Both the position numbers and the translations under genes were made by a program. The notes below the pieces were generated by a model. It was not told the DNA's origin and made no database searches. It was given only the letters and a program-made list of their open reading frames with translations. A DNA stretch of 64,000 nucleotides, from contig NZ_CP019427.1 in NCBI RefSeq assembly GCF_009834545.1, positions 4,408,001 through 4,472,000 on the forward strand. The letters are read 5' to 3'. Source of the DNA: Pseudomonas sp. S04. GTDB lineage: Bacteria; Pseudomonadota; Gammaproteobacteria; Pseudomonadales; Pseudomonadaceae. Shown piece after piece: positions 1 through 64,000 of this stretch (the first letter of the stretch is position 1; each line of letters starts with the position of its first letter).

Positions 1-237
1 GCCCACAACCCTCAGGTTCCCACCGTTGATAGCCATAACCTCACCGCGCGGCAACTGGAGATCCTGCGGCTGATCGTACGCGGCAAATCCACTCGCGAGA
101 TTGCCTGCGGCCTGGGGCTGAGTATCAAGACCGTGGAAACCCACCGCTCGCAGATCATGAAGCGCCTGCAGATCTACGAGGTGGCGGGGCTGGTGCTGTT
201 TGCCGTGCGCGAGCGCATCATCAGCCTCGACGACTGA
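1..237 (+). CDS. LuxR/NarL-family regulator, C-terminal part only
   Basis: Frame 1 is open from the window edge to a TGA at 235-237 and gives 78 residues ending in ISLDD. They form a LuxR-type helix-turn-helix: LTARQLEIL starts the domain, then GKSTREIA and the recognition stretch SIKTVETHRSQIMKRL. This is the DNA-binding end of a response regulator of the NarL/FixJ class. The receiver domain, if present, lies before the window. The target genes cannot be told from this piece. The family call is secure. The exact regulator is not identified. Confidence 0.9.
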   Translation, partial: AHNPQVPTVDSHNLTARQLEILRLIVRGKSTREIACGLGLSIKTVETHRSQIMKRLQIYEVAGLVLFAVRERIISLDD

Positions 238-243
238 CCCGGT

Positions 244-1137
244 TCACGCCTTGAGCAAAGGCGAGTCCGCGGGTAGATGCACGCGCAATGCGCCAGGACG
301 CACCGAAAAGCGCAGGCTCTCGCCTTCCAGTGGCTCGCCATCAAGATTGATATAGAGCCCCTCCGAGACCTTGATCTCGACCCATGGCAGGCGCGCGCGG
401 ACAAACATGTTGTCGATGCCCCAACCGTCCGCCAACAAATCCTTGAGCGTGCCCACGACATCCTGCGGTGCCGGGAGGATGCTGACATCCAGCAGGCCGT
501 CATTGACCAGCGCCTGCGGACATAACTCATGCCCGCCACCGGCCTGCCGGCCATTGCCGATCCCCAGTGCCAGTAACTGCCCATGCCAGTGAAAATCGGG
601 ACCTTGCAACTCGCCGTAGGCGGCATGCAACTCGCTGAAGCGCGACAGTCCGGTGAACAGGTAAGCCGCCCCGCCCAGCATCTTCTTCAGGTCTTCAGAG
701 GTGTTCGCCGTCACCTGGCTGCCAAATCCGCCGGTCGCCATGTTGAGAAATACCTGACCGCCCACTTCCCCCAGGTCGATCGGTTGCGCCGGCACGTCGA
801 GCAACGCGAGCGCCTCTCGCGGTACCAGGGAAACCCCTGCTGCGCGCGCAAAGTCATTGGCTGTACCCAACGGCAGCAGCACCAGGCTAGCTTGATCAGT
901 CTGCGCCGCCAGCGCTTCAGCGATGTCGCGCAAGGTACCGTCGCCACCTCCGGCAATCAATCGGGTAAAGCCGGCAGCCAGTGCCTCTTGCACCAGACGC
1001 TGGGCGTCCCCGGCTTCCCATGTCAGGCGCACCGCCAGTTCCCAGCCTTGTTCGCGCTTTTCCTCGACCGCCGAACGGACCTCTTCGTTGAGTGCCTGCT
1101 TACCGTGCAAAATCAACAGCGCCTTGCGCTCACTCAT
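244..1137 (-). CDS. yegS: YegS-like lipid kinase
   Basis: The 297-aa product belongs to the diacylglycerol kinase catalytic family, which phosphorylates lipids such as phosphatidylglycerol or diacylglycerol at the inner membrane. The nucleotide-binding motif GGDGTLRDIAEAL lies near residue 65, followed by LPLGTANDFARAAG, and GEPLEGESLRF near the end. The length matches E. coli YegS (about 300 aa). Two ATGs lie six bases apart. I chose the inner one at 1137 because GGGGAG ends six bases before it, whereas it abuts the outer ATG at 1143. The gene converges on the preceding regulator with only six bases between stops. The substrate is inferred from family only. Confidence 0.88.
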   Translation of the reverse strand: MSERKALLILHGKQALNEEVRSAVEEKREQGWELAVRLTWEAGDAQRLVQEALAAGFTRLIAGGGDGTLRDIAEALAAQTDQASLVLLPLGTANDFARAAGVSLVPREALALLDVPAQPIDLGEVGGQVFLNMATGGFGSQVTANTSEDLKKMLGGAAYLFTGLSRFSELHAAYGELQGPDFHWHGQLLALGIGNGRQAGGGHELCPQALVNDGLLDVSILPAPQDVVGTLKDLLADGWGIDNMFVRARLPWVEIKVSEGLYINLDGEPLEGESLRFSVRPGALRVHLPADSPLLKA

Positions 1138-1461
1138 CGTCATCTCCCCGGTTGATCAAAGGCCTCTGGCAAATGTTGACCACACACGCGACTGAAAGAG
1201 CCAAGGACCACGATAAGTTTCGAGTTTTTTCTTACAGCCTGTGACGAATCGGCCTAATTGACGTTGATTTGATATTGGAACACCTTGTGTCCAGGCACCT
1301 CAGGAACAGATTGGTAATACACAAGGAAGTGAATACTTATGAATGGCACCGCCCTCCAGACCCTGACCCGATTCACAACAAAAAAACCTGCACCGACAAC
1401 CCCCAAGGGCGACCCAGACTCGGCAACCCGTTGCACGTCCATACCAGCCGAAGGAAGCGAC
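1138..1461. other. Non-coding gap between yegS and a small membrane gene
   Basis: This 324-base stretch carries the divergent promoters of yegS (minus) and the small gene at 1462 (plus). An in-frame upstream ATG at 1339 with its own AAGGAAG sequence could extend the small gene by 41 residues. That extension is rich in Thr/Pro/Lys and looks less protein-like than the rest. I see no terminator or RNA gene. Confidence 0.4.
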
Positions 1462-1653
1462 ATGGAACCTCGTATCGCAGAACTGGAGGCCCATCTCAAG
1501 TCACTGCACAAGAACCTTTACCAGGCCCGGGACGAGTTGCAAGCCATCAGGTACAGGGTTGCCTACTCGACCGGCATCCTCATCGTGATCATCGGTCTCG
1601 CCAGTTGGATTGCCAACAGCCGCTTCGATCAACTGCTGACACTACTCAACTAA
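1462..1653 (+). CDS. Small coiled-coil membrane protein
   Basis: The 63-aa product starts MEPRIAELEAHLKSLHKNL, an N-terminal helix with heptad character. A single membrane segment follows, around residues 36-54 (STGILIVIIGLASWIANS). The start begins like a family of Pseudomonas proteins that open with MEPRIA and a long coiled coil before a C-terminal membrane helix; this one would be a short member. That relation is from memory. ATG 1462 is preceded by AAGGAAG at a good distance. An alternative in-frame start at 1339 also has a Shine-Dalgarno sequence and would give 104 aa. Function unknown. Confidence 0.6.
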   Translation: MEPRIAELEAHLKSLHKNLYQARDELQAIRYRVAYSTGILIVIIGLASWIANSRFDQLLTLLN

Positions 1654-1657
1654 GCAT

Positions 1658-1691
1658 GCGCCAGGCCCGGGCTGCAGCACGGGCCTGGCGC
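1658..1691. terminator. Hairpin between convergent genes
   Basis: A perfect 12-bp stem, GCGCCAGGCCCG with CGGGCCTGGCGC, encloses a 10-base loop. It sits just after the small membrane gene and four bases before the moeA stop, so it probably serves both directions. There is no T-run. Confidence 0.6.
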
Positions 1692-1694
1692 GAA

Positions 1695-2921
1695 TCAGCC
1701 AAGCACTTCACTCAATGGAATGAAGTTCACCCAATCACCTTCGACCAGGGTGCGCTCCTCCAGCACCTCGACCAGCCCTTCGGCCCACGCGGCACTGCGT
1801 AACACTCCGGAGCTCTGGTTACGGTAGACAACTGCCCGCCCCTGCTCCAGGCGTCCACGCAGGTATTCGCGACGGTTACCGGCCTTGGGCCAGACAAACC
1901 CTGCCGGGACCTGGAACTGCAGCGGGGTCACCTCCGTCACGCCCTGGCGTCGTAACAGATAGGGCCGCGCCAGCAAGGCGAAGGTCACCAGGGTCGACGC
2001 CGGATTGCCCGGCAAGCCAATCACCGGCACACCTTGAAAGTGCCCAAACGTCAGGGGTTTGCCGGGTTTGATCGCCAGCTTCCATAACGTCAGTTCACCC
2101 GCCTCGCGCAGCGCGATGCCGAGGAAATCCGCTTCGCCGACCGACACCCCGCCAGTGGAGAGGATCAGGTCGACGCTGCCCAGTTGCGCAAGACGCTCGC
2201 GGGTGGCCTGCAGGTTGTCCGGCAAGATGCCCGCATCCAGCACCTCACACCCCAGGCGCTGCAACCAACTGCACAGCAGCACCCGATTGCTGTTGTAGAT
2301 CTGCCCAGGCCCGAGTGCCTGCCCCGGCTCCACCAACTCATCCCCAGTCGACAGCACGGCGACCCGCACTTTGCGGACCACCCGCAGCTCGGCATTGCCC
2401 AATGATGCGGCCAGGCCAAGTTCAATCGGTCCCAGGCGAGTACCGGCGTTCAGCACCCGTTCGCCCACGGTGGTCTCCTGCCCTTGCGGGCGAATGTTCT
2501 GCCCGACGTGCAATGGCTCGCTGAAGCGCACCCGCTGATCGGCCAGGACCTCGGTATTTTCCTGCATCTCAACGCAGTCCGCACCGGCCGGCACCGGGGC
2601 ACCGGTAAAGATCCGCGCACAGGTACCTGGAGCCAATGGCTCGGGAGCCATCCCGGCAAAGATCTTCTGGCTGACGAGCAATGGTTCGCCTGTCCAGTCG
2701 GCGACGCGCAAGGCGTAGCCATCCATGGCACTGTTGGGCCATGGCGGCAGATCGAGGCTCGAGAGCAGATCCTCGGCCAGCACCCGGCCTTCAGCGGCCG
2801 CCAACGGCAGGTGCTCAAACTCGACAATCGGCGCAGCCTCGGCCATCTCCAGCAGGCGCGCCAATGCTACTTCGACTGGCATCAAGCTGCCGGTCTTGCC
2901 AGGCTTACCCACGGGATTCAC
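1695..2921 (-). CDS. moeA: Molybdopterin molybdenumtransferase MoeA
   Basis: This 408-aa enzyme inserts molybdate into adenylated molybdopterin, the last step of molybdenum cofactor synthesis in the cytoplasm. Recognisable parts are LPPWPNSAMDGYALR near residue 60, the Thr/Gly-rich RIFTGAPVPAGAD, the MoCF-binding-type core STGGVSVGEADF near residue 255, and LPGNPASTLVTF. The length is as usual for MoeA (about 400-410). The start is a GTG at 2921 that overlaps the end of moaB by 17 bases, so the two are translated together. An ATG 13 codons downstream is a possible alternative. Pairing with moaB and nearby mobA fixes the pathway. Confidence 0.95.
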   Translation of the reverse strand: MNPVGKPGKTGSLMPVEVALARLLEMAEAAPIVEFEHLPLAAAEGRVLAEDLLSSLDLPPWPNSAMDGYALRVADWTGEPLLVSQKIFAGMAPEPLAPGTCARIFTGAPVPAGADCVEMQENTEVLADQRVRFSEPLHVGQNIRPQGQETTVGERVLNAGTRLGPIELGLAASLGNAELRVVRKVRVAVLSTGDELVEPGQALGPGQIYNSNRVLLCSWLQRLGCEVLDAGILPDNLQATRERLAQLGSVDLILSTGGVSVGEADFLGIALREAGELTLWKLAIKPGKPLTFGHFQGVPVIGLPGNPASTLVTFALLARPYLLRRQGVTEVTPLQFQVPAGFVWPKAGNRREYLRGRLEQGRAVVYRNQSSGVLRSAAWAEGLVEVLEERTLVEGDWVNFIPLSEVLG

Positions 2922-3444
2922 AAGGTGCCGCCTGCTTCAAATGGGCGACAAAGTTGCACGGCCGGTGACGGACATCCAACTGCTCGGCCAGAATTCCATC
3001 CCAGCCAGTGCGTACCGCATTGGTGGAGCCCGGCAGGCAGCACACCAGGGTGCCATTGGCCAGGCCGGCCAGCGCTCGGGACTGCACCGTCGAGGTGCCG
3101 ATGTCCGCCACCGATATCTGGCGAAACAACTCGCCGAAGCCATCGACCTGCTTGTCCAGCAGGCAACTGACGGCTTCCGGGGTGCTGTCGCGTCCGGTGA
3201 AGCCAGTCCCGCCGGTAATCAGCACCACTTGCACCACGTCGTCGGCAATCCAGGTGGCTACTTGCGCACGTATTTTGTACAAGTCATCTTTAAGCAGCAC
3301 CCGTGCAGCGAGGTGATGGCCGGCAGCGCCCAGACGGTCGACAAAGACCTGTCCCGAGGTATCGGTGTCCAGTGTGCGAGTGTCGCTGACAGTCAGCACC
3401 GCGATGTTCAGCGGGGCGAAAGGTACATCAGCCTTGGCTTTCAT
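2905..3444 (-). CDS. moaB: Molybdenum cofactor biosynthesis protein MoaB
   Basis: The 179-aa product is a MoaB/MogA-type molybdopterin adenylyltransferase, which activates molybdopterin with ATP before MoeA adds the metal. The MoCF-binding signature is clear: VLTVSDTRTLDTDTSG near residue 17 and LITGGTGFTGRDSTPEAV near residue 75. LPGSTNAVRTGWD follows near the end. It is the first gene of the moaB-moeA operon and overlaps moeA by 17 bases. The divergent mobA starts 81 bases away, so one short intergenic region drives all three genes. Confidence 0.95.
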   Translation of the reverse strand: MKAKADVPFAPLNIAVLTVSDTRTLDTDTSGQVFVDRLGAAGHHLAARVLLKDDLYKIRAQVATWIADDVVQVVLITGGTGFTGRDSTPEAVSCLLDKQVDGFGELFRQISVADIGTSTVQSRALAGLANGTLVCCLPGSTNAVRTGWDGILAEQLDVRHRPCNFVAHLKQAAPCESRG

Positions 3445-3525
3445 AGGCTCGTCCAGTTGTAGGAGAAACAGCCCGGTGTTATATCACAGCGCCTTGTTTT
3501 TTTGCCGCCCCGATGGAGTAGCGCC

Positions 3526-4128
3526 ATGCCCTTGAATGTTCAGCTACCACCCTGCTCGATCCTGCTCCTGGCAGGCGGACGCGGCCAGCGCATGGGCGGC
3601 CAGGACAAGGGCTTACTCGAGTGGCAGGGCGAACCTTTGATCAGCCATCTGCACCGGCTGACGCGCAGCTTGACCGATGACCTGATCATCTCCTGCAACC
3701 GTAATCGGCACCGGTACGCGGCCTACGCCGACCAACTGGTGCACGACGAGATTGCCGACTTCCCTGGACCGTTGGCCGGCATTCGCGCGGGCCTGGCGGC
3801 GGCACGGCACGCCCATCTGCTGGTGCTGCCGTGCGATGTGCCGCGCATTGATGCCCAGCTTGTGCACGACATGCGTGCAGCCGCCAGCCAGCACCCGGCC
3901 ACCCCCTTGATGCTGCGCCAGGGTGAACATTGGCAACCGTTGTTATGCGTGATCCCGGTAGCGCTTGCGCAGGCGTTTGAAAGCGCCTGGAATACCGGTG
4001 AGCGCAGTCCTGGGCGTATCATGCGTAATCTGGGTGCTTTGGCCTTGCAGTGCCCGGACCATGATCAGCGCCTGGCCAACCTCAATACGCCCGAGCTGTT
4101 AAGCCTGCACGCCAGCGTGTCAGAATGA
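3526..4128 (+). CDS. mobA: Molybdenum cofactor guanylyltransferase MobA
   Basis: MobA joins GMP to molybdopterin to make the bis-MGD form used by enzymes such as nitrate reductase and formate dehydrogenase. The 200-aa product opens with the nucleotidyltransferase motif [19 protein letters not shown], followed by [13 protein letters not shown] near residue 100, the Mg-binding Asp region. The ATG at 3526 follows GATGGAG at a sensible distance; an upstream TTG at 3502 in the same frame is less likely. The gene is divergent from moaB-moeA. Confidence 0.95.
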
Positions 4129-4204
4129 CGGCGCCAAGGAACTTGCCGGCGTGTCACACGTCTCAAGTCCAGTATTTAAAAGAATTCATTTGCGGAGACA
4201 TCTC

Positions 4205-4426
4205 ATGACTCAACGGACCCTCGCCACTTTCATGCTTGCTCTGGGCCTGGCCACCCTTGCTGGTTGCTCCTCGCCTGCAGTCATCACCTTGAATGACGGT
4301 CGCGAAATCCAGTCTGTCGATAGCCCTAGATTCGATTCCGAGTCGGGCTTCTACGAGTTCGAACAACTGGACGGCAAGCAGACCCGCATCAACAAGGATC
4401 AGGTTCGCACCGTTAAAGAGCTGTAA
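4205..4426 (+). CDS. YgdI/YgdR-type small lipoprotein
   Basis: The 73-aa product has a lipoprotein signal peptide with lipobox LAGC, the modified Cys being residue 21. The mature part ITLNDGREIQSVDSPRFDSESGFYEF is typical of the YgdI/YgdR (DUF903) family of small SH3-like lipoproteins. The ATG at 4205 is preceded by GGAGA; longer in-frame starts lack a signal sequence at the N-terminus. The role of the family is not known. Confidence 0.88.
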   Translation: MTQRTLATFMLALGLATLAGCSSPAVITLNDGREIQSVDSPRFDSESGFYEFEQLDGKQTRINKDQVRTVKEL

Positions 4427-4446
4427 CCCTCGGCCTCTACGGCTGC

Positions 4447-4479
4447 ACGACAATGCCCGCCCTGCGCGGGCGTTGTCGT
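4447..4479. terminator. Hairpin after the YgdI-type lipoprotein gene
   Basis: A 14-bp stem (ACGACAATGCCCGC with GCGGGCGTTGTCGT, one T-G pair) has a five-base loop. It lies between convergent genes. There is no T-run on either side, so it may work only as an mRNA end stabiliser. Confidence 0.5.
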
Positions 4480-4525
4480 ATCTGGGAGACGGAAAAACCT
4501 GTTGTGCAATACCTATGGCGAAGAC

Positions 4526-5416
4526 TCACCAGGCCAGTCTGATCCGGCTTTCGAAAACCCGCTCTACACCGCTCAGCGGATCGCTGAAGCGCAACCCCCT
4601 GGCCAACAGCTTCAGCGGATTGGCGTAGTCGTCCTCGACATCCTTCAGTACCTGCGGATAGAACGGGTCATTGCAAATGCTCGCCCCCAGCGCAGTCATG
4701 TGCACCCGTAACTGGTGCTTCTTCCCGGTCACCGGGGACAAGCCGTACCGCCAGAGGTCGCCATTCTTTTCCAGGACCTGCACCGCCGTTTCGGTGTTAC
4801 TCACCCCTGGGCCTTCCTGCATGCGAAAGAAGGGTTCGCCATCCACCAGCCGGCTTTTGTGGACCAAGGGAAATGCCAGTTGGGGCAACGCCTGGGCAAT
4901 GGCTTCGTAGTATTTGTCGATCTTGCGGGTTGGAAACAACGACTGATACGCCGAACGGCTTTGCGGATTGGCGGAAAACAGCACCAGCCCGGCGGTGTGC
5001 CGATCGATGCGATGCAACGGCACCAGATGGGGATTGTCCAGGCGGCGAATCAAGCGGCGCAGCAGGGTCTGCTCGACATATTCACCCGCTGGCGTCACTG
5101 GTAGAAAATGCGGTTTGTCCGCCACGATCAGGTGCTCGTCGGCATACAGGATCGTTTCCAGAACCGGGATGACCTTTTCGTCCGGCACTTCGCGAAAGTA
5201 ATGGATCCGCAAGCCTTCCTTGTAGGCCAGATCCAGGGTAATCGCCTGGCCCTGGGCATCGAGGACGCGACCACGGGCGATCCGGTCCAACCACTGTTCG
5301 CGCCCAATGGCACTGAAGTGTTCGCACAGGCAGTCAAGCACGGTGACCCAGGAACCCGGTGGCAGGTACAGCGTGCTGGCCTGGCTCTGGGCGGCGGAAA
5401 ATGATGAAGTGGACAT
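4526..5416 (-). CDS. RluA-family pseudouridine synthase
   Basis: The 296-aa enzyme isomerises specific uridines in RNA. The catalytic region is the RluA-type HRIDRHTAGLVLFS near residue 125, where the Asp attacks the base. YYEAIAQAL and GKKHQLRVHMTALGASICND complete the fold. Before the catalytic domain come about 90 residues that look S4-like only weakly. I chose ATG 5416 (MSTSSFSAAQ); the longer frame adds 19 Cys/hydrophobic residues that do not resemble the family. Whether the target is rRNA or tRNA cannot be told. Confidence 0.88.
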   Translation of the reverse strand: MSTSSFSAAQSQASTLYLPPGSWVTVLDCLCEHFSAIGREQWLDRIARGRVLDAQGQAITLDLAYKEGLRIHYFREVPDEKVIPVLETILYADEHLIVADKPHFLPVTPAGEYVEQTLLRRLIRRLDNPHLVPLHRIDRHTAGLVLFSANPQSRSAYQSLFPTRKIDKYYEAIAQALPQLAFPLVHKSRLVDGEPFFRMQEGPGVSNTETAVQVLEKNGDLWRYGLSPVTGKKHQLRVHMTALGASICNDPFYPQVLKDVEDDYANPLKLLARGLRFSDPLSGVERVFESRIRLAW

Positions 5417-5500
5417 ACACAGGCTCTTGCGGTTAATGCAGACGAGCATTATCCAGCAACAGCTGAAGCCCACCTAGGGAAGATTCCGTGCCGCCGTGGT

Positions 5501-5830
5501 TCAGGCCCCACAGGTGGCCATTGATTCGCGCAAGGCCGCAGCCTCGGTGAACTCTTTCAACCAGCGCAATACCTCCACCGCTTCCCAGCGCCCGGGATCA
5601 TAAAGCGCGTAGAGCAAACCCTGATAACCCACCACATCCAGTTGCCGGTGATACCCGGCGCGCTGGAACAAGGCTTCGATTTCCGCAAAGCAGGTATTGA
5701 AGTGCAATTTGTTGAATGGGGTCTTCCCTTCCGTCACCAGGCCATCGAGCCGCAACTCCAGAACCGCCTCACGCACCACGTCGGCCGACATCCGGTTCAC
5801 GCTGGATTTCAACTGTTCGACATTGACCAT
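5501..5830 (-). CDS. Unknown 109-aa protein, second gene of the SOS-box unit
   Basis: I do not recognise this family. The product is soluble, has no signal peptide and is rich in Leu, Glu and Ala, with a likely helix (VVREAVLELRLDGLV) near the start and a Trp/Tyr-rich centre (YALYDPGRWEAVEVLRWL). ATG 5830 has AGGAG about 10 bases upstream, so it is probably a real gene. It lies 71 bases after the UmuD-like gene on the same strand with no terminator between, which suggests co-transcription from the LexA-box promoter. A damage-response role is inference from position only. Confidence 0.65.
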   Translation of the reverse strand: MVNVEQLKSSVNRMSADVVREAVLELRLDGLVTEGKTPFNKLHFNTCFAEIEALFQRAGYHRQLDVVGYQGLLYALYDPGRWEAVEVLRWLKEFTEAAALRESMATCGA

Positions 5831-5901
5831 GCTGTATCACTCCTGTTTCGTATGCGCCCGCTGATGCCTGACGCTTTATGCAAATGCCTGCTGGACCGCC
5901 C

Positions 5902-6333
5902 TCAGCCACGTCCCACATAGCTGACCACCCAGAGCACCACGCCCCAGATCGGGGCCGGGTCGAGATCGTCGAAGGCAACCGAGGCCACCGAGGGCCGGGC
6001 AGCCTTGAGCAGCAGCCCGCCCTTGGGGTCGGCTGCCAGCAAGCGCACGCAGTATTCGTTGTCGCCATCGAGGTGAGCCACCACGTACTGATCCTGAACC
6101 GGTCTGATCGAACGATCGACGATCAGGCGATCACCTGGATAAATACCAAAGCCAAGCAAGCTGTCGTCTTCCACCAGCACCGCACGTACCTGGGGCGCGC
6201 CCAGGCCGACAATTCGGTCGAGGGAGAAGTTCTGGCCTCGAACTTCGGCGGCACAATGCACGGCGCTGAGGCTCAGCTCATCGGCATCGGGCAAGTGCAG
6301 GCGCTGGGTACTGGCGAGCAAGGTGAGGGACAT
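5902..6333 (-). CDS. UmuD/LexA-like S24-family protein
   Basis: The 143-aa product has the S24 peptidase core: DDSLLGFGIYPGDRLIVDRS, where Ser58 sits at the nucleophile position, then VVAHLDGD and VRLLA. In UmuD and LexA a Lys in the segment VKK/VKR completes the dyad. Here the matching residue is Arg97, and I see no Cys-Gly or Ala-Gly cleavage bond in the N-terminal arm. It is therefore likely non-cleaving or differently processed. No umuC follows; a 109-aa unknown gene does. ATG 6333 has GGGAGG upstream, and a LexA box lies 18 bases before it. Confidence 0.8.
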   Translation of the reverse strand: MSLTLLASTQRLHLPDADELSLSAVHCAAEVRGQNFSLDRIVGLGAPQVRAVLVEDDSLLGFGIYPGDRLIVDRSIRPVQDQYVVAHLDGDNEYCVRLLAADPKGGLLLKAARPSVASVAFDDLDPAPIWGVVLWVVSYVGRG

Positions 6334-6350
6334 GGCGGCCTCCCGGATAA

Positions 6351-6366
6351 CTGTATGCACATACAG
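6351..6366 (-). promoter_or_regulatory. LexA (SOS) operator
   Basis: CTGTATGCACATACAG is a perfect 7+2+7 inverted repeat that matches the LexA consensus CTG-N10-CAG with the typical TATxxxxATA flanks. It is 18-33 bases upstream of the UmuD-like start and would block transcription until RecA-triggered LexA cleavage. Confidence 0.9.
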
Positions 6367-6449
6367 TAACCGAATATCCGGATGGGTGCCAATGCATGTC
6401 GCGTGGGACACGACAAACGGAGTGCATGGTGCTGAACTGGCTCCAGGTA

Positions 6450-6686
6450 TCAGCGCAGGAAGGCGACGACTTGTTCGGCGTCGAAGGGCCAGCCCAGTTC
6501 CGCGCCGGTATCGACCCGGCGCAGCACCGGGATCCGCAGGCCATAGGCGTCGAACAGTTGCTGGCTATCGGCGATGTCCACCAGCTCTACTAACAGGCCG
6601 TGCTCGACCAGCGGCATCAGTTCCGCTTCGGCGAGTTCACACAGGTGGCAGCCAAGGGTGCCGAACAACTGGCATTCAGGGGGCAT
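6450..6686 (-). CDS. Glutaredoxin-like protein
   Basis: The 78-aa product is a small thioredoxin-fold protein of the DUF836 type. The redox motif CHLC is at residues 13-16 (FGTLGCHLCELAEAEL), and the cis-Pro segment RIPVLRR lies near residue 52. The length and the absence of a signal peptide fit a cytoplasmic disulfide or glutathione-handling role. It lies 116 bases upstream of the LexA box on the same strand and is probably transcribed separately. Confidence 0.8.
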   Translation of the reverse strand: MPPECQLFGTLGCHLCELAEAELMPLVEHGLLVELVDIADSQQLFDAYGLRIPVLRRVDTGAELGWPFDAEQVVAFLR

Positions 6687-6762
6687 GACAGACGGACCAC
6701 GAAAGAATGGGTGTTCATTCTAGGCTGGCCACCAAAAACCGTCGAGCACGGGGCGGCCACCA

Positions 6763-7971
6763 TCAGTCCTGACTGACCGCGCCGATCTTGTGGATCGACA
6801 GGTCAGCGCCGTAGTACTCCTCTTCCTGGCTCAGGCGCAGTCCGTGCAGGCGCTTGATCACGCCGTATACCAACAGTCCGCCGAGTAACGCGATGACAAT
6901 GCCCAACGCAGTGCCGATCAATTGACTGATCAGGCTGACGCCACCCAGGCCGCCCAATGCTGTCTGGCCGAAAATCCCACAGGCGATGCCGCCCCAGGCC
7001 CCGCATAGGCCATGCAGTGGCCAGACACCGAGTACGTCGTCGATCTTCCATTGGTTTTGCGCTGCGATAAAACACCAGACAAACAGGGCGCCGGCAATGA
7101 CCCCCGTGACCAACGCACCCACCGGGTGCATCAGGTCGGAGCCGGCACAGATGGCCACCAGACCGGCCAACGGTCCGTTGTGCAGGAAGCCGGGATCGTT
7201 ACGACCGACAATCAGGGCCGCCATGGTGCCGCCGACCATCGCCATCAACGAGTTGACCGCTACCAGGCCACTGACCCCTTGCAGCGTTTGTGCACTCATG
7301 ACGTTAAAGCCGAACCAGCCAACGATCAGTATCCACGAGCCAAGGGCCAGGAACGGAATGCTCGACGGCGCAAACGCCACCAGTCGCCCCTCGCGGTATC
7401 GCCCGTTACGTGGCCCAAGCAGCAGCACTGCCGCCAGGGCCAGCCAGCCCCCCATGGCATGCACCACCACGGAGCCCGCGAAGTCATGGAAGCTGGCGCC
7501 AAACTGTTCCAGCAACCAGGCCTGCAGGCCAAGATTGCCGTTCCAGACCATGCCTTCGAAAAATGGGTAGATAAACGCCACGATCAACGCCGTCGCGCAC
7601 AGTTGCGGAACGAAGCGCGCCCGCTCGGCGATCCCTCCCGAAATAATCGCTGGAATGGCGGCGGCAAAGGTCAGCAGGAAGAAAAACTTCACCAGGCCAT
7701 ACCCGTGATCGGCGCTGAGCACGGCGGCCGGTTGCAGGAAATTGACCCCGTAGGAAATCCAGTAGCCTATAAAGAAGTAGGCCAGTGTCGAGACCGCAAA
7801 GTCGCTGAGGATCTTCGACAGGGCATTGACCTGATTCTTTTGGCGAACCGTACCCACTTCAAGAAAGGCAAAACCGGCATGCATGGCCAGGACCATCACC
7901 GCGCCAATCAGGATGAACAGGGTATTGGAGCTATGGACCAGGGTGGCCACTGCACTTTGCACATTTTCCAT
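6763..7971 (-). CDS. Ammonium transporter, Amt family
   Basis: The 402-aa product has about 11 hydrophobic membrane segments and moves ammonium across the inner membrane. Family landmarks are visible: FLEVGTVRQKNQVNALSKIL after helix 1, DFAGSVVVHAMGG with the conserved Asp and pore His, and WPLHGLCGAWGGIACGIFG with the second pore His. It differs in sequence from the usual glnK-linked AmtB, and no glnK lies beside it, so it may be a second, divergent Amt. ATG 7971 gives the first membrane helix. I found no clear sigma-54 site upstream. Confidence 0.9.
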   Translation of the reverse strand: MENVQSAVATLVHSSNTLFILIGAVMVLAMHAGFAFLEVGTVRQKNQVNALSKILSDFAVSTLAYFFIGYWISYGVNFLQPAAVLSADHGYGLVKFFFLLTFAAAIPAIISGGIAERARFVPQLCATALIVAFIYPFFEGMVWNGNLGLQAWLLEQFGASFHDFAGSVVVHAMGGWLALAAVLLLGPRNGRYREGRLVAFAPSSIPFLALGSWILIVGWFGFNVMSAQTLQGVSGLVAVNSLMAMVGGTMAALIVGRNDPGFLHNGPLAGLVAICAGSDLMHPVGALVTGVIAGALFVWCFIAAQNQWKIDDVLGVWPLHGLCGAWGGIACGIFGQTALGGLGGVSLISQLIGTALGIVIALLGGLLVYGVIKRLHGLRLSQEEEYYGADLSIHKIGAVSQD

Positions 7972-8295
7972 GGGATTGGCAGACCTTCAAACCGCAAATA
8001 GCACCAAAGCAGTTCGTCGAGCCTGTGCGCGCACCAAGTTGATACTTTCCCTGGTCTCAACCCGGTTTGACGGTGAACCGTTTTGGCGCAAAGACTTCAA
8101 CGCGATCAATCATTGCTTCGATGTTGCCGCGAGTTTCTATTATTTGAGTTAAGGTTTTCGCCAGGCATGCCCGTTTCAGGACAATCGAAGCGCCCGGCGC
8201 ACCAGGACATAGCAAAAGCTGTACCAGTCATTTGCACTGAACCTTAGTGCAAGGCCCATACTCGAACCTTTGACACGCCACTTATGGAGATCACC
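7972..8295. other. Divergent regulatory gap between amt and the yqjD-like operon
   Basis: The 324 bases hold no convincing gene. Apart from the inverted repeat at 8232-8252, I see no terminator. The promoters of both flanking genes must lie here. Confidence 0.4.
8232..8252. promoter_or_regulatory. Inverted repeat upstream of the yqjD-like operon
   Basis: TTGCACT and AGTGCAA form perfect 7-base arms separated by GAACCTT. The repeat ends 43 bases before the ATG at 8296, a typical position for a repressor or activator site. I cannot name the binding protein. Confidence 0.4.
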
Positions 8296-8610
8296 ATGGC
8301 CAGCAAAACAGCAAAGACTGCTCAAGAAATCCTGATGGATGATTTTCAGACTCTGGTCAGCGACACCGAACGTTTGCTCGAGCACACCGCGACCCTGGCT
8401 GGCGATCAAGCCGACGAATTGCGTGACCAGATTCATCAGAGCCTGTTGCGTGCCCGTGAAACCCTGCAATTGACCCAGGACTCCCTGACCGAACGCGGCA
8501 AGGCCGCCGTGACGGCCACCGAAGACTACGTCCAGGCCAACCCTTGGCAGTCCGTAGGGATCGCCGCCGGTGTCGGCTTCCTGATCGGCCTGCTGGCGAC
8601 ACGGCGCTGA
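8296..8610 (+). CDS. YqjD/ElaB (DUF883) family protein
   Basis: The 104-aa product is mostly one charged amphipathic helix (residues 10-75, rich in Thr, Glu, Gln, Leu). It ends in a C-terminal membrane anchor, VGIAAGVGFLIGLLATRR. This is the layout of YqjD/ElaB proteins, inner-membrane anchored and ribosome-associated in stationary-phase E. coli. ATG 8296 has GGAGATCACC upstream; an earlier in-frame ATG at 8284 overlaps that Shine-Dalgarno sequence. It heads a three-gene operon resembling yqjD-yqjE-yqjK. Confidence 0.88.
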   Translation: MASKTAKTAQEILMDDFQTLVSDTERLLEHTATLAGDQADELRDQIHQSLLRARETLQLTQDSLTERGKAAVTATEDYVQANPWQSVGIAAGVGFLIGLLATRR

Positions 8611-8611
8611 T

Positions 8612-9001
8612 ATGGCTATCGGTGAATCCGGCTCGTCCGAGACTGGTACTGGCTCCTCGCCGCGACGCCTGGGCGCCGCTTTTCTGGGATTGCTGCACAG
8701 CCACGTAGAGCTGTTCGGCATCGAATTGCAGGAACAGAAAGCCCGAACAGTCAGCCTGTTGCTGTTTGCCGGCCTGGCCCTGGTGTTCGCCCTGCTGTTG
8801 CTGGTGGGCATTTCGGCACTGGTGATGATTCTGCTCTGGGACACTTACCGCCTGACCGCGATCATTGGCCTGTGCGTGTTCTATGCGGCCGCCGCGCTGT
8901 TTTGCGGGATGCGCCTGAAAGCGGCAATTTTCGATGAGTCCTCGCCATTCCACGCGACCCTCGAAGAGCTGGCCAATGACCGGGAGCGCCTGCTGCCATG
9001 A
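8612..9001 (+). CDS. YqjE-like (phage-holin superfamily) membrane protein
   Basis: The 129-aa product has a polar N-terminus, then two hydrophobic hairpin segments (about residues 49-75 and 82-103), and a charged tail ending in NDRERLLP. This is the YqjE / holin_3_6 pattern that follows YqjD in many proteobacteria. It starts one base after the stop of the yqjD-like gene. The name holin is historical; a lytic role is not implied. Confidence 0.82.
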   Translation: MAIGESGSSETGTGSSPRRLGAAFLGLLHSHVELFGIELQEQKARTVSLLLFAGLALVFALLLLVGISALVMILLWDTYRLTAIIGLCVFYAAAALFCGMRLKAAIFDESSPFHATLEELANDRERLLP

Positions 9002-9339
9002 ACCTGCCTGAAATCCCCAAGAACAGTACCCGCAAGGAAATGCGCAAGGCCCTGCTGCGCCTGCGCATGGAAATGCATCGCCAGGAAATCCGTCACGAGT
9101 CGCAACAATTGTTGCAGCCGCTGCAGCGTGTACGGGGCATGGGCCAGAGCTTCCAAGACGGCCTGGGCATCAAGCATGCCCCGCTGTGGGGCGTGGCTGC
9201 AGTCACCCTGCTCGGATTTCTGACGGGCAAGGGCGCCAAGGGCGGCGGCATACGCAGTGCCACCCGCCTAGTCAGATTGGGCACTACGCTGCTGCCACTG
9301 ATTCGTATGGTGCTACAGGGCAGCTCACGCAAGGACTGA
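8998..9339 (+). CDS. YqjK-like third gene of the yqjD operon
   Basis: The 113-aa product begins with a very basic, Met/Arg/Glu-rich helix (RKEMRKALLRLRMEMHRQ). It continues to two weakly hydrophobic stretches, WGVAAVTLLGFLTG and LVRLGTTLLPLIRMVL. Its ATG overlaps the yqjE-like stop (ATGA), so translation is coupled. Position and basic composition resemble YqjK, but I recognise no diagnostic motif. Confidence 0.75.
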   Translation: MNLPEIPKNSTRKEMRKALLRLRMEMHRQEIRHESQQLLQPLQRVRGMGQSFQDGLGIKHAPLWGVAAVTLLGFLTGKGAKGGGIRSATRLVRLGTTLLPLIRMVLQGSSRKD

Positions 9340-9356
9340 TCGACACATCATTGTCA

Positions 9357-9394
9357 GCCCGACCGAAGCTCTTGCCCGAGAGCTTCGGTCGGGC
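9357..9394 (+). terminator. Terminator hairpin after the yqjD-like operon
   Basis: A perfect 16-bp stem (GCCCGACCGAAGCTCT with AGAGCTTCGGTCGGGC) closes a six-base loop 18 bases after the last stop. The T-tract is short (TTGC). Confidence 0.75.
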
Positions 9395-9455
9395 TTGCAG
9401 CCTGGCGCTTGAACCGGGAAGCTAGCGCATCAGTTCCCTGACGGAGAGATCAGCC

Positions 9456-10787
9456 TTGGATTGGCAGACCCTGCTTAACCGTGAACGCCTCGGCAAACCT
9501 GTGCACAGTCCGGAAGAACTTGGCCGCAGCCCTTTCCACAAAGATCATGACCGGGTGATTTTCTCCGGGGCCTTCCGTCGCCTGGGCCGCAAGACCCAGG
9601 TCCACCCGGTTCACAGCAACGATCACATCCACACGCGCCTGACCCATTCGCTGGAAGTCAGCTGCGTGGGGCGTTCGCTGGGCATGCGCGTCGGTGAAAC
9701 CATTCGCAGTGCCCTACCCGACTGGTGCGAGCCCAGTGACTTGGGGATGGTGGTGCAATCGGCCTGTCTGGCTCATGACATTGGCAATCCACCCTTTGGC
9801 CACTCCGGCGAAGACGCCATTCGCTACTGGTTCCAGCAAGCCGCGAACAAAGGCTGGCTGGATGCAATGAGTGAAGTGGAACGTAACGACTTCCTCAACT
9901 TCGAGGGCAATGCGCAAGGCTTCCGAGTGCTGACTCAACTGGAGTATCACCAGTTCGATGGCGGCACCCGACTGACCTACGCCACCCTTGGCACCTACCT
10001 CAAGTACCCCTGGACCGCACGACACGCCGACTCACTGGGCTACAAGAAACACAAGTTCGGCTGCTATCAGAGCGAACTGCCCCTGCTCGAACAGATCGCC
10101 CAGAAGCTCGGCCTGCCGCAACTGGAGGAACAACGCTGGGCCCGCCATCCCCTGGTCTACCTGATGGAGGCTGCGGATGACATCTGCTACGCCTTGATCG
10201 ACCTGGAGGACGGCCTGGAAATGGAGCTGCTGGAATATGCCGAGGTCGAATCGCTGTTGCTCGGACTGGTGGGCGATGACCTGCCGGAAACCTACCGCCA
10301 GCTTGGCCCCTCTGACTCACGCCGGCGCAAGCTGGCGATTTTGCGCGGCAAGGCCATTGAACACCTGACCAACGCCGCGGCGCGGGCCTTCGTCGAGCAA
10401 CAGGACGCCCTGCTGGCGGGCACGCTGCAAGGTGACCTGGTAGAGCACATGCATGGCCCGGCCAAACGTTGCGTATTGAATGCCAAGGACATGGCCCGCA
10501 AGAAAATCTTCCAGGATAAACGCAAGACCCTGCATGAAATCGGCGCCTACACCACGCTGGAAATACTCTTGAACGGCTTCTGTGGCGCGGCGCTGGAGCA
10601 ACACGGCGGCGGTACGGCCTCATTCAAGAACCGTCGCATTCTCGATCTGCTAGGTAATAACGCACCCGATCCACACGGTCCGCTACATGCCTCGTTTCTA
10701 CGCATGATCGACTTTATAGCCGGCATGACCGACAGCTATGCCAGCGAAATGGCCATGGAGATGACCGGACGCTCCAGCCGACCGTGA
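9456..10787 (+). CDS. dgt: dGTPase / deoxynucleotide triphosphohydrolase
   Basis: The 443-aa enzyme splits dGTP (or other dNTPs) into deoxynucleoside and triphosphate, trimming the nucleotide pool. The HD-domain ligands are visible: THSLEVS near residue 64, then the HD pair in [19 protein letters not shown] near residue 107, and a later Asp in [32 protein letters not shown] near the N-terminus is the family's usual opening. The start is a TTG at 9456, preceded by GGAGAG; no in-frame ATG lies before the conserved part. The length fits the Pseudomonas type. Confidence 0.94.
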
Positions 10788-10792
10788 CCCAT

Positions 10793-10830
10793 GCACCCGT
10801 CGCGCCACCTCTTTGGGCCGCGACGGGTGC
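10793..10830 (+). terminator. Hairpin after dgt
   Basis: A 12-bp stem (GCACCCGTCGCG with CGCGACGGGTGC) closes a 14-base loop six bases after the dgt stop. No real T-run follows. Confidence 0.6.
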
Positions 10831-11048
10831 TTACAGTCCTCGGCGCCTCCCAGGAATCATCCTACAGTTAGCGTCGAATTGAATGACGACGAGAGTATCG
10901 GTACACATACAACTTCGCTTCTATGCTGAACACTATGATCAAAAATCAATACAGCGGTAGATATCCAGCAACAGAAAAAAGATAATCCATCTCCTATTAA
11001 AGCTAACGCCGACACTCCCAAGGCCAATCTCTCTTCCAGGAAAGCCAA

Positions 11049-11447
11049 ATGTTAACTTACAACTTACGCATCCTGCTGGTTGAAGACCACCCCTTTCAAC
11101 TCAGGGCAACACTTTGCTTGCTTAACAGTTACGGCTTCACCCAAGTCACTACCGCCGACACTGCCGACAATGCACTACAAAAGATGAATCTGGCACATCA
11201 ACCTTTTGAACTGCTACTCTGCGACCAATGCCTTCCAGATCTTCCCGGCCTGGAACTGATTGGCATTGCGAGCCTGCAGGGACTAATACAACAAGCCATT
11301 CTCCTGAGCAGCCTTGACAGCCTCGAATTAAACACTTTGAAAAAAGCCGCTGATGAACATCGACTACCCTTACTCGGTTATCTGGCAAAGCCGCTGAAAA
11401 AAACCGAGCTTATAAACCTGCTGATGTCAGAGCAGCGTAATCGCTGA
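11049..11447 (+). CDS. Stand-alone receiver (REC) protein, RocR-like
   Basis: The 132-aa product is one CheY-like domain and nothing else. The acidic pair is VEDHPFQ at residues 11-13, the phospho-acceptor Asp59 sits in LLLCDQCLPDLPG, Ser87/88 in AILLSSLD, and Lys114 in YLAKPLKK. All active-site residues are present. LEDEPFQ, AICD, VILSS and LGKPF occur at matching places in the receiver of P. aeruginosa RocR/SadR as I remember it, but the EAL phosphodiesterase domain is missing here. The gene and its flanks look more AT-rich than neighbours. It precedes the RocA/RocS-like genes and may compete for or buffer phosphate from the kinase's HPt. Confidence 0.85.
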   Translation: MLTYNLRILLVEDHPFQLRATLCLLNSYGFTQVTTADTADNALQKMNLAHQPFELLLCDQCLPDLPGLELIGIASLQGLIQQAILLSSLDSLELNTLKKAADEHRLPLLGYLAKPLKKTELINLLMSEQRNR

Positions 11448-11696
11448 GCATCGTCACTACTGCCCCCCAGAGTCTCCCACCCAATTACAAGCGTCCTTCC
11501 CGTTACAACTTACAAGTTTAAACATAGGCTTTCGACAGCAGACTTCCTCCTGATATTCCTTCCTACTGCGTAATCCCTAGCCTTCTCTTATGTAGGACTC
11601 GTCCTATATTGCACTCCTGCCCCCCTCGGTTCATACGTCGCTACTGCTATCTGAGCTAAGGTGCTCGCTTTATTTGCGCACGTATGGGACTTGATT
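11448..11696. other. AT-rich gap before the BvgA/RocA-like regulator
   Basis: The 249 bases contain a palindrome at 11593-11606 and no gene I can support. A terminator for the receiver gene is not obvious, so read-through into the regulator is possible. Confidence 0.35.
11593..11606. promoter_or_regulatory. Palindrome upstream of the RocA-like gene
   Basis: TAGGAC-TC-GTCCTA is a perfect inverted repeat about 90 bases before the regulator start, followed at once by TATTGCA. LuxR-type regulators often bind such sites, so autoregulation is possible. The binding factor is not known. Confidence 0.4.
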
Positions 11697-12323
11697 ATGA
11701 ACACCGTTTTTATTGTCGACGATCACCCCGTCATTCGTCTCGCCGTTCGTATGTTGCTGGAACATGAAGGTTACAAAGTCGTCGGGGAATCGGATAACGG
11801 CGTCGATGCCATGCAAATGGTTCGCGAATGCATGCCTGATCTGATTATTCTCGATATCAGCATCCCAAAACTGGATGGCCTGGAAGTTCTTTCGCGCTTC
11901 AACAGCATGAATACGCCCCTGAAAACCCTGGTACTGACCGCACAGAGCCCGGAACTTTTCGCCATTCGCTGCATGCAATCCGGTGCATGCGGGTACGTCT
12001 GCAAACAGGAAGACCTGAGTGAGTTGGTAAGCGCCATCAACGCCGTTTTTTCCGGCTATCACTACTTCCCCAGCCAGGCATTGAGCCCCTCGCGCAGCAA
12101 TGATGAACTGAACGCCGAACTCGACTTGTTCCGTTCCGTCAATGACCGCGAACTGATGGTCCTGCAATTGTTTGCCCAAGGTCGCAGCAACAAGGAAATT
12201 GCCAAAGGGATGTTTCTCAGCAACAAGACTGTCAGCACCTACAAAAAAAGGCTCATGCAAAAGCTCAAGGCACAATCTCTGGTGGAACTCATCGAAATGG
12301 CAAAACGCAACGCTTTAGTGTGA
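11697..12323 (+). CDS. BvgA/RocA-like NarL-family response regulator
   Basis: The 208-aa product has a receiver (FIVDDHPVIR, phospho-acceptor Asp53 in ILDISIPKLDG, Lys in YVCKQEDL near residue 104) and a C-terminal LuxR-type helix-turn-helix near residues 145-205 (RELMVLQLFAQGRSNKEIAKG). It is the DNA-binding partner of the hybrid kinase that overlaps it. ATG 11697 (MNTVFIVDDH) is the family-type start; the longer frame to 11661 adds 12 unlikely residues. BvgA, EvgA and RocA1/SadA control adhesion or virulence genes elsewhere; the targets here are not visible. Confidence 0.9.
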   Translation: MNTVFIVDDHPVIRLAVRMLLEHEGYKVVGESDNGVDAMQMVRECMPDLIILDISIPKLDGLEVLSRFNSMNTPLKTLVLTAQSPELFAIRCMQSGACGYVCKQEDLSELVSAINAVFSGYHYFPSQALSPSRSNDELNAELDLFRSVNDRELMVLQLFAQGRSNKEIAKGMFLSNKTVSTYKKRLMQKLKAQSLVELIEMAKRNALV

Positions 12324-12331
12324 GAGACAGG

Positions 12332-15300
12332 ATGCCCAGTTCTTTAAAGGACTATTTGTTGTATTTAAGTGTCGGACTTTGCCTGAGTGCCTCTGCCTGC
12401 ATGGCAGACCCAGAAATCGGTAATTACTCGCTGCTCAGTCGCTCGACGACCAAACCCATGGACGTTGAGTTGGATCTATCACAGCGCCAGTGGGTACAAG
12501 ACCGACCCGGACTGGTCCTGGGGACTTCGGCACCCGACTATCCACCATTCGACCTGACGATCCGGGGCCAGGACTATGAAGGATTCACCGCAGATTACGC
12601 GGGTATCATCGGCAGCACCCTGGGCCTGCCTATCCAGATCCGGCGCTACCCTTCCCGAGAAGCCGCCATCCAGGCACTGGAAAACGGCGATGTAGACCTG
12701 CTGGGCACGGCCAACGGCTATGAAGCCAGGAAATCGAACATCGCGCTGTCGATCCCCTACGCCATAGACCAACCGGTCCTGGTCACCCGGGAGACCGAAA
12801 CCCGCTCGCTGACCGAGGGCCTGGCCGGCATGCGCTTGAGCATGGTCTACCACTACCTGCCTCTGGAAGAGGTAACGGCCCTGTACCCCAACGCCATCAT
12901 TACACCCTACCCGTCCTTTCAGAATGCGATCAATGCCGTGGCCTTCGATCAGGCTGACGTATTTCTTGGCGATACAATTTCCACTCACTTCACGATCAAC
13001 AAGGGCTATCTGAAAAACGTCAGGATGGCCAACTTCGGTAAACACGAGGCCTATGGTTTCAGCTTTGCCGTCAAGCAGGACAACCAGGAGTTGTTGAACC
13101 TCATCAACACGGTCCTGGCAAGGGTGCCGGCCCGTGAGCGAGAAGACATCGCCAAACGCTGGAGCGCCGGCAGTGACATCCTGCTGACTGACCGCAAACT
13201 GCAGTTGAGCAATCGTGAAGAACGCTGGCTGGCGCAACATCCAGTGGTGCGAGTGGCCGTCAACGATGGTTTTGCGCCGCTGACCTTCTTTGATTCCGAT
13301 GGCAACCTGCGGGGGATCACCGCCGACCTGCTGGAGCTCATCAGGTTGCGGACGGGATTGCGTTTCGAGCTTCATCGCAGCCCAAGCGAACGCGCCATGC
13401 TCAACCTGATTGAGGAGGACCGCGTCGACCTGATTGCCGCCATTGCCCCCAGTGTCGAGCGCGAGACACGCCTGAGCTTCACCCGCCCCTACCTGGAAAG
13501 CTCCTATGTACTGCTGAGCAGCAAGAGCCCCGGCAGCCCGACGGATCTCGAGCAACTGCGTGGCAAGAGCCTGGCAATCACCGAAAACAATCCATTGCGT
13601 GATTACCTGCAACGCGAACACCCGGGTATCCACCTGGTGCAAACGCAGGACGCCTTCAGCGCCGTGGAGTTGCTTGCCAAGGGCCAGGTCCAGGGCGCGG
13701 TTGAATCCCTGATCATCGCCAACTACTTCATCGCCGCGCAGTTGTTCGAGGACCAACTACAGATCAGCGCAACGGTCGGCACACAGCAAGCCGCAGTTTC
13801 CCTGGCCACCGCCCGTGGTGCGATTGAGTTGAGTACTATCCTCGACAAGGCCCTGCTGAGTATCGCCCCGGACGAACTGGGGATCATCAACAGCCGCTGG
13901 CGTGGCTACATGGGTCCGGCCAGTGGCACCTGGCGCAACTACCAGCGCCAGCTATACCAACTGGTGGTCGGCAGCAGCCTGGTACTGCTCATGCTCCTGG
14001 CCTGGAACGCCCACATGCGTCGCCAGATCAAACAGCGGCAAAAGGTTGAGCGCGCCCTCAATGACCAGCTCGAGTTCATGCACACGCTGGTCAATGGCAC
14101 GCCCCACCCCATCTACGTGCGCGACCGCCAGGGGGTGCTGAAAAGTTGCAATGACAGCTATCTGGAAACCTTCTGCGCCAAACGCGAGGAGGTGATCGGC
14201 AAAACCGTCATGCAAGGCTCCATGAGCAACGCCTTTGAAGCCGGGGAATACCAGGCGGACTATCAGCGAGTGATGGCCGAGGGCGTGCCGATGCTGCTCG
14301 ATCGCACCCTGCACATCGGCAGCACAAAACTGACGATCTATCACTGGATCCTGCCCTATCGGGATTCCACGGGAGAGGTCCAGGGAATTATCGGCGGCTG
14401 GATCGACATCAGCGACAGACGCCAGCTGTTTGATGATCTCAGGTCCGCCAAAGAGCGCGCCGATGAAGCAAACCGCGCCAAGAGCACCTTCCTGGCCACC
14501 ATGAGCCATGAAATCCGTACGCCGATGAACGCCGTGATCGGTATGCTCGAACTGACCCTCGAACGCGATGAACATAGCCTGCAGGATCGTCCCGCCATTG
14601 AAGTGGCCTATAACTCGGCCAAGGACCTGCTGGAGCTCATCGGTGACATTCTCGACATTGCCCGAATCGAATCCGGCCGCCTGAGCCTGGCGCCCGAACG
14701 GGTCAATCTCGGCGTCACCCTGGAAGCGGTGATACGGGTCTTTGACGGACTCGCGCGGCAGAAGAAACTGACGCTGAGCCTCGACTTTCCCGACGCGGCG
14801 GCGCAGCCGGATGTGCTGACCGACCCTCTGCGCCTGAAACAGATTCTGTCCAACCTGATCAGCAATGCCATCAAGTTTACTGAGCAGGGAAAAGTCAGCA
14901 TCAAGGTCCGGTTGTTGACGGTCGAGGGCGCCGACCAGCAGCAGATGGTCATGCACATCATCGATACGGGGGTCGGCATCAGTGCGGACGACCAGCGCCT
15001 GTTGTTCGAACCCTTCGCCCAGGCGCAGAACACCAGCCAAATGGCCAGGAGCGGAGCCGGCCTGGGTCTGGTGATCTGCCGCAGCCTGTGCGAAATGATG
15101 GGCGGCGACCTGCAACTGAGCAGCCAACCGGGAGTCGGCACCGAGATCCGGGTTGACCTGCCCATGACGCCGCTGCCAGACGCCACTGTGCAGGAGCCAC
15201 TGCCGGCGCTGGTCGCACCTGGCCAGACCTGCTTAAACGTGCTGGTGGTCGACGATCATCCGGCAAATCGGCTGCTGATGAGCCAGCAACTGGGGTTCCT

Positions 15301-15958
15301 GGGGCATCGTTGGGTCACGGCGAACGACGGTGCGCAAGGATTGGCGGCCTGGCAAGAGGGTCATTTCGACCTGGTGATCGCCGACTGCAACATGCCGGTG
15401 ATGAATGGCTACGAACTGGCGCGGGCCATCCGCAGGATCGAACACGATGAACAACGCCCACCGTGTACGGTGCTCGGCTTTACTGCCAACGCCCAGCCAG
15501 AGGAAAAACCTCGATGTCGCCAGGCGGGAATGAACGATTGCCTGTTCAAGCCCATCAGCCTGGCGACACTCAGCCAATGCCTGGAGACCCTGCGTCCTCT
15601 CACCGAGGAACCGGCCTTCAGCCTGCAGAGCCTGCAAGCACTGACCGGTGGCGACCCCGTACTGGTGCAGCGCCTGCTCACCGAGTTGCTCAACAGCAAC
15701 CGCCTCGATCGCCAAGAACTGCTCGACTTGTCGCCGGCCAGCGGGCGCGAGGGATTCATCGATATCGCCCACAAAATCAAAGGCGCGGCCCGCATCGTCC
15801 AGGCCACCAGACTGATGGACAGCTGTGAGGCACTTGAGCGGATGTGCCACGAAGCGTTCACCGAGGCCAGGCTGGCGACCTGCACCGAGGCGATACAGCA
15901 GGCCATGCTGGAACTGGAGCAGGCACTGCAACGAGAGATTGCTCAATCTTCGACCTGA
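12332..15958 (+). CDS. BvgS/RocS-like hybrid sensor kinase
   Basis: The 1208-aa inner-membrane kinase has an N-terminal export signal and two periplasmic solute-binding (Venus-flytrap) domains (about 45-285 and 290-515). A membrane helix lies near 540-560 (LVVGSSLVLLMLLAWN), then PAS (580-700). The kinase core follows with the H-box FLATMSHEIRTPMNAV near 724, N-box LISNAIKFTEQG and G-boxes DTGVGIS and GAGLGL. Next come a receiver with Asp near 1018 (IADCNMPVMNG) and an HPt with His near 1147 (AHKIKGAARI). This is the full BvgS/EvgS/RocS layout for a four-step phosphorelay. The ATG at 12332 follows the regulator stop by eight bases; a GTG at 12320 would overlap it. The ligand is unknown. Confidence 0.92.
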   Translation: MPSSLKDYLLYLSVGLCLSASACMADPEIGNYSLLSRSTTKPMDVELDLSQRQWVQDRPGLVLGTSAPDYPPFDLTIRGQDYEGFTADYAGIIGSTLGLPIQIRRYPSREAAIQALENGDVDLLGTANGYEARKSNIALSIPYAIDQPVLVTRETETRSLTEGLAGMRLSMVYHYLPLEEVTALYPNAIITPYPSFQNAINAVAFDQADVFLGDTISTHFTINKGYLKNVRMANFGKHEAYGFSFAVKQDNQELLNLINTVLARVPAREREDIAKRWSAGSDILLTDRKLQLSNREERWLAQHPVVRVAVNDGFAPLTFFDSDGNLRGITADLLELIRLRTGLRFELHRSPSERAMLNLIEEDRVDLIAAIAPSVERETRLSFTRPYLESSYVLLSSKSPGSPTDLEQLRGKSLAITENNPLRDYLQREHPGIHLVQTQDAFSAVELLAKGQVQGAVESLIIANYFIAAQLFEDQLQISATVGTQQAAVSLATARGAIELSTILDKALLSIAPDELGIINSRWRGYMGPASGTWRNYQRQLYQLVVGSSLVLLMLLAWNAHMRRQIKQRQKVERALNDQLEFMHTLVNGTPHPIYVRDRQGVLKSCNDSYLETFCAKREEVIGKTVMQGSMSNAFEAGEYQADYQRVMAEGVPMLLDRTLHIGSTKLTIYHWILPYRDSTGEVQGIIGGWIDISDRRQLFDDLRSAKERADEANRAKSTFLATMSHEIRTPMNAVIGMLELTLERDEHSLQDRPAIEVAYNSAKDLLELIGDILDIARIESGRLSLAPERVNLGVTLEAVIRVFDGLARQKKLTLSLDFPDAAAQPDVLTDPLRLKQILSNLISNAIKFTEQGKVSIKVRLLTVEGADQQQMVMHIIDTGVGISADDQRLLFEPFAQAQNTSQMARSGAGLGLVICRSLCEMMGGDLQLSSQPGVGTEIRVDLPMTPLPDATVQEPLPALVAPGQTCLNVLVVDDHPANRLLMSQQLGFLGHRWVTANDGAQGLAAWQEGHFDLVIADCNMPVMNGYELARAIRRIEHDEQRPPCTVLGFTANAQPEEKPRCRQAGMNDCLFKPISLATLSQCLETLRPLTEEPAFSLQSLQALTGGDPVLVQRLLTELLNSNRLDRQELLDLSPASGREGFIDIAHKIKGAARIVQATRLMDSCEALERMCHEAFTEARLATCTEAIQQAMLELEQALQREIAQSST

Positions 15959-16089
15959 CATCTCCCGGGCCACAGTTTGAACCCTGCTGGCCCTGGCGCT
16001 CGGACAGCCTCAAGGATTCACAGCAGACCGTTGTGCCATTAACTATGCTTGTTGGCTGAGCCGTGCGTATCGACTATGGAGAGCCTGCA

Positions 16090-19038
16090 ATGCCCAGCCC
16101 ACCGCGCCCGGACAAACGCCGATTGCCGCTGCACGTGCATATCAGCGTGATGTTCACCCTGTTGCTGCTGTTCACGGGCGTTGTGCTGGGTATTTTCAAT
16201 TATCGACAAACCACCGAGATCATCCTCTCCAGCAGTGAGAAGCTGTTCGAACGCATAGACCAGGACGTGCGCAGGGACCTGCAAACCACCTACCAGCCCA
16301 TTCGACGATTGCTCAGCCTGTTGGCAGAAAGCGACGCGATACAGGGAACGGATCTGGCGCACCGGCTGCCCCTGCTCAAACCCTTCAGCCAATCCCTCAG
16401 GGACAATAACGAGCTGGCATCGCTGTACGTCGGTTATGCCGATGGCGATTTTTTCATGGTCCGCCCATTACGCAGCGATGCCCTGAAAAAAACCCTGCAG
16501 GCGCCTGATGCAGCCGCCTTTCAGGTCTGGAGCATCGATCGTGACATCCTCACCGGGCAAACCCGCTCACAATCACTGTTCTATGACGCGACACTGAACC
16601 AGATCGGGCGCCTGGATAATCCGCAGGAGGCCTATGACCCTCGCACCCGGGCCTGGTTCGACCGGGCCAACAGCAGCGAAGAACAGATCACCACTGAACC
16701 CTACATCTTCTTTTCGACCCACAACATCGGCACGACGCTCGCCCGCCACAGCGGCCCCAATGCCGTGGTGGGCGCCGACCTGACCCTGGCCCAGCTGTCC
16801 GCCACCCTGGCCAAGCACCAGGTAACACCCGGCACCGAAGTCGTGCTGTTCGATGGCGACGGCAATGCCGTCGCCTACCCCGACAGTAGCAAGCTGATCA
16901 TCGATGATCAAAAGGCCCACCTGGCCAAGGTCAAGGACTTGAGCCCGGCCCTGGCAGCCCTGTTTATGCACCCGGCCAGTGGCAATCGCCTGGAGGTCGG
17001 CAACCGCCAATGGATCTTTGCTCGCAGCAGCATCCAGGAAGGTGGCCCGCGGGGACTGAACCTGGCAGTGATGGTTCCCGAAGAGGAGTTGCTGGTCGAT
17101 GCCTATCGAATGCGCTGGCAGGGCGCCCTACTGACCCTGGCCATCTTGTTACTGTGTGTGCCACTGGGCTGGCTGACCTCCCGTATCCTGGTCAAGCCAT
17201 TACGGGCACTGGTGCAGGAAGCCGACGCGATTCGCAGTTTTGATTTCAACTACCCGGTTGCACGCCGCTCGCCGGTGTTGGAAGTCGACCAACTCAGCGT
17301 CTCCATGGCGCGCATGAAAGCGACCCTGGCCAGCTTCTTTGAAATCACCGACAGCCTATCGGCGGAAACCCGCTTCGAGCCGCTGCTGCTTCGAGTCCTG
17401 GCGGAAACCGTGAAGATAGGCCAGGCCCAGGCGGGACTGATATACCTGCGGGAAAATGAAGGCAACCGCCTCCAGCCCCATGGCTTGTTCATCGAGGGTG
17501 AATCACGCGACCTTTCGGCATTCAACGTCAAGAGTCATGATCCTGACGACACGCAGGCCCCTGCCTGGCTGCACCCACTGGCGAGCCAGAACGCTCTGGT
17601 GACGACTCTGGGATTCGAGCAGGCAGGCGATCTGCAAAGTGTAATGCTGGCGCTGCAGTGCCCCAGCGTGCACCTGATCGGCATTCGCCTGCACAATCGC
17701 CATAACGAAACCGTCGGCGTGCTGATCCTGTTGCTGGCCGACAGCGGTGCGCAAGCGGACCTCGAAAAGCTGCGCCCTGACCGGATCGCCTTTATCCAGG
17801 CGGTCTCCGGCGCTGCAGCCGTGAGCATCGAAAGCCAGCGCCTGCAGCACAAGCAAAAACAGCTGCTGGACGCCTTCATTCAGTTGTTGGCAGGAGCGAT
17901 CGATGCCAAGAGCCCCTATACCGGCGGCCACTGCCAACGGGTACCCGCCCTGACCCTGATGCTCGCCCAGGCCGCCGCCGCCAGCCGGGCCCCGGAATTC
18001 GAACGCTACAACCCCACCGACGATGAATGGGAAGCGCTGCACATTGCCGCCTGGTTGCACGACTGTGGAAAAGTCACCACACCTGAATACGTGGTCGACA
18101 AAGCCACCAAGCTTGAGACCCTCACCGACCGCCTGCATGAAATCCGCACCCGCTTCGAAGTACTCAAGCGCGATGCCTGGATCGACTACTGGCAAGGGCT
18201 CGCCCAAGGTGGCGACGGGCAGACACTGGCTGTAACGCGCGACGCCAGCCTCGCCGCCCTCGACGACGACTTTGCCTTTGTCGCCCGCAGTAACCTGGGG
18301 GGCGAGGCCATGGTCGAAGGCGACCTGCAACGGCTGCACAACATTGCCCAACGCACCTGGACCCGCACGCTGGATGACCGGCTGGGGCTGTCCTGGGAGG
18401 AGAACCGCCGCCAGGCTCGCACCCCGACTCCCGTGCTGCCGGTCAGCGAGCCGCTGCTGGCGGATAAGCCCGAACACCTGTTCGAACGCAACAGTGCCGA
18501 GCTAATGCCCGCGGACAATCCCTGGGGCTTCAAACTCGACGTTCCGCCGCACAAATACAACCGTGGCGAGCTGTACAACCTGAGCATCACCCGCGGCACG
18601 CTGACCTGCGAGGAGCGCTACATCATCAACCATCACATGGTGCAGACGATCCTGATGCTCAGCCACCTGCCCTTCCCCGGGCACTTAAGCAACGTCATGG
18701 AAATTGCCGCCGGGCATCACGAAAAAATGGACGGCACCGGCTATCCGAGACGACTCACACGGGAACAGATGAGCCTGCCGGCGCGGATGATGGCGATTGC
18801 CGATATTTTCGAAGCGCTGACTGCCGCAGACCGCCCCTACAAGAAGGCCAAGACCCTCAGTGAGGCTCTCGGCATCATGGCGTTCATGTGCCGTGATGCC
18901 CATATCGACCCGCAGCTGTTTGCCCTGTTTATCGAGGAACAGATCTATCAGCAGTACGCCGACAGATACCTCGACCCGGTACAAATCGATGCCGTGGACC
19001 GACAAAGCCTGCTCGCCAAAGCAGGCCTGGTTAGCTGA
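16090..19038 (+). CDS. Membrane HD-GYP protein with sensor and GAF domains
   Basis: The 982-aa protein has two membrane helices (about 18-38 and 345-365) around a periplasmic Cache-like sensor of about 300 residues. HAMP (about 370-420), GAF (about 440-590) and an HD-GYP domain follow. HD-GYP enzymes degrade c-di-GMP. Ligands seen are GGHCQRV, the HD pair in WLHDCGKVTTPEYV at 657, NHHMVQ, and HHEKMDGTGYPRRL with GTGYP at 882. The HD and GYP motifs are about 224 residues apart, against roughly 60 in the classical family, so a long insertion splits the domain. ATG 16090 has ATGGAG upstream. It lies 131 bases after the BvgS-like kinase on the same strand. Confidence 0.88.
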   Translation: MPSPPRPDKRRLPLHVHISVMFTLLLLFTGVVLGIFNYRQTTEIILSSSEKLFERIDQDVRRDLQTTYQPIRRLLSLLAESDAIQGTDLAHRLPLLKPFSQSLRDNNELASLYVGYADGDFFMVRPLRSDALKKTLQAPDAAAFQVWSIDRDILTGQTRSQSLFYDATLNQIGRLDNPQEAYDPRTRAWFDRANSSEEQITTEPYIFFSTHNIGTTLARHSGPNAVVGADLTLAQLSATLAKHQVTPGTEVVLFDGDGNAVAYPDSSKLIIDDQKAHLAKVKDLSPALAALFMHPASGNRLEVGNRQWIFARSSIQEGGPRGLNLAVMVPEEELLVDAYRMRWQGALLTLAILLLCVPLGWLTSRILVKPLRALVQEADAIRSFDFNYPVARRSPVLEVDQLSVSMARMKATLASFFEITDSLSAETRFEPLLLRVLAETVKIGQAQAGLIYLRENEGNRLQPHGLFIEGESRDLSAFNVKSHDPDDTQAPAWLHPLASQNALVTTLGFEQAGDLQSVMLALQCPSVHLIGIRLHNRHNETVGVLILLLADSGAQADLEKLRPDRIAFIQAVSGAAAVSIESQRLQHKQKQLLDAFIQLLAGAIDAKSPYTGGHCQRVPALTLMLAQAAAASRAPEFERYNPTDDEWEALHIAAWLHDCGKVTTPEYVVDKATKLETLTDRLHEIRTRFEVLKRDAWIDYWQGLAQGGDGQTLAVTRDASLAALDDDFAFVARSNLGGEAMVEGDLQRLHNIAQRTWTRTLDDRLGLSWEENRRQARTPTPVLPVSEPLLADKPEHLFERNSAELMPADNPWGFKLDVPPHKYNRGELYNLSITRGTLTCEERYIINHHMVQTILMLSHLPFPGHLSNVMEIAAGHHEKMDGTGYPRRLTREQMSLPARMMAIADIFEALTAADRPYKKAKTLSEALGIMAFMCRDAHIDPQLFALFIEEQIYQQYADRYLDPVQIDAVDRQSLLAKAGLVS

Positions 19039-19521
19039 TCAGCAGTCAGTCAGGCGCAGGAAGATCGCGGCCAGTTGCTCGATACCGGCCTGGTCAGCGA
19101 CGCTGAAGCGCGCCAGTGACGGGCTATCCAGGTCCAGCACGCCGATCAGTCGACCGTCCTTGACCAGTGGCACCACCAACTCACTGTTCGAAGCGCTGTC
19201 ACAGGCAATATGCCCGGCGAACGCATGCACATCCTCCACGCGCTGGGTGGTCAGCGTGGCCGCTGCAGCGCCACAAACACCGCGACCAAAGGGGATCCGC
19301 ACGCAGGCTATCTGGCCCTGGAACGGCCCGAGCACCAACTCTTCATTGCGATTCAGGTAGAAGCCGGCCCAGTTCAGGTCATCGAGTTGATTGAACAGGA
19401 ACGCCGAGAACTGCGCGGCATTGGCAATAAAATCTCGCTCATCGGCCAGCAACGACTCCAGCTGTGCGCACAGCAGGCCATAACCCTCCAGGCCTGCGCC
19501 GCTGTTTTGCAAATCAATCAT
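19039..19521 (-). CDS. msrC: Free methionine-R-sulfoxide reductase (fRMsr, GAF-type)
   Basis: The 160-aa GAF-domain enzyme reduces free methionine-(R)-sulfoxide. The diagnostic pieces are GPFQGQIACVRIPFGRGVCG and HIACDSASNSELVVPL. Cys73, Cys83 and Cys107 keep the spacing of the E. coli catalytic cysteines (84, 94, 118). ATG 19521 overlaps the TGA of the upstream ATPase gene (ATGA), so the two are co-translated. Its stop abuts the stop of the HD-GYP gene on the other strand. Confidence 0.93.
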   Translation of the reverse strand: MIDLQNSGAGLEGYGLLCAQLESLLADERDFIANAAQFSAFLFNQLDDLNWAGFYLNRNEELVLGPFQGQIACVRIPFGRGVCGAAAATLTTQRVEDVHAFAGHIACDSASNSELVVPLVKDGRLIGVLDLDSPSLARFSVADQAGIEQLAAIFLRLTDC

Positions 19522-20408
19522 GCCTGCTGCTCCAACAGTTTGAGCCCGACCCAATAGCGGGCGAACTGATAGGCGCATCGCCCGTTGCGGTTACCACGGC
19601 CAGTAGCCCAGCGCACCGCGAGGATTTCCAGCTCTTCATCCCGTTGCCAGGCCAGGCCGGCCTTGGTGGCCAACTCGCCGACCCAGTGTTCGACCACGTT
19701 GAGGAAGTGCTCCTGGGTAAACGGGTAGAACGACAGCCACAGGCCAAAACGATCCGACAGCGCGATCTTGTCCTCCACCGCCTCACTGGGGTGCAGCTCA
19801 CCGTCGACCCTTTTCCAGTTCTCGTTATCGCTCTCCTTTTCCGGCACCAGGTGACGCCGGTTGGAGGTGGCATACAACAGGACATTGTCCGGGGCCTGCT
19901 CCAGCGAGCCGTCGAGCACACTCTTGAGCACCCGGTAGTCGCCCTCGCCCGCCTCGAAGGACAGATCGTCACAAAACAGCACGAAGCGTTGCGGCAGCTT
20001 GGCAACCTGCTCGACCACCCGCGGCAGGTCCGCCAGGTGATCACGCTCGATCTCGATCAAGCGCAGCCCGCCCTTGGCATGCTCGGCCAACAGCGCGCGC
20101 ACCAGCGAAGACTTGCCCGTCCCTCGCGAGCCCCAGAGCAGGGCATGGTTGGCAGGCATGCCATCGAGGAACTGGCGCGTATTGCGGCCCAACTGTTCCA
20201 ATTGCTTGTCGACCCCGATCAGGTCGCTCAGGCGCATATCCAGGCTGACCTCAAGTGGCAGCAGAAAACCGCTGCGTCCCTCACGCTGCCAGCGGGCAGC
20301 CAGGCATTGTGTCCAGTCGATGGCACTGCGTGGCGCTGGCAGCAGCGGCTCGATACGAGCCAGAACCGCATCAGCGCGTTCAAGAAAGGCATTCAATCGA
20401 GAGTCCAC
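19518..20408 (-). CDS. DUF815-family AAA ATPase
   Basis: The 296-aa product is an ATPase of the DUF815 group. The Walker A motif is GSRGTGKSS near residue 94 and Walker B is FVLFCDDLSF near residue 142. LLYATSNRRHLVPE is a sensor-1-like strand. The sequence continues to a basic C-terminus. The biochemical role of the family is not settled. It overlaps msrC by four bases, which hints at a shared stress-related job, but this is only context. ATG 20408 gives the usual family length. Confidence 0.85.
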   Translation of the reverse strand: MDSRLNAFLERADAVLARIEPLLPAPRSAIDWTQCLAARWQREGRSGFLLPLEVSLDMRLSDLIGVDKQLEQLGRNTRQFLDGMPANHALLWGSRGTGKSSLVRALLAEHAKGGLRLIEIERDHLADLPRVVEQVAKLPQRFVLFCDDLSFEAGEGDYRVLKSVLDGSLEQAPDNVLLYATSNRRHLVPEKESDNENWKRVDGELHPSEAVEDKIALSDRFGLWLSFYPFTQEHFLNVVEHWVGELATKAGLAWQRDEELEILAVRWATGRGNRNGRCAYQFARYWVGLKLLEQQA

Positions 20409-20557
20409 GTCTTCTCCTCAAGGCAGTTCACAGTAATGATGGGCAGACCAACCCGCTCCTGGCGCCAGACACCGTCCCGGGTCGCGAGCCAGAGCGCTGC
20501 ACGCGTCGGCAAAACCCGGTAACGATCAGCTATGCTTGGCCCAGAAGGGAAACGAAA

Positions 20558-22894
20558 GTGGCTGCGCACCCAATGGATATCAAGTTCACCAACCGCCTGT
20601 CCTACAAGCAAGCCAAGCTCACCGTGCTGGTCGGTTTTGTCCTGGGTATGCTGCTGAGTCTGCTGCAGATAGGCATCGATTATGCCAGCGAAGATGCTTC
20701 CATCAACCGGGAAATATTGTCCCTGCTGGAAATCAGCCACAGTCCCGCCTCCCGGATCGCCTACAACATCGACGCCGAACTGGCCCAGGAGTTGACGCTT
20801 GGCCTGTTGCGCTCACCTGCGGTGATTGGCGCGCAACTGACCGACAATAACAATACCGTGCTGGCCAATGTCAAACGCGCCCCTTCGGCCAGTACCTACC
20901 GAGTGATCAGCGACTTCCTGTTTGGTGCCGATCGCCAGTTCAAGGAGCGGTTGTTCCTCGAACATCTGCCCGATGAATCCCTTGGTACCCTGGCACTGGA
21001 AGTCGATACCTACGCCTTCGGCAGCCGTTTCTTGCGTCGGGCCGAAGTCACCCTGCTCAACGGTTTCGCCCGCAGCCTGATCCTCAGCGGCATTCTCCTG
21101 GCATTATTTTATGTGATGCTGACCAAGCCGCTGGTACGGGTCATCCGCGAGCTGAGCGAGCGTGACCCGCGCATCGCCGAGCAACCACCGCTGGAATGCC
21201 CGGTGCACCATCAGAACGATGAAATCGGGGTGCTGGTCAGGGTGGCCAACCAGCAGTTCGAAAGCATGACCACGGAAATCCAGCAGCGGCGCGCCGCCGA
21301 AAATCGCCTGACTGACTACCTCGGGCAACTGGAGTCCATCGTTTCGTCGCGCACCGCCGAGCTGAAAGCGATCAATCGGCGCCTGACGGCCTCCAACGAG
21401 GAACTGCAGATCGCGCGCCAGACAGCCTTGGACATGGCGCAGGCGCGCTCGGTGTTCCTGGCCAACATGAGCCATGAAATCCGCACGCCCCTCAACGGCC
21501 TGCTGGGCATGATCGCCTTGTCCCTCGACAGCCCGTTGAATGCCGAGCAGCGCCAGCAACTGGCGATTGCCCACGACTCCGGCAAAGTGCTGGTAGAACT
21601 GCTCAACGATATTCTCGACCTGTCGAAATTCGATGCCGGCCAACTGGAACTCGAACACATTCCCTTCGACCTCGGCTCATTGATCGAAGACACCGCCAAC
21701 CTGCTCTCGCAGAACGCTGCACCCAGTGTCGAGCTGACCTGCCTGATCGATCCGCAGTTTCCCGCCCAGGTGATTGGCGACCCGACACGGGTTCGGCAAA
21801 TCGTCAGTAACCTGCTATCCAACGCCCTCAAATTCACTCGTTTCGGCCGGGTCGATGTGCGCCTCTGTACACGGGAGGATGGCGTCAGGATCGAAGTCTG
21901 CGACACCGGTATCGGCATCGCCCAGGATGCCCAGGTCAAGATCTTCCAACCCTTTACCCAGGCTGGCGCCGGCATTACCCGTCAGTTCGGCGGCACCGGG
22001 CTGGGGCTGGCCCTGACCTTCAACCTGTGCAACGCCATGCAGGGCCGACTGAGCATCAGTTCGGAGTCGGGTTTTGGCAGCCAGTTCTGCGCCGACCTGC
22101 CACTGCCAGCGCACACTCGCGCCACACCGCCGGCTCGCCTGCACGGCAAGGTCGTGGCCATCACGTCGGCCAGCAGTGGCCTGGCCGAGCTGTTGCGCAG
22201 CCTGTTGCCCGGATGGGGCCTGAATTACCAACAGCGCAGCCTCGATGACTCACTGCACGACCTGGACCCCGATGTACTGATTACTGACTGCCCACCCTGC
22301 CTGTTCGAATTGCGCTCGACGTTCGCCGCACCGATCTTGCTGGTGACCGCCTACGGCAACTTCATGCCCAGCGAAGAAAGCGCCGCCCTTGCTCCTCTGC
22401 AGCAACAGGCCCGGCCATTGGCGCGCAATGCGCTGTACCAGACCTTGCGTCGCGCCTTGAACATGGAAAACGTTGGGGATAGCCCAACGCCCGATCACTC
22501 GCCGTCACCTCCACGCCGGGGGCGAATCCTGTTGGTGGAAGACAACCCGGTCAATCAGCTGGTGGCCAAAGGCATGCTGAGCAAACTGGGCAGCGACGTG
22601 ATTGTGGTGTCCCACGGCGCCGAGGCGCTCGACCAACTGGAACTCGGCCACTTTGACCTGGTGCTGATGGACTGCAACATGCCGGTCATGGACGGTTATG
22701 AAGCCAGCCGGCACATCCGGCGCAGCGGTCGTTGGCCGGACCTGCCGATCGTCGCCTTGACCGCCAATGCCATGCCCGAGGAACGGGAGCGCTGTCGCGC
22801 GGCCGGGATGAACGATTACCTGGCCAAGCCCTTTCGCCGCGAAGAACTGGCCGCGCTGCTGGACCTGTGGATACCGCTCAGGAAAGCCCCTTGA
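20558..22894 (+). CDS. Hybrid sensor histidine kinase
   Basis: The 778-aa membrane kinase has helices near 20-40 and 170-190 around a periplasmic loop of about 130 residues. HAMP and a short coiled coil (RRAAENRLTDYLGQLE) follow. The kinase core has the H-box FLANMSHEIRTPLNGL near 302, N-box NLLSNALKFTRFG, and G-boxes DTGIGIA and GGTGLGL. A degenerate receiver without the usual acidic pair follows (about 530-635). Then comes an intact receiver (VEDNPVNQ, Asp in LMDCNMPVMDG near 705, Lys in YLAKPF). There is no HPt. The start is GTG 20558, because AAGGGA lies seven bases before it; ATG 20573 is the alternative. No partner regulator lies beside it. Confidence 0.88.
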   Translation: MAAHPMDIKFTNRLSYKQAKLTVLVGFVLGMLLSLLQIGIDYASEDASINREILSLLEISHSPASRIAYNIDAELAQELTLGLLRSPAVIGAQLTDNNNTVLANVKRAPSASTYRVISDFLFGADRQFKERLFLEHLPDESLGTLALEVDTYAFGSRFLRRAEVTLLNGFARSLILSGILLALFYVMLTKPLVRVIRELSERDPRIAEQPPLECPVHHQNDEIGVLVRVANQQFESMTTEIQQRRAAENRLTDYLGQLESIVSSRTAELKAINRRLTASNEELQIARQTALDMAQARSVFLANMSHEIRTPLNGLLGMIALSLDSPLNAEQRQQLAIAHDSGKVLVELLNDILDLSKFDAGQLELEHIPFDLGSLIEDTANLLSQNAAPSVELTCLIDPQFPAQVIGDPTRVRQIVSNLLSNALKFTRFGRVDVRLCTREDGVRIEVCDTGIGIAQDAQVKIFQPFTQAGAGITRQFGGTGLGLALTFNLCNAMQGRLSISSESGFGSQFCADLPLPAHTRATPPARLHGKVVAITSASSGLAELLRSLLPGWGLNYQQRSLDDSLHDLDPDVLITDCPPCLFELRSTFAAPILLVTAYGNFMPSEESAALAPLQQQARPLARNALYQTLRRALNMENVGDSPTPDHSPSPPRRGRILLVEDNPVNQLVAKGMLSKLGSDVIVVSHGAEALDQLELGHFDLVLMDCNMPVMDGYEASRHIRRSGRWPDLPIVALTANAMPEERERCRAAGMNDYLAKPFRREELAALLDLWIPLRKAP

Positions 22895-23339
22895 TCTGCT
22901 CCAGCAACTGATCGAGGCCCGCGCGCAATTGCGTCAGTTGCTGCAGGTCGAAGCCGCTGTCGCACAATAATCTGGACTTCAGCGGCCCCACCTGTTCACG
23001 CAGGGCAACACCGGCTGGCGACAAGCTCAGGTGCACTTCGCGCTCGTCCCGGGCCGAGCGCTGGCGCTGGACGAACTGCATCTGCTCCAGGCGCTTGAGC
23101 AAGGGCGTCAGGGTTCCGGAATCCAGCGCCAGGCGTTCGCCCAACGCCTTGACCGTGGGTTGCTCGGGCGGCTGTTGCTGCCACTCCCATAACACCAGCA
23201 TCACCAGGTACTGCGGATAGGTCAGGCCCAGGGGCTCGAGCAAGGGCTTGTAGCCCCGGATCACCGCCCTGGAGGCCGCGTACAGCTTGAAACAGAGCTG
23301 GTCATCCAGTGCCAGAGAATCAACGGACAGATCATTCAT
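22878..23339 (-). CDS. ohrR: OhrR-type MarR-family peroxide repressor
   Basis: The 153-aa product is a MarR-family winged-helix protein of the OhrR subgroup, which senses organic hydroperoxides through a reactive Cys. Cys16 lies in DDQLCFKLYAASRA; Tyr30 and Tyr41 match the positions that hold the cysteine in Bacillus OhrR; Cys126 could be the partner of a two-Cys type. The recognition region is TVKALGERLALDSGTLTPLLKRLE. Its ATG overlaps the gpx stop (ATGA), so it is the second gene of a gpx-ohrR operon. The usual partner ohr is not in the window. The stop overlaps the hybrid kinase end by 17 bases. Confidence 0.9.
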   Translation of the reverse strand: MNDLSVDSLALDDQLCFKLYAASRAVIRGYKPLLEPLGLTYPQYLVMLVLWEWQQQPPEQPTVKALGERLALDSGTLTPLLKRLEQMQFVQRQRSARDEREVHLSLSPAGVALREQVGPLKSRLLCDSGFDLQQLTQLRAGLDQLLEQIKGLS

Positions 23340-23821
23340 TTGAGCAGTGCTTCAATCTCGCGCGTCAGGTCTTGCGGCTTGGTCGCGGGGGCAAAACGCT
23401 TGACCAGCTTGCCGTCCTGACCGATCAGGAATTTGGTGAAGTTCCATTTGATGCCCTGAGACCCCAACACACCGGGAGCGCGCTTCTTCAACTGGACAAA
23501 CAGCGGATGGGCGTCGCTGCCATTGACGTCGATCTTTTTGAACAGCGGAAAGCTGACACCGAAATTCAGTTCGCAGAACTCTGAGATTGCCCCCTCGTTG
23601 CCCGGCTCCTGCTTGCCGAACTGATTGCAGGGAAAACCGAGCACCACCAGGCCTTGATCCTTGTAGGTCTGCCACAACGCTTCCAGTCCCTTGTACTGCG
23701 GGGTAAAACCACATTTGCTGGCTGTGTTGACCACCAGCACCGCCTTGCCGGCGTAATCGGCAAGGGTCTTTTGTTCCCCTTTGATCGTGGTACACGGGAT
23801 GTCGAGCAGGTTGTCGGTCAT
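23336..23821 (-). CDS. Glutathione peroxidase-type thiol peroxidase
   Basis: The 161-aa product is of the bacterial Gpx/BtuE type. These enzymes reduce hydroperoxides, usually with thioredoxin. The peroxidatic Cys37 is in NTASKCGFTPQYKGLE. Gln is in GFPCNQFGKQEPG with a second Cys that can act as resolver, and Trp/Asn in KWNFTKFLI complete the catalytic set. There is no signal peptide, so it is cytoplasmic. It is first in the operon with ohrR, and an OhrR-like operator lies 43-57 bases upstream. Confidence 0.94.
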   Translation of the reverse strand: MTDNLLDIPCTTIKGEQKTLADYAGKAVLVVNTASKCGFTPQYKGLEALWQTYKDQGLVVLGFPCNQFGKQEPGNEGAISEFCELNFGVSFPLFKKIDVNGSDAHPLFVQLKKRAPGVLGSQGIKWNFTKFLIGQDGKLVKRFAPATKPQDLTREIEALLK

Positions 23822-23863
23822 GGGACGGGCTCCGAATAATAGGCAGATACAATAAACATAGCG

Positions 23864-23891
23864 AGCAATTGAATTGTACGCAACTTAATTG
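23864..23891 (-). promoter_or_regulatory. OhrR-like operator of the gpx-ohrR operon
   Basis: CAATTGAATTGTA at 23866-23878 matches 13 of 15 bases of the OhrR box TACAATTNAATTGTA over 23864-23878, and its 5+1+5 core is a perfect palindrome. A weaker copy, CAACTTAATTG, sits at 23881-23891, centred 15 bases further upstream. Both lie just ahead of the peroxidase gene. Confidence 0.7.
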
Positions 23892-23973
23892 GCCGAAAAC
23901 CGACCGGGAGTACCGGCTGGCTAACGGGGTTGGCTGCCTGCACCAGACCTTCGCCAGCCAGCCAGAACCTGCC

Positions 23974-24369
23974 TCAGTCGCGCGGCACCAGGTCCAGGCA
24001 CACGGAGTTGATGCAGTAACGCAGGCCGGTAGGCGGCGGACCATCCGGGAACACATGCCCCAGGTGCGCCTCACATTTGGCGCAGACCACTTCGGTGCGG
24101 ATCATGCCGTGGCTGACATCGCGGATCTCAACCATCGCGCTCGCGCCGATCGGCTCGTAGAAACTTGGCCAGCCGCAGCCGGAATCGAACTTTGCCCGGG
24201 AGTCGAACAGCGGCTCGTTGCAGCAGATGCAATGATAGACACCCGCGGTCTTCGTCGCGTTGTACTTGCCCGAGAACGGTCGCTCGGTGCCCTTGAGACG
24301 GCACACGTTGTACTGCTCTGGATCGAGCATGGCCCGCCATTCTTCCAGGGTTTTCTGGATCTTTTCCAT
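23974..24369 (-). CDS. msrB: Methionine-R-sulfoxide reductase B
   Basis: The 131-aa enzyme repairs protein methionine-(R)-sulfoxide. The catalytic Cys119 is in RYCINSVCL. The zinc site is two CxxC pairs, Cys47/Cys50 and Cys96/Cys99. [12 protein letters not shown] is the substrate loop. No export signal is present, so it is cytoplasmic. ATG 24369 has a weak GAGGTAGGA upstream. It precedes gpx-ohrR on the same strand but is separated by about 150 bases with the operator, so it is likely a separate transcript. Confidence 0.95.
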
Positions 24370-24393
24370 TGTCCTACCTCAGCAACTGAAAAA

Positions 24394-24424
24394 GCCCGAT
24401 CTGTACCTTTTCCACGGATCGGGC
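24394..24424 (-). terminator. Terminator-like hairpin in the msrB leader
   Basis: GCCCGATC and GATCGGGC form an 8-bp stem with a 15-base loop. On the minus strand it is followed by CTTTTTCAG, as in an intrinsic terminator. It lies 25 bases before the msrB start, where no upstream minus-strand gene needs ending, so it could be an attenuator or a block to incoming transcription. Confidence 0.5.
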
Positions 24425-24593
24425 GGCACGTATGATTGCGCCTCGTCAAACGCCAGTCTGGCAGCCGCGTTACACGCATTCAAACGGATTTTGGTGCACC
24501 GCTCCGAGGCGCCGGGCTCGTGTGAGAACGCAGGATTCCCAGTACGGTAGTTCATACAACGTCTGGATCGTTCATTTTCGGGAACACATCGCC

Positions 24594-25805
24594 ATGCAGG
24601 TCAGCAAATCGAACAAGCTCGCCAACGTCTGTTATGACATTCGCGGCCCGGTGCTCAAGCACGCCAAACGCCTGGAAGAGGAAGGCCATCGCATCCTCAA
24701 GCTGAACATCGGCAACCCGGCGCCCTTTGGTTTCGAAGCGCCTGATGAAATCCTCCAGGACGTCATCCGCAACCTGCCGACCGCCCAGGGCTACAGCGAC
24801 TCCAAAGGCCTGTTCAGCGCACGCAAGGCCGTCATGCAGTACTACCAGCAGAAGCAGGTCGAAGGTGTCGGTATCGAGGACATCTACCTGGGCAACGGCG
24901 TTTCCGAGCTGATCGTGATGTCGATGCAGGCCTTGCTCAACAACGGCGACGAAGTGCTGGTGCCGGCGCCCGATTACCCGCTGTGGACGGCTGCGGTAAG
25001 CCTGGCCGGCGGCAACCCGGTGCATTACCTGTGCGACGAACAGGCCGACTGGTTCCCTGACCTGGCAGACATCAAGGCCAAGATCACCCCCAATACCAAA
25101 GCCCTGGTGATCATCAACCCGAACAACCCGACCGGCGCGGTGTACTCGCGCGAAGTCCTGCTGGGCATGCTCGAACTGGCGCGCCAGCACAACCTGGTGG
25201 TGTTCTCCGACGAGATCTACGACAAGATCCTCTACGACGATGCTGTGCATATCTGCACCGCCTCACTGGCCCCGGACCTGCTGTGCCTGACCTTCAACGG
25301 TCTGTCCAAGTCCTACCGGGTGGCGGGTTTCCGTTCCGGCTGGATCGCCATCTCCGGGCCCAAGCAACACGCCCAGAGCTACATCGAAGGCATCGACATG
25401 CTGGCCAACATGCGCCTGTGTGCCAACGTGCCGAGCCAGCATGCGATCCAGACGGCACTGGGTGGCTACCAGAGCATCAACGACCTGGTGCTGCCACAGG
25501 GCCGGTTGCTGGAACAACGCAACCGCACCTGGGAGCTGCTCAATGACATTCCCGGAGTCAGTTGCGTGAAGCCGATGGGCGCGCTGTACGCCTTCCCGCG
25601 GATCGATCCGAAAATCTGCCCGATCCACAATGACGAAAAATTCGTGCTCGACCTGCTGCTCTCGGAAAAACTGCTGGTGGTGCAAGGCACGGCATTCAAC
25701 TGGCCGTGGCCCGACCATTTCCGTGTCGTGACCCTGCCCCGCCTCGACGACCTGGACATGGCCATCGGCCGGATCGGTAACTTCCTGAAATCCTATCGCC
25801 AGTAA
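24594..25805 (+). CDS. alaA: Alanine-type aminotransferase AlaA
   Basis: The 403-aa PLP enzyme of the class I/II aminotransferase fold makes alanine from pyruvate and glutamate. Visible marks are LNIGNPAPFGFEAPDE near residue 38, the cofactor-binding LGNGVSELI, NPNNPTGAVYSREVL near 175, FSDEIYDKILYD, and the Schiff-base Lys in FNGLSKSYRVAGFRSGW near 240. The start is ATG 24594; the frame extends upstream without family-like sequence. The length matches E. coli YfbQ/AlaA. Confidence 0.93.
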   Translation: MQVSKSNKLANVCYDIRGPVLKHAKRLEEEGHRILKLNIGNPAPFGFEAPDEILQDVIRNLPTAQGYSDSKGLFSARKAVMQYYQQKQVEGVGIEDIYLGNGVSELIVMSMQALLNNGDEVLVPAPDYPLWTAAVSLAGGNPVHYLCDEQADWFPDLADIKAKITPNTKALVIINPNNPTGAVYSREVLLGMLELARQHNLVVFSDEIYDKILYDDAVHICTASLAPDLLCLTFNGLSKSYRVAGFRSGWIAISGPKQHAQSYIEGIDMLANMRLCANVPSQHAIQTALGGYQSINDLVLPQGRLLEQRNRTWELLNDIPGVSCVKPMGALYAFPRIDPKICPIHNDEKFVLDLLLSEKLLVVQGTAFNWPWPDHFRVVTLPRLDDLDMAIGRIGNFLKSYRQ

Positions 25806-26121
25806 ATGACCTGTCGCCGAGGCGGGTAGCAACCCGTCCTCGGTGATTGATTCAGCAACATATCCCCCCGCCTTTCGACTACTCTCTGCCCCTTGTGTGC
25901 TGGCGCTCGCTCGCTGGTGGCTGCAAGCCAACAATCACGGGCATTGCGCAGGAAAAAACTGGCCCAATATTGCTTGAAGCAATACCAGAAATGTCCTGCA
26001 ACCTAGTGGAATCTGGCTGTAGGACACAGTTTGAAATAGTCACCCGGTTGAATAGCCCGGTGCAGCACCTTATATACCCCGCAGTAAGCTACATCTTTAG
26101 CATGAGGAGATTTCTACAACC
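25806..26121. other. Gap between alaA and htpX
   Basis: The 316 bases hold no supportable gene. The distal half carries the htpX promoter. I see no strong terminator for alaA. Confidence 0.4.
26048..26076 (+). promoter_or_regulatory. htpX promoter
   Basis: TTGAAT and TATATA are separated by exactly 17 bases and lie about 45 bases before the htpX start, a good sigma-70 arrangement. The -35 region GTTGAA also resembles the heat-shock sigma-32 box, but a matching CCCCAT -10 is not clear. Confidence 0.55.
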
Positions 26122-27009
26122 ATGATGCGCATCCTGCTGTTTTTGGCCACTAACCTGGCGGTCGTGCTGATTGCCAGCATCACCCTGAGCCTTTTCGGCT
26201 TCAACGGGTTCATGGCGGCCAACGGGGTTGATCTCAACCTCAATCAGCTGCTGATTTTCTGTGCGGTCTTTGGTTTCGCCGGTTCCCTGTTCTCGCTGTT
26301 CATCTCCAAGTGGATGGCGAAGATGAGCACCAGCACCCAAATCATCAGCCAGCCGCGCACTCGCCATGAACAATGGTTGCTGCAAACCGTTGAGCAACTG
26401 TCCCGCGAAGCCGGGATCAAGATGCCCGAAGTCGGTATTTTCCCGGCTTACGAGGCCAACGCGTTTGCCACCGGTTGGAACAAGAACGATGCACTGGTCG
26501 CAGTCAGCCAGGGCTTGCTCGAACGTTTCTCGCCGGACGAAGTGAAAGCGGTCCTGGCCCACGAGATCGGCCACGTGGCCAACGGTGACATGGTCACTCT
26601 GGCGCTGGTCCAGGGCGTGGTGAACACCTTCGTGATGTTCTTTGCGCGGATCATCGGCAACTTTGTCGACAAGGTGATCTTCAAGAACGAAGAAGGCCAG
26701 GGCATCGCCTACTACATCGCGACCATCTTCGCTGAATTGGTCCTGGGCTTCCTGGCCAGCTCGATCGTCATGTGGTTCTCGCGCAAACGTGAGTTCCGTG
26801 CGGACGAAGCCGGTGCCCGCCTGGCCGGTACCAGTGCCATGATCGGCGCCCTGCAGCGCCTGCGCTCGGAGCAAGGCCTGCCGGTGCACATGCCGGACAC
26901 CCTGAATGCCTTCGGCATCAACGGTGGCCTCAAGCAAGGGTTCGCTCGCATGTTCATGAGCCACCCGCCGCTGGAAGAGCGTATCGACGCACTGCGTCGT
27001 CGCGGTTGA
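26122..27009 (+). CDS. htpX: Membrane zinc protease HtpX
   Basis: The 295-aa M48-family protease degrades damaged membrane proteins. Two N-terminal membrane helices (about 4-25 and 38-58) precede the zinc site HEIGH in [14 protein letters not shown] near residue 140. The third ligand Glu is in [17 protein letters not shown] near residue 225, with further helices between. The C-terminal [16 protein letters not shown] is the usual family ending. ATG 26122 follows a GAGGAG about 16 bases away; the ATG three bases on is the alternative. Confidence 0.96.
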
Positions 27010-27027
27010 TCCGTCTGGCGTAACAAC

Positions 27028-27059
27028 AAAAAAGGCCCGCAGCGATGCGGGCCTTTTTT
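27028..27059. terminator. Bidirectional terminator htpX / tpm
   Basis: AAAAAAGGCCCGC and GCGGGCCTTTTTT form the stem with a six-base loop, giving a T-run in both directions between the two convergent genes. Confidence 0.9.
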
Positions 27060-27120
27060 GTTTGTCTTGAGTGGGGAGTTGCTGCCTACGCGCGATGAGA
27101 CAGGCATAGGCAACTGCGGA

Positions 27121-27777
27121 CTAACGGGGGGAAATCCGGTACACCCGCTCCACAAGCCGTGTCACCCCGGCCCGCAGGAACTTCCAGCTCTCACCCAGCA
27201 CATCCTGCTCCTGCAGCATGTACAGGCGCCAGAAGCATCCCCAAGACCGCCGCACCTCATCATCCTCCACAGCAAACGGTGGTCCTGGCAACTGCGCTTG
27301 ATCGTAATCCAGAGTAATCAGCAACCCCCGCAACTCGGCCGGCAAGATCTGCTGCAGATGCGCGCCATAACGCTCGCGCATTGGTGGCGGCAAGGCGATC
27401 AGTGCCGCGCGATCGTACAGCGCAGCACAATCAGCCACATCGCGCGCCGTCAGCGCAAAAAAATCGCCGCACCACAGCTCAATGGCCCCGGCACGATAGA
27501 CCTTGAACGCGCCCGCATCACTTACCTCTGGCGCTAACTGCTGCTCGCTGAAAAAGTCTTCGACAGCCGTTTGCGAAAGTTCGATCCCGAGCACCTGGTG
27601 CCCCTGCCCTGCCAGCCACAGCAGGTCCAGGCTCTTGCCACACAACGGGACTAGCACACGTGCCCGCGCAGGGATCGCCAGCTCCGGCCAGTGCCGCTGC
27701 AAATACGGATTGACTTGCGGCAGGTGAAAACCGATCTGGTTCGAAGCCCACTTCTTGTGCCAAAACTCCGGCTGCAT
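27121..27777 (-). CDS. tpm: Thiopurine S-methyltransferase
   Basis: The 218-aa SAM-dependent methyltransferase methylates thiols and, in Pseudomonas, selenium or tellurium oxyanions. The opening [22 protein letters not shown] is the bacterial TPMT signature. The SAM site is [26 protein letters not shown] near residue 42, and [17 protein letters not shown] lies near 140. The length equals other bacterial TPMTs. ATG 27777 is used; an ATG in another frame nearby is a shadow. Confidence 0.94.
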
Positions 27778-27880
27778 AAATCACCCTGAAAATTCGATCA
27801 ATAGGCTCTAAAACTTATATTAGATTTAGATCAATGATCTGACTGAAGATGCAGTCATCTTACCGCTCAGGACCTCCTCC

Positions 27881-28648
27881 ATGTTCCCCAGCCTGTTTAT
27901 CTCCCACGGCTCACCGATGCTGGCACTGGAACCAGGCGCCAGCGGGCCGGCACTGGCGCGCCTGGCCAGCGAGCTGCCAACCCCCAAGGCCATCGTGATT
28001 GTCTCCGCGCACTGGGAAAGTCGGGACCTGCGGGTCAGTAGCGGCACCCAGCCAGAAACCTGGCACGACTTTGGTGGCTTTCCTGCCGCCCTCTTCGCCG
28101 TGCAATACCCCGCACCCGGCCAGCCAGAGTTGGCGGCACAGGTCGCCGAACTGCTCAAGACTGACGGCCTGCCGGCACAACTGGACGGGCAACGCCCGTT
28201 CGATCATGGGGTCTGGGTGCCGTTGTCGCTGATGTATCCGCAGGCCGACATCCCCGTGGTGCAGGTGTCACTGCCAAGCCACGCCGGCCCGGCACTGCAG
28301 ACCCGGATCGGCCATGCGCTGGCCAGCCTGCGCCAACAAGGCGTGCTGTTGATCGGCTCCGGCAGCATCACCCACAACCTGCGAGAGTTGGACTGGCATG
28401 CCGGCCCGGAGAGCATCGAACCCTGGGCCCGCGAGTTCCGTGACTGGATGATCGACAAGCTGGCGGCCGACGATGAAGCGGCGCTGCATGATTACCGCCA
28501 ACAGGCGCCCAACGCGGTGCGCAGTCACCCGAGTGACGAGCACTTGCTGCCGCTGTATTTTGCCCGCGGTGCCGGCGGCGAGTTCAGCGTGGCGCACACA
28601 GGTTTTACCCTGGGCGCACTAGGCATGGACATCTATCGTTTTGGCTGA
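27881..28648 (+). CDS. ygiD: YgiD-type extradiol ring-cleavage dioxygenase
   Basis: The 255-aa product belongs to the LigB/DODA superfamily of non-heme metal dioxygenases. Metal-ligand His residues appear in FISHGSPML (His9), VSAHWESRD (near 47), PFDHGVWVPL (near 107) and GSITHNLREL. YgiD of E. coli cleaves L-DOPA in vitro; the physiological substrate is unsettled. ATG 27881 has GGACCTCC-like sequence before it. It is followed by a bidirectional terminator. Confidence 0.9.
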   Translation: MFPSLFISHGSPMLALEPGASGPALARLASELPTPKAIVIVSAHWESRDLRVSSGTQPETWHDFGGFPAALFAVQYPAPGQPELAAQVAELLKTDGLPAQLDGQRPFDHGVWVPLSLMYPQADIPVVQVSLPSHAGPALQTRIGHALASLRQQGVLLIGSGSITHNLRELDWHAGPESIEPWAREFRDWMIDKLAADDEAALHDYRQQAPNAVRSHPSDEHLLPLYFARGAGGEFSVAHTGFTLGALGMDIYRFG

Positions 28649-28680
28649 CCACTGAACCTGGAAAGCAAACAGCAGGCAAA

Positions 28681-28709
28681 AAAAATCCCCGAACCAGTCG
28701 GGGATTTTT
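28681..28709. terminator. Bidirectional terminator ygiD / deaD
   Basis: AAAAATCCCCGA and TCGGGGATTTTT pair around a five-base loop between convergent stops. Confidence 0.92.
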
Positions 28710-28738
28710 TATCGTAGATCAATCAGCCCAAGGGCGGA

Positions 28739-30412
28739 TTAATCTTCGCGGTAGCGACGCAGTTTCAGCTGCTTACCGGCAACACGAGTATCCTTCAGCT
28801 TGGTCAGCAGTTTCTCCAGACCATCTTCCGGCAGCTCTACCAGCGAGAAGCTGTCACGCACCTGGATGCGACCGATTGCTTCGCGAGCCAGGCCACCCTC
28901 GTTAAGGATGGCGCCCAACAGGTTCTTGGCAGCGATACCGTCACGCGCACCCAGCGCGGTACGGCAACGAGCACGACCTTCGGCCAGCGGGATCGGTGCA
29001 CGACGCTCACGATCACCACGGTCCGGACGATCACCAGTACGCTCTGGACGGTCGCCACGTGGTGCATTGTTCGGCACCAGTGGACGCTCCTTCTCGATCG
29101 CGGCCAGGGTCAGCGCTTGACCGTTGGTGGCCTTGCGCAGCAGGGCTGCGGCCAGGGCACGTGGGCTGCAACCGATATCGGCGGTCAGGCGATCAAGCAG
29201 ATCACCGTGGGTCGATTCGGCATCGGCAACCAGCGGCGCCAGGCTGTTGGTCAGTTTCTTGATGCGCGCATCGAGAACTGCCTGGGCGTCCGGCAGGCGA
29301 ACTTCAGCAACTTTCTGCCCGGTTACACGCTCGATCACTTGCAGCATGCGGCGCTCACGAGGAGTCACCAGCAGCAGTGCACGACCTTCGCGACCCGCAC
29401 GGCCGGTACGGCCGATACGGTGAACGTAGGATTCCGGATCGTACGGCATGTCAACGTTGAACACGTGAGTGATGCGCGGAACGTCCAGGCCACGAGCAGC
29501 AACGTCGGTCGCCACAACGATGTCCAGACGGCCATCCTTGAGGGAGTCGATCACGCGCTCACGTTGGTTCTGGGCAATGTCGCCGTTCAGCGCAGCGGCT
29601 TTGTAGCCTTTGGCTTCCAGGGCGCTGGCCAGGTCCAGGGTCGCTTGCTTGGTGCGCACGAACATGATCAGGGCGTCGAAATCTTCCACTTCCAGCAGGC
29701 TCAATACAGCCGAGGTCTTCTGGTCAGCGTGAACCAACAGGTGAGCCTGTTCGATCGCGGTAACGGTCTGGGTCTTGGTCTGGATCTTCACGTGTTGCGG
29801 ATCGCGCAGGTGGCGTTCGGCAATGGCACGGATCGACTGCGGCAAAGTAGCCGAGAACAATACGGTCTGACGGGTAGCTGGCAATGCCTTGAAGATAACT
29901 TCCAGGTCATCCATGAAGCCCAGCTTGAGCATTTCGTCAGCTTCGTCGAGAACCAGGTGGTTCACGGTCGACAGGACTTTCTCGTCGCGACGCAGGTGGT
30001 CGCACAGACGGCCCGGGGTGGCGACAACAATCTGTGCGCCATTACGGATTGCTTTCAATTGTGGGCCCATCGGCGCGCCGCCGTAGACAGCCACAACAGT
30101 TACGCCTGGCATTTGCTTGGCGTAGGTTTCAAAAGCAGTTGCAACTTGCAGCGCCAACTCTCGGGTTGGCGCCAGGATCAGGGCTTGCGGCTCGCGCTTG
30201 GCAGGATCGATGCAGTGCAGGATAGGCAGGGCGAACGCGGCGGTTTTACCGGTACCGGTTTGCGCCTGGCCAATCATGTCTTGGCCGGCCATGATGATCG
30301 GGATCGATTGCTGCTGAATAGCCGAAGGCTCTTCGTAGCCGGTCGCGATGACGGCTGCCAGAATATTCGGATTAAGATTAAAAGCGGCGAAGCCGCCGGT
30401 TTCCTGGGTCAT
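28739..30412 (-). CDS. deaD: DEAD-box RNA helicase DeaD/CsdA
   Basis: The 557-aa helicase unwinds RNA in ribosome assembly and mRNA decay, chiefly in the cold. Motifs in order: Q-motif near 10-35, AQTGTGKT (motif I), PTRELALQVA (Ia), VATPGRL, DEAD in VLDEADEMLKLGF (near 160), SAT, and HRIGRTGRAGREG (VI, near 335). A C-terminal DbpA-like RNA-binding domain ends with VAGKQLKLRRYRED, preceded by an Arg/Asp-rich linker. ATG 30412 (MTQETGGFAAF) is the conserved start; the longer frame adds 44 unrelated residues. The transcript appears to have a long leader. Confidence 0.95.
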   Translation of the reverse strand: MTQETGGFAAFNLNPNILAAVIATGYEEPSAIQQQSIPIIMAGQDMIGQAQTGTGKTAAFALPILHCIDPAKREPQALILAPTRELALQVATAFETYAKQMPGVTVVAVYGGAPMGPQLKAIRNGAQIVVATPGRLCDHLRRDEKVLSTVNHLVLDEADEMLKLGFMDDLEVIFKALPATRQTVLFSATLPQSIRAIAERHLRDPQHVKIQTKTQTVTAIEQAHLLVHADQKTSAVLSLLEVEDFDALIMFVRTKQATLDLASALEAKGYKAAALNGDIAQNQRERVIDSLKDGRLDIVVATDVAARGLDVPRITHVFNVDMPYDPESYVHRIGRTGRAGREGRALLLVTPRERRMLQVIERVTGQKVAEVRLPDAQAVLDARIKKLTNSLAPLVADAESTHGDLLDRLTADIGCSPRALAAALLRKATNGQALTLAAIEKERPLVPNNAPRGDRPERTGDRPDRGDRERRAPIPLAEGRARCRTALGARDGIAAKNLLGAILNEGGLAREAIGRIQVRDSFSLVELPEDGLEKLLTKLKDTRVAGKQLKLRRYRED

Positions 30413-30833
30413 GGGTCTGCCTCTAAGTGCATCCGCAAAGACCCATGCTCCAAAGCTGCGCGTGCCGTGTTGAGACTCAAGAGTCGCCCTGGCAGCTTTG
30501 TCGGCGGGGATTTGCGAAAACGAATGAATGAAAAGAATCGTCAAGGAAGAGTCCGCAGTGCGGACGTGCAGCCGAAGCTGACTTCGGGGAATTGCTCTAC
30601 CTAAACGCGGCCCGGCTAAAGGCCGGCGCGCACTATACCGGAATTAGCTGAAAAAGGGAGCTTTTTTTATCGAAAAAAGCCTGTGAACGCAGGACTGTCA
30701 CAGCTTTTGCGGATATTCGCGCGACAGTCTATTTTTCAAAGGCCCGGCCCTGCTGGTCATGGCGCTTAAACGGTTCATCTTGCGGGCCGGGACCTTTGGT
30801 CCGATGCCTCCTTTCCCTCCGAGGATTTACTCC
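30413..30833. other. Leader and promoter region between deaD and the crotonase gene
   Basis: The 421 bases hold the deaD leader (about 210 bases from the predicted promoter) and the upstream region of the crotonase gene. An inverted repeat, GACTGTC at 30693-30699 with GACAGTC at 30723-30729, is followed by TATTTTTC on the plus strand and may be a hairpin. I see no gene. Confidence 0.4.
30632..30637 (-). promoter_or_regulatory. deaD -10 element
   Basis: On the minus strand GGTATAGTGCGCGC contains TATAGT, one base from TATAAT. Transcription from here would give a leader near 210 bases that opens with a GC-rich hairpin (CCGGC-CTTTA-GCCGG). The -35 is poor. Confidence 0.5.
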
Positions 30834-31625
30834 ATGAATCAACCGGATAAGAGTCGTGTCAGCCGAGAACGACAGGGGCATGTGCTGTTGATCGGGCTGG
30901 ATCGGGTCGCCAAGCGCAACGCATTCGACCTCGATCTGCTGAACGCCTTGAGCCTGGCCTATGGCGAGTTCGAGGCCGACTCAGAGGCCCGGGTTGCCGT
31001 GGTGTTTGCCCATGGCGAGCACTTTACCGCCGGCCTCGATCTGGTGAGTGCCAGCGGCGCACTGGCCAAGGGCTGGCAGGTTCCGACCGGCGGCTGCGAT
31101 CCGTGGGGAGTATTCGTCGGGCCCAGGGTCAGCAAGCCGGTGATTGTAGCCGCCCACGGGTATTGCCTGACCATCGGTATCGAGTTGATGCTGGCGGCGG
31201 ACATCAACCTGTGCGCCAGCAACACCCGCTTTGCGCAGATGGAAGTCCAGCGCGGGATCTTTCCTTTCGGCGGCGCCACCTTGCGCCTGCCTCGACTGTC
31301 GGGCTGGGGCAATGCCATGCGCTGGTTGTTGACCGGTGACGAGTTCGACGCCCACGAAGCGTTGCGCCTGGGACTGGTGCAGGAGGTCATGGCCAGCGAG
31401 GACCTGTTGCCACGCGCCATTGAACTGGCTGAACGCATCGCTCGACAGGCACCGCTGGGGGTTCAGGCGACATTACAGTCGGCGCGCCAGGCCCACCTCG
31501 AAGGTGAAGCCGCGGCGGCAGCGAGTTTGCCGGCGTTGGCCAAGGAGCTGTTGAACAGCGAGGACGCCAAGGAAGGCGTGCGATCGTTGATCGAGAAGCG
31601 CCCGGCCATTTTCAAAGGATGTTAA
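30834..31625 (+). CDS. Crotonase / enoyl-CoA hydratase family protein
   Basis: The 263-aa product has the crotonase fold that hydrates or isomerises acyl-CoA. VKRNAF-like VAKRNAFDLDLLNAL opens the domain near residue 21. The CoA oxyanion-hole segments are EHFTAGLDL near 62 and AAHGYCLTIGIELMLAADI near 105. The catalytic Glu region reads FAQMEVQRGIFPFGG. The substrate cannot be told. ATG 30834 follows a GAGGA; the frame extends 25 codons upstream without family similarity. Confidence 0.88.
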   Translation: MNQPDKSRVSRERQGHVLLIGLDRVAKRNAFDLDLLNALSLAYGEFEADSEARVAVVFAHGEHFTAGLDLVSASGALAKGWQVPTGGCDPWGVFVGPRVSKPVIVAAHGYCLTIGIELMLAADINLCASNTRFAQMEVQRGIFPFGGATLRLPRLSGWGNAMRWLLTGDEFDAHEALRLGLVQEVMASEDLLPRAIELAERIARQAPLGVQATLQSARQAHLEGEAAAAASLPALAKELLNSEDAKEGVRSLIEKRPAIFKGC

Positions 31626-31639
31626 CCCCTGGCGCTCCA

Positions 31640-32395
31640 TCAGGTGGCTGGGCGAATGGCCTTGATCAGGTTCTGCAACGAGTAACCCAGGCGCGGGGCC
31701 AGGGCTTCGGCGCGGGCGCTCAACCCGTGCATGTCCAGCTCCTGGTCGAGCTCCGCTGGCACGATCAGGATCACATTGCCCTCCTTCACCGGCAGCTCCC
31801 AGTAATGGCGGTGATAAAGCCCGCGCAGCAATGCCGCACCCAATGGCTTGCCATCATCGGTCGCCCATTGGTTGATCACCAGCCAACCGCCCGGATTCAG
31901 GCGTTTCTGGCAGTTCTCCAGGAAATTCCACGCCAGATGCCCGACACCCGGTCCGACATCGGTGTAGAGGTCGACGAAGATCAAATCTGCAGGCTCGGCG
32001 GTTTCCAGCAGATCGAGCGCATCGCCGATGCGGATGTACAGGCGCGGGTCATCGTCCAGGCCCAGGTACTCGATGGCCAGGCGCGGTACGTCCGGGCGCA
32101 GTTCAATGGCTTCTACGTCTTCCAGCGGCAGGAACTTCAGGCAGGCCTGGGTCAAGGTACCGGCACCCAGCCCAAGGAACAGCGCGCTGTCCGGCTGCTC
32201 GTGGCACAGCGCGCCAATCAGCATGGCGCGAGTGTAGTCATACTCCAGCCAGCTCGGGTCGGCGGTGAACACGCAGCTCTGCTCGATGGCGTCGCCAAAT
32301 TCGAGGAAGCGGTAATCCGCCACTTCCAGCACCCGGATCATGCCGAACTCATCGTGCACTTCGGCGAGCAGATGCTCGACGCGCTCCTCAGTCAT
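31640..32395 (-). CDS. Spermidine synthase-like SAM-binding protein
   Basis: The 251-aa product has the spermidine synthase fold: YTRAMLIGALC near residue 52, the nucleotide-binding LFLGLGAGTLTQACLKFLP near 72, an acidic strand-2 end VEAIELRPDV, and DLIFVDLYTDVGPG near 133. The Asp residues for putrescine binding are not clearly kept, so it may not be a true polyamine synthase. ATG 32395 is preceded by GGAG. It is divergent from the class II DAHP synthase gene. Confidence 0.82.
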   Translation of the reverse strand: MTEERVEHLLAEVHDEFGMIRVLEVADYRFLEFGDAIEQSCVFTADPSWLEYDYTRAMLIGALCHEQPDSALFLGLGAGTLTQACLKFLPLEDVEAIELRPDVPRLAIEYLGLDDDPRLYIRIGDALDLLETAEPADLIFVDLYTDVGPGVGHLAWNFLENCQKRLNPGGWLVINQWATDDGKPLGAALLRGLYHRHYWELPVKEGNVILIVPAELDQELDMHGLSARAEALAPRLGYSLQNLIKAIRPAT

Positions 32396-32551
32396 TTCGT
32401 CTCCTGGTCGTTGCCCGGCCAGTCCCCAGACAACGTTATCATTCGTTCCGCGTTAGGCGGCAAAGGCGCGATTGTCGGCCAAGCATCGCCAGCAGGTCAC
32501 GTACTAATTGCTGATAACATGAGGTCCCGTGCGTAAACACTAGAGACCGTG

Positions 32552-33898
32552 ATGAGCCAACCCTGGAGCCCTGACAGCTGGCGCGCCTTGCCGATCCAGC
32601 AACAACCCCACTACCCGGACGCGGCGCACCTGCATGCCGTCGAGCAAAGCCTGGCCAGTTATCCGCCCCTGGTGTTTGCCGGTGAGGCCCGGGAGTTGCG
32701 CCGTCAGTTTGCCGAGGTCACCGAAGGGCGTGCGTTTCTGTTGCAAGGCGGCGATTGCGCGGAGAGCTTTGCCGAGTTTTCGGCGGCGAAGATTCGCGAC
32801 ACCTTCAAAGTGCTGCTGCAAATGGCCATCGTCATGACCTTTGCCGCCGGCTGTCCAGTGGTCAAGGTCGGCCGGATGGCAGGGCAGTTCGCCAAGCCGC
32901 GCTCGGCCAACGACGAAACCATCGATGGCGTGACCCTGCCGGCCTATCGGGGTGACATCGTCAACGGCATCGGCTTCGACGAAAAAAGCCGGGTGCCGGA
33001 CCCGGACCGCCTGCTGCAGTCATACCATCAGTCCACAGCCACCCTGAACCTGTTGCGCGCCTTCGCCCAGGGCGGTTTTGCCGACCTGCACCAGGTGCAC
33101 AAGTGGAACCTGGACTTCATCGCCAACTCGGCGCTGGCGGAAAAGTACAGCCACCTGGCCAACCGTATCGATGAAACCCTGGCCTTCATGCGCGCCTGCG
33201 GTATGGACTCGTCGCCACAATTGCGCGAGACCAGCTTCTTCACCGCCCACGAAGCCCTGCTGCTCAATTACGAAGAAGCTTTCGTGCGGCGCGACAGCCT
33301 GACCAACGACTATTACGACTGCTCCGCCCACATGTTGTGGATCGGCGACCGCACTCGCCAGCTCGACGGCGCTCACGTCGAGTTCCTGCGCGGGGTCAAC
33401 AACCCGATCGGGGTCAAGGTCGGCCCGACCATGAACACCGATGAGCTGATTCGTCTGATCGACGTGCTCAACCCGGAAAACGATCCGGGCCGCCTTAACC
33501 TGATTGCCCGCATGGGCGCGAACAAGGTCGGCGATCACCTGCCGCAGCTGATTCGTGCCGTGGAACGTGAAGGCAAAAAGGTGCTCTGGAGCAGCGACCC
33601 GATGCACGGCAATACCATCAAGGCCAGCAGCGGCTACAAGACCCGGGATTTCGCGCAGATCCTCGGTGAGGTGAAGCAGTTCTTCCAGGTTCACCAGGCC
33701 GAAGGCACTTACGCTGGCGGTATTCACATCGAGATGACCGGTCAGAACGTCACCGAGTGCATTGGCGGCGCACGTCCGATCACCGAGGACGGCTTGTCGG
33801 ACCGCTACCATACCCACTGCGATCCACGGATGAATGCCGATCAGTCGCTGGAGCTGGCGTTCCTGATCGCTGAAACCCTGAAGCAGGTTCGCCGCTAA
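32552..33898 (+). CDS. Class II 3-deoxy-7-phosphoheptulonate (DAHP) synthase
   Basis: The 448-aa enzyme joins phosphoenolpyruvate and erythrose-4-phosphate in the first step of the shikimate pathway. It is of the plant-like class II type: [14 protein letters not shown] near residue 71, [15 protein letters not shown] near 108, [22 protein letters not shown], and [15 protein letters not shown] at the end. The metal Cys is in GGDC. ATG 32552 is adjacent to an in-frame GTG at 32549. A class I enzyme for the same reaction is at 45.9 kb, so the two can be under different control. Confidence 0.95.
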
Positions 33899-33904
33899 GG
33901 CGGG

Positions 33905-35125
33905 CTACCCCCCGGCCAACGCCACCCGCAACCGCGCCGCACTGGCGCGGGGGCAATTGAGTTGAATCTGCGCCAGGCCCAACCAGTTGGCCATCTTGCG
34001 CAAATTGTCCGCCAACGCCTGCATGCCCGCCTCATCGAGACCCGGTTGCTCTTCGTGCACCGCGTGCACCGCCAGCCGCCCCAACGCCCGCTCAGCCCGC
34101 AGATCGACCCGCGCGGCGATCCGCTCGTGGTGCAGAAACGGCAACACGTAATAGCCATACACCCGCTTGGCGGGTGGCGTATAGATTTCCAGGCGGTATC
34201 GGAAGTCGAACAGACGCTCGGTCCGGCTGCGTTCCCAGATCAACGAGTCAAAGGGTGAAAGCAAGGCACTGGCGCTGACCCGGCGTGGGACTTTCGGCTC
34301 GGGCAAACAGTACGCCCGTTGCTTCCAGCCCTGCACTTCGCAGGCCTGCAACGCGCCATCCTCTACCAGTTCCGCCAACGCGCTGCGACACTGCGCCAGC
34401 TCCAGGCGAAAATAGTCGCGCAAGTCCTTCTCAGTCGCCACGCCCAGTGCAGCGGCGGCGTGCAGGAGCAGTCCTCGTTGCGCATCTGCCTCGCTTGGCA
34501 GAGCAACACTGAGCACGGACGCGGGAATCACCCGTTCCGGCAGATCGTAGAGCCGCTCAAAACCGCGCCGCCCCGCTACCGTGACCTCTCCGGCAGCGAA
34601 CAACCACTCCAACGCGTGTTTTTCCGCACTCCAGTCCCACCAGGGCCCTGCTCGCTCCTGGCGTGTCGACAAACTCCCAGCCCCCAACGCACCGAGCTCC
34701 TCGACCGAGGCCAGGACCCGGCGGATGGTGTCCTGCTGTTCCCGCCCGAAACGCGCCAATTGCTGATAGATGCCCTCGCCTTGCGCGGCCCGTTGCATCC
34801 GCCAGCGCAGCAACGGATACATCGACAACGGCAACAATGAGGCCTCATGCCCCCAGTATTCGAACAAGGTGCGCCGCCGCCCTTGACCCCAGGCGGCCTG
34901 ATCAAGTAGCCCGGAGGAGTAGTCTCCAAGGCGCGAGAACAAGGGCAGGTAATGCGAGCGCACCAGCGCGTTGACCGAATCGATCTGCAGCACACCCAGA
35001 CGCTCGATCAACCGATTGAGCTGGCTCGACTTGACCGCTGCTGGCGACTGACGCCCAGAGAAACCTTGGGCCGTCAGTGCCAGGCGCCTGGCTTGCTTGA
35101 GGGAAAAACACAGGGAGCCGGTCAT
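33905..35125 (-). CDS. YcaQ/AlkX-like DNA glycosylase
   Basis: The 406-aa winged-helix (HTH_42) protein is of the AlkZ/YcaQ family, which removes bulky alkyl adducts and unhooks interstrand cross-links. The family's catalytic Q-x-D/Q motif appears as LQIDSVN near residue 46. RSHYLPLFSRLGDY follows, and FEYWGHEASLLPL lies near 90. A C-terminal SPFDSLIWERSRTERLF precedes the YGYYVLPFLHHERI strand. ATG 35125 was chosen over 35194 because the extra 23 residues are not family-like. The repair role is from the family. Confidence 0.9.
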   Translation of the reverse strand: MTGSLCFSLKQARRLALTAQGFSGRQSPAAVKSSQLNRLIERLGVLQIDSVNALVRSHYLPLFSRLGDYSSGLLDQAAWGQGRRRTLFEYWGHEASLLPLSMYPLLRWRMQRAAQGEGIYQQLARFGREQQDTIRRVLASVEELGALGAGSLSTRQERAGPWWDWSAEKHALEWLFAAGEVTVAGRRGFERLYDLPERVIPASVLSVALPSEADAQRGLLLHAAAALGVATEKDLRDYFRLELAQCRSALAELVEDGALQACEVQGWKQRAYCLPEPKVPRRVSASALLSPFDSLIWERSRTERLFDFRYRLEIYTPPAKRVYGYYVLPFLHHERIAARVDLRAERALGRLAVHAVHEEQPGLDEAGMQALADNLRKMANWLGLAQIQLNCPRASAARLRVALAGG

Positions 35126-35190
35126 GTAACCATCCTTGGTGAAGGTTTCCTCCACCTTAATACCAGGCTCACCAAACGCCAATGGCAGGC

Positions 35191-35430
35191 TCAACGCTTC
35201 AGTGGATCATCCCAGAACGGACGCGATGACTCCCTGACCACATCTGCCCGACTCAGGCCGATATCCCGCAACCGGTCATCGCTCATCCGTGCAAGCTCTG
35301 CACGGTCCTTACTCAACTGGTGCCACCGCCCCAGTTTCGCGAGCGCCCTGGACAAATGCCGGACCGACCTGTCCAGCGTTGACTCCATGGCCCCGCGCCC
35401 TACCCTCACTACTGTGTGCCGTCGTTCCAT
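35191..35430 (-). CDS. DUF1127 protein (first copy)
   Basis: The 79-aa basic protein ends with the DUF1127/YjiS motif: LARMSDDRLRDIGLSRADVVRESSRPFWDD. Many such proteins are small RNA-binding or regulatory factors in alpha- and gamma-proteobacteria, but the role here is unknown. It shares most of its last 35 residues with the copy at 35592 and lies 161 bases downstream of it on the same strand. The N-terminus is Arg-rich. A later start at codon 15 (MESTLDRS) is possible. Confidence 0.82.
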   Translation of the reverse strand: MERRHTVVRVGRGAMESTLDRSVRHLSRALAKLGRWHQLSKDRAELARMSDDRLRDIGLSRADVVRESSRPFWDDPLKR

Positions 35431-35591
35431 GACAGTGCTCCCAAAAAGTGAGGTCGAAGTCTGCTACCGGTTCGGCAAACCAACCAGTGAATGTCGGTGA
35501 CCACCTGTTTCCAGCTCGATACAACCCCATGGCCCGGGCGTTTGCAGTGGACCACGGGGGAGTGACAGAAGATTTCAATCGACCTGGCCGC

Positions 35592-35816
35592 TTACTTGCC
35601 CTTGCCCATTGGGTCTTCCCAGAAATGCCGCTCCGTTTCCTGCTGGATGTCGGCCCGACTCAGACCAATGTCTTTCAGCGCGTCATCGCTGAGGCTGGCC
35701 AGCACTGAGCGCTCACGATGCAACTGAAACCAGCGCACGAGTTTTTCCAGCAGATGATGGGAGAAGCCTTGGAGTGAGAAATGGTTTAACTGCACATAAC
35801 CTTTTTGACCTTTCAT
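35592..35816 (-). CDS. DUF1127 protein (second copy)
   Basis: The 74-aa product carries the same C-terminal motif, LASLSDDALKDIGLSRADIQQETERHFWED, with a more neutral N-terminus (KGQKGYVQLNHFSLQ). ATG 35816 is the likely start, since the longer frame reads into the divergent LysR gene region. Together with the copy at 35191 it forms a tandem pair probably born by duplication. The divergent LysR gene starts 61 bases away and may control it. Confidence 0.85.
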   Translation of the reverse strand: MKGQKGYVQLNHFSLQGFSHHLLEKLVRWFQLHRERSVLASLSDDALKDIGLSRADIQQETERHFWEDPMGKGK

Positions 35817-35877
35817 CGTCTTGCCCTCCGTTGTGGATGGCTCAAGTCTCGCGCCAGGACTAAGATCAATCCAACGA

Positions 35878-36768
35878 ATGTTTCTTATGCAACACATCTC
35901 GGAGATTGATGAGTTGAGCGCCTACCCCAGCATTGATACCGAAGTCCTGCGCACGTTCGTCGCCATTGCCGACCAGGGCGGTTTCACCCGTGCTGGTGAG
36001 TTGGTCAACCGCACGCAATCGGCGGTCAGCATGCAGATGAAGCGTCTTGAAGAGGACGTGCTGCAACGCCAACTGTTCCAGCGCGACGGACGCCAGGTGA
36101 AGCTGACTGCCGAGGGTCAGGTGTTGCTGGGTTACGCCCGGCGGATCCTCAAGCTGCACAGTGAAGTGTTCAACACCCTGCGAGAACCGCACATGGTCGG
36201 CATGGTCAAGATCGGCACGCCCGACGACTATGTCATGCGCTTCCTGCCGGGCATCCTGTCGCGCTTCGCCCAGGCCTATCCGTTGATCCAGATCGAAGTG
36301 CATTGCGACTCCTCCGAGCAGTTGCTGCAACGCCAGGACCTGGACCTGTCGATCGTCACCCGCGAACCTGGTAACGAGATCGGCCAACTGCTGCGCAAGG
36401 AACGTTTTGTCTGGGCCCAGGCGCTGTGCTTCAACCCCAACGAGCAAGTGCCGCTGCCGCTGGCAATGTTCAACAGTGACTGTTTTTGCCGGCGCTGGGC
36501 CTGTAACGCCCTGGACGCCAGCGAGCGCGAGTACCGCATCGCCTATAACAGCTCAAGTCTGTCGGCGATCATGGCGGTGGTCAGTGCCGGGCTGGCCGTA
36601 ACCGCCCAACTGGAAAGCTTGATCACCCAGGACATGCGCATCCTCGGCGAGGCGGAAGGTCTGCCGCAGTTGCCCGAGGCCAGCATCATGCTGTTGCGCA
36701 ACCTGCATAACCCCTCGCCCATCACCGAGTGCCTGGCCGAGCACATTGTCGAAGGCTTCAAACTTTAA
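35878..36768 (+). CDS. LysR-family transcriptional regulator
   Basis: The 296-aa product has an N-terminal winged helix (LRTFVAIADQGGFTRAGELVNRTQSAVSMQMKRLEE, split here as residues 22-57) and the LysR substrate-binding domain. The domain includes VKIGTPDDYVMRFLPGIL near 102 and a Cys-rich stretch near 200 (SDCFCRRWACNAL). The inducer is unknown. Divergent to the DUF1127 pair, it is a candidate regulator for them. Starts at 35878 and 35887 are equally possible; neither has a good Shine-Dalgarno. The stop overlaps the TauE gene end by 11 bases. Confidence 0.9.
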   Translation: MFLMQHISEIDELSAYPSIDTEVLRTFVAIADQGGFTRAGELVNRTQSAVSMQMKRLEEDVLQRQLFQRDGRQVKLTAEGQVLLGYARRILKLHSEVFNTLREPHMVGMVKIGTPDDYVMRFLPGILSRFAQAYPLIQIEVHCDSSEQLLQRQDLDLSIVTREPGNEIGQLLRKERFVWAQALCFNPNEQVPLPLAMFNSDCFCRRWACNALDASEREYRIAYNSSSLSAIMAVVSAGLAVTAQLESLITQDMRILGEAEGLPQLPEASIMLLRNLHNPSPITECLAEHIVEGFKL

Positions 36769-37507
36769 AGGCGAGCATCACCGCACACAGCACCAGGAAG
36801 GCGCAGAACAACCCGCGCAGCAGGCGTTCCGGCATGGCGTGGGCGATCTTCACTCCCCAACTGATGCTCAACAGCCCCCCCGCCGCCATAGGCAGCGCAA
36901 TGCTCCAGTTCACCTGCTGATGCAGCGCATAGGTGACCAGGGTCACGCCGGTGCTGGGCAAGGCCAGCGCCAGCGACAGGCCCTGGGCCACCACTTGAGT
37001 GGTGCCGAACAGACTGGTGAGCACCGGCGTCGCCACCACGGCCCCGCCCACACCGAACAACCCACCCATGGCCCCCGAGGCCGCTCCCAGGACGCCTAGC
37101 CAGGGCCATGGATAGCGCATCTGCACGCTGGGCTTGGCGGTTGCCATGAACATACGCAGCAGGTTGTAGCTCGACAGCGCCACCAGAAAGGCCACAAAAC
37201 CGATGCGCATGACCTGGGCATCAATCCCCACCGCCCAGATCGAGCCAAGCCAGGCGAAACAGAACCCCATCGACGCAAGCGGCAGGGCGTGCCGCAATTC
37301 GATGCGATTGCGCTGGTGGTAACGCCACAGCGCCAGCATCACATTGGGCACCACCATCACCAGCGCCGTGCCCTGGGCAATCTGCTGATCCAGGCCGAAC
37401 AATACGCCCAGCACCGGGATCGCGATCAATCCGCCGCCGATTCCGAACAATCCGCCGACAGTCCCCAGGGCAGCGCCCAGTACCAGATACATCGCCAACT
37501 CAATCAC
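36758..37507 (-). CDS. TauE/SafE-family anion exporter
   Basis: The 249-aa membrane protein has about eight hydrophobic segments in two repeated halves. The family motif appears twice: GGLFGIGGGLIAIPVL near residue 18 and GGLFGVGGAVVATPVL near 150. Members export sulfite, sulfoacetate or related anions. The divergent LysR gene begins 107 bases away and may regulate it. ATG 37507 is used. The substrate is not known. Confidence 0.92.
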   Translation of the reverse strand: MIELAMYLVLGAALGTVGGLFGIGGGLIAIPVLGVLFGLDQQIAQGTALVMVVPNVMLALWRYHQRNRIELRHALPLASMGFCFAWLGSIWAVGIDAQVMRIGFVAFLVALSSYNLLRMFMATAKPSVQMRYPWPWLGVLGAASGAMGGLFGVGGAVVATPVLTSLFGTTQVVAQGLSLALALPSTGVTLVTYALHQQVNWSIALPMAAGGLLSISWGVKIAHAMPERLLRGLFCAFLVLCAVMLAFKV

Positions 37508-37614
37508 AATTCATTTCTCCGCACACCAGGCTGTGCATCCTACGCAGTAGCTTCTAGCGGGGAAACGCACAGCAACGCACAATGGCTGTGCCAAATCCGC
37601 ATAGGCTGATCCTG

Positions 37615-38571
37615 ATGAATCCCAACGCGCTCACCGACCAACTGGGGTTATTCCTCGACGTAGTGGAAACCGGCAGTTTTTCCGCGGCCGCCCGCCGCCA
37701 TCCACTGACCCCCTCGGCCGTCGCCAGGCGTATCGACAGCCTGGAGCATGCCTTGGGCAGCCAGCTGTTCGTGCGCACCACCCATGCCGTTCGCGCCACG
37801 CCCGCGGGGTTGGCGTTTGCCGAACGAGCCCGACGGATAGTCAGTGAATTACGCCTGGCCCGGGCCGAAGCCGCTTCCCTGAGCAACGCGCCGGAGGGCC
37901 TGATTCGGGTCGATGCGCCTGCGGCCTTCGGTCGACGCCATCTGGCACCGGTGATTGCCGACTTTCTACAGGTCTATCCGGGGCTCGACGTGCAATTGCA
38001 TTTGATCGACAGCTTCGTCGACATGCAGGGCTTGAACCTGGGCAAGGTCGACCTGGTGCTGCGCGCCGGGCAAATGGCCGACACCCGCATGGTGGCCACA
38101 CCCCTGGCGAGCATGGTGCGCATTGCCTGCGCCAGCCCCGCGTACCTCAAGCGGCGCGGCGTACCCCAGCGGCCCGAGGAGTTGAGCACTCATGACGGCC
38201 TCGATTGGGATGGCCTGGCGCCGCCCTTCGCCTGGCGCTTCGAGCACAACGGCCAACAGCACTTGCATCGCCCGCAACGCATCCGCCTGAGCGCCAACAA
38301 TGCCGAAGCGCTGCTCTACGGCGCCCTCGCCGGCCTGGGTATCGCGCACCTGCCGACCTGGTTGTGCAGCGAATACCTGCTGCGCGGCGAGTTGCTACCG
38401 TTGTTTTGCGACGCGGGCTTGCCCAAGCCGGAGAACACCGGCATCTATGCCCTGCGCCTGGAGCAGCAGGCCAGTTCCCGCACACGGCTGTTGCTGGAAT
38501 ACCTCAAGAGCCGCTTCAGCCCAATCCCGCCATGGGACCTGGCCCTGCAGCGTGACTTCAGCCGGCTCTAG
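37615..38571 (+). CDS. LysR-family transcriptional regulator
   Basis: The 318-aa product has a LysR winged helix (FLDVVETGSFSAAARRHPLTPSAVARRIDSLE split around residues 11-42) and a binding domain of the AraC-proximal LysR subgroup (GLIRVDAPAAFGRRHLAPVI near 90). ATG 37615 (MNPNALTD) was chosen over 37582 because the extra 11 residues are non-conserved. It is divergent from the TauE/SafE gene, which makes that transporter its likely target. The ligand is unknown. Confidence 0.9.
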   Translation: MNPNALTDQLGLFLDVVETGSFSAAARRHPLTPSAVARRIDSLEHALGSQLFVRTTHAVRATPAGLAFAERARRIVSELRLARAEAASLSNAPEGLIRVDAPAAFGRRHLAPVIADFLQVYPGLDVQLHLIDSFVDMQGLNLGKVDLVLRAGQMADTRMVATPLASMVRIACASPAYLKRRGVPQRPEELSTHDGLDWDGLAPPFAWRFEHNGQQHLHRPQRIRLSANNAEALLYGALAGLGIAHLPTWLCSEYLLRGELLPLFCDAGLPKPENTGIYALRLEQQASSRTRLLLEYLKSRFSPIPPWDLALQRDFSRL

Positions 38572-38597
38572 CGGACAATCATCTGGCGCAAGGCAAA

Positions 38598-38626
38598 AAA
38601 AAACCCGACACAAGGTCGGGTTTTTT
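38598..38626. terminator. Bidirectional terminator LysR / efp
   Basis: AAAAAACCCGAC and GTCGGGTTTTTT pair around a five-base loop between convergent stops. Confidence 0.92.
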
Positions 38627-38643
38627 GCCTACAAGGACTGCGC

Positions 38644-39213
38644 TTATTTAGCACGGCCTTTGTAAGAACCGCCTTCGCGGGTATCGATCTCGATCATGTC
38701 GCCGATTTCGATGAAGTCAGCAACCGACAGCTCGGTACCGTTCTTCAGTTTGGCAGGCTTCATCACCTTGCCGGAAGTGTCACCGCGAGCGGAACCTTCG
38801 GTGTAGTCAACCTGACGCACGATAGTGGTCGGCAGCTCTACGGATACCAGACGGTCTTCGAAGAACACGGCTTCGCAGACGTCGGTCATGCCTTCTTCAA
38901 CGAATGGCAGAACGCTTTCGATGTCTTCGGCGTTCAGCTCGTACATGGTGTAGTCAGTGGTGTCCATGAACGTGTAGGTGTCGCCGCTGATGAAGGACAG
39001 GGTCGCTTCTTTGCGGTCGAGGATCACGTCGTCCAGTTTGTCGTCGGCGCTGTAAACGATCTCGGTCTTGTAACCGGTCAGCAGGTTTTTCAGCTTGGTC
39101 TTCATGATCGCGCTGTTACGACCGGACTTGGTGAATTCAGCTTTCTGAACCAGCCAAGGGTCGTTTTCGAGACGGATCACCGTACCGGGTTTCAGTTCTT
39201 TACCAGTTTTCAT
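38644..39213 (-). CDS. efp: Elongation factor P, Arg32 type
   Basis: The 189-aa EF-P relieves ribosome stalling at consecutive prolines. The loop tip reads KSGRNSAI with Arg32 in place of the lysine of most bacteria, which marks the rhamnosylated subfamily. Three beta-barrel domains are visible by length and motifs ([37 protein letters not shown]). The glycosyltransferase gene earP lies next, 48 bases upstream on the same strand, so enzyme and substrate are likely expressed together. Confidence 0.97.
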
Positions 39214-39261
39214 TGCGAATATCCGAATTTGGATGGGATTTACAAAAATCTAGGCCGCGTA

Positions 39262-40395
39262 TCATATCCAATTTAGGTAAAACTGCACCAGCGCTGAGGC
39301 AAGATCGGCCTGCAACGACTGTTCCAGACACCATGAGCGGGCGTGATTTTGCAGCTCCGGCCAGTGCGCCTCGGCGCTGATCCAGGCCGGGGCCATGCCC
39401 TCGCCGTTATTCCAGGCCCGCCACAACCCCTCTAGCGCCGCGCGTGCAGCCGGCGACAGGGCTTTGGTGTAGAGGCTCAAAAAGGCTTCGAGCTTATCCA
39501 GGTGGGCCTCTTCCTCCTGCTGGTAGATATGCCACAGCATCGGACGAGCGGCCCATTGCGCACGGACGAACGAGTCCTCGCCACGCACCGCGTTGAAATC
39601 GCAGCACCACAGCAGCAGGTCGTACTGGTCCTGACGGACAAACGGCAACACCTGCACGGTCAGGGCTCCCCGTTGCTGCACGGCGCCGACTGCCAGTCCC
39701 GGCTGCCCTAGCCAGCGTGCCACATCCCCGAGGACTCGCCCCTGCGGCACCAGCAGATGGGTGGCCTGTGCAGCGTTCGCCATCACGTCCAGCCAATCGG
39801 CCAGCCCGGCATTCTCGTAGGCAAACAGGGATATCAGGCGCGCTCCCGCGGCGCGCTCTACCCCCAGGCCTTGCAGGAACTCACGCTGCGCAACCGGGTG
39901 GGCTTGAAACTGCTCGCGCCGTGCCAGCAACTCCCGTTCGCGCAGCAGACCGCCCGTGCCCGGCTGGAACCCGGGGAAAAAAAAGTATTTCTGCACATGC
40001 TGGAACTTCACCGAGGGCAGGCCGTGGCAGCCAACGATCCAGTCTTCGGCACTCAAATAGTCGAGGTTCAGCCACAGCGGAGTGTGCTCGCGGGCTGCCA
40101 TCGCCTCCATGTAGGCATGCGGCAACTGACAGGCGAAGGCAGCAACCACCACATCGGCAGCGTCCGTCGCTTGCCAGTCCGCCGACCAGTGACGCACGTC
40201 CACGCCCTGCTGCCATTGCTGGCGCGCATTGACATCAAGCTCCGGACACAGGCGCTCGAATGCCCGCAGGTCGTCGACCCACAAGCGCACCGCGCAGGGA
40301 TGCTCAGCCACCAGTTGGCGGGCCAGGCGCCAGGTCACGCCGATGTCGCCGTAGTTGTCGACGACCGTACAGAAAATATCCCAGTCGACTTTCAT
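39262..40395 (-). CDS. earP: EF-P arginine rhamnosyltransferase EarP
   Basis: The 377-aa glycosyltransferase moves rhamnose from dTDP-rhamnose to Arg32 of EF-P. The key acidic residues Asp13 and Asp17 sit in TVVDNYGDIGVTWR. The nucleotide-sugar pocket motif NAVRGEDSFVRAQWA is near residue 270. The length equals P. aeruginosa EarP. It is transcribed towards efp. The dTDP-rhamnose genes are not in the window. Confidence 0.96.
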   Translation of the reverse strand: MKVDWDIFCTVVDNYGDIGVTWRLARQLVAEHPCAVRLWVDDLRAFERLCPELDVNARQQWQQGVDVRHWSADWQATDAADVVVAAFACQLPHAYMEAMAAREHTPLWLNLDYLSAEDWIVGCHGLPSVKFQHVQKYFFFPGFQPGTGGLLRERELLARREQFQAHPVAQREFLQGLGVERAAGARLISLFAYENAGLADWLDVMANAAQATHLLVPQGRVLGDVARWLGQPGLAVGAVQQRGALTVQVLPFVRQDQYDLLLWCCDFNAVRGEDSFVRAQWAARPMLWHIYQQEEEAHLDKLEAFLSLYTKALSPAARAALEGLWRAWNNGEGMAPAWISAEAHWPELQNHARSWCLEQSLQADLASALVQFYLNWI

Positions 40396-40518
40396 GCCGG
40401 GCTCCGTGGGGCAAAGACTTTGATTGTCCGCATAAATCGTTGCGCGCAGAAGGGCCGACGGCGATTAATCTTCATGCGACAATCCACGCTTGCCCATTTC
40501 CCCCGCCAGGAGGCAACG

Positions 40519-40920
40519 ATGCCGTACCGTCCATCCGCTCGCCGCACAGTGTCGATCACTCTCAACCCGCTGCAATTGATCGGCTGCATCGCCCTGGGCC
40601 TGTGGCTGGGGTTCGTCGCCATTGCCCTGACCGCCTGGCTGCTGTCCAGGCTTTTGCCTGCTACACAGTTGGCGCCGCTGGCGGACGTGGTGCGCCCGGC
40701 CACCCAAGCCGCGCCGGTGGCGGCACAACCAGCAGCGGACAACCAGATGTTTGAGCAGTACAAGTCCATCCTCAACCAACAGGCGCGGCAGGAAGTCCTG
40801 GAGCAAGCGCGCAATGACCCGCGCAATCAGACCAACCCCACCTGCCAGTTCTGGTTGCAACAAGACCGCACTATCCCCAGCGACAAAAGCCGCAGCAACG
40901 TGCTGCAGTTCTGCAATTGA
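40519..40920 (+). CDS. Single-pass membrane protein, unknown
   Basis: The 133-aa product has a short basic N-terminus, one membrane helix (about residues 20-44, LIGCIALGLWLGFVAIALTAWLL) and an Ala/Pro-rich linker. The polar domain outside ends TCQFWLQQDRTI and VLQFCN, with two Cys that could pair in the periplasm. ATG 40519 has a strong CAGGAGG. The Gre-like gene follows by two bases, so the two are an operon. I do not recognise the family. Confidence 0.75.
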   Translation: MPYRPSARRTVSITLNPLQLIGCIALGLWLGFVAIALTAWLLSRLLPATQLAPLADVVRPATQAAPVAAQPAADNQMFEQYKSILNQQARQEVLEQARNDPRNQTNPTCQFWLQQDRTIPSDKSRSNVLQFCN

Positions 40921-40922
40921 TC

Positions 40923-41405
40923 ATGAATAAACAGAACGTACACCAGTTGCTTCTGGAAAAGCTGGCGGTCGATTTCGACGTCGCCCAGCGAGCGGCGCAA
41001 ACCGCCTACGAAACCGCAACCCACGAAGAAAACATCGCCGAGAACAAGTACGACACCCTGGGGCTCGAAGCCTCTTACCTGGCGGCCGGCCAGGCCAAGC
41101 GCGTCGAGGAAATTCGCCAGGCGCTGACGCGGTGCCAGAACATGCCCGTGGCTGCGTATGACGCGCAGCGGGGCATCCAGATCGGCAGCCTGCTGGGCCT
41201 GGAAGACGACCAGGGGCGCCAGCAATGGCTGTTCCTGGCGCCGGATGCGGCGGGATTGAAGGTCTATCTGGTGGGACAGTTGATTACCGTCATCACCCCG
41301 CGCTCGCCACTGGGCAACAGCCTCTTGGGCAAATTGGAGGGCGATGAGGTGGAGATCGTGGTGGCGGGCACTCGGCAACAGTTCACTGTCACCGAGGTCG
41401 TCTGA
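40923..41405 (+). CDS. GreA/GreB-like protein
   Basis: The 160-aa product has an N-terminal coiled-coil-like arm (THEENIAENKYDTLGLE near residue 37) and a C-terminal FKBP-like Gre domain (ITVITPRSPLGNSLLGKL, then VEIVVAG). Gre factors bind the RNA polymerase secondary channel. The tip is different from true GreA/GreB, so it may inhibit or compete rather than trigger cleavage. That is inference. The ATG at 40923 is close to an in-frame TTG at 40917. It follows the membrane gene at two bases. Confidence 0.75.
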   Translation: MNKQNVHQLLLEKLAVDFDVAQRAAQTAYETATHEENIAENKYDTLGLEASYLAAGQAKRVEEIRQALTRCQNMPVAAYDAQRGIQIGSLLGLEDDQGRQQWLFLAPDAAGLKVYLVGQLITVITPRSPLGNSLLGKLEGDEVEIVVAGTRQQFTVTEVV

Positions 41406-41410
41406 GGGAC

Positions 41411-42394
<984 letters not shown>

Positions 42395-42498
42395 TCAAAG
42401 CAGATAGACGCCACGGGCATCAGCGACGGTATATAACTATATTAATGGTTTGAAGAATAAATCTAGAACTTTTTCATCAAAAGGCCAGCATTCTCGCC

Positions 42499-42999
42499 TC
42501 AAATATCCCCGTGCCGCCGGCGCTGTGACAGGGGCACCAGGTAAACCGGCACTTGCGACAACTGCAACACCCGTGCGGCTGTGCGCCCCAAAGGGGTTTC
42601 CCCACCGCTGCCATGGCTGTGACTCCCTAGGATCAACAAATCCACCGAGAGTTTCTGAGCCTGTTCGAGAATCACCTGCGACGGATCGCCCTGGAACACC
42701 CTGACCGACTGAATCAGCTCCAGGTCCTGCTGCCCCTCCCCCAACTCCTCGCGAAAACTGTCGAGCACCCGCTGTTCGATATTGGCCATTACCGTACTCA
42801 GGCCCTGGCTGTGAAACTCGTTCAGCGCCTGTTCGTCGAGGTAGCTCTGCAACACCGATTCAGCGAACAACCCCATCGGTTCAACCGCGTGCACTACATA
42901 CAGCTCGGCCTTGAACGTTCGGGCCAATGCCAGTGCGTGTTGCATCACAAAAGGAGCGTAAAGGCCGAGGTCAGTGGCATACAGCATCGAACGAATCAT
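42499..42999 (-). CDS. Universal stress protein (UspA family)
   Basis: The 166-aa product is a single Usp domain. MLYATDLGLYAPFVMQHALALA opens it, and LELIQSVRVFQGDPSQVILE lies near the middle. The ATP-binding type motif is LLILGSHSHGSGGETPLGRTAARVL near residue 130 (G2xG9xG(S/T) pattern). No signal peptide is present. A role in stress survival is from the family. Confidence 0.93.
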   Translation of the reverse strand: MIRSMLYATDLGLYAPFVMQHALALARTFKAELYVVHAVEPMGLFAESVLQSYLDEQALNEFHSQGLSTVMANIEQRVLDSFREELGEGQQDLELIQSVRVFQGDPSQVILEQAQKLSVDLLILGSHSHGSGGETPLGRTAARVLQLSQVPVYLVPLSQRRRHGDI

Positions 43000-43093
43000 G
43001 TGACCTCCTCGAGTGCCTGAATGGCGGAGATTGCTTCAGCTTAGCAGTGCTGCGCGCAGTTCGACGTGCCGTGCAAGGTGCTGAACGGGCGAC

Positions 43094-43999
43094 CTAAACC
43101 TTCAGTTCGTTGCTGATGCCGTGGGGCACATGCCCGGTGGCCACGACCTCGCGAGCCAGTTCACAGTGGCCGGCCTGGTCGTCGAAAAACACATCGGCGG
43201 CAAACGCCTCAAGAAATGCCGACTTGGTCAGCCCCCCGAGAAACAGTGATTCGTCGAGGCGGATATCCCACTCGCGCAGCGTGCGAATCACCCGCTCATG
43301 GGCCGGCGCCGAACGTGCCGTGACCAAGGCGGTGCGGATCGGGCATTGGTCTTCGGGGAACTCGCGCTGCAAGGCATTGAGTGCGGCCAGGAAGCCCTTG
43401 AACGGACCGCCGCGCAGCGGCTCACGCGCGGCCTGCCGCTCACTGGCCTGGAACGCTTCAAGACCGCCGGCCTGATAGACCCGCTCCGACTCATCGGAAA
43501 ACAGCACCGCATCGCCATCGAAGGCGATGCGCAACTCTTCGCTGGCCGCACGGCTGGCACCTCCCGACAGAATGGTCGCGGCGGCAAAGCCGGCGTCCAG
43601 TGCGCTGCGCACATCTTCAGCGTGAGTGGAGAGAAACAGGTCGCAGCCAAATGCCTTGAGGTACGGATAGGGACTGCGGCCACCGACAAACGCCGCCCGG
43701 GAAATTGCCAGGCCGTAATGGTGGATCGAATTGAACACCCGTAAGCCGGTGTCAGCGCTGTTGCGCGATACCAGCACCACTTCGACCCGAGCCTTGCCCA
43801 GGTGCGCATTGAGGTTCAACAGTTTCTGCACCAGGGGAAAGGCATCGCCCGGCTCGAGGATCTCGTCTTCATGTTCGATCTGGTACTGCCGGTACGCCTC
43901 GACGCCACTGGCCAGGTACACCTTATGGCTGTCGCTGAGGTCGAACAGCGCTCGCGAGGAAATCGCCAGGACCAGTTTGTCGTCGATGCCTTTTGCCAT
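43094..43999 (-). CDS. 5'-nucleotidase (NT5C1-like)
   Basis: The 301-aa product belongs to the cytosolic 5'-nucleotidase family of PF06189. LVLAISSRALFDLSDSH opens the domain where the catalytic Asp pair would lie, VEVVLVSRNSADTGLRVF is near residue 75, and FDGDAVLFSDESERV is near 158. FFDDQAGHCE is near the end. It removes phosphate from nucleoside monophosphates. ATG 43999 follows a good GGGGGACA-like sequence. The gene is 21 bases after the ketopantoate reductase gene on the same strand. Confidence 0.86.
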   Translation of the reverse strand: MAKGIDDKLVLAISSRALFDLSDSHKVYLASGVEAYRQYQIEHEDEILEPGDAFPLVQKLLNLNAHLGKARVEVVLVSRNSADTGLRVFNSIHHYGLAISRAAFVGGRSPYPYLKAFGCDLFLSTHAEDVRSALDAGFAAATILSGGASRAASEELRIAFDGDAVLFSDESERVYQAGGLEAFQASERQAAREPLRGGPFKGFLAALNALQREFPEDQCPIRTALVTARSAPAHERVIRTLREWDIRLDESLFLGGLTKSAFLEAFAADVFFDDQAGHCELAREVVATGHVPHGISNELKV

Positions 44000-44020
44000 G
44001 TGTCCCCCCGGACTGAAACT

Positions 44021-44983
44021 TCAGCGATTACGCCCTTCAATAAAACACAGGGCCTGATACAGGGCTTCGATCTTCGGCATCGGGCAACCCGCTGCCCGGG
44101 CCGAAGCCAAGGGCTGGGCGTAGATCGCAGCCAACTCCAGCGGCCGCTGCTGCAGGAAGTCGTGATACATGCTCGGCCAGTAGTCGGGCATTTTTTCGGT
44201 GACCTTGAACAGATGCTCGGCATAACCCGCTGGCATGCTGTGCCCACAGGCTTGTGCGCCCTGCACCACTTCCGCCATCAGCGCCTGGATCAGTTCGCGA
44301 CTGTATTGATCGGCCATCAAGGGGCTGGTACTCGCCCCGAGCAGCACCGACAAACCGTTGTAAGGAACATTCCAGACCAGTTTTTGCCAACGCGCCTGCT
44401 GAAGATTGGCCATGGCCTGGGAATCGAGACCAGCGGTACGAAACAGCCCAGCGCCTTGCTCGACGATCTGCTGGCGTGCCGCCGCATCGGCCATCACCGG
44501 GCCACTGTGATAACCCACATGCACGGCGCCCAGCGCCTGGTGTTCGATGATGCCTGGGCCTGCGCGGTGCACACAGATGAAACACAGGCCACCGAGCAGG
44601 TGCAGCGAGTCGGGCAACAGCTCGCGCAAGCTGTCCTCGACATCCAGGCCGTTCTGCAGCAGCAGGACCTTGGCGCCCGCCGCCGCAGCCTGGATGATCG
44701 CCGGCGCCAGCTCGCTGTTGCTGGTGGTCTTGGCACCCACCAGCAGCCAATCGCAAGGGGGCATGTCTTCAGCGGTGTTGTAGGCCTGGACCGGGTTCAA
44801 GGTCAGGGCGCCGAACGGCGCGCTGTGCACTTGCAGGCCACGCTCGGCCACCGCGCAAAATTCGCTGCGCAATAGAAAATGCACGTCAAATCCGGCCCGC
44901 GCCAACATCACGCCGTAAAATCCACCAATCGCCCCGGTGCCGATAATGCCGATTCTCGGCGATTGTCCTGCTGTTGCTGTCAT
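44021..44983 (-). CDS. panE: Ketopantoate reductase-family protein
   Basis: The 320-aa product is of the 2-dehydropantoate 2-reductase family, an NADPH enzyme of pantothenate synthesis. The Rossmann motif is IGIIGTGAIGGFYGVMLARAG near residue 11. LLVGAKTTSN is near 80, the catalytic Lys region is RWQKLVWNVPYNGL near 187, and a C-terminal SMYHDFLQQRPLELAAIY matches the family pocket. Pseudomonads often carry several paralogues, so the main panE may be elsewhere. Its start overlaps the stop of the upstream thioredoxin-like gene. Confidence 0.82.
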   Translation of the reverse strand: MTATAGQSPRIGIIGTGAIGGFYGVMLARAGFDVHFLLRSEFCAVAERGLQVHSAPFGALTLNPVQAYNTAEDMPPCDWLLVGAKTTSNSELAPAIIQAAAAGAKVLLLQNGLDVEDSLRELLPDSLHLLGGLCFICVHRAGPGIIEHQALGAVHVGYHSGPVMADAAARQQIVEQGAGLFRTAGLDSQAMANLQQARWQKLVWNVPYNGLSVLLGASTSPLMADQYSRELIQALMAEVVQGAQACGHSMPAGYAEHLFKVTEKMPDYWPSMYHDFLQQRPLELAAIYAQPLASARAAGCPMPKIEALYQALCFIEGRNR

Positions 44984-45366
44984 GGCAATTCCTCTGGTTC
45001 CCGACTCAGCGCCAGCCCCACCGCCGCGTTCAGTTCAGTGCGGGTGAGGCGCGCCTGGACTGCGCCAAAAAACTCACCGTCGCGCACCACAAACAGCGCC
45101 GGCAAATGAAAGACCTGATAACGCGCCACGGCTCCGCCGTTGTTGCCGGCGTCGATCCAGCACAGCCGATCGACCGCGAGGCCGAGGGCGGGTAACTGGA
45201 CTCGCGCCCAACGGCAACTGGAGCAGCCGACACTGGTGAAAATCACCAGCGAGACACCACTCATCGCCAACAGCCGTTGGTCGGCGTCGAAATCGGTCAG
45301 CTCGCATTCGACCACTATACTGGGGGAAACACTGTCGAATGACCGACACTTGGAGTCCGCGTTCAT
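44980..45366 (-). CDS. Thioredoxin-like protein
   Basis: The 128-aa product has a thioredoxin-type fold with CSSC at residues 48-51 (FTSVGCSSCRWARVQL) and the cis-Pro segment FHLPALFVVRDGEFF near 92. No signal peptide is present. The start is ATG 45366, whose codon overlaps by two bases the ATG of the divergent PilZ gene; a later start at residue 35 would still keep the CSSC. It overlaps panE by four bases. Confidence 0.8.
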   Translation of the reverse strand: MNADSKCRSFDSVSPSIVVECELTDFDADQRLLAMSGVSLVIFTSVGCSSCRWARVQLPALGLAVDRLCWIDAGNNGGAVARYQVFHLPALFVVRDGEFFGAVQARLTRTELNAAVGLALSREPEELP

Positions 45367-45808
45367 GGGGCGTTTTATTCCTCATCCTGACGATGTGCCC
45401 GTCGAGTTAACGTTGCGCAAGCACCAGTGTATTTCTCGGCAAGAGCTGCACACTATCAGTCTCGGCGGCGTGGCTTGCAATTACCACCGCGCCTGGCGCA
45501 AGGGTACGGCACTGGAAGTACGCATGCCGACCCTCAGCGAACATGTCTGCTACCTGGGCTACGTGGCCTGGTGCCTTCGGCGCAAGCGTGGTTACCTGGT
45601 GGGCATCGCCTTCATCGACGAACAGACCCTGTTCAAGGCGCGAATGGGCGAGCAGGTCTGCCAGATCGAACGTTATTGCCGCCAGCAAGACCAGCAGCGC
45701 GAACCACAAGGCGTCCAGGCACTGGCCCTGCAATGGGTCGATCAACATGCCGGCGAGTACTCCCACGAGACCGTTCGCCAGGCTTTTGCCACGCCAGCGC
45801 TGGATTAA
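45365..45808 (+). CDS. PilZ-domain protein
   Basis: The 147-aa product is PilZ-like: GRFIPHPDDVPVELTL opens the domain and TISLGGVACNYHRAW sits where the DxSxxG motif of c-di-GMP binders would be. YLGYVAWCLRRKRGYLVGIAFID follows. The Arg pair (RxxxR) and the Asp of DxSxxG are not both present, so c-di-GMP binding is doubtful. A Gln/Arg-rich tail ends the protein. ATG 45365 overlaps the start of the divergent thioredoxin-like gene. Confidence 0.75.
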   Translation: MGRFIPHPDDVPVELTLRKHQCISRQELHTISLGGVACNYHRAWRKGTALEVRMPTLSEHVCYLGYVAWCLRRKRGYLVGIAFIDEQTLFKARMGEQVCQIERYCRQQDQQREPQGVQALALQWVDQHAGEYSHETVRQAFATPALD

Positions 45809-45940
45809 ACCCGCGTCTGCCCATTGTCGAGCCACCGCCTAACGCGCTAAGGTTCGGCTCCCCGCTGCGCTTAAATCATGCTGTGCTCCGCCGCGCGGGG
45901 ATCGCTGGCGGCCGGCACCCGTGACCTGACGAGTAACACG

Positions 45941-47017
45941 ATGGCTGATTTACCGATCAATGACCTAAACGTCGCCTCCAACGAGACGCTGATCACTCCT
46001 GACCAGCTCAAGCGTGATATCCCCCTGAGCGCCGCTGCCCTGCAGACCGTGACCAAGGGCCGCGAAGTGATTCGCAATATCCTGGATGGCACCGACCACC
46101 GCCTGTTCGTCGTAATCGGGCCCTGCTCGATCCACGACCTCAAGGCCGCACACGAATACGCCGAGCGCCTCAAGGTCCTCGCCGCAGAAGTGTCCGACAC
46201 CCTGTATCTGGTCATGCGGGTCTATTTCGAGAAGCCACGTACCACCGTCGGCTGGAAAGGCCTGATCAACGATCCGTACCTGGACGACTCCTTCAAGATC
46301 CAGGATGGCCTGCACATTGGTCGCCAGTTGCTGCTGGACCTGGCCGAGATGGGCCTGCCGACCGCGACCGAAGCACTTGACCCGATCTCCCCGCAGTACC
46401 TGCAGGACCTGATCAGTTGGTCGGCAATCGGCGCGCGCACCACCGAATCCCAGACCCACCGGGAAATGGCCTCCGGCCTGTCCTCGGCGGTTGGCTTCAA
46501 GAATGGCACCGACGGCGGCCTGACCGTTGCCATCAACGCCCTGCAGTCGGTTTCCAGCCCACACCGTTTCCTGGGGATCAACCAGGAAGGTGGCGTATCG
46601 ATCGTCACCACCAAGGGCAATGCCTACGGTCACGTGGTCCTGCGCGGTGGCAACGGCAAGCCGAACTACGATTCGGTCAGTGTGGCGTTGTGCGAGCAGG
46701 CGCTGAACAAGGCCAAAATCAAGCCAAACATCATGGTCGACTGCAGCCACGCCAACTCCAACAAGGATCCGGCCCTGCAACCGCTGGTGATGGAGAACGT
46801 CGCCAACCAGATTCTGGAAGGCAACCAGTCGATCATCGGCCTGATGGTCGAAAGCCATTTGAACTGGGGTTGCCAGGCGATTCCCAAAGACCTGGCCGAC
46901 CTGCAATACGGCGTGTCGATCACCGACGCCTGCATCGACTGGTCTGCGACCGAAACCACCTTGCGCAGCATGCATGCCAAGCTCAAGGATGTGCTGCCTA
47001 AACGCGAGCGCACCTGA
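45941..47017 (+). CDS. Class I DAHP synthase
   Basis: The 358-aa enzyme makes DAHP for aromatic amino acid synthesis. Class I AroF/AroG/AroH marks: VVIGPCSIHDLKAAHEYAE near residue 51, VYFEKPRTTVGWKGLINDP near 90, SWSAIGARTTESQTHRE near 163, and VDCSHANSNKDP near 265 with the metal His. Sequence alone does not say which amino acid inhibits it. ATG 45941 was chosen over 45878. A class II enzyme lies at 32.5 kb. Confidence 0.95.
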   Translation: MADLPINDLNVASNETLITPDQLKRDIPLSAAALQTVTKGREVIRNILDGTDHRLFVVIGPCSIHDLKAAHEYAERLKVLAAEVSDTLYLVMRVYFEKPRTTVGWKGLINDPYLDDSFKIQDGLHIGRQLLLDLAEMGLPTATEALDPISPQYLQDLISWSAIGARTTESQTHREMASGLSSAVGFKNGTDGGLTVAINALQSVSSPHRFLGINQEGGVSIVTTKGNAYGHVVLRGGNGKPNYDSVSVALCEQALNKAKIKPNIMVDCSHANSNKDPALQPLVMENVANQILEGNQSIIGLMVESHLNWGCQAIPKDLADLQYGVSITDACIDWSATETTLRSMHAKLKDVLPKRERT

Positions 47018-47035
47018 CCCGCATTCAGCGCACAC

Positions 47036-47064
47036 AAAAACGCCGGGCTTAGCCCGGCGTTTTT
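47036..47064. terminator. Terminator between DAHP synthase and acetyltransferase genes
   Basis: AAAAACGCCGGGC and GCCCGGCGTTTTT pair around TTA. It works in both directions between convergent genes. Confidence 0.92.
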
Positions 47065-47078
47065 ATTGGTAACCCTGA

Positions 47079-47360
47079 TCAGAGCTTGGCGGCATGCCGC
47101 TGATGACGTTCCATGTAGCGCTCCACGTAGGAGCACGAGGGGATGACGGTGTAACCCATCTGCTCCGCGTACTCGAGCGCCTGCTCGGTCAACGCGGCGG
47201 CAATACCACGGCCACGCAGCGCGTTGGGTACGAACGTGCGATAGATATCCAGGGTCTGCTTACCCAGGTCCATATAGGTCAGGTAGGCACGATGACCGTC
47301 CACATTGGTCTCGAATTGATGACCAGCCTGGTCATGGTGGATGGACAACGCCTCGCTCAT
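47079..47360 (-). CDS. Small GNAT-like acetyltransferase
   Basis: The 93-aa product is a short N-acetyltransferase of the YjdJ/GNAT type. FETNVDGHRAYLTYMDLG opens the domain, the acetyl-CoA motif is RGRGIAAALTEQALEYAEQMG near residue 50, and VIPSCSYVERYMERH ends it. ATG 47360 sits next to an in-frame GTG at 47363; GAGGAG lies upstream. The substrate is unknown. Confidence 0.88.
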   Translation of the reverse strand: MSEALSIHHDQAGHQFETNVDGHRAYLTYMDLGKQTLDIYRTFVPNALRGRGIAAALTEQALEYAEQMGYTVIPSCSYVERYMERHQRHAAKL

Positions 47361-47994
47361 CACTACTCCTCGCGGGTCTTTGACTGACCCCTACCTTACC
47401 GATGTTTTTCCGGCGAAGGAACCTCTACGCCACCCCGTGCCTGTCGGACACCGAGAAAAACCCGTCCTGATCCCACGCAACCTGGCACGTATCAAATAGT
47501 AGGCACCAAAGGCACAAATGCTCAAGGCGCGCTCGTCTCGATGTCGCGGGCGTGGGTTCGGCACGGGTCACGTCGAGGCGGTTCGACCGACGCTCTGGAG
47601 CGGCCGATCACCTGAACATTGCCGGATATTGAGACTTAAGACGTGCGCCAGTAGTTAAAGTCACTGCCTACATGCAAAAGTGACGTGAAACGACGCACAA
47701 TTCCTCAACATAAGTGTAGACGAATCTATATAAAGGGACTTTAGGCGATACTGCGAAACAGCCATCAGGGTGCCACTGGCTTTCAAGCAGCGCGCTCAGG
47801 ACGGGCTTCGCGGTTGCATACTTTTTATACAGTGCGATTAAAAGTTGCTCGAAAAAGAATCAGCGCCTACAATTTTTTTTGCTTCTTGCTATACGTCAGT
47901 TTACTTACTAAAAGTAATGGGTAGTATGTACGCCGGCTGTTTCCTCACTCTGGGGTGACAGCTAATTAATAGAAAGTCCTTGAAGGGGAACACG
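47361..47994. other. Long non-coding region upstream of oprI
   Basis: The 634 bases hold the oprI promoter and the upstream region of the acetyltransferase. The last 150 bases are visibly AT-rich, with an eight-T run at 47873-47880 and several TATA-like stretches, so the exact promoter is not resolved. I find no ORF with a Shine-Dalgarno, no tRNA and no strong hairpin. Confidence 0.45.
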
Positions 47995-48246
47995 ATGAAC
48001 AACGTTCTGAAATTCTCTGCTCTGGCTCTGGCCGCAGTTCTGGCTACCGGTTGCAGCAGCGTATCGAAAGAAACCGAAGCACGTCTGACTGCTACTGAAG
48101 ACGCAGCAGCTCGCTCCCAAGCTCGTGCAGACGAAGCTTACCGTAAAGCTGATGAAGCTCTGGCTGCTGCTCAAAAAGCACAACAGACTGCTGACGAAGC
48201 TAACGAGCGTGCTCTGCGCATGCTGGAAAAAGCTAGCCGCAAGTAA
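47995..48246 (+). CDS. oprI: Major outer-membrane lipoprotein OprI
   Basis: The 83-aa Lpp-type lipoprotein anchors or spaces the outer membrane. The signal peptide ends at lipobox LATGC with Cys20. The mature chain is an Ala/Glu-rich heptad coiled coil ([20 protein letters not shown]) and ends with ASRK, whose Lys is the likely peptidoglycan link site. The abundant codons (GCT, CTG, CGT) are typical of a highly expressed gene. ATG 47995 follows GAAGGGGA. An L,D-transpeptidase gene converges on it. Confidence 0.97.
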
Positions 48247-48267
48247 TAGTCCTTCGGGATTGTTATC

Positions 48268-48294
48268 AAGCCGACCCATTTTTTGGGTCGGCTT
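48268..48294 (+). terminator. oprI terminator
   Basis: AAGCCGACCCA and TGGGTCGGCTT pair around TTTTT and are followed by TTTTAT. Confidence 0.93.
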
Positions 48295-48328
48295 TTTTAT
48301 TGCCCGCAGTTTCTGCCGGCCATAAAAA

Positions 48329-48356
48329 ACCCGCCGGGGCTGACGTCCCGGCGGGT
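48329..48356 (-). terminator. Terminator of the L,D-transpeptidase gene
   Basis: ACCCGCCGGG and CCCGGCGGGT pair around an eight-base loop; on the minus strand a T-run (TTTTTTATG) follows. Confidence 0.88.
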
Positions 48357-48368
48357 CTTGTGGAGCGC

Positions 48369-49355
48369 TTACTGCAGTTCTAGCGGCGTGCTCGACACCA
48401 GCGGGGCACCCGTGCCCGGCACTGCGATTTCCACCGGCAGGCCATCTTCGGCCGCGACCACGTCACGCACCACGTCCCAGTTCATGCGCATGTTGCTGGT
48501 GATGTCCTCACGCTTGAGCATGGCGTTGATCACTGCGGTGTGCTTGTCGACCACCGACGGGTTGCCCTTGTCATCGATTGGCGTATGCGCCTCCAGATAG
48601 ACCTTGCCCCCGCTCATGCCGAACTTGTACGGGTCGTTGAGGATGCGCACCGAGGTACCCACCGGCACCATGCTGGCCATTTCCAGCACGTTGTTGTTGA
48701 ACATGCGGAAGCAGCCGTGGCTGGTGCGCATGCCGATGCCGAACTTCTTGTTCGAACCATGGATCAGGTAACCCGGCGTGCCCAGGGTGAACTTGAAAGG
48801 TCCCAGCGGGTTGTCCGGACCGGCCGGCACGACATTCGGCAACGGGTCGCCATCGGCGGCGTGCTCAGCCTTGATCGACGCGGGAGGGGTCCAGGTCGGG
48901 TTGGGGGTCTTGGCGACGATGCTGGTGTGGGCAATCGGCGAACCCCAGCCTTCCCGGCCGATCCCCAGGGGGAAGGTGTAGACCACGTTGCGGCCTTTAG
49001 GGAAGTAGTACAGGCGGTACTCGGCCAGGTTGATCACGATGCCTTCACGCGGGCCCGGAGGCAGGATGAAACGCGTTGGCAGGATGATCTCGGTGCCCGC
49101 GCCCGGCAGCCAGGGATCGACACCCGGGTTGGCCGCGACCATTTCCGAATAACCCAGGTCATAGGTGGTGCCCAGGTCGGCGAAGGTATCTTCGTACTTG
49201 GCCTTGATCACTTGCACCTGGCCGACGATATCTTCGCCCGGCGGCGGCAAGGGCAGCTCCAACGCTGCAACGGGACCGGCCACGCACAGGGCGGCAAGAG
49301 ACAGGCAGCGGGCGACGGCAGGAAAGCGCGACAACATCCGGAAAATCCTTTGCAT
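48369..49355 (-). CDS. L,D-transpeptidase (YkuD/ErfK family)
   Basis: The 328-aa exported enzyme has an N-terminal signal peptide (about 31 residues to VAALELPLP). A LysM-like DLGYSEMVAANPGVDPWLPG lies near 66, and the YkuD catalytic domain carries HGSNKKFGIGMRTSHGCFRM, with the nucleophile Cys in SHGC near residue 223. Such enzymes make 3-3 cross-links or attach Lpp-type lipoproteins to peptidoglycan. Its neighbour oprI makes the second role attractive. ATG 49355 is the longest start; MLSRFPAV at codon 7 is also possible. Confidence 0.92.
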   Translation of the reverse strand: MQRIFRMLSRFPAVARCLSLAALCVAGPVAALELPLPPPGEDIVGQVQVIKAKYEDTFADLGTTYDLGYSEMVAANPGVDPWLPGAGTEIILPTRFILPPGPREGIVINLAEYRLYYFPKGRNVVYTFPLGIGREGWGSPIAHTSIVAKTPNPTWTPPASIKAEHAADGDPLPNVVPAGPDNPLGPFKFTLGTPGYLIHGSNKKFGIGMRTSHGCFRMFNNNVLEMASMVPVGTSVRILNDPYKFGMSGGKVYLEAHTPIDDKGNPSVVDKHTAVINAMLKREDITSNMRMNWDVVRDVVAAEDGLPVEIAVPGTGAPLVSSTPLELQ

Positions 49356-49437
49356 GATCGACAGAGGGGGTAAAACCGCGATTGTACACCGCAGTCTGCG
49401 GATTCGGGGAACCGGGCGACGGTCGCCGCGCCGCAGG

Positions 49438-49731
49438 TTACAACTCGAAACGCAACTCCGGCCAGATCGGCGAAGTACCGCGCTTCTGCGACTCCAGGAT
49501 CGCTCGGCACAACGAGCACAGACGCTGGTCCTGGAATACCCGGCGATCGACGCTGGACCAGCGCGGTTGCGCCGGCAGCAACGTACCGCACAGGGTACGG
49601 TCGGCCGAGCCGCCCAACTCCAGTTGACGCGTCACCAGATGCACCCGGACTTCCTGGCAGGCGAACAGATCCAACTGCTCGTCAGGCTCGATCAGTTGGT
49701 AGGCAAACAGGGACCAGGCAGGACGCGGCAT
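49438..49731 (-). CDS. Conserved small protein with CxxC, unknown
   Basis: The 97-aa product contains LCSLC near residue 72 and an acidic Leu-rich start, and has no signal peptide. The CxxC with scattered Cys could bind zinc. ATG 49731 follows GGAGCCCCCG; a start ten codons upstream lacks that. I do not recognise the family. It is separate from tesA, which ends 58 bases away. Confidence 0.6.
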   Translation of the reverse strand: MPRPAWSLFAYQLIEPDEQLDLFACQEVRVHLVTRQLELGGSADRTLCGTLLPAQPRWSSVDRRVFQDQRLCSLCRAILESQKRGTSPIWPELRFEL

Positions 49732-49789
49732 CGGGGGCTCCAGATCAGGGGGGCGCCACATTAGCCGAAAGCCTGCCGCTAGAAAAGCA

Positions 49790-50395
49790 TCAAAGCAGGG
49801 GTTTTAGCGTTGGCCAGACATTTTCCAGCAACTTGCCCTGTGCCGCGCCGGCCGGGTGAATGCCATCGGCCTGCATCAGCTCGGGCTTGCCGCCAATTCC
49901 CTCGAGAAAAAACGGCACCAGCGCGACCTTTTTTTCCGTCGCCAGATTGCTGTAGACCTGGGCAAAGGCCTGGGTATAGCGCACACCATAATTAGGCGGC
50001 AACTGCATGCCCAGCAACAGCACCTTGGCGCCACTGCCCCGGGACTGGTCGATCATCGAGGCAAGATTTTGTTGCAATTGCGTGGGCAGCTGTCCGCGCA
50101 GGCCGTCATTGCCCCCCAGCTCCAGCACCACCAGCGCCGGCTTATGGGCTGCAAGCAGCGCTGGCAGCCGCGCCTGGCCACCTGCACTGGTGTCGCCACT
50201 GATGGACGCGTTGACCACCGTAGCGGTGAAACCTTCGTCCTTGAGCCGCTGCTCCAGCAGCGATACCCACCCCTGCCGGGTATCCAGGCCGAAAGCCGCG
50301 CTGATACTATCGCCAACGATCAGGACAGTACCCGCCGCTGCGTTCTGGGCCATGCACATCAAGGCCAGGCCAGCACTCAAAAACCACACACGCAT
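49790..50395 (-). CDS. tesA: Arylesterase / lysophospholipase TesA
   Basis: The 201-aa product is a periplasmic SGNH hydrolase with a signal peptide (about 21 residues, MCMAQNAAA). The Ser of block I is in IVGDSISAAFGL, the Gly/Asn of blocks II-III in ELGGNDGLRG, and the Asp-x-x-His pair in QADGIHPAG. Members hydrolyse thioesters, lysophospholipids and aryl esters. ATG 50395 follows GGAGAGTCC. The divergent ybbA starts ten bases away. Confidence 0.92.
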   Translation of the reverse strand: MRVWFLSAGLALMCMAQNAAAGTVLIVGDSISAAFGLDTRQGWVSLLEQRLKDEGFTATVVNASISGDTSAGGQARLPALLAAHKPALVVLELGGNDGLRGQLPTQLQQNLASMIDQSRGSGAKVLLLGMQLPPNYGVRYTQAFAQVYSNLATEKKVALVPFFLEGIGGKPELMQADGIHPAGAAQGKLLENVWPTLKPLL

Positions 50396-50405
50396 CGGAC
50401 TCTCC

Positions 50406-51089
50406 ATGGGCGCAAACATTCTCACTGCGCGGAACCTTAGCAAAGTGGTTCCCAGCGCGGAAGGTGAACTGACCATCCTGCACCAACTCAGCCTGGAACT
50501 GAACAAGGGCGACAGCCTGGCCATCGTCGGCAGTTCCGGTTCCGGCAAGTCCACCCTGCTCGGCCTGCTCGCCGGCCTCGACTTGCCCAGCAGCGGCGAA
50601 GTCACCCTGGCCGGCCAGGCCTTGAGCCAACTGGATGAAGACCAGCGTGCACGCGTCCGCGCCGAGCATGTGGGGTTCGTGTTCCAGTCGTTCCAATTGC
50701 TGGACAGCCTCAACGCCCTGGAAAACGTGATGCTGCCGCTGGAACTCGATGGTCGCAAGGATGCCCGCGAACGTGCCACCGAACTGCTGCGCCGGGTTGG
50801 CCTGGGCAAGCGCCTGAGTCATTCGCCGCGCCAGCTTTCCGGTGGCGAGCAGCAGCGCGTGGCGATCGCCCGGGCATTTGCCGCCGAACCCGATGTGCTG
50901 TTTGCCGATGAACCCACCGGCAACCTCGATACTCATACCGGCGAGCACATCAGCGACCTGCTGTTCGAACTGAACAAGGAAAGCGGCACCACCCTGGTGC
51001 TGGTCACCCACGATGAGCGCCTGGCCCATCGCTGTCACCGCCTGATCCGCCTTGAAGCCGGCCTGTTGGTCGCCCCCCTGGAGCCTTGA
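50406..51089 (+). CDS. ybbA: ABC transporter ATP-binding protein YbbA
   Basis: The 227-aa LolD/MacB-class ATPase has Walker [12 protein letters not shown] near 44, the Q-loop [17 protein letters not shown], the signature [16 protein letters not shown] near 147, Walker [13 protein letters not shown] and the H-loop VTHDERLAH. Together with the next gene it makes a YbbAP exporter. It is divergent from tesA as in E. coli. ATG 50406 gives the usual start. It overlaps ybbP by one base (TGATG). Confidence 0.95.
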
Positions 51090-53593
51090 TGGCACGTTTG
51101 CCGCTGTTGCGCCTGTTCAGCCTGGCCATTCGTCAATTGCTGCGCGATGCCCGCGCCGGCGAACTGCGGGTGCTGTTCTTCGCCTTGCTGGTGGCCGTGG
51201 CCGCCAGCACCGCCATCGGCTATTTCGGCGCGCGCCTGAATGGCGCAATGCTGTTGCGCGCCACCGAATTCCTCGGTGCCGACCTGCTGCTCGAAGGCAG
51301 CTCGCCCGCCCGTCCCGAGCAGATCCAGAGCGGCAAGGACCTGGGCCTGCAACACGCCCAGGTGGTGGAGTTTTCCAGTGTCATCGCCACCGACCAGGGC
51401 ATCCAGCTGTCGAGCATCAAGGCCGCCGACGGGGTCTACCCGCTGCGCGGCCAGCTGAAAAGCGCGCCCGCGCCGTTTGCCCCGGAAGAAGCCGGCGGCA
51501 GCCCGCAACCGGGTGAAGCCTGGGTCGAGGCACGGCTGCTGACCGCGCTGGACCTGAAGATCGGCGACAACATCGACGTCGGCATGAAGACCCTGCGCCT
51601 GAGCCGCGTCCTGACCTATGAGCCGGACCGCGCCGGCAACTTCTACAGCCTCACGCCGCGGGTGATGATCAACCTCGCCGACCTGACGGCCACCGGCGTG
51701 GTGCAGCCCGGCAGCCGGGTCAGCTACCGCGAGCTCTGGCGCGGCGACGCCACCGCCCTGGCCACCTACCGCGAGCAACTCCAGCCCGGCCTGGCGGCGA
51801 ACCAGCGCCTGCAGGATGCCCGCGACGGCAATCGACAGATCGGTGGCGCGCTGGGCAAGGCGGAACGCTACCTGAACATGGCGAGCCTGGTGGCGGTGCT
51901 GCTGTCCGGGGTCGCGGTGGCGCTGTCGGCAACCCGCTTTGCCACCCGCCGTTTCGACGCCAGTGCCTTGTTGCGCTGCCTGGGGTTGTCCCGTCGGGAA
52001 ACCCTGGTGCTGTTCAGCCTGCAACTGACGGTGCTGGGGTTGCTCGCCAGTATCAGCGGCGCCCTCATCGGCTGGTTCGCCCAACTGGGGTTGTTCGCCC
52101 TGCTCGGCGACTTGCTGCCCACCGACGTACCACCCGGCGGCCTGCTACCGGCCATTGCCGGGATCGGCACCGGGCTGGTAGCGCTGGCCGGCTTTGCCCT
52201 GCCACCGCTCGCCGCCCTCGGCCGAGTGCCCCCCCTGCGGGTGTTGCGACGCGACATGCTGCCCATCCCGTCAAGCACCTGGATGGTCTATGGCGCCGCC
52301 CTGGGCGCGCTTGGCCTGATCATGTGGCGCCTGAGCCTGGACCTGGTGCTGACCTTCGCCCTGCTCGGTGGTGGCGTACTGGCCGCGCTGGTGCTCGGCG
52401 GCTTGTTGCTGCTGGTGCTCAAGAGCCTGCGCCGCCTGCTGGCCCGGGCATCCCTGCCCTGGCGCCTGGGCCTGGGGCAATTGCTGCGTCATCCGCTGGC
52501 GGCAGCCGGGCAGTCCCTGGCTTTTGGCCTGATCCTGTTGTCGATGGCGTTGATCGCCCTGCTGCGTGGCGAGTTGCTCGACACCTGGCAGAACCAGCTA
52601 CCCAAAAATGCGCCAAACTATTTCGCCCTGAACATCCTGCCGGCCGACAAACAGGCATTTACCGATCGCCTGATCGAACTCTCCGCCCAATCCGCGCCGC
52701 TGTACCCGGTGGTGCCAGGACGCCTGATAAGCATCAATGGTGAGCCGGTGCAGGCGATTGTCAGCAAGGACTCCCAGGGTGATCGGGCGATCCAGCGCGA
52801 CCTCAGCCTGACCTGGGCGGCGCAACTACCGCCGGGCAACAGCATTACCGCCGGCAATTGGTGGTCAGCCCAGCCGTCCGACGACATCCCCGGGGTCTCG
52901 GTCGAGGGCAAGGTTGCCGAGAGCCTGAAGCTCAAGCTCGGTGACCACATGGTGTTCACCGTTGGCGGGGTCAACCGCGAAGCCCGGGTCACCAGCCTGC
53001 GCGACATCAACTGGGACAACTTCCAGCCAAACTTCTTCATGATCTTCCAGCCCGGCACCCTGCAGGACCTGCCCGCGACCTACCTGACCAGTTTCTACCT
53101 GGCCGCCGGTCACGACCAACAGATCATCGACCTGTCGCGCGCCTTTCCGGCGGTGACCATCTTGCAAGTCGAGGCCCTGTTGGCACAGCTACGCAGCATC
53201 CTGGGCCAGGTCACCCTGGCGGTCGAGTACGTGCTGTTGTTCGTCCTGGCGGCGGGTATGGCCGTGCTGTTTTCCGGATTGCAGGCGACCCTCGATGAAC
53301 GCATTCGTCAAGGCGCCTTGCTGCGTGCGCTGGGGGCCGAACGGCAACTGCTGGTCAAGGCCCGGCGGATCGAGTTCGGCTTGCTGGGTGCGGTCAGCGG
53401 CCTGCTGGCGGCCATTGGTTGCGAACTGGTGAGCTTGGTGTTGTACCGCTACGCCTTCGACCTGGCCTGGCATCCCCACCCGTGGCTGCTGTTGCTGCCG
53501 GTGATCGGTGCATTGCTGGTCGGCGGTGCCGGGGTCTTTGGTACGCGCCGGGCATTGAACGCCAGCCCACTGACAGTCCTGCGCGAGGGTTGA
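51089..53593 (+). CDS. ybbP: ABC transporter permease YbbP (FtsX-like)
   Basis: The 834-aa membrane protein has the MacB-type topology. An N-terminal helix and a large periplasmic part precede two sets of FtsX-like helices (about 265-345 and 390-500), then a second periplasmic domain and a last helix group near 700-830. Motifs such as ATRFATRRFDASALLRCLGLSRRE and DERIRQGALLRALGAERQLL are the two FtsX repeat junctions. The substrate is not known. It starts inside the ybbA stop (TGATG). Confidence 0.93.
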   Translation: MARLPLLRLFSLAIRQLLRDARAGELRVLFFALLVAVAASTAIGYFGARLNGAMLLRATEFLGADLLLEGSSPARPEQIQSGKDLGLQHAQVVEFSSVIATDQGIQLSSIKAADGVYPLRGQLKSAPAPFAPEEAGGSPQPGEAWVEARLLTALDLKIGDNIDVGMKTLRLSRVLTYEPDRAGNFYSLTPRVMINLADLTATGVVQPGSRVSYRELWRGDATALATYREQLQPGLAANQRLQDARDGNRQIGGALGKAERYLNMASLVAVLLSGVAVALSATRFATRRFDASALLRCLGLSRRETLVLFSLQLTVLGLLASISGALIGWFAQLGLFALLGDLLPTDVPPGGLLPAIAGIGTGLVALAGFALPPLAALGRVPPLRVLRRDMLPIPSSTWMVYGAALGALGLIMWRLSLDLVLTFALLGGGVLAALVLGGLLLLVLKSLRRLLARASLPWRLGLGQLLRHPLAAAGQSLAFGLILLSMALIALLRGELLDTWQNQLPKNAPNYFALNILPADKQAFTDRLIELSAQSAPLYPVVPGRLISINGEPVQAIVSKDSQGDRAIQRDLSLTWAAQLPPGNSITAGNWWSAQPSDDIPGVSVEGKVAESLKLKLGDHMVFTVGGVNREARVTSLRDINWDNFQPNFFMIFQPGTLQDLPATYLTSFYLAAGHDQQIIDLSRAFPAVTILQVEALLAQLRSILGQVTLAVEYVLLFVLAAGMAVLFSGLQATLDERIRQGALLRALGAERQLLVKARRIEFGLLGAVSGLLAAIGCELVSLVLYRYAFDLAWHPHPWLLLLPVIGALLVGGAGVFGTRRALNASPLTVLREG

Positions 53594-53627
53594 TAGACTC
53601 GATGCTTTCCCAGCACAAGACATTGTC

Positions 53628-54125
53628 ATGAGCCGCTATCGCCCTCCCCGTCCTGCCGGCACCGCCCTCATCACTCCCGAGGGCGAGGCGCGGATGCGTG
53701 CCGAGTTCCACGAACTCTGGCACGTGCGCCGCCCCCAGGTGACCCAGTCCGTCAGCGAAGCCGCCGCCCAGGGCGACCGCTCGGAAAACGCCGAGTACAC
53801 CTATGGCAAAAAAATGCTGCGCGAGATCGACAGCCGGGTAAGGTTTCTCACCAAGCGCCTGGAAGCGCTCAAGGTGGTCAGCGAAAAACCCAGCGACCCG
53901 AACAAGGTCTACTTCGGCGCCTGGGTGACCATCGAGGATGAACAGGGCAAAACGTCGCGCTACCGCATCGTCGGCCCGGATGAACTGGACCTCAAGCAAG
54001 GCCTGATCAGCATCGACTCACCGCTGGCGCGGGCCTTGATCGGTAAAGCGCTGGATGCCGAGGTACGGGTACAAACCCCGGACGGCGAGCAGTTCGTGTA
54101 CATCACGGCCATTGACTACCCCTGA
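53628..54125 (+). CDS. greB: Transcription elongation factor GreB
   Basis: The 165-aa factor stimulates RNA cleavage by stalled RNA polymerase. The N-terminal coiled coil carries the acidic tip EAAAQGDRSENAEYTYGKKM near residue 44. The C-terminal FKBP-like domain includes GAWVTIEDEQGK and DSPLARALIGKALDAEV. Its extra N-terminal RPPRPAG and length separate it from GreA. It follows ybbP after 34 bases. Confidence 0.95.
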   Translation: MSRYRPPRPAGTALITPEGEARMRAEFHELWHVRRPQVTQSVSEAAAQGDRSENAEYTYGKKMLREIDSRVRFLTKRLEALKVVSEKPSDPNKVYFGAWVTIEDEQGKTSRYRIVGPDELDLKQGLISIDSPLARALIGKALDAEVRVQTPDGEQFVYITAIDYP

Positions 54126-54128
54126 AGG

Positions 54129-54437
54129 CTAGCGTCGGGCGATCAGCCCCTGGCGGGCGACACGGGTCAGTTGCCTGATCATTTCACCCGCTTCTTCGGC
54201 GCTGGGGGACTGGATAACGGCCAGATCAAAGCTGTCACTGGCAAAACGCGCCAACGACTCGCCGTCTTCGACAAACTGGATCAGGAACGCTGCCGGGCCA
54301 CCGTTGCGACGCGGCCAGCCATCCAGATAACGCAGCAGCGTCGGCTGGTGATTACCGCCCAGGAGGATTTTCGGGTTGCGTTGGGTCAGGTGAGCCGTGA
54401 TCGGCGCGGGGCGTACAGAGGGGTGCAGTGCATTCAT
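54129..54437 (-). CDS. Small conserved protein, unknown
   Basis: The 102-aa product is soluble and has a Pro/His-rich start (MNALHPSVRPAPITAHLTQ) and a compact middle (LRYLDGWPRRNGGPAAF, then IQFVEDGESLARFA). ATG 54437 was chosen because the longer frame adds only seven residues without a better Shine-Dalgarno. It converges on greB with three bases between stops. I do not recognise the family. Confidence 0.65.
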   Translation of the reverse strand: MNALHPSVRPAPITAHLTQRNPKILLGGNHQPTLLRYLDGWPRRNGGPAAFLIQFVEDGESLARFASDSFDLAVIQSPSAEEAGEMIRQLTRVARQGLIARR

Positions 54438-54499
54438 CTTGTCGTGTCTCAGCCTCAAAAATCTGCATGGCAGGTGAGAGGCAACACCGAACCAGCGCT

Positions 54500-54589
54500 T
54501 TAGCGGTACTTCAAAGCCTGGTCCAGGCTTCTATCGGCAACTGAATGAGTCACCTGGCGCCCCGCAAGTAGCTGTTTAAATCGGCGCAT
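54500..54589 (-). CDS. Possible 29-aa peptide
   Basis: An ATG at 54589 with AGGA seven bases upstream opens a 29-codon frame reading MRRFKQLLAGRQVTHSV and ending KYR. It is basic and ends 62 bases before the next minus-strand start, so it could be a leader peptide. There is no homology evidence, so this stays tentative. Confidence 0.25.
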   Translation of the reverse strand: MRRFKQLLAGRQVTHSVADRSLDQALKYR

Positions 54590-54642
54590 GGCAGCATCCT
54601 AGAGAAGCTGACGGGACAGTGTCAAGAATCCGCAGCAACAAA

Positions 54643-54664
54643 AAGGCCCGCGTATGCGGGCCTT
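54643..54664 (-). terminator. Terminator of the DoxX gene
   Basis: AAGGCCCGC and GCGGGCCTT pair around GTAT; on the minus strand the stem is followed by TTTTTG. It lies 19 bases past the doxX stop. Confidence 0.85.
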
Positions 54665-54682
54665 AGTCGTGAGCCAGAGCAC

Positions 54683-55117
54683 TCAACCGGCGATGGCGCG
54701 ATCCACCGACAGCTTGCCGGCACCTTCGAACAAGACTGCGATGCTACCGCCGAGCAATGCCAGGGCAAATTCGTAGCCGTTGTTGGCCATGAACAGGCCG
54801 TTGCTGATGTGCACCGAAAAAATCGCTACCAGCGAGAGGAAGGTCAGGCCCAGGGCGGCCGGACGCACCAGCAAGCCAATGATCAGCGCCAGACCGCCGA
54901 AGAACTCGGTACCGCCAGCCAGGATCGCCATCAACTGCCCCGGTGCCAGGCCCAGGCTTTCCATGTACTGCGCGGTCCCCGCAAGGCCATAGCCGCCAAA
55001 CATGCCGAACAGTTTCTGCGCACCGTGGGCGGCGAAGATCACGCCGACGCAGATCCGCAAGACCGTCAGGCCGTAGCCGGCGCGGGTGAAAAGTACCTTG
55101 TTGATCAGTGTGCTCAT
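54683..55117 (-). CDS. DoxX-family membrane protein
   Basis: The 144-aa product has four membrane helices with the DoxX motif GAQKLFGMFGGYGLAGTAQYMESLG near residue 33 and GGTEFFGGLALIIGLLVRPAALGL in helix 3. DoxX proteins act in quinone or thiosulfate redox systems in a few cases. The specific role here is unknown. ATG 55117 is clear. Confidence 0.9.
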   Translation of the reverse strand: MSTLINKVLFTRAGYGLTVLRICVGVIFAAHGAQKLFGMFGGYGLAGTAQYMESLGLAPGQLMAILAGGTEFFGGLALIIGLLVRPAALGLTFLSLVAIFSVHISNGLFMANNGYEFALALLGGSIAVLFEGAGKLSVDRAIAG

Positions 55118-55220
55118 GCTCTGTCATCCATAGTGAGTGTGTGTTGGTTGGCCGCTATATTAATCGGTAAACCTCATGTTAAAAGCGCAAAAAACCCAGA
55201 TTAACAATCAGTTTAGTCGA

Positions 55221-56642
55221 TCATTTTCGACCGACAACTTTTTGCCCCGGGGCCTCCAGCGCCTCCCGCTCCCGGTCATAGGCCAAGTAGTACTTGTTCA
55301 CACTGTTAACATAGCTGACAGGACCCATCCCTACCTGCTCCATGGCAATGCGCTCGACCTGGAAGAACCACTGGTTAGGGTTCAGCCCACGGCGCCGCGC
55401 CTCGGCACGCATGCCCTGGACCCGCTCCGGGCCGATGTTGTAGGCGGCGAGAATGAACGCCATGCGCTCGCGCTCATTGAGCTTGGGGCTGGCGAAAAAC
55501 TTGCGCCGGATCAGCGCCAGGTATCGCGCACCGGCCTGCACATTGCTGTCCAGGGACTGAATGTTATTGACCCCGACCCGCTGCGCCGCCGAGGGCGTGA
55601 TCTGCATCAATCCGGTCGGCCCGCTGCCGCTTCGAGCGCTAGGCTCCAGCGACGATTCCTTGAACGCCAGGGCCGCCAGGTTCAGCCAGTCCAGGCCTTG
55701 TTCGCTGGCATGTTTCTGCAGCACGGTGCGCACTTTCTCAAGGCGTTGCCGGTCGTTGCGGGCCAGCGGGTTGCGTACCTGGTACAGGCGCCGATAAATC
55801 CGCAGGAACGCCACATCCTGGTCGGAGGGGGCTTTGTAGGTGGTGAGAAAACGGTCAATGCTGGCCCGCAGCATCGAGGCATCACGATGCACGAACCAGA
55901 ACTCTTCCCCCGGCTCGCTGATCAGCACCTGCCGGTCGAAACGCAATTTGGGCAGGATCTTGCCCCAGCGCTCGGCAATGGGTTGCTCGACAATGGTCAG
56001 GTGAAAAATCCCGCCCTGGACCATTTCCAGCACATCCTCCACGGCGAGGCTGGGGTCTACCCATTCGATCTTCACCGGCGGCAACTTGTGCAGCGCGAGT
56101 TTCTGGTTGATCTGGTTGATCGCCTCCCCGGCGGCACTGCCGGTGGGCAGCGCCAGGGTTTTGCCCGACAGCTGTTCAAGCCGGGTGTAGCGCCGCTCAC
56201 CCTTGATCCCTACCAGCAATAACGGCACGTTGCTGACAATCGGCTCGCTGGCGCTGACCGCCCGCACTGCCTGGGCGTCAAGCAGCTCGCCTGGGGCCAC
56301 CAGGTCGCCTTCGCCGCGTTGCAGCGCACCGAGCAATTGGTCCTTGGCCTTGGGAATGATCTTCAGGGAAATTTCCTGGCCATCGCGGGCATGGCCATTG
56401 AGGTATTGCTCGAAAGCGCGCAGGCGATGGTATTCCATGCCGATGTTCTGGCCCTGGACTTGCGCGGAGCTGTTGCGGCTCTGATTGACCAGGACCCGCA
56501 GCACCCGACTGCTGCGGATTTGCGCCAGGTCGCGGACCTTGCCCGTCTGCACGGCCTCCACGGGCCCGGCCAAGCGCGCCAGTGCCGGCAAAGGCACGAG
56601 CAACGACAGGCACAGCAGGAATAAAACCGGGAGTCGCGTCAT
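55221..56642 (-). CDS. mltF: Membrane-bound lytic transglycosylase F
   Basis: The 473-aa product has an N-terminal signal peptide, a solute-binding-like domain (about 35-270) and a C-terminal SLT lysozyme domain. The catalytic Glu is in LAFKESSLEPSARS near residue 312; GPTGLMQITPSAAQRVG and AAYNIGPERV follow. MltF cleaves peptidoglycan strands in the periplasm. ATG 56642 follows GGAG. It is divergent from tatD across 233 bases. Confidence 0.94.
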   Translation of the reverse strand: MTRLPVLFLLCLSLLVPLPALARLAGPVEAVQTGKVRDLAQIRSSRVLRVLVNQSRNSSAQVQGQNIGMEYHRLRAFEQYLNGHARDGQEISLKIIPKAKDQLLGALQRGEGDLVAPGELLDAQAVRAVSASEPIVSNVPLLLVGIKGERRYTRLEQLSGKTLALPTGSAAGEAINQINQKLALHKLPPVKIEWVDPSLAVEDVLEMVQGGIFHLTIVEQPIAERWGKILPKLRFDRQVLISEPGEEFWFVHRDASMLRASIDRFLTTYKAPSDQDVAFLRIYRRLYQVRNPLARNDRQRLEKVRTVLQKHASEQGLDWLNLAALAFKESSLEPSARSGSGPTGLMQITPSAAQRVGVNNIQSLDSNVQAGARYLALIRRKFFASPKLNERERMAFILAAYNIGPERVQGMRAEARRRGLNPNQWFFQVERIAMEQVGMGPVSYVNSVNKYYLAYDREREALEAPGQKVVGRK

Positions 56643-56842
56643 CCGTTCTCCGGAAAGAATACTGTCCCGCCGCACAACAAGAGGCGCAGCAGGTCGACAG
56701 AAACAGAGCGCCTGAAGCGCTGGCAACGAGCGAAAGAGCGGGCTGCGAGCCTGATAAAATCAGTCGAAGTGCTCCTTCGGCATCAAAAGACAGCGTTAAC
56801 TCATTGTAGTTCTTGGCTTTTCTTATAAATCTTGAGCTCTGG

Positions 56843-56848
56843 TATGCT
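56843..56848 (+). promoter_or_regulatory. tatD extended -10 element
   Basis: TGGTATGCT has the extended TG motif and the TATGCT -10, 27 bases before the tatD start. The -35 (TTCTTA, 17 bases upstream) is weak. Confidence 0.45.
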
Positions 56849-56875
56849 TTCCGGCCGCATCCCCAGGGTAGCACC

Positions 56876-57697
56876 ATGCAACTCATCGATATCGGCGTCA
56901 ACCTGACCAACCCCAGTTTCGCCGACAAACACCAGGCGGTGCTGGACCGCGCCTATGCCGCAGGAGTCTGCCAACTGGTGCTGACCGGCACTAGCGTGGA
57001 GGGCAGCGAACAGGCCCTGGAACTGTGCCAACAACTGGATGAAAGCGGCGAGCGCCTGTTCTGTACCGCCGGTATTCACCCACACTCGGCCAGCGACTGG
57101 AATGCCGACAGCGCGCGGCGCCTGCACAGTTTGCTGAAAGAGCCGAACGTGCGGGCTGTCGGCGAATGCGGGCTGGATTTCAATCGCGACTTCTCACCGC
57201 GCCCACAGCAGGAAAAGGTCCTGGAAGAACACCTGGCCCTGGCGGTCGAGTTGCAATTGCCAGTGTTCCTCCATGAGCGAGACGCCAGCCAGCGCCTGCT
57301 GGAGATCCTGCGCGACTTCCGCGACCAGTTGCCGGCCGCCGTGGTGCACTGCTTCACCGGGGAAAAAAAGGCGCTGTTCAGTTACCTCGACCTGGACCTG
57401 CACATTGGCATTACCGGCTGGATCTGTGACGAGCGCCGTGGCACCCATCTGCACCCGCTGGTGCGCGAGATTGCCCGCGGCCGCCTGATGCTCGAGAGCG
57501 ATGCGCCCTATCTGCTGCCTCGCAGCCTGCGGCCAAAACCGAAAAACGGGCGCAACGAACCGGCCTACTTGCCCGAGGTACTACGCGAAGTGGCCCTGCA
57601 TCGGGGCGAGAGCCTGGAAGACCTGGCGGCCCACAGCACTGCCTGTGCCCGGGCGTTTTTCGGCTTGCCGAGCGTCGCGTTTTGCGCCAATCCGTAG
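56876..57697 (+). CDS. tatD: TatD family DNase
   Basis: The 273-aa metallo-dependent exonuclease is of the E. coli TatD type; the start [17 protein letters not shown] replaces the HxH motif of other family branches. [12 protein letters not shown] is near residue 64, [17 protein letters not shown] near 98, [14 protein letters not shown] near 133, and [13 protein letters not shown] with the last metal Asp near 205. It trims damaged 3' DNA ends. ATG 56876 follows GGGTAGCACC. A REP-like sequence begins at its stop. Confidence 0.92.
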
Positions 57698-57720
57698 GAG
57701 CAAGGCTGGCCCGCGATAGC
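57694..57720 (+). repeat. REP-like element
   Basis: GTAGGAGCAAGGCTGGCCCG and following CGATAGC match the intergenic REP family of fluorescent pseudomonads (GTAGGAGC-palindrome-CGAT). It overlaps the tatD stop and is a single copy, not paired with an inverted partner. Confidence 0.65.
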
Positions 57721-57834
57721 ATCTGAAGAGCCCTGCCCCACTACGACTTGACCCACATCAACACCGGACCTCCTCGATAGCGGCACAATGATGGCACCTT
57801 GCCAATGCTGTTTCCGCTATCAGAGAAGACCTCC

Positions 57835-59316
57835 ATGGGTGCCTGGCTTAGCAATATCTCGCTGAAATACAAGTTCTGGGCGGTCAATGCCGTCGCCTTC
57901 GTGACCACCCTGCTGCTGGTGCTGTATGCCGTGCAACTGGAACAACAGGCGCGCAGCGAGGCTGCCCGGCAGGCGGCTGGCGCTCAAGCGCAATTGCTGC
58001 GTGCCTGGCCCGCTGCCCAGCCGTTGCCCGCCAACGACGCGCTGCTGAGCTTCAGGCCAGGGCAAACTCCCACGCTCGACGAGCGGCCGTTACCGCAATT
58101 GAACAACGCCAACGGCTGGGTCTCGATCAATGCCATGCCGTTGTTCGGCAACCACCTGCTGATCGGTGCCGAGGTCCTGTCCCGGGCCAATGGCGAACGC
58201 ACTGCCGTCCTGGCCTATGGCCCGAGCCTGACCCAGGTATTTGCCGAACGCTTCGTCAACTACGCGGCAGCGGTGTTGATCCTGATGCTGGCGATGCTTG
58301 GCGCCTCGCAATTGTTGATCCGCTTTCTGCTCAGCCAGCTCAACACCCTCAAGGATGTGATGCTGCATGTCGAGAAAACCGGTGACCTATCGGCCCGTGT
58401 GCCGCTGTCCTGCGCCGATGAAGTGGGCCAGATGGCCAGTGCGTTCAATGCCATGCAGGCCGGCTACCAACGCGTGGTCAATACCGTGGCCCAGACCGCG
58501 CAGCAACTGGATGTCGGGGCGGCGCGCCTGGCCAACAGCATGAGTGACGTGCGCCAGGGCATGCTCGGCCAGCAAAGTGAAACCGATCAGGCGGCCACCG
58601 CGATCAATCAGATGTCCGCCACGGTCTACCACATCGCCCAGCACGCCGGCGCAACGCGGGACCTGTCGCAAACCGCCGACGACCTGGCAGGCAGCGGCCA
58701 GGAGGTGGTCAGTCGCGTGCAACACTCCATCGCCGGGCTGTCCACCGGTGTGCAGCAGACCGCCGGGATGATCCAGCGCCTGGCCGAAGACAGCCAGAAG
58801 ATCAACGGCGTGGTCGGGGTGATCCACAGCATCGCCGAGCAAACCAACCTGCTCGCCCTCAATGCCGCCATCGAAGCAGCCCGCGCCGGTGAGATGGGCC
58901 GAGGGTTTGCCGTGGTCGCCGATGAAGTGCGCAACCTGGCCAAGCGGGTCCAGGCCTCGACCGATGAAATCACGCGCATGGTCTCGGCCCTGCAAGCGGG
59001 CACTCGCGATGCCGTGGACTTCATGCAGGAGAGCTCCTTCAAGGCCGACGACTGCGTGCAGCAGGCGCAGGAGGCGGGCAGTGCCCTGGCCAAAATCACC
59101 AGCGCCGTGGCGCAGATGCGTGAAAGCAACACGCAGATAGCCGTCGCCGCCCAGCAGCAAAGCCAGGTGGCAGAAGAGATGAATCGAGCGGTGGTGAGCA
59201 TCCGCGACGTCACCGAGAACACTGTGGCACAGACCCTGGACTCGGCCACCACCAGCGATGAGCTGGCAAAACTGGCCGGCGAACTGAACCAGGCCATCGG
59301 CCAACTCAAGCTTTAG
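57835..59316 (+). CDS. Methyl-accepting chemotaxis protein
   Basis: The 493-aa receptor has one helix near 12-30, a periplasmic domain of about 110 residues, a second helix near 142-165, HAMP ([19 protein letters not shown]) and a signalling domain. The highly conserved tip is [20 protein letters not shown] near residue 346, followed by [14 protein letters not shown]. It passes a signal to CheA. The small ligand domain is not assigned. ATG 57835 follows GAGAAG. Confidence 0.93.
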
Positions 59317-59425
59317 GCACTATCACGCAGCGGCTATCACCTCGATAGCCAACCTTGATTCGCCGCATGCCAGGACCCGACCTATTCTTCAATCATGTGT
59401 TGTACACGGATCGAGGAGTACCTTC

Positions 59426-59788
59426 ATGGGCAAACGTCACCCCAACCTTCCCGCCTGGCAATGGCGGGCGTACCCGAATAATCACCAGCACCCGACCAAC
59501 CTGGTGCTGCACCTGATTGCCGTGCCGCTGTTCATCCTGGGCTTTTTGCTGATTGTCTGCGGGGTGTTCAGCCTGAGCCTGGCCAATATCGCCATTGGCA
59601 TCATCGGCTTGCTGGCCGCGTTGGGCTTGCAGCGCCACGGTCACAGCCTGGAAGCCCAAGCGGCCGAACCCTTTACTGATCGCAAGGATGCCGTCTCGCG
59701 GCTGCTGGTCGAGCAGTTCCTGACCTTCCCGCGTTATGTCTTGAGCGGCGGCTGGTGGCGCGCCTGGCGCGAACGTCACCGCCGCTGA
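59426..59788 (+). CDS. Mpo1-like (DUF962) membrane protein
   Basis: The 120-aa product has two or three membrane segments between conserved His patches: NNHQHPTNLVLHLIAVPLF near residue 19 and LQRHGHSLEAQAAEP near 69. This resembles the Mpo1/DUF962 family, of which the yeast member is a 2-hydroxy fatty acid dioxygenase. Whether this one has that activity is not known. ATG 59426 is preceded by GAGGAG. Confidence 0.75.
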   Translation: MGKRHPNLPAWQWRAYPNNHQHPTNLVLHLIAVPLFILGFLLIVCGVFSLSLANIAIGIIGLLAALGLQRHGHSLEAQAAEPFTDRKDAVSRLLVEQFLTFPRYVLSGGWWRAWRERHRR

Positions 59789-59790
59789 AG

Positions 59791-60588
59791 TCAGGCGAAG
59801 ATCGTCACCGTCTGGCGGCTCAGGGCAATCAATTGGCCCTCGGGGCTCCACAAGGCGGCAGCGGCATGGCCGTAGCCGTCACGGGCGTGTTCAATCTGCA
59901 CATGGTACTTGCACCAGTCCAGGGTGCTCAGGGCCAGCAATGGTTGGACGAACTCGATGGTCCAGGTCAGGGTACTGCCGGCCGCTGGCTTGTTCAGGTG
60001 CGGCAGCAAGGCCGGGGGCCAGGCATCCACCAGCGCCAGGATGTGCGCTTCGCTCACCGCCTCGGCATTGGCTTCGTCGCGCAAACGCACCCAGCCGCCC
60101 ATGTCGCGCGACTTGTTACCGGTGAAGGGCAAGCCGCCGATGCTCCAGCGCATCGCCAGGTGACGCATGAACTCTGGCGTCACGCCCTTGATATAAGGCA
60201 GCTCCTGGCACTCGTCCCAATGCTTCATCGTTGGCGCTGGCGCGGCCAGCACCTCGACCTCGGAAGCCCGCGAGGCGCCGAAGCTGCCCTGGACCAGTGT
60301 CACCACCTGACCGTTCTGCACCGCTCGACCGAGTACCTGGCTGACCGCCTTGCCTTCGCGCAGCACCTCGACCTCGAAACGGATCGGCACACCGGGCTCG
60401 GCCGGGCCGACAAAGGTGATCGCCAGCGAGCGCACCGGGCGCTCTGCCGGGACCCTGGCGCGCATGGCTTCGTACTGCAAGGCGGCGACCAGCCCACCAA
60501 AACTGGCGCGACCCTGCGCCCATTGCGCCGGAATGACCAGCTCATCAGGGGAACGGCGCACGGCGTCGAGTAATTCGCTAAAGCGCAT
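59791..60588 (-). CDS. TesB-like acyl-CoA thioesterase
   Basis: The 265-aa product has a double hot-dog fold. QGRASFGGLVAALQYEAMRA lies near residue 25 and VRSLAITFVGPAEPG near 52. The second half carries SEAHILALVDAWPPALLP with the catalytic-type Asp, and LTWTIEFVQPL. It hydrolyses acyl-CoA esters. ATG 60588 was chosen because the longer frame adds 45 non-family residues. The gene converges on the Mpo1-like gene with two bases between stops. Confidence 0.88.
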   Translation of the reverse strand: MRFSELLDAVRRSPDELVIPAQWAQGRASFGGLVAALQYEAMRARVPAERPVRSLAITFVGPAEPGVPIRFEVEVLREGKAVSQVLGRAVQNGQVVTLVQGSFGASRASEVEVLAAPAPTMKHWDECQELPYIKGVTPEFMRHLAMRWSIGGLPFTGNKSRDMGGWVRLRDEANAEAVSEAHILALVDAWPPALLPHLNKPAAGSTLTWTIEFVQPLLALSTLDWCKYHVQIEHARDGYGHAAAALWSPEGQLIALSRQTVTIFA

Positions 60589-60792
60589 GGCAACCTCAAG
60601 ACAGGGAAAAGGACAGCAGGATCTTAACCAGCCCAAGCGCTCTATACAGCACCTATTCCGGCCAAAGTGCCGGACAGATAGGCCGCCCATCAACGGCCGC
60701 AGGACGTTCATTCGAGTTGACAATACCGCAGGGGGGCGCGGCGCAACCCAACGCAGCCTGCGCCAGCGGCTACAAAAACACCGGCGCTGGAT

Positions 60793-61560
60793 TCAGGACT
60801 TGAAGCAGGCGGCGCTGAGTTTGTCGAGCACTTGATCGGCACGCGCCTCAGCCTTGCTCATGGTCTGTTGCCAGACCGCTACGCAGGGCAACAGATCGGA
60901 TTCGTGCTCGGCCCTGGCCAGCCATTGCCAGCAATCGTGCCAGTCGCCCAGCGCAGCCTGCGCTGCCTTGAGCCGTGGCATGGCGGCCTTGGGTAAACGA
61001 TCCAGTTCCGGGTAGGCTTCGATGGCGTAGCGCACGCGCTTGATCAACAAGCGCAGGCGGTGACGGTCATGGGCCGGATCGTGCAGGGTCGTGTCCAGGC
61101 TATGCCACTGCTTGGCCAGGCGCTTCTCGATGCGTGCACGCAGGCGCTTGAGCAGCCCTTGGCGCTGGGAGGCGCGCAAGAACCGTGGAAAGGCATCGAG
61201 GACCATCAATAACTGCGCCAACTGGGGACTGTCGGCCACCGCCGGGTAGGCTTGGGCCATCTGCCGCATGCGTCGCTCGGCCGCAGTGGCTTGCCCGTGG
61301 TCGAGTAGATAGGCCGCCAACACTTCGCGGTCACGCAACGGGGTGGTCAAGGTGCCTACGCCCGCCGCAGACGCTTCCAGTTGCTCGACGCCGGGTAAGC
61401 CACGCAAGGGCCGCAACAGGCTGCGTAACCGGCGCACGGTGGTGCGCAAGTCATGCAATGCCTCCGGGTCGGTGTTGGCACTCAAGCGTGCCTGGCAAGC
61501 CAGCAAACGCACATGCAGGCCCAACACTTGAGCCACCAATCGATCCACCAACGCAGACAT
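60793..61560 (-). CDS. CHAD-domain protein
   Basis: The 255-aa product is a single CHAD (conserved histidine alpha-helical) domain with basic helices (LHDLRTTVRRLRSLLRPLRG near 35, HRLRLLIKRVRYAIEAY near 175). CHAD proteins bind inorganic polyphosphate. ATG 61560 follows GGAG. The next gene upstream on the same strand is the small lipoprotein, 88 bases away. Confidence 0.9.
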   Translation of the reverse strand: MSALVDRLVAQVLGLHVRLLACQARLSANTDPEALHDLRTTVRRLRSLLRPLRGLPGVEQLEASAAGVGTLTTPLRDREVLAAYLLDHGQATAAERRMRQMAQAYPAVADSPQLAQLLMVLDAFPRFLRASQRQGLLKRLRARIEKRLAKQWHSLDTTLHDPAHDRHRLRLLIKRVRYAIEAYPELDRLPKAAMPRLKAAQAALGDWHDCWQWLARAEHESDLLPCVAVWQQTMSKAEARADQVLDKLSAACFKS

Positions 61561-61648
61561 CCCGTTCTCCCCAGTCAACCCAGTCATCTTCACCAGTCTA
61601 CGCTAGGCGCAATAGCGGCTGCCGGTATTGCGCCAGGTCATGGATGGC

Positions 61649-61927
61649 TTATCGACCGGCGCGGGATTCGCGGATATAGAAGCGCGCCTTCTCGGCCTTG
61701 TTGGCGCAGCCTTCGAAGGCTTCGAATTGTTGCTGGGTCTTGGCCCCGGTCAACAGCGACAGGGCCTTGGAGTAACTCACGGTGCCGGCAAATCCTTCGG
61801 CCTTGGCCAGGTCCAGTTCTTTCCATGCGGAATCCAGTTGGCTAGCGCAACTATCGCGGTACGCCGTCTTGCCCGCGCAACCGGCCAGGACCAACGCAAT
61901 CAATGGCAGACAGATCCATGCTTTCAT
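61649..61927 (-). CDS. Small lipoprotein
   Basis: The 92-aa product has a lipoprotein signal peptide with lipobox LAGC and modified Cys17. The mature part (SAWKELDLAKAEGFAGTVSYSKALSL, split) is a helical bundle-like domain with a Cys pair. ATG 61927 follows GAGGTG. Function unknown; similar small lipoproteins occur widely in pseudomonads. Confidence 0.8.
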   Translation of the reverse strand: MKAWICLPLIALVLAGCAGKTAYRDSCASQLDSAWKELDLAKAEGFAGTVSYSKALSLLTGAKTQQQFEAFEGCANKAEKARFYIRESRAGR

Positions 61928-62140
61928 CAATGACACCTCAAGGTAGAAATACAATCGTGCAGGGTAAGACGGTCAACGCGGGTAAAAGTGCCTTGGCCCA
62001 TCGCTGGAAACTATAGCGTCGGCGAGAATACCCATGCGCCGTCATCCAGTGTCGAAAAAACGACTGCTTGTGTCTGTGTGATTGAAGCACGCCCCTGAAA
62101 GGGTGCATTGTTAAAACCTGTTTGGCGAAGGATCAAGTAC

Positions 62141-63178
62141 ATGAAGAAGCGTGTCGCGCTGGTGCTCGGCTCCGGTGGCGCCCGGGGCTATGCCCATATC
62201 GGGGTCATCGAGGAAATTGAACGACGAGGCTACGACATCTCCTGCATCGCCGGTTGCTCCATGGGAGCAGTGGTGGGTGGTATCTACGCCGCGGGCAAAC
62301 TCAACGAATACCGTGACTGGATCGAAAGCCTGGATTACCTCGATGTGTTGCGCCTGGTAGACGTGAGTTTTCGCCTGGGGGCCATACGCGGCGAAAAAGT
62401 CTTCGGGCAGATCCGCAAGATCGTCGGTGAGATCAATATCGAAGAGCTGCGCATTCCCTACACGGCCGTGGCTACCGACCTGACCAACCAGCAGGAAATC
62501 TGGTTTCAGGAAGGTTGTCTGCACCAGGCCATGCGTGCCTCGGCGGCCATTCCGAGCCTGTTCACCCCGGTGATGCAGGGCAATCGCATGCTGGTGGACG
62601 GTGGCTTGCTCAACCCGCTGCCGATCGTCCCCGTGGTCTCCAGCCACTGCGACCTGATCATCGCGGTCAACCTCAACTCCACCAACCAGAAGCACTATCA
62701 GTTGCCGGTGATCCAACGCCCCGCCGCGTTCAAAAGCCGCTTCGACAGCCTGATCAACTCCCTCGGCTCGCACCTGCCGTTCCGCCGCAAGCAGGCCGAA
62801 CAATTGCTCCTGCTGGAGCAGGAAGCGTTGCGCAGCGAAGCCGCCGAGATCAACCCCTGGCTCGAAGGTGCCGAACCCGAAGCGCAGCAGCCCGCAGCCG
62901 CCCCCGAAACTGAAGGGGCACCCAAGTCGGCGACCGGCTCGTTCATCATCGACAACGTCGGCCCTGCCTCCCTGCTCGACCTGATCAACCAGAGTTTCGA
63001 GGTCATGCAAACCTCCCTGGCGCAGTACAAGATTGCCGGTTATCCACCGGACATCCTGATCAACGTGCCAAAGCGCGTCTGCCGGTTCTTCGAGTTCTAC
63101 AAGGCCCCGGAACTGATCGCCCTGGGCCGCGAGATTGCCCGCGACACCCTGGACCGCTACGAGAGTGAGCGCGATTGA
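62141..63178 (+). CDS. Patatin-like phospholipase (RssA family)
   Basis: The 345-aa product has the catalytic motifs of patatin enzymes: the oxyanion loop GSGGARGYAHIG near residue 11, the nucleophile Ser in AGCSMGAVVGG near 43, and the Asp in VDGGLLNPLP near 155. The C-terminal 130 residues hold an Ala/Pro-rich linker and an extra domain (VGPASLLDLINQSFEVMQTS). No secretion signal is seen. ATG 62141 follows GAAGGA. Confidence 0.9.
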   Translation: MKKRVALVLGSGGARGYAHIGVIEEIERRGYDISCIAGCSMGAVVGGIYAAGKLNEYRDWIESLDYLDVLRLVDVSFRLGAIRGEKVFGQIRKIVGEINIEELRIPYTAVATDLTNQQEIWFQEGCLHQAMRASAAIPSLFTPVMQGNRMLVDGGLLNPLPIVPVVSSHCDLIIAVNLNSTNQKHYQLPVIQRPAAFKSRFDSLINSLGSHLPFRRKQAEQLLLLEQEALRSEAAEINPWLEGAEPEAQQPAAAPETEGAPKSATGSFIIDNVGPASLLDLINQSFEVMQTSLAQYKIAGYPPDILINVPKRVCRFFEFYKAPELIALGREIARDTLDRYESERD

Positions 63179-63200
63179 GTATCCGCTGACCGGACACGGT

Positions 63201-63893
63201 TCAAGCGTCGCTCAACAACCGATACCCCACACCCGCCTCGGTCAGGATGAACCGTGGTCGGGTCGGGTCGTCCGCCAGTTTCTGGCGCAAGTGCCCCACC
63301 ACGATCCGCAGGTAGTGACTGTCCTCGACATGGGTCGGGCCCCAGATGTCCTTGAGCAGTTGCTGCTGGGTGATGACCCGCCCGGCGTGGCGTGCCAGTT
63401 GCGCCAGCACCGCGTACTCCTTGCGGGTCAGCGCCACTTCGGCACCGTCGAGCAGGACCCGGCGGTACGCCAGGTCCACCGTCAGCGGGCCAATGCTCAG
63501 CGCTGCTTCCGGCGCCTGGCCGGCGGGCGCCTGGCGCAACAGGGCTCGGATACGGGCGAGGAATTCCTGGATACCGAACGGCTTGGTCACGTAATCATTG
63601 GCGCCACCGTCCAGGGCCTCGACTTTCTGCCCCTCGCTGGCGCGCACCGACAACACCAGCACCGGCACTTTCGACCACTCGCGAAATTCGCGCAGGACCT
63701 GCTGGCCATCCATGTCCGGCAGGCCGAGGTCGAGCACCAGCAAGTCCGGTTTGTTCAGCGCAGCCTGGGCCAGGCCTTCGGTGCCCGTGCCGGCTTCCAG
63801 CACTTTGTAGCCCTGGGAGACCAGGCTGATGCGCAGGAACTTGCGGATCTGCGGCTCATCGTCGATGACCAGGATGGTCGTGGTTTGGCTCAT
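63201..63893 (-). CDS. kdpE: Response regulator KdpE
   Basis: The 230-aa OmpR-type regulator pairs with KdpD to control potassium uptake by KdpFABC. The receiver has VIDDEPQIRKFLR, the Asp in LLVLDLGLPDMDGQ near residue 52 and Lys in YVTKPFG. The winged helix has LTRKEYAVLAQLARHAGRV near 155 and VVGHLRQKLADDPTRPRF. ATG 63893 follows TGGAAACC; 63902 is the alternative. The kdpD gene lies 48 bases upstream on the same strand. Confidence 0.95.
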   Translation of the reverse strand: MSQTTTILVIDDEPQIRKFLRISLVSQGYKVLEAGTGTEGLAQAALNKPDLLVLDLGLPDMDGQQVLREFREWSKVPVLVLSVRASEGQKVEALDGGANDYVTKPFGIQEFLARIRALLRQAPAGQAPEAALSIGPLTVDLAYRRVLLDGAEVALTRKEYAVLAQLARHAGRVITQQQLLKDIWGPTHVEDSHYLRIVVGHLRQKLADDPTRPRFILTEAGVGYRLLSDA

Positions 63894-63941
63894 GGTTTCC
63901 ATTCAACATAAAGAACTGGCGACAGAGTAGCGCAGCCCGCC

Positions 63942-64000
63942 TCAGGCTTCACTTTCCAACCCCGGTTGTGCCTGCAACGGCAGGTGCAGGGTGATGCAGG
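63942..64000 (-). CDS. kdpD: Sensor kinase KdpD, last codons only
   Basis: The minus frame to the window edge reads ITLHLPLQAQPGLESEA and stops at 63942-63944. That is the typical KdpD C-terminus, and its place before kdpE agrees. The rest lies past the window. Confidence 0.8.
   Translation of the reverse strand, partial: CITLHLPLQAQPGLESEA

Follow-up and report, generated by a model that had tools for sequence, protein, structure and literature searches.

A conserved receiver-only RocR-type protein beside a RocA-RocS pair in Pseudomonas, a candidate brake on RocA

The window analysed here, a stretch of 64,000 nucleotides from Pseudomonas sp. S04, carries a RocA-RocS pair flanked by a receiver-only protein on one side and an HD-GYP protein on the other. 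What does a receiver without any attached output do beside such a phosphorelay, and does the HD-GYP protein belong to it? BvgR of Bordetella, the third component of a Bvg-type system like the lone receiver here, has an EAL domain and no receiver; the lone receiver is its reverse, a receiver without EAL. A preliminary description had proposed that the c-di-GMP output of this locus may have passed in trans from an EAL module to the neighbouring HD-GYP protein.

Layout of the locus and kinship of the lone receiver

All four genes of the preliminary description lie at the coordinates it gave, with one landmark gene and two upstream sites added here.

9456..10787, + strand: dGTPase-like gene, left landmark of the site; HD domain (Pfam), named through the parallel with PA3043
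10851..10864, unstranded: CAGGAATCATCCTA, one mismatch from TAGGA-N4-TCCTA, 198 bp before the start of the lone-receiver gene
11049..11447, + strand: lone RocR-type receiver, 132 aa; Response_reg (43.9 bits); E12, D13, D59, S87 and K114 present
11593..11606, unstranded: TAGGACTCGTCCTA, palindrome, predicted RocA site, 104 bp before rocA
11697..12323, + strand: RocA/EvgA/BvgA-type (NarL-type) response regulator; Response_reg and GerE
12332..15958, + strand: RocS/EvgS/BvgS-type unorthodox kinase; two SBP_bac_3, PAS, HisKA, HATPase_c, Response_reg and Hpt; GTG at 12320 is an alternative start
16063..19038, + strand: dCache-HAMP-HD-GYP protein, chromosomal neighbour; HD_5 (175.5 bits); GTG start, with an ATG also at 16090

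The Roc/Bvg layout claimed for kinase and regulator was borne out by their Pfam domain content, and the motifs HEIRTP, ADCNMP and HKIKGA in the kinase complete the picture of an H1-D1-H2 unorthodox kinase adjoining a NarL-type RocA. This type of pair is already known. In Roc2 of P. aeruginosa (RocS2-RocA2, PA3044-PA3045) an unorthodox kinase is likewise combined with a NarL-type regulator, and the surroundings are those found here, DUF883 (PA3040) and dGTPase (PA3043) lying beside PA3044-PA3045 by locus number (PMC11302039; PMC3083521). The locus thus matches the roc2 chromosomal position, as judged from the published descriptions of PA3040-PA3045. There are differences: the periplasmic SBP domains present in RocS1 are reported to be absent from RocS2 (PMC12051241), whereas the kinase here has two, and the passages on this site in the sources name just rocS2 and rocA2, without a lone receiver (PMC11302039; PMC3083521). 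In the former, a neighbourhood legend places a 'response regulator' close to the dGTPase gene, and this could be the lone receiver (PMC11302039). Our literature search found no description of a receiver-only component at roc2.

The protein at 11049-11447 contains Response_reg and no other domain at E <= 0.01. The first solved-structure match of its predicted model is RocR (3SY8), which also ranked fifth when solved structures were searched by profile, and its best NCBIfam match is PvrR, a REC-EAL family that matches 15 of 15 members over the receiver part. Predicted fold and sequence thus agree that the lone receiver shares its receiver type with the c-di-GMP phosphodiesterases RocR and PvrR, as the preliminary description had assumed in calling it RocR-like; it is a RocR-type receiver without the EAL domain that these proteins carry. 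Moreover, a frameshifted EAL remnant, which would have spoken against that description, was not found when the EAL half of RocR from the window genome was run by tblastn against 56 receiver neighbourhoods (best E 1.2, compared with 4e-42 for a control segment that does contain an EAL).

In a phylogenetic tree, a branch with 99/99 support parts the lone receiver from the receivers of RocR and PvrR-like proteins, and a sister group intermixes receiver-only and REC-EAL proteins. The direction of EAL loss is unreadable for the window family, because the columns are few, the branches are long and pseudo-receivers join one lone receiver doubtfully. A receiver-only RocR has been reported from two P. 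aeruginosa strains (PA34_RS05235). Like the present protein it is RocR-like and has no EAL; it arose through insertion of a mobile element in rocR (PMC12051241), whereas the family described here is conserved and has a different locus.

Distribution of the lone receiver with RocA and its kinase

Among 149 genomes of the genus, 58 carry the lone receiver, the genome of the window included, and all of them fall within the 121 that have a RocA orthologue. These counts take in receiver matches at E 1.1e-18 or better, which excludes an 81-aa remnant (G005) and a 38%-identical protein (L090), and RocA matches down to 2.1e-88, with paralogues starting at 8.3e-86. The orthologues in the 57 other genomes are 44-74% identical to the window receiver over the matched stretch, and two of the 58 copies are broken, one frameshifted (G107) and one cut (G022).

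The order receiver-RocA-kinase is found at 56 of the 58 genus-sample loci (window counted), 54 of which also have the dGTPase-like gene directly ahead. Of the 80 named Pseudomonas loci that were retained from 231 relatives, a sample from which records of the window's own genome are possibly absent, 77 have it as well; RocA is missing from the remaining three, L165 and L225, which have an insert in rocA, and L182. The conserved synteny supposed for four genes thus held for these three and failed for the HD-GYP gene, which is treated below. Since 63 of the 121 genomes have RocA without the receiver, the latter is dispensable. RocA alone tracks the lone receiver among the genes counted over the 149 genomes, the kinase having been seen just in fetched neighbourhoods. 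This co-occurrence could also be that of a vertically inherited neighbour without interaction.

Receiver residues and upstream sites

The lone receiver is intact and under purifying selection. Its median dN/dS is 0.13 (92 pairs), and E12, D13, D59, S87 and K114 are invariant in the 56 full-length proteins. The residues at positions D+2 and T+2 predict how fast a receiver hydrolyses its own phosphate; they are Cys in 52/56 and Leu in 56/56, respectively, unlike those of a fast self-hydrolysing receiver, which weakens the case for a simple sink by hydrolysis. Helix 1 is the usual Hpt-docking helix of a receiver and helices 4 and 5 are its usual output face. Helix 1 is the best-conserved helix of the lone receivers (0.67 bits, against 2.18 for helix 4 and 2.53 for helix 5). 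This contrast sets them apart from 7 RocR receivers, but it is stronger still in 11 PvrR-like REC-EAL receivers, so that surface conservation gives mixed support for Hpt docking.

In 64 of 75 loci the palindrome TAGGA-N4-TCCTA, with no more than one mismatch, stands about 104 bp ahead of rocA, a match reached by 0.7% of shuffled upstream regions; the shuffle comparisons, like the P value below, were computed without regard to the relatedness of the genomes. Before the lone receiver just 7 of 57 loci have it at this level. On the other hand, a matrix made from the rocA sites scores above the 95th percentile of shuffles ahead of the receiver in 22/57 loci (35/57 not above), compared with 6/71 for the kinase, 1/35 for HD-GYP, 6/74 for the dGTPase-like gene and 5/72 for DUF883. 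GAAT-N3-CCTAC, a part of the same palindrome pattern picked after viewing the alignment, precedes the receiver in 37/58 and occurs in no shuffle. Thus, a weaker site related to the rocA palindrome precedes the lone-receiver gene. We infer that RocA binds at these palindromes, and RocA1, RocA2 and RocA3 are described as having similar DNA motifs (PMC12051241). The genome has two further perfect palindromes, which precede genes that look, by sequence, to be of HNH type and LuxR type.

A possible feedback brake and other readings

In the reading that we prefer, with a rough probability of one half, a receiver-only RocR has been added to a roc2-type phosphorelay and would compete with RocA for the Hpt phosphate. 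The kinase would relay phosphate through H1, D1 and Hpt to RocA, and RocA in turn probably controls its own promoter via the palindrome near -104. The lone receiver appears to retain the Hpt-docking part of RocR without its EAL enzyme, and for this reason competition for Hpt phosphate is its most likely activity: it may be phosphorylated by the Hpt and, as a plausible sink or titrator or as a reversible reservoir, hold phosphate that would otherwise reach RocA. Being itself presumably expressed under the weaker RocA-type site, it would act back on RocA, as a brake or by setting a threshold. The receiver of RocR is described to bind the Hpt of RocS1 and that of RocS2, and RocR to antagonise the Roc response (PMC3083521). 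In Sinorhizobium, one kinase serves two regulators of which one, CheY1, is a phosphate sink, and such an arrangement is described to give sigmoidal thresholds (PMC4214558). Those sinks belong to a CheA system, whereas the donor here would be the Hpt of an unorthodox kinase, as read from its sequence.

The same phosphorylation could instead feed a positive output branch, the lone receiver serving as a connector to some other protein to which it binds, such as a c-di-GMP enzyme. Roles of this kind are described for two single-domain regulators, MrrA (PMC5964349) and an exopolysaccharide regulator (PMC12802240), and beta-5 with its surroundings (LPLLGYLxKP) is strongly conserved in the 56 receivers. 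However, helices 4 and 5, on which an output partner would usually dock, are the least conserved parts, and no gene counted besides RocA, the HD-GYP gene included, tracks the receiver; we regard this reading as rather unlikely. It is also conceivable, though distinctly improbable, that the unphosphorylated protein takes no phosphate but, by binding to the kinase, prevents autophosphorylation or relay. VieB of the Vibrio cholerae VieSAB system is described to work so; it is a receiver protein that has neither a DNA-binding nor an EAL output, and its gene accompanies that of an unorthodox kinase with two periplasmic ligand domains (PMC4352251), the kinase layout found here. Going by that description, VieB also has a TPR region and an additional C-terminal half, whereas the present protein is a receiver of 132 aa and nothing more.

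The shift of c-di-GMP output to the HD-GYP protein, as proposed in the preliminary description, is very unlikely on our data. The HD-GYP gene is on the same strand, about 104 bp after the kinase, which it follows in 53 of 80 named loci, so that co-transcription of the two is possible; the catalytic motifs HDCGK and HHEKMDGTGYP, the latter fitting the pattern HHExxDGxGYP, are both present in its product, whose two halves are separated by about 160 additional residues. But adjacency is independent of the receiver: HD-GYP adjoins RocA-kinase (within 9.5 kb of RocA, one strand) in 24/58 genomes with the receiver and 31/63 without it (Fisher p 0.47). These counts comprise copies from 60% identity upwards, whether intact or broken, and exclude paralogues at 41-56%; the 24 include one genome (G100) whose lone receiver sits 81 kb off, the receiver's own stretch having HD-GYP at 23 loci. 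The three fetched genomes that have the HD-GYP family and no RocA orthologue (L110-L112) carry it beside the dGTPase-like gene, RocA and kinase being absent from the stretch. The protein has its own sensor region (dCache_1 27.5 with a cut-off of 45 and HAMP 24.4 with a cut-off of 25, both under the Pfam cut-offs) and no receiver domain, and the palindrome at <=1 mismatch was found in 0 of 37 upstream regions of HD-GYP genes. Moreover, the window genome keeps a REC-EAL RocR at another place (L092), and therefore the EAL output was not lost. Given this distribution, we reject HD-GYP as an obligate part of the Roc unit; the gene is a long-standing neighbour whose presence varies independently, with shared transcription in some lineages at most. 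The least credible of these readings is that a REC-EAL RocR is decaying and that the lone receiver is what is left of it. The intermixed sister group and the three broken or cut copies of the window family (G107, G022 and G005) would fit it, but we reject simple decay in view of the purifying selection, the active-site residues kept in 56/56 and the lack of an EAL remnant in the 56 neighbourhoods.

At another RocA-RocS pair of the same genome, the adjoining receiver-only protein is a pseudo-receiver with Asn replacing the phospho-acceptor Asp, and a perfect palindrome lies 104 bp ahead of it, the spacing seen before rocA. It is tempting, if still somewhat speculative, to regard receiver-only RocRs as a recurring class that damps BvgS-type kinases, with an active RocA-controlled competitor at roc2, an Asn pseudo-receiver and further lines arising by repeated EAL loss, which may jointly set thresholds in an interlinked Roc network. 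The known brake of the Roc network of P. aeruginosa is RocR as a phosphodiesterase. A conserved EAL-less RocR receiver, found just with RocA (58/58), would offer a direct test of whether braking by RocR comes from c-di-GMP cleavage alone or whether competition for the kinase contributes as well.

The roc2 site and the order of its genes

The source genome is complete (6.1 Mb), and ORF and domain checks bore out the four genes of the locus as the preliminary description had them:

11049-11447, + strand: lone receiver (132 aa, RocR-type receiver without EAL)
11697-12323, + strand: RocA
12332-15958, + strand: kinase of the RocS/BvgS type
16063-19038, + strand: HD-GYP protein

On the left they are flanked by a DUF883 gene and a dGTPase-like gene (9456-10787, HD domain by domain search), and on the right by a further hybrid kinase and by genes that, from the look of the sequence, we take to be fRMsr-like and ATPase-like. 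In P. aeruginosa, DUF883 is found in PA3040 and the dGTPase is PA3043, according to one paper (PMC11302039), and rocS2-rocA2 is PA3044-PA3045 in another (PMC3083521). In a legend of the former, the PA3044/PA3045 tags stand on the DUF883 entry directly preceding the 'response regulator' entry, which looks like a shifted label (PMC11302039). Placed by the P. aeruginosa locus numbers, the window locus is the roc2 site.

Among 149 genomes of the genus, the lone receiver was found in 58 and the RocA orthologue in 121, including every genome with the lone receiver (58/58). Receiver, RocA and kinase are ordered on one strand in 56 of the 58 stretches (the window and the fetched stretches L033-L089), with the dGTPase-like gene directly upstream as well in 54; the four exceptions are L033 (an insert), L068 (contig end), and L086 and L089 (dGTPase-like gene not in place). 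In the genome of L033 (G100), RocA, kinase and HD-GYP lie at 81 kb from the lone receiver. A separate scan of named loci (80 kept of 231 relatives, all titled Pseudomonas) gave the same three-gene order in 77, followed by HD-GYP in 53, directly by the fRMsr-like gene in 21 and by neither within the stretch in 3. The synteny that the preliminary description had proposed to check thus holds for these three genes.

In L033, L165 and L225, rocA, which lies downstream of the lone receiver, is interrupted in its 5' part by inserts. They carry an ORF of ~710 aa, followed in L033 and L225 by ORFs of ~715 and 183-197 aa, and by eye the break is near the same codon in L033 and L165 and further in for L225.

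The lone receiver and its relatives

As had been claimed, domain search found one receiver domain and nothing else in the protein, and a search for an EAL remnant beside it found none. Its top NCBIfam match is PvrR (REC-EAL), over the receiver part only and far under the model cut-off, and this model was matched by 15/15 aligned members. The AlphaFold2 model has the standard receiver fold (pLDDT 91.3) with RocR as first solved-structure match (3SY8, E 1.7e-7, TM 0.80 by query); RocR ranks fifth in the sequence-profile search. E12, D13, D59, S87 and K114 are invariant across 56 full-length relatives, and the nearest named relative is Pseudomonas kielensis (93%). The median dN/dS of 0.13 (n=92 pairs) is near those of the kinase (0.137) and HD-GYP (0.141), RocA being lower (0.03).

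In a tree of 101 receivers, for which the tool warned of few columns (141) and long branches that meet, a 99/99 branch parts the window family from RocR and PvrR-like receivers. Receiver-only and REC-EAL proteins are intermixed in the PvrR-like part, which suggests repeated EAL loss there.

Other arrangements were also seen. At eight loci (L125-L127, L129, L133, L135-L137), a lone receiver comes after the sensor half of a BvgS-like protein, an SBP-PAS part in frames of 467-484 aa which stops short of the kinase domain. Pro replaces an active-site acid in all seven tree-listed receivers of these loci; a similar kinase-less sensor is present in our genome (L122:1375-2757). At L138:7262-8451, the receiver and the EAL of a RocR-like protein, found behind a BvgS-type kinase, are split between two frames.

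At a second Roc locus of the genome (L092) there are RocA, RocS, REC-EAL RocR and a pseudo-receiver, together with another RocA-like regulator and another RocS-like kinase. In the pseudo-receiver (10359-10793, 144 aa), which comes after RocR, Asn replaces the phospho-acceptor Asp. In two other genomes (L142, L243) its relatives stand behind RocR, in a third (L141) behind a RocS-type kinase, and Asn is at the acceptor position in 4/4.

Palindromic sites upstream of the genes

Upstream of rocA, 64 of 75 loci have the palindrome TAGGA-N4-TCCTA with at most one mismatch, in most cases between -101 and -108. Upstream of the lone receiver, 7/57 regions have it at this tolerance, versus 0.7% of shuffles; the window's copy there has one mismatch. 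At the same tolerance it was found in 0/71 kinase, 0/37 HD-GYP, 1/76 dGTPase-like and 3/74 DUF883 upstream regions. Scored with a matrix derived from the 75 rocA sites, 22/57 receiver regions exceeded the 95th percentile of shuffles, versus 6/71 kinase, 1/35 HD-GYP, 6/74 dGTPase-like and 5/72 DUF883 regions. One footprint is visible in the alignment of 19 receiver upstream regions: GAAT-N3-CCTAC occurs in 37/58 (0/2,900 shuffles) and the looser GAH-N4-CCTA in 56/58 (4.6% of shuffles), both motifs having been picked after the alignment was viewed and the sequences being related.

The whole genome has five perfect palindromes, of which ~3 are expected by chance (estimated from base composition, GC 0.61 of the window), so that their placement, not their number, is telling:

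104 bp upstream of the window rocA
75 bp upstream of the REC-EAL RocR
104 bp upstream of the pseudo-receiver (L092:10359-10793): TAGGAATAGTCCTA
elsewhere in the genome: two further palindromes

We infer that RocA would bind these palindromic sites. One of the two further palindromes, at L149:1501-1514 (G000:C1:5329977) and ~68 bp upstream of a LuxR-looking gene (238 aa), may be a RocA target or chance.

The HD-GYP neighbour and the probable role of the lone receiver

The preliminary description suggested that c-di-GMP output may have moved from EAL to HD-GYP in trans, with the lone receiver as a sink or titrator. Its observation was confirmed and its idea supported in part. The HD-GYP link fails the distribution test: HD-GYP adjoins RocA in 24/58 genomes with the lone receiver versus 31/63 without (odds ratio 0.73, p 0.47). 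In addition, the HD-GYP family is present in 22 genomes without a RocA orthologue, near the dGTPase-like gene in the three fetched (L110-L112). By these distribution data, in which the adjacency shows no dependence on the lone receiver and the family is present without RocA, the HD-GYP gene is an independent neighbour. In the window HD-GYP protein (16063-19038), the stretch from HDCGK to the second half of the domain is longer by roughly 160 residues, and its top solved match by sequence is 3'3'-cGAMP-specific phosphodiesterase 3 (5z7c).

According to one study, RocR antagonises the Roc response, and its receiver binds the Hpt domains of both RocS1 and RocS2 (PMC3083521). The lone receiver, which keeps a RocR-type receiver without the enzyme, should still bind Hpt. 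The simplest reading would be a feedback competitor of RocA, in view of its gene beside rocA and the RocA-type site of its own. Conservation is much stronger in its helix 1 than in its helices 4 and 5, a sequence pattern that agrees with such a competitor; this contrast sets it apart from 7 RocR receivers and is not distinct from that of 11 PvrR-like receivers, where it is stronger. VieB, a receiver protein that can inhibit such a kinase even without phosphate uptake (PMC4352251), is a precedent for kinase inhibition by a receiver protein without phosphate transfer.

Our literature searches, covering the accessible parts of open-licence papers, gave no description of a receiver-only component at roc2, which is not proof of novelty for a receiver-only RocR there. 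The window locus represents a new form of Roc system, one that includes a conserved receiver-only RocR.
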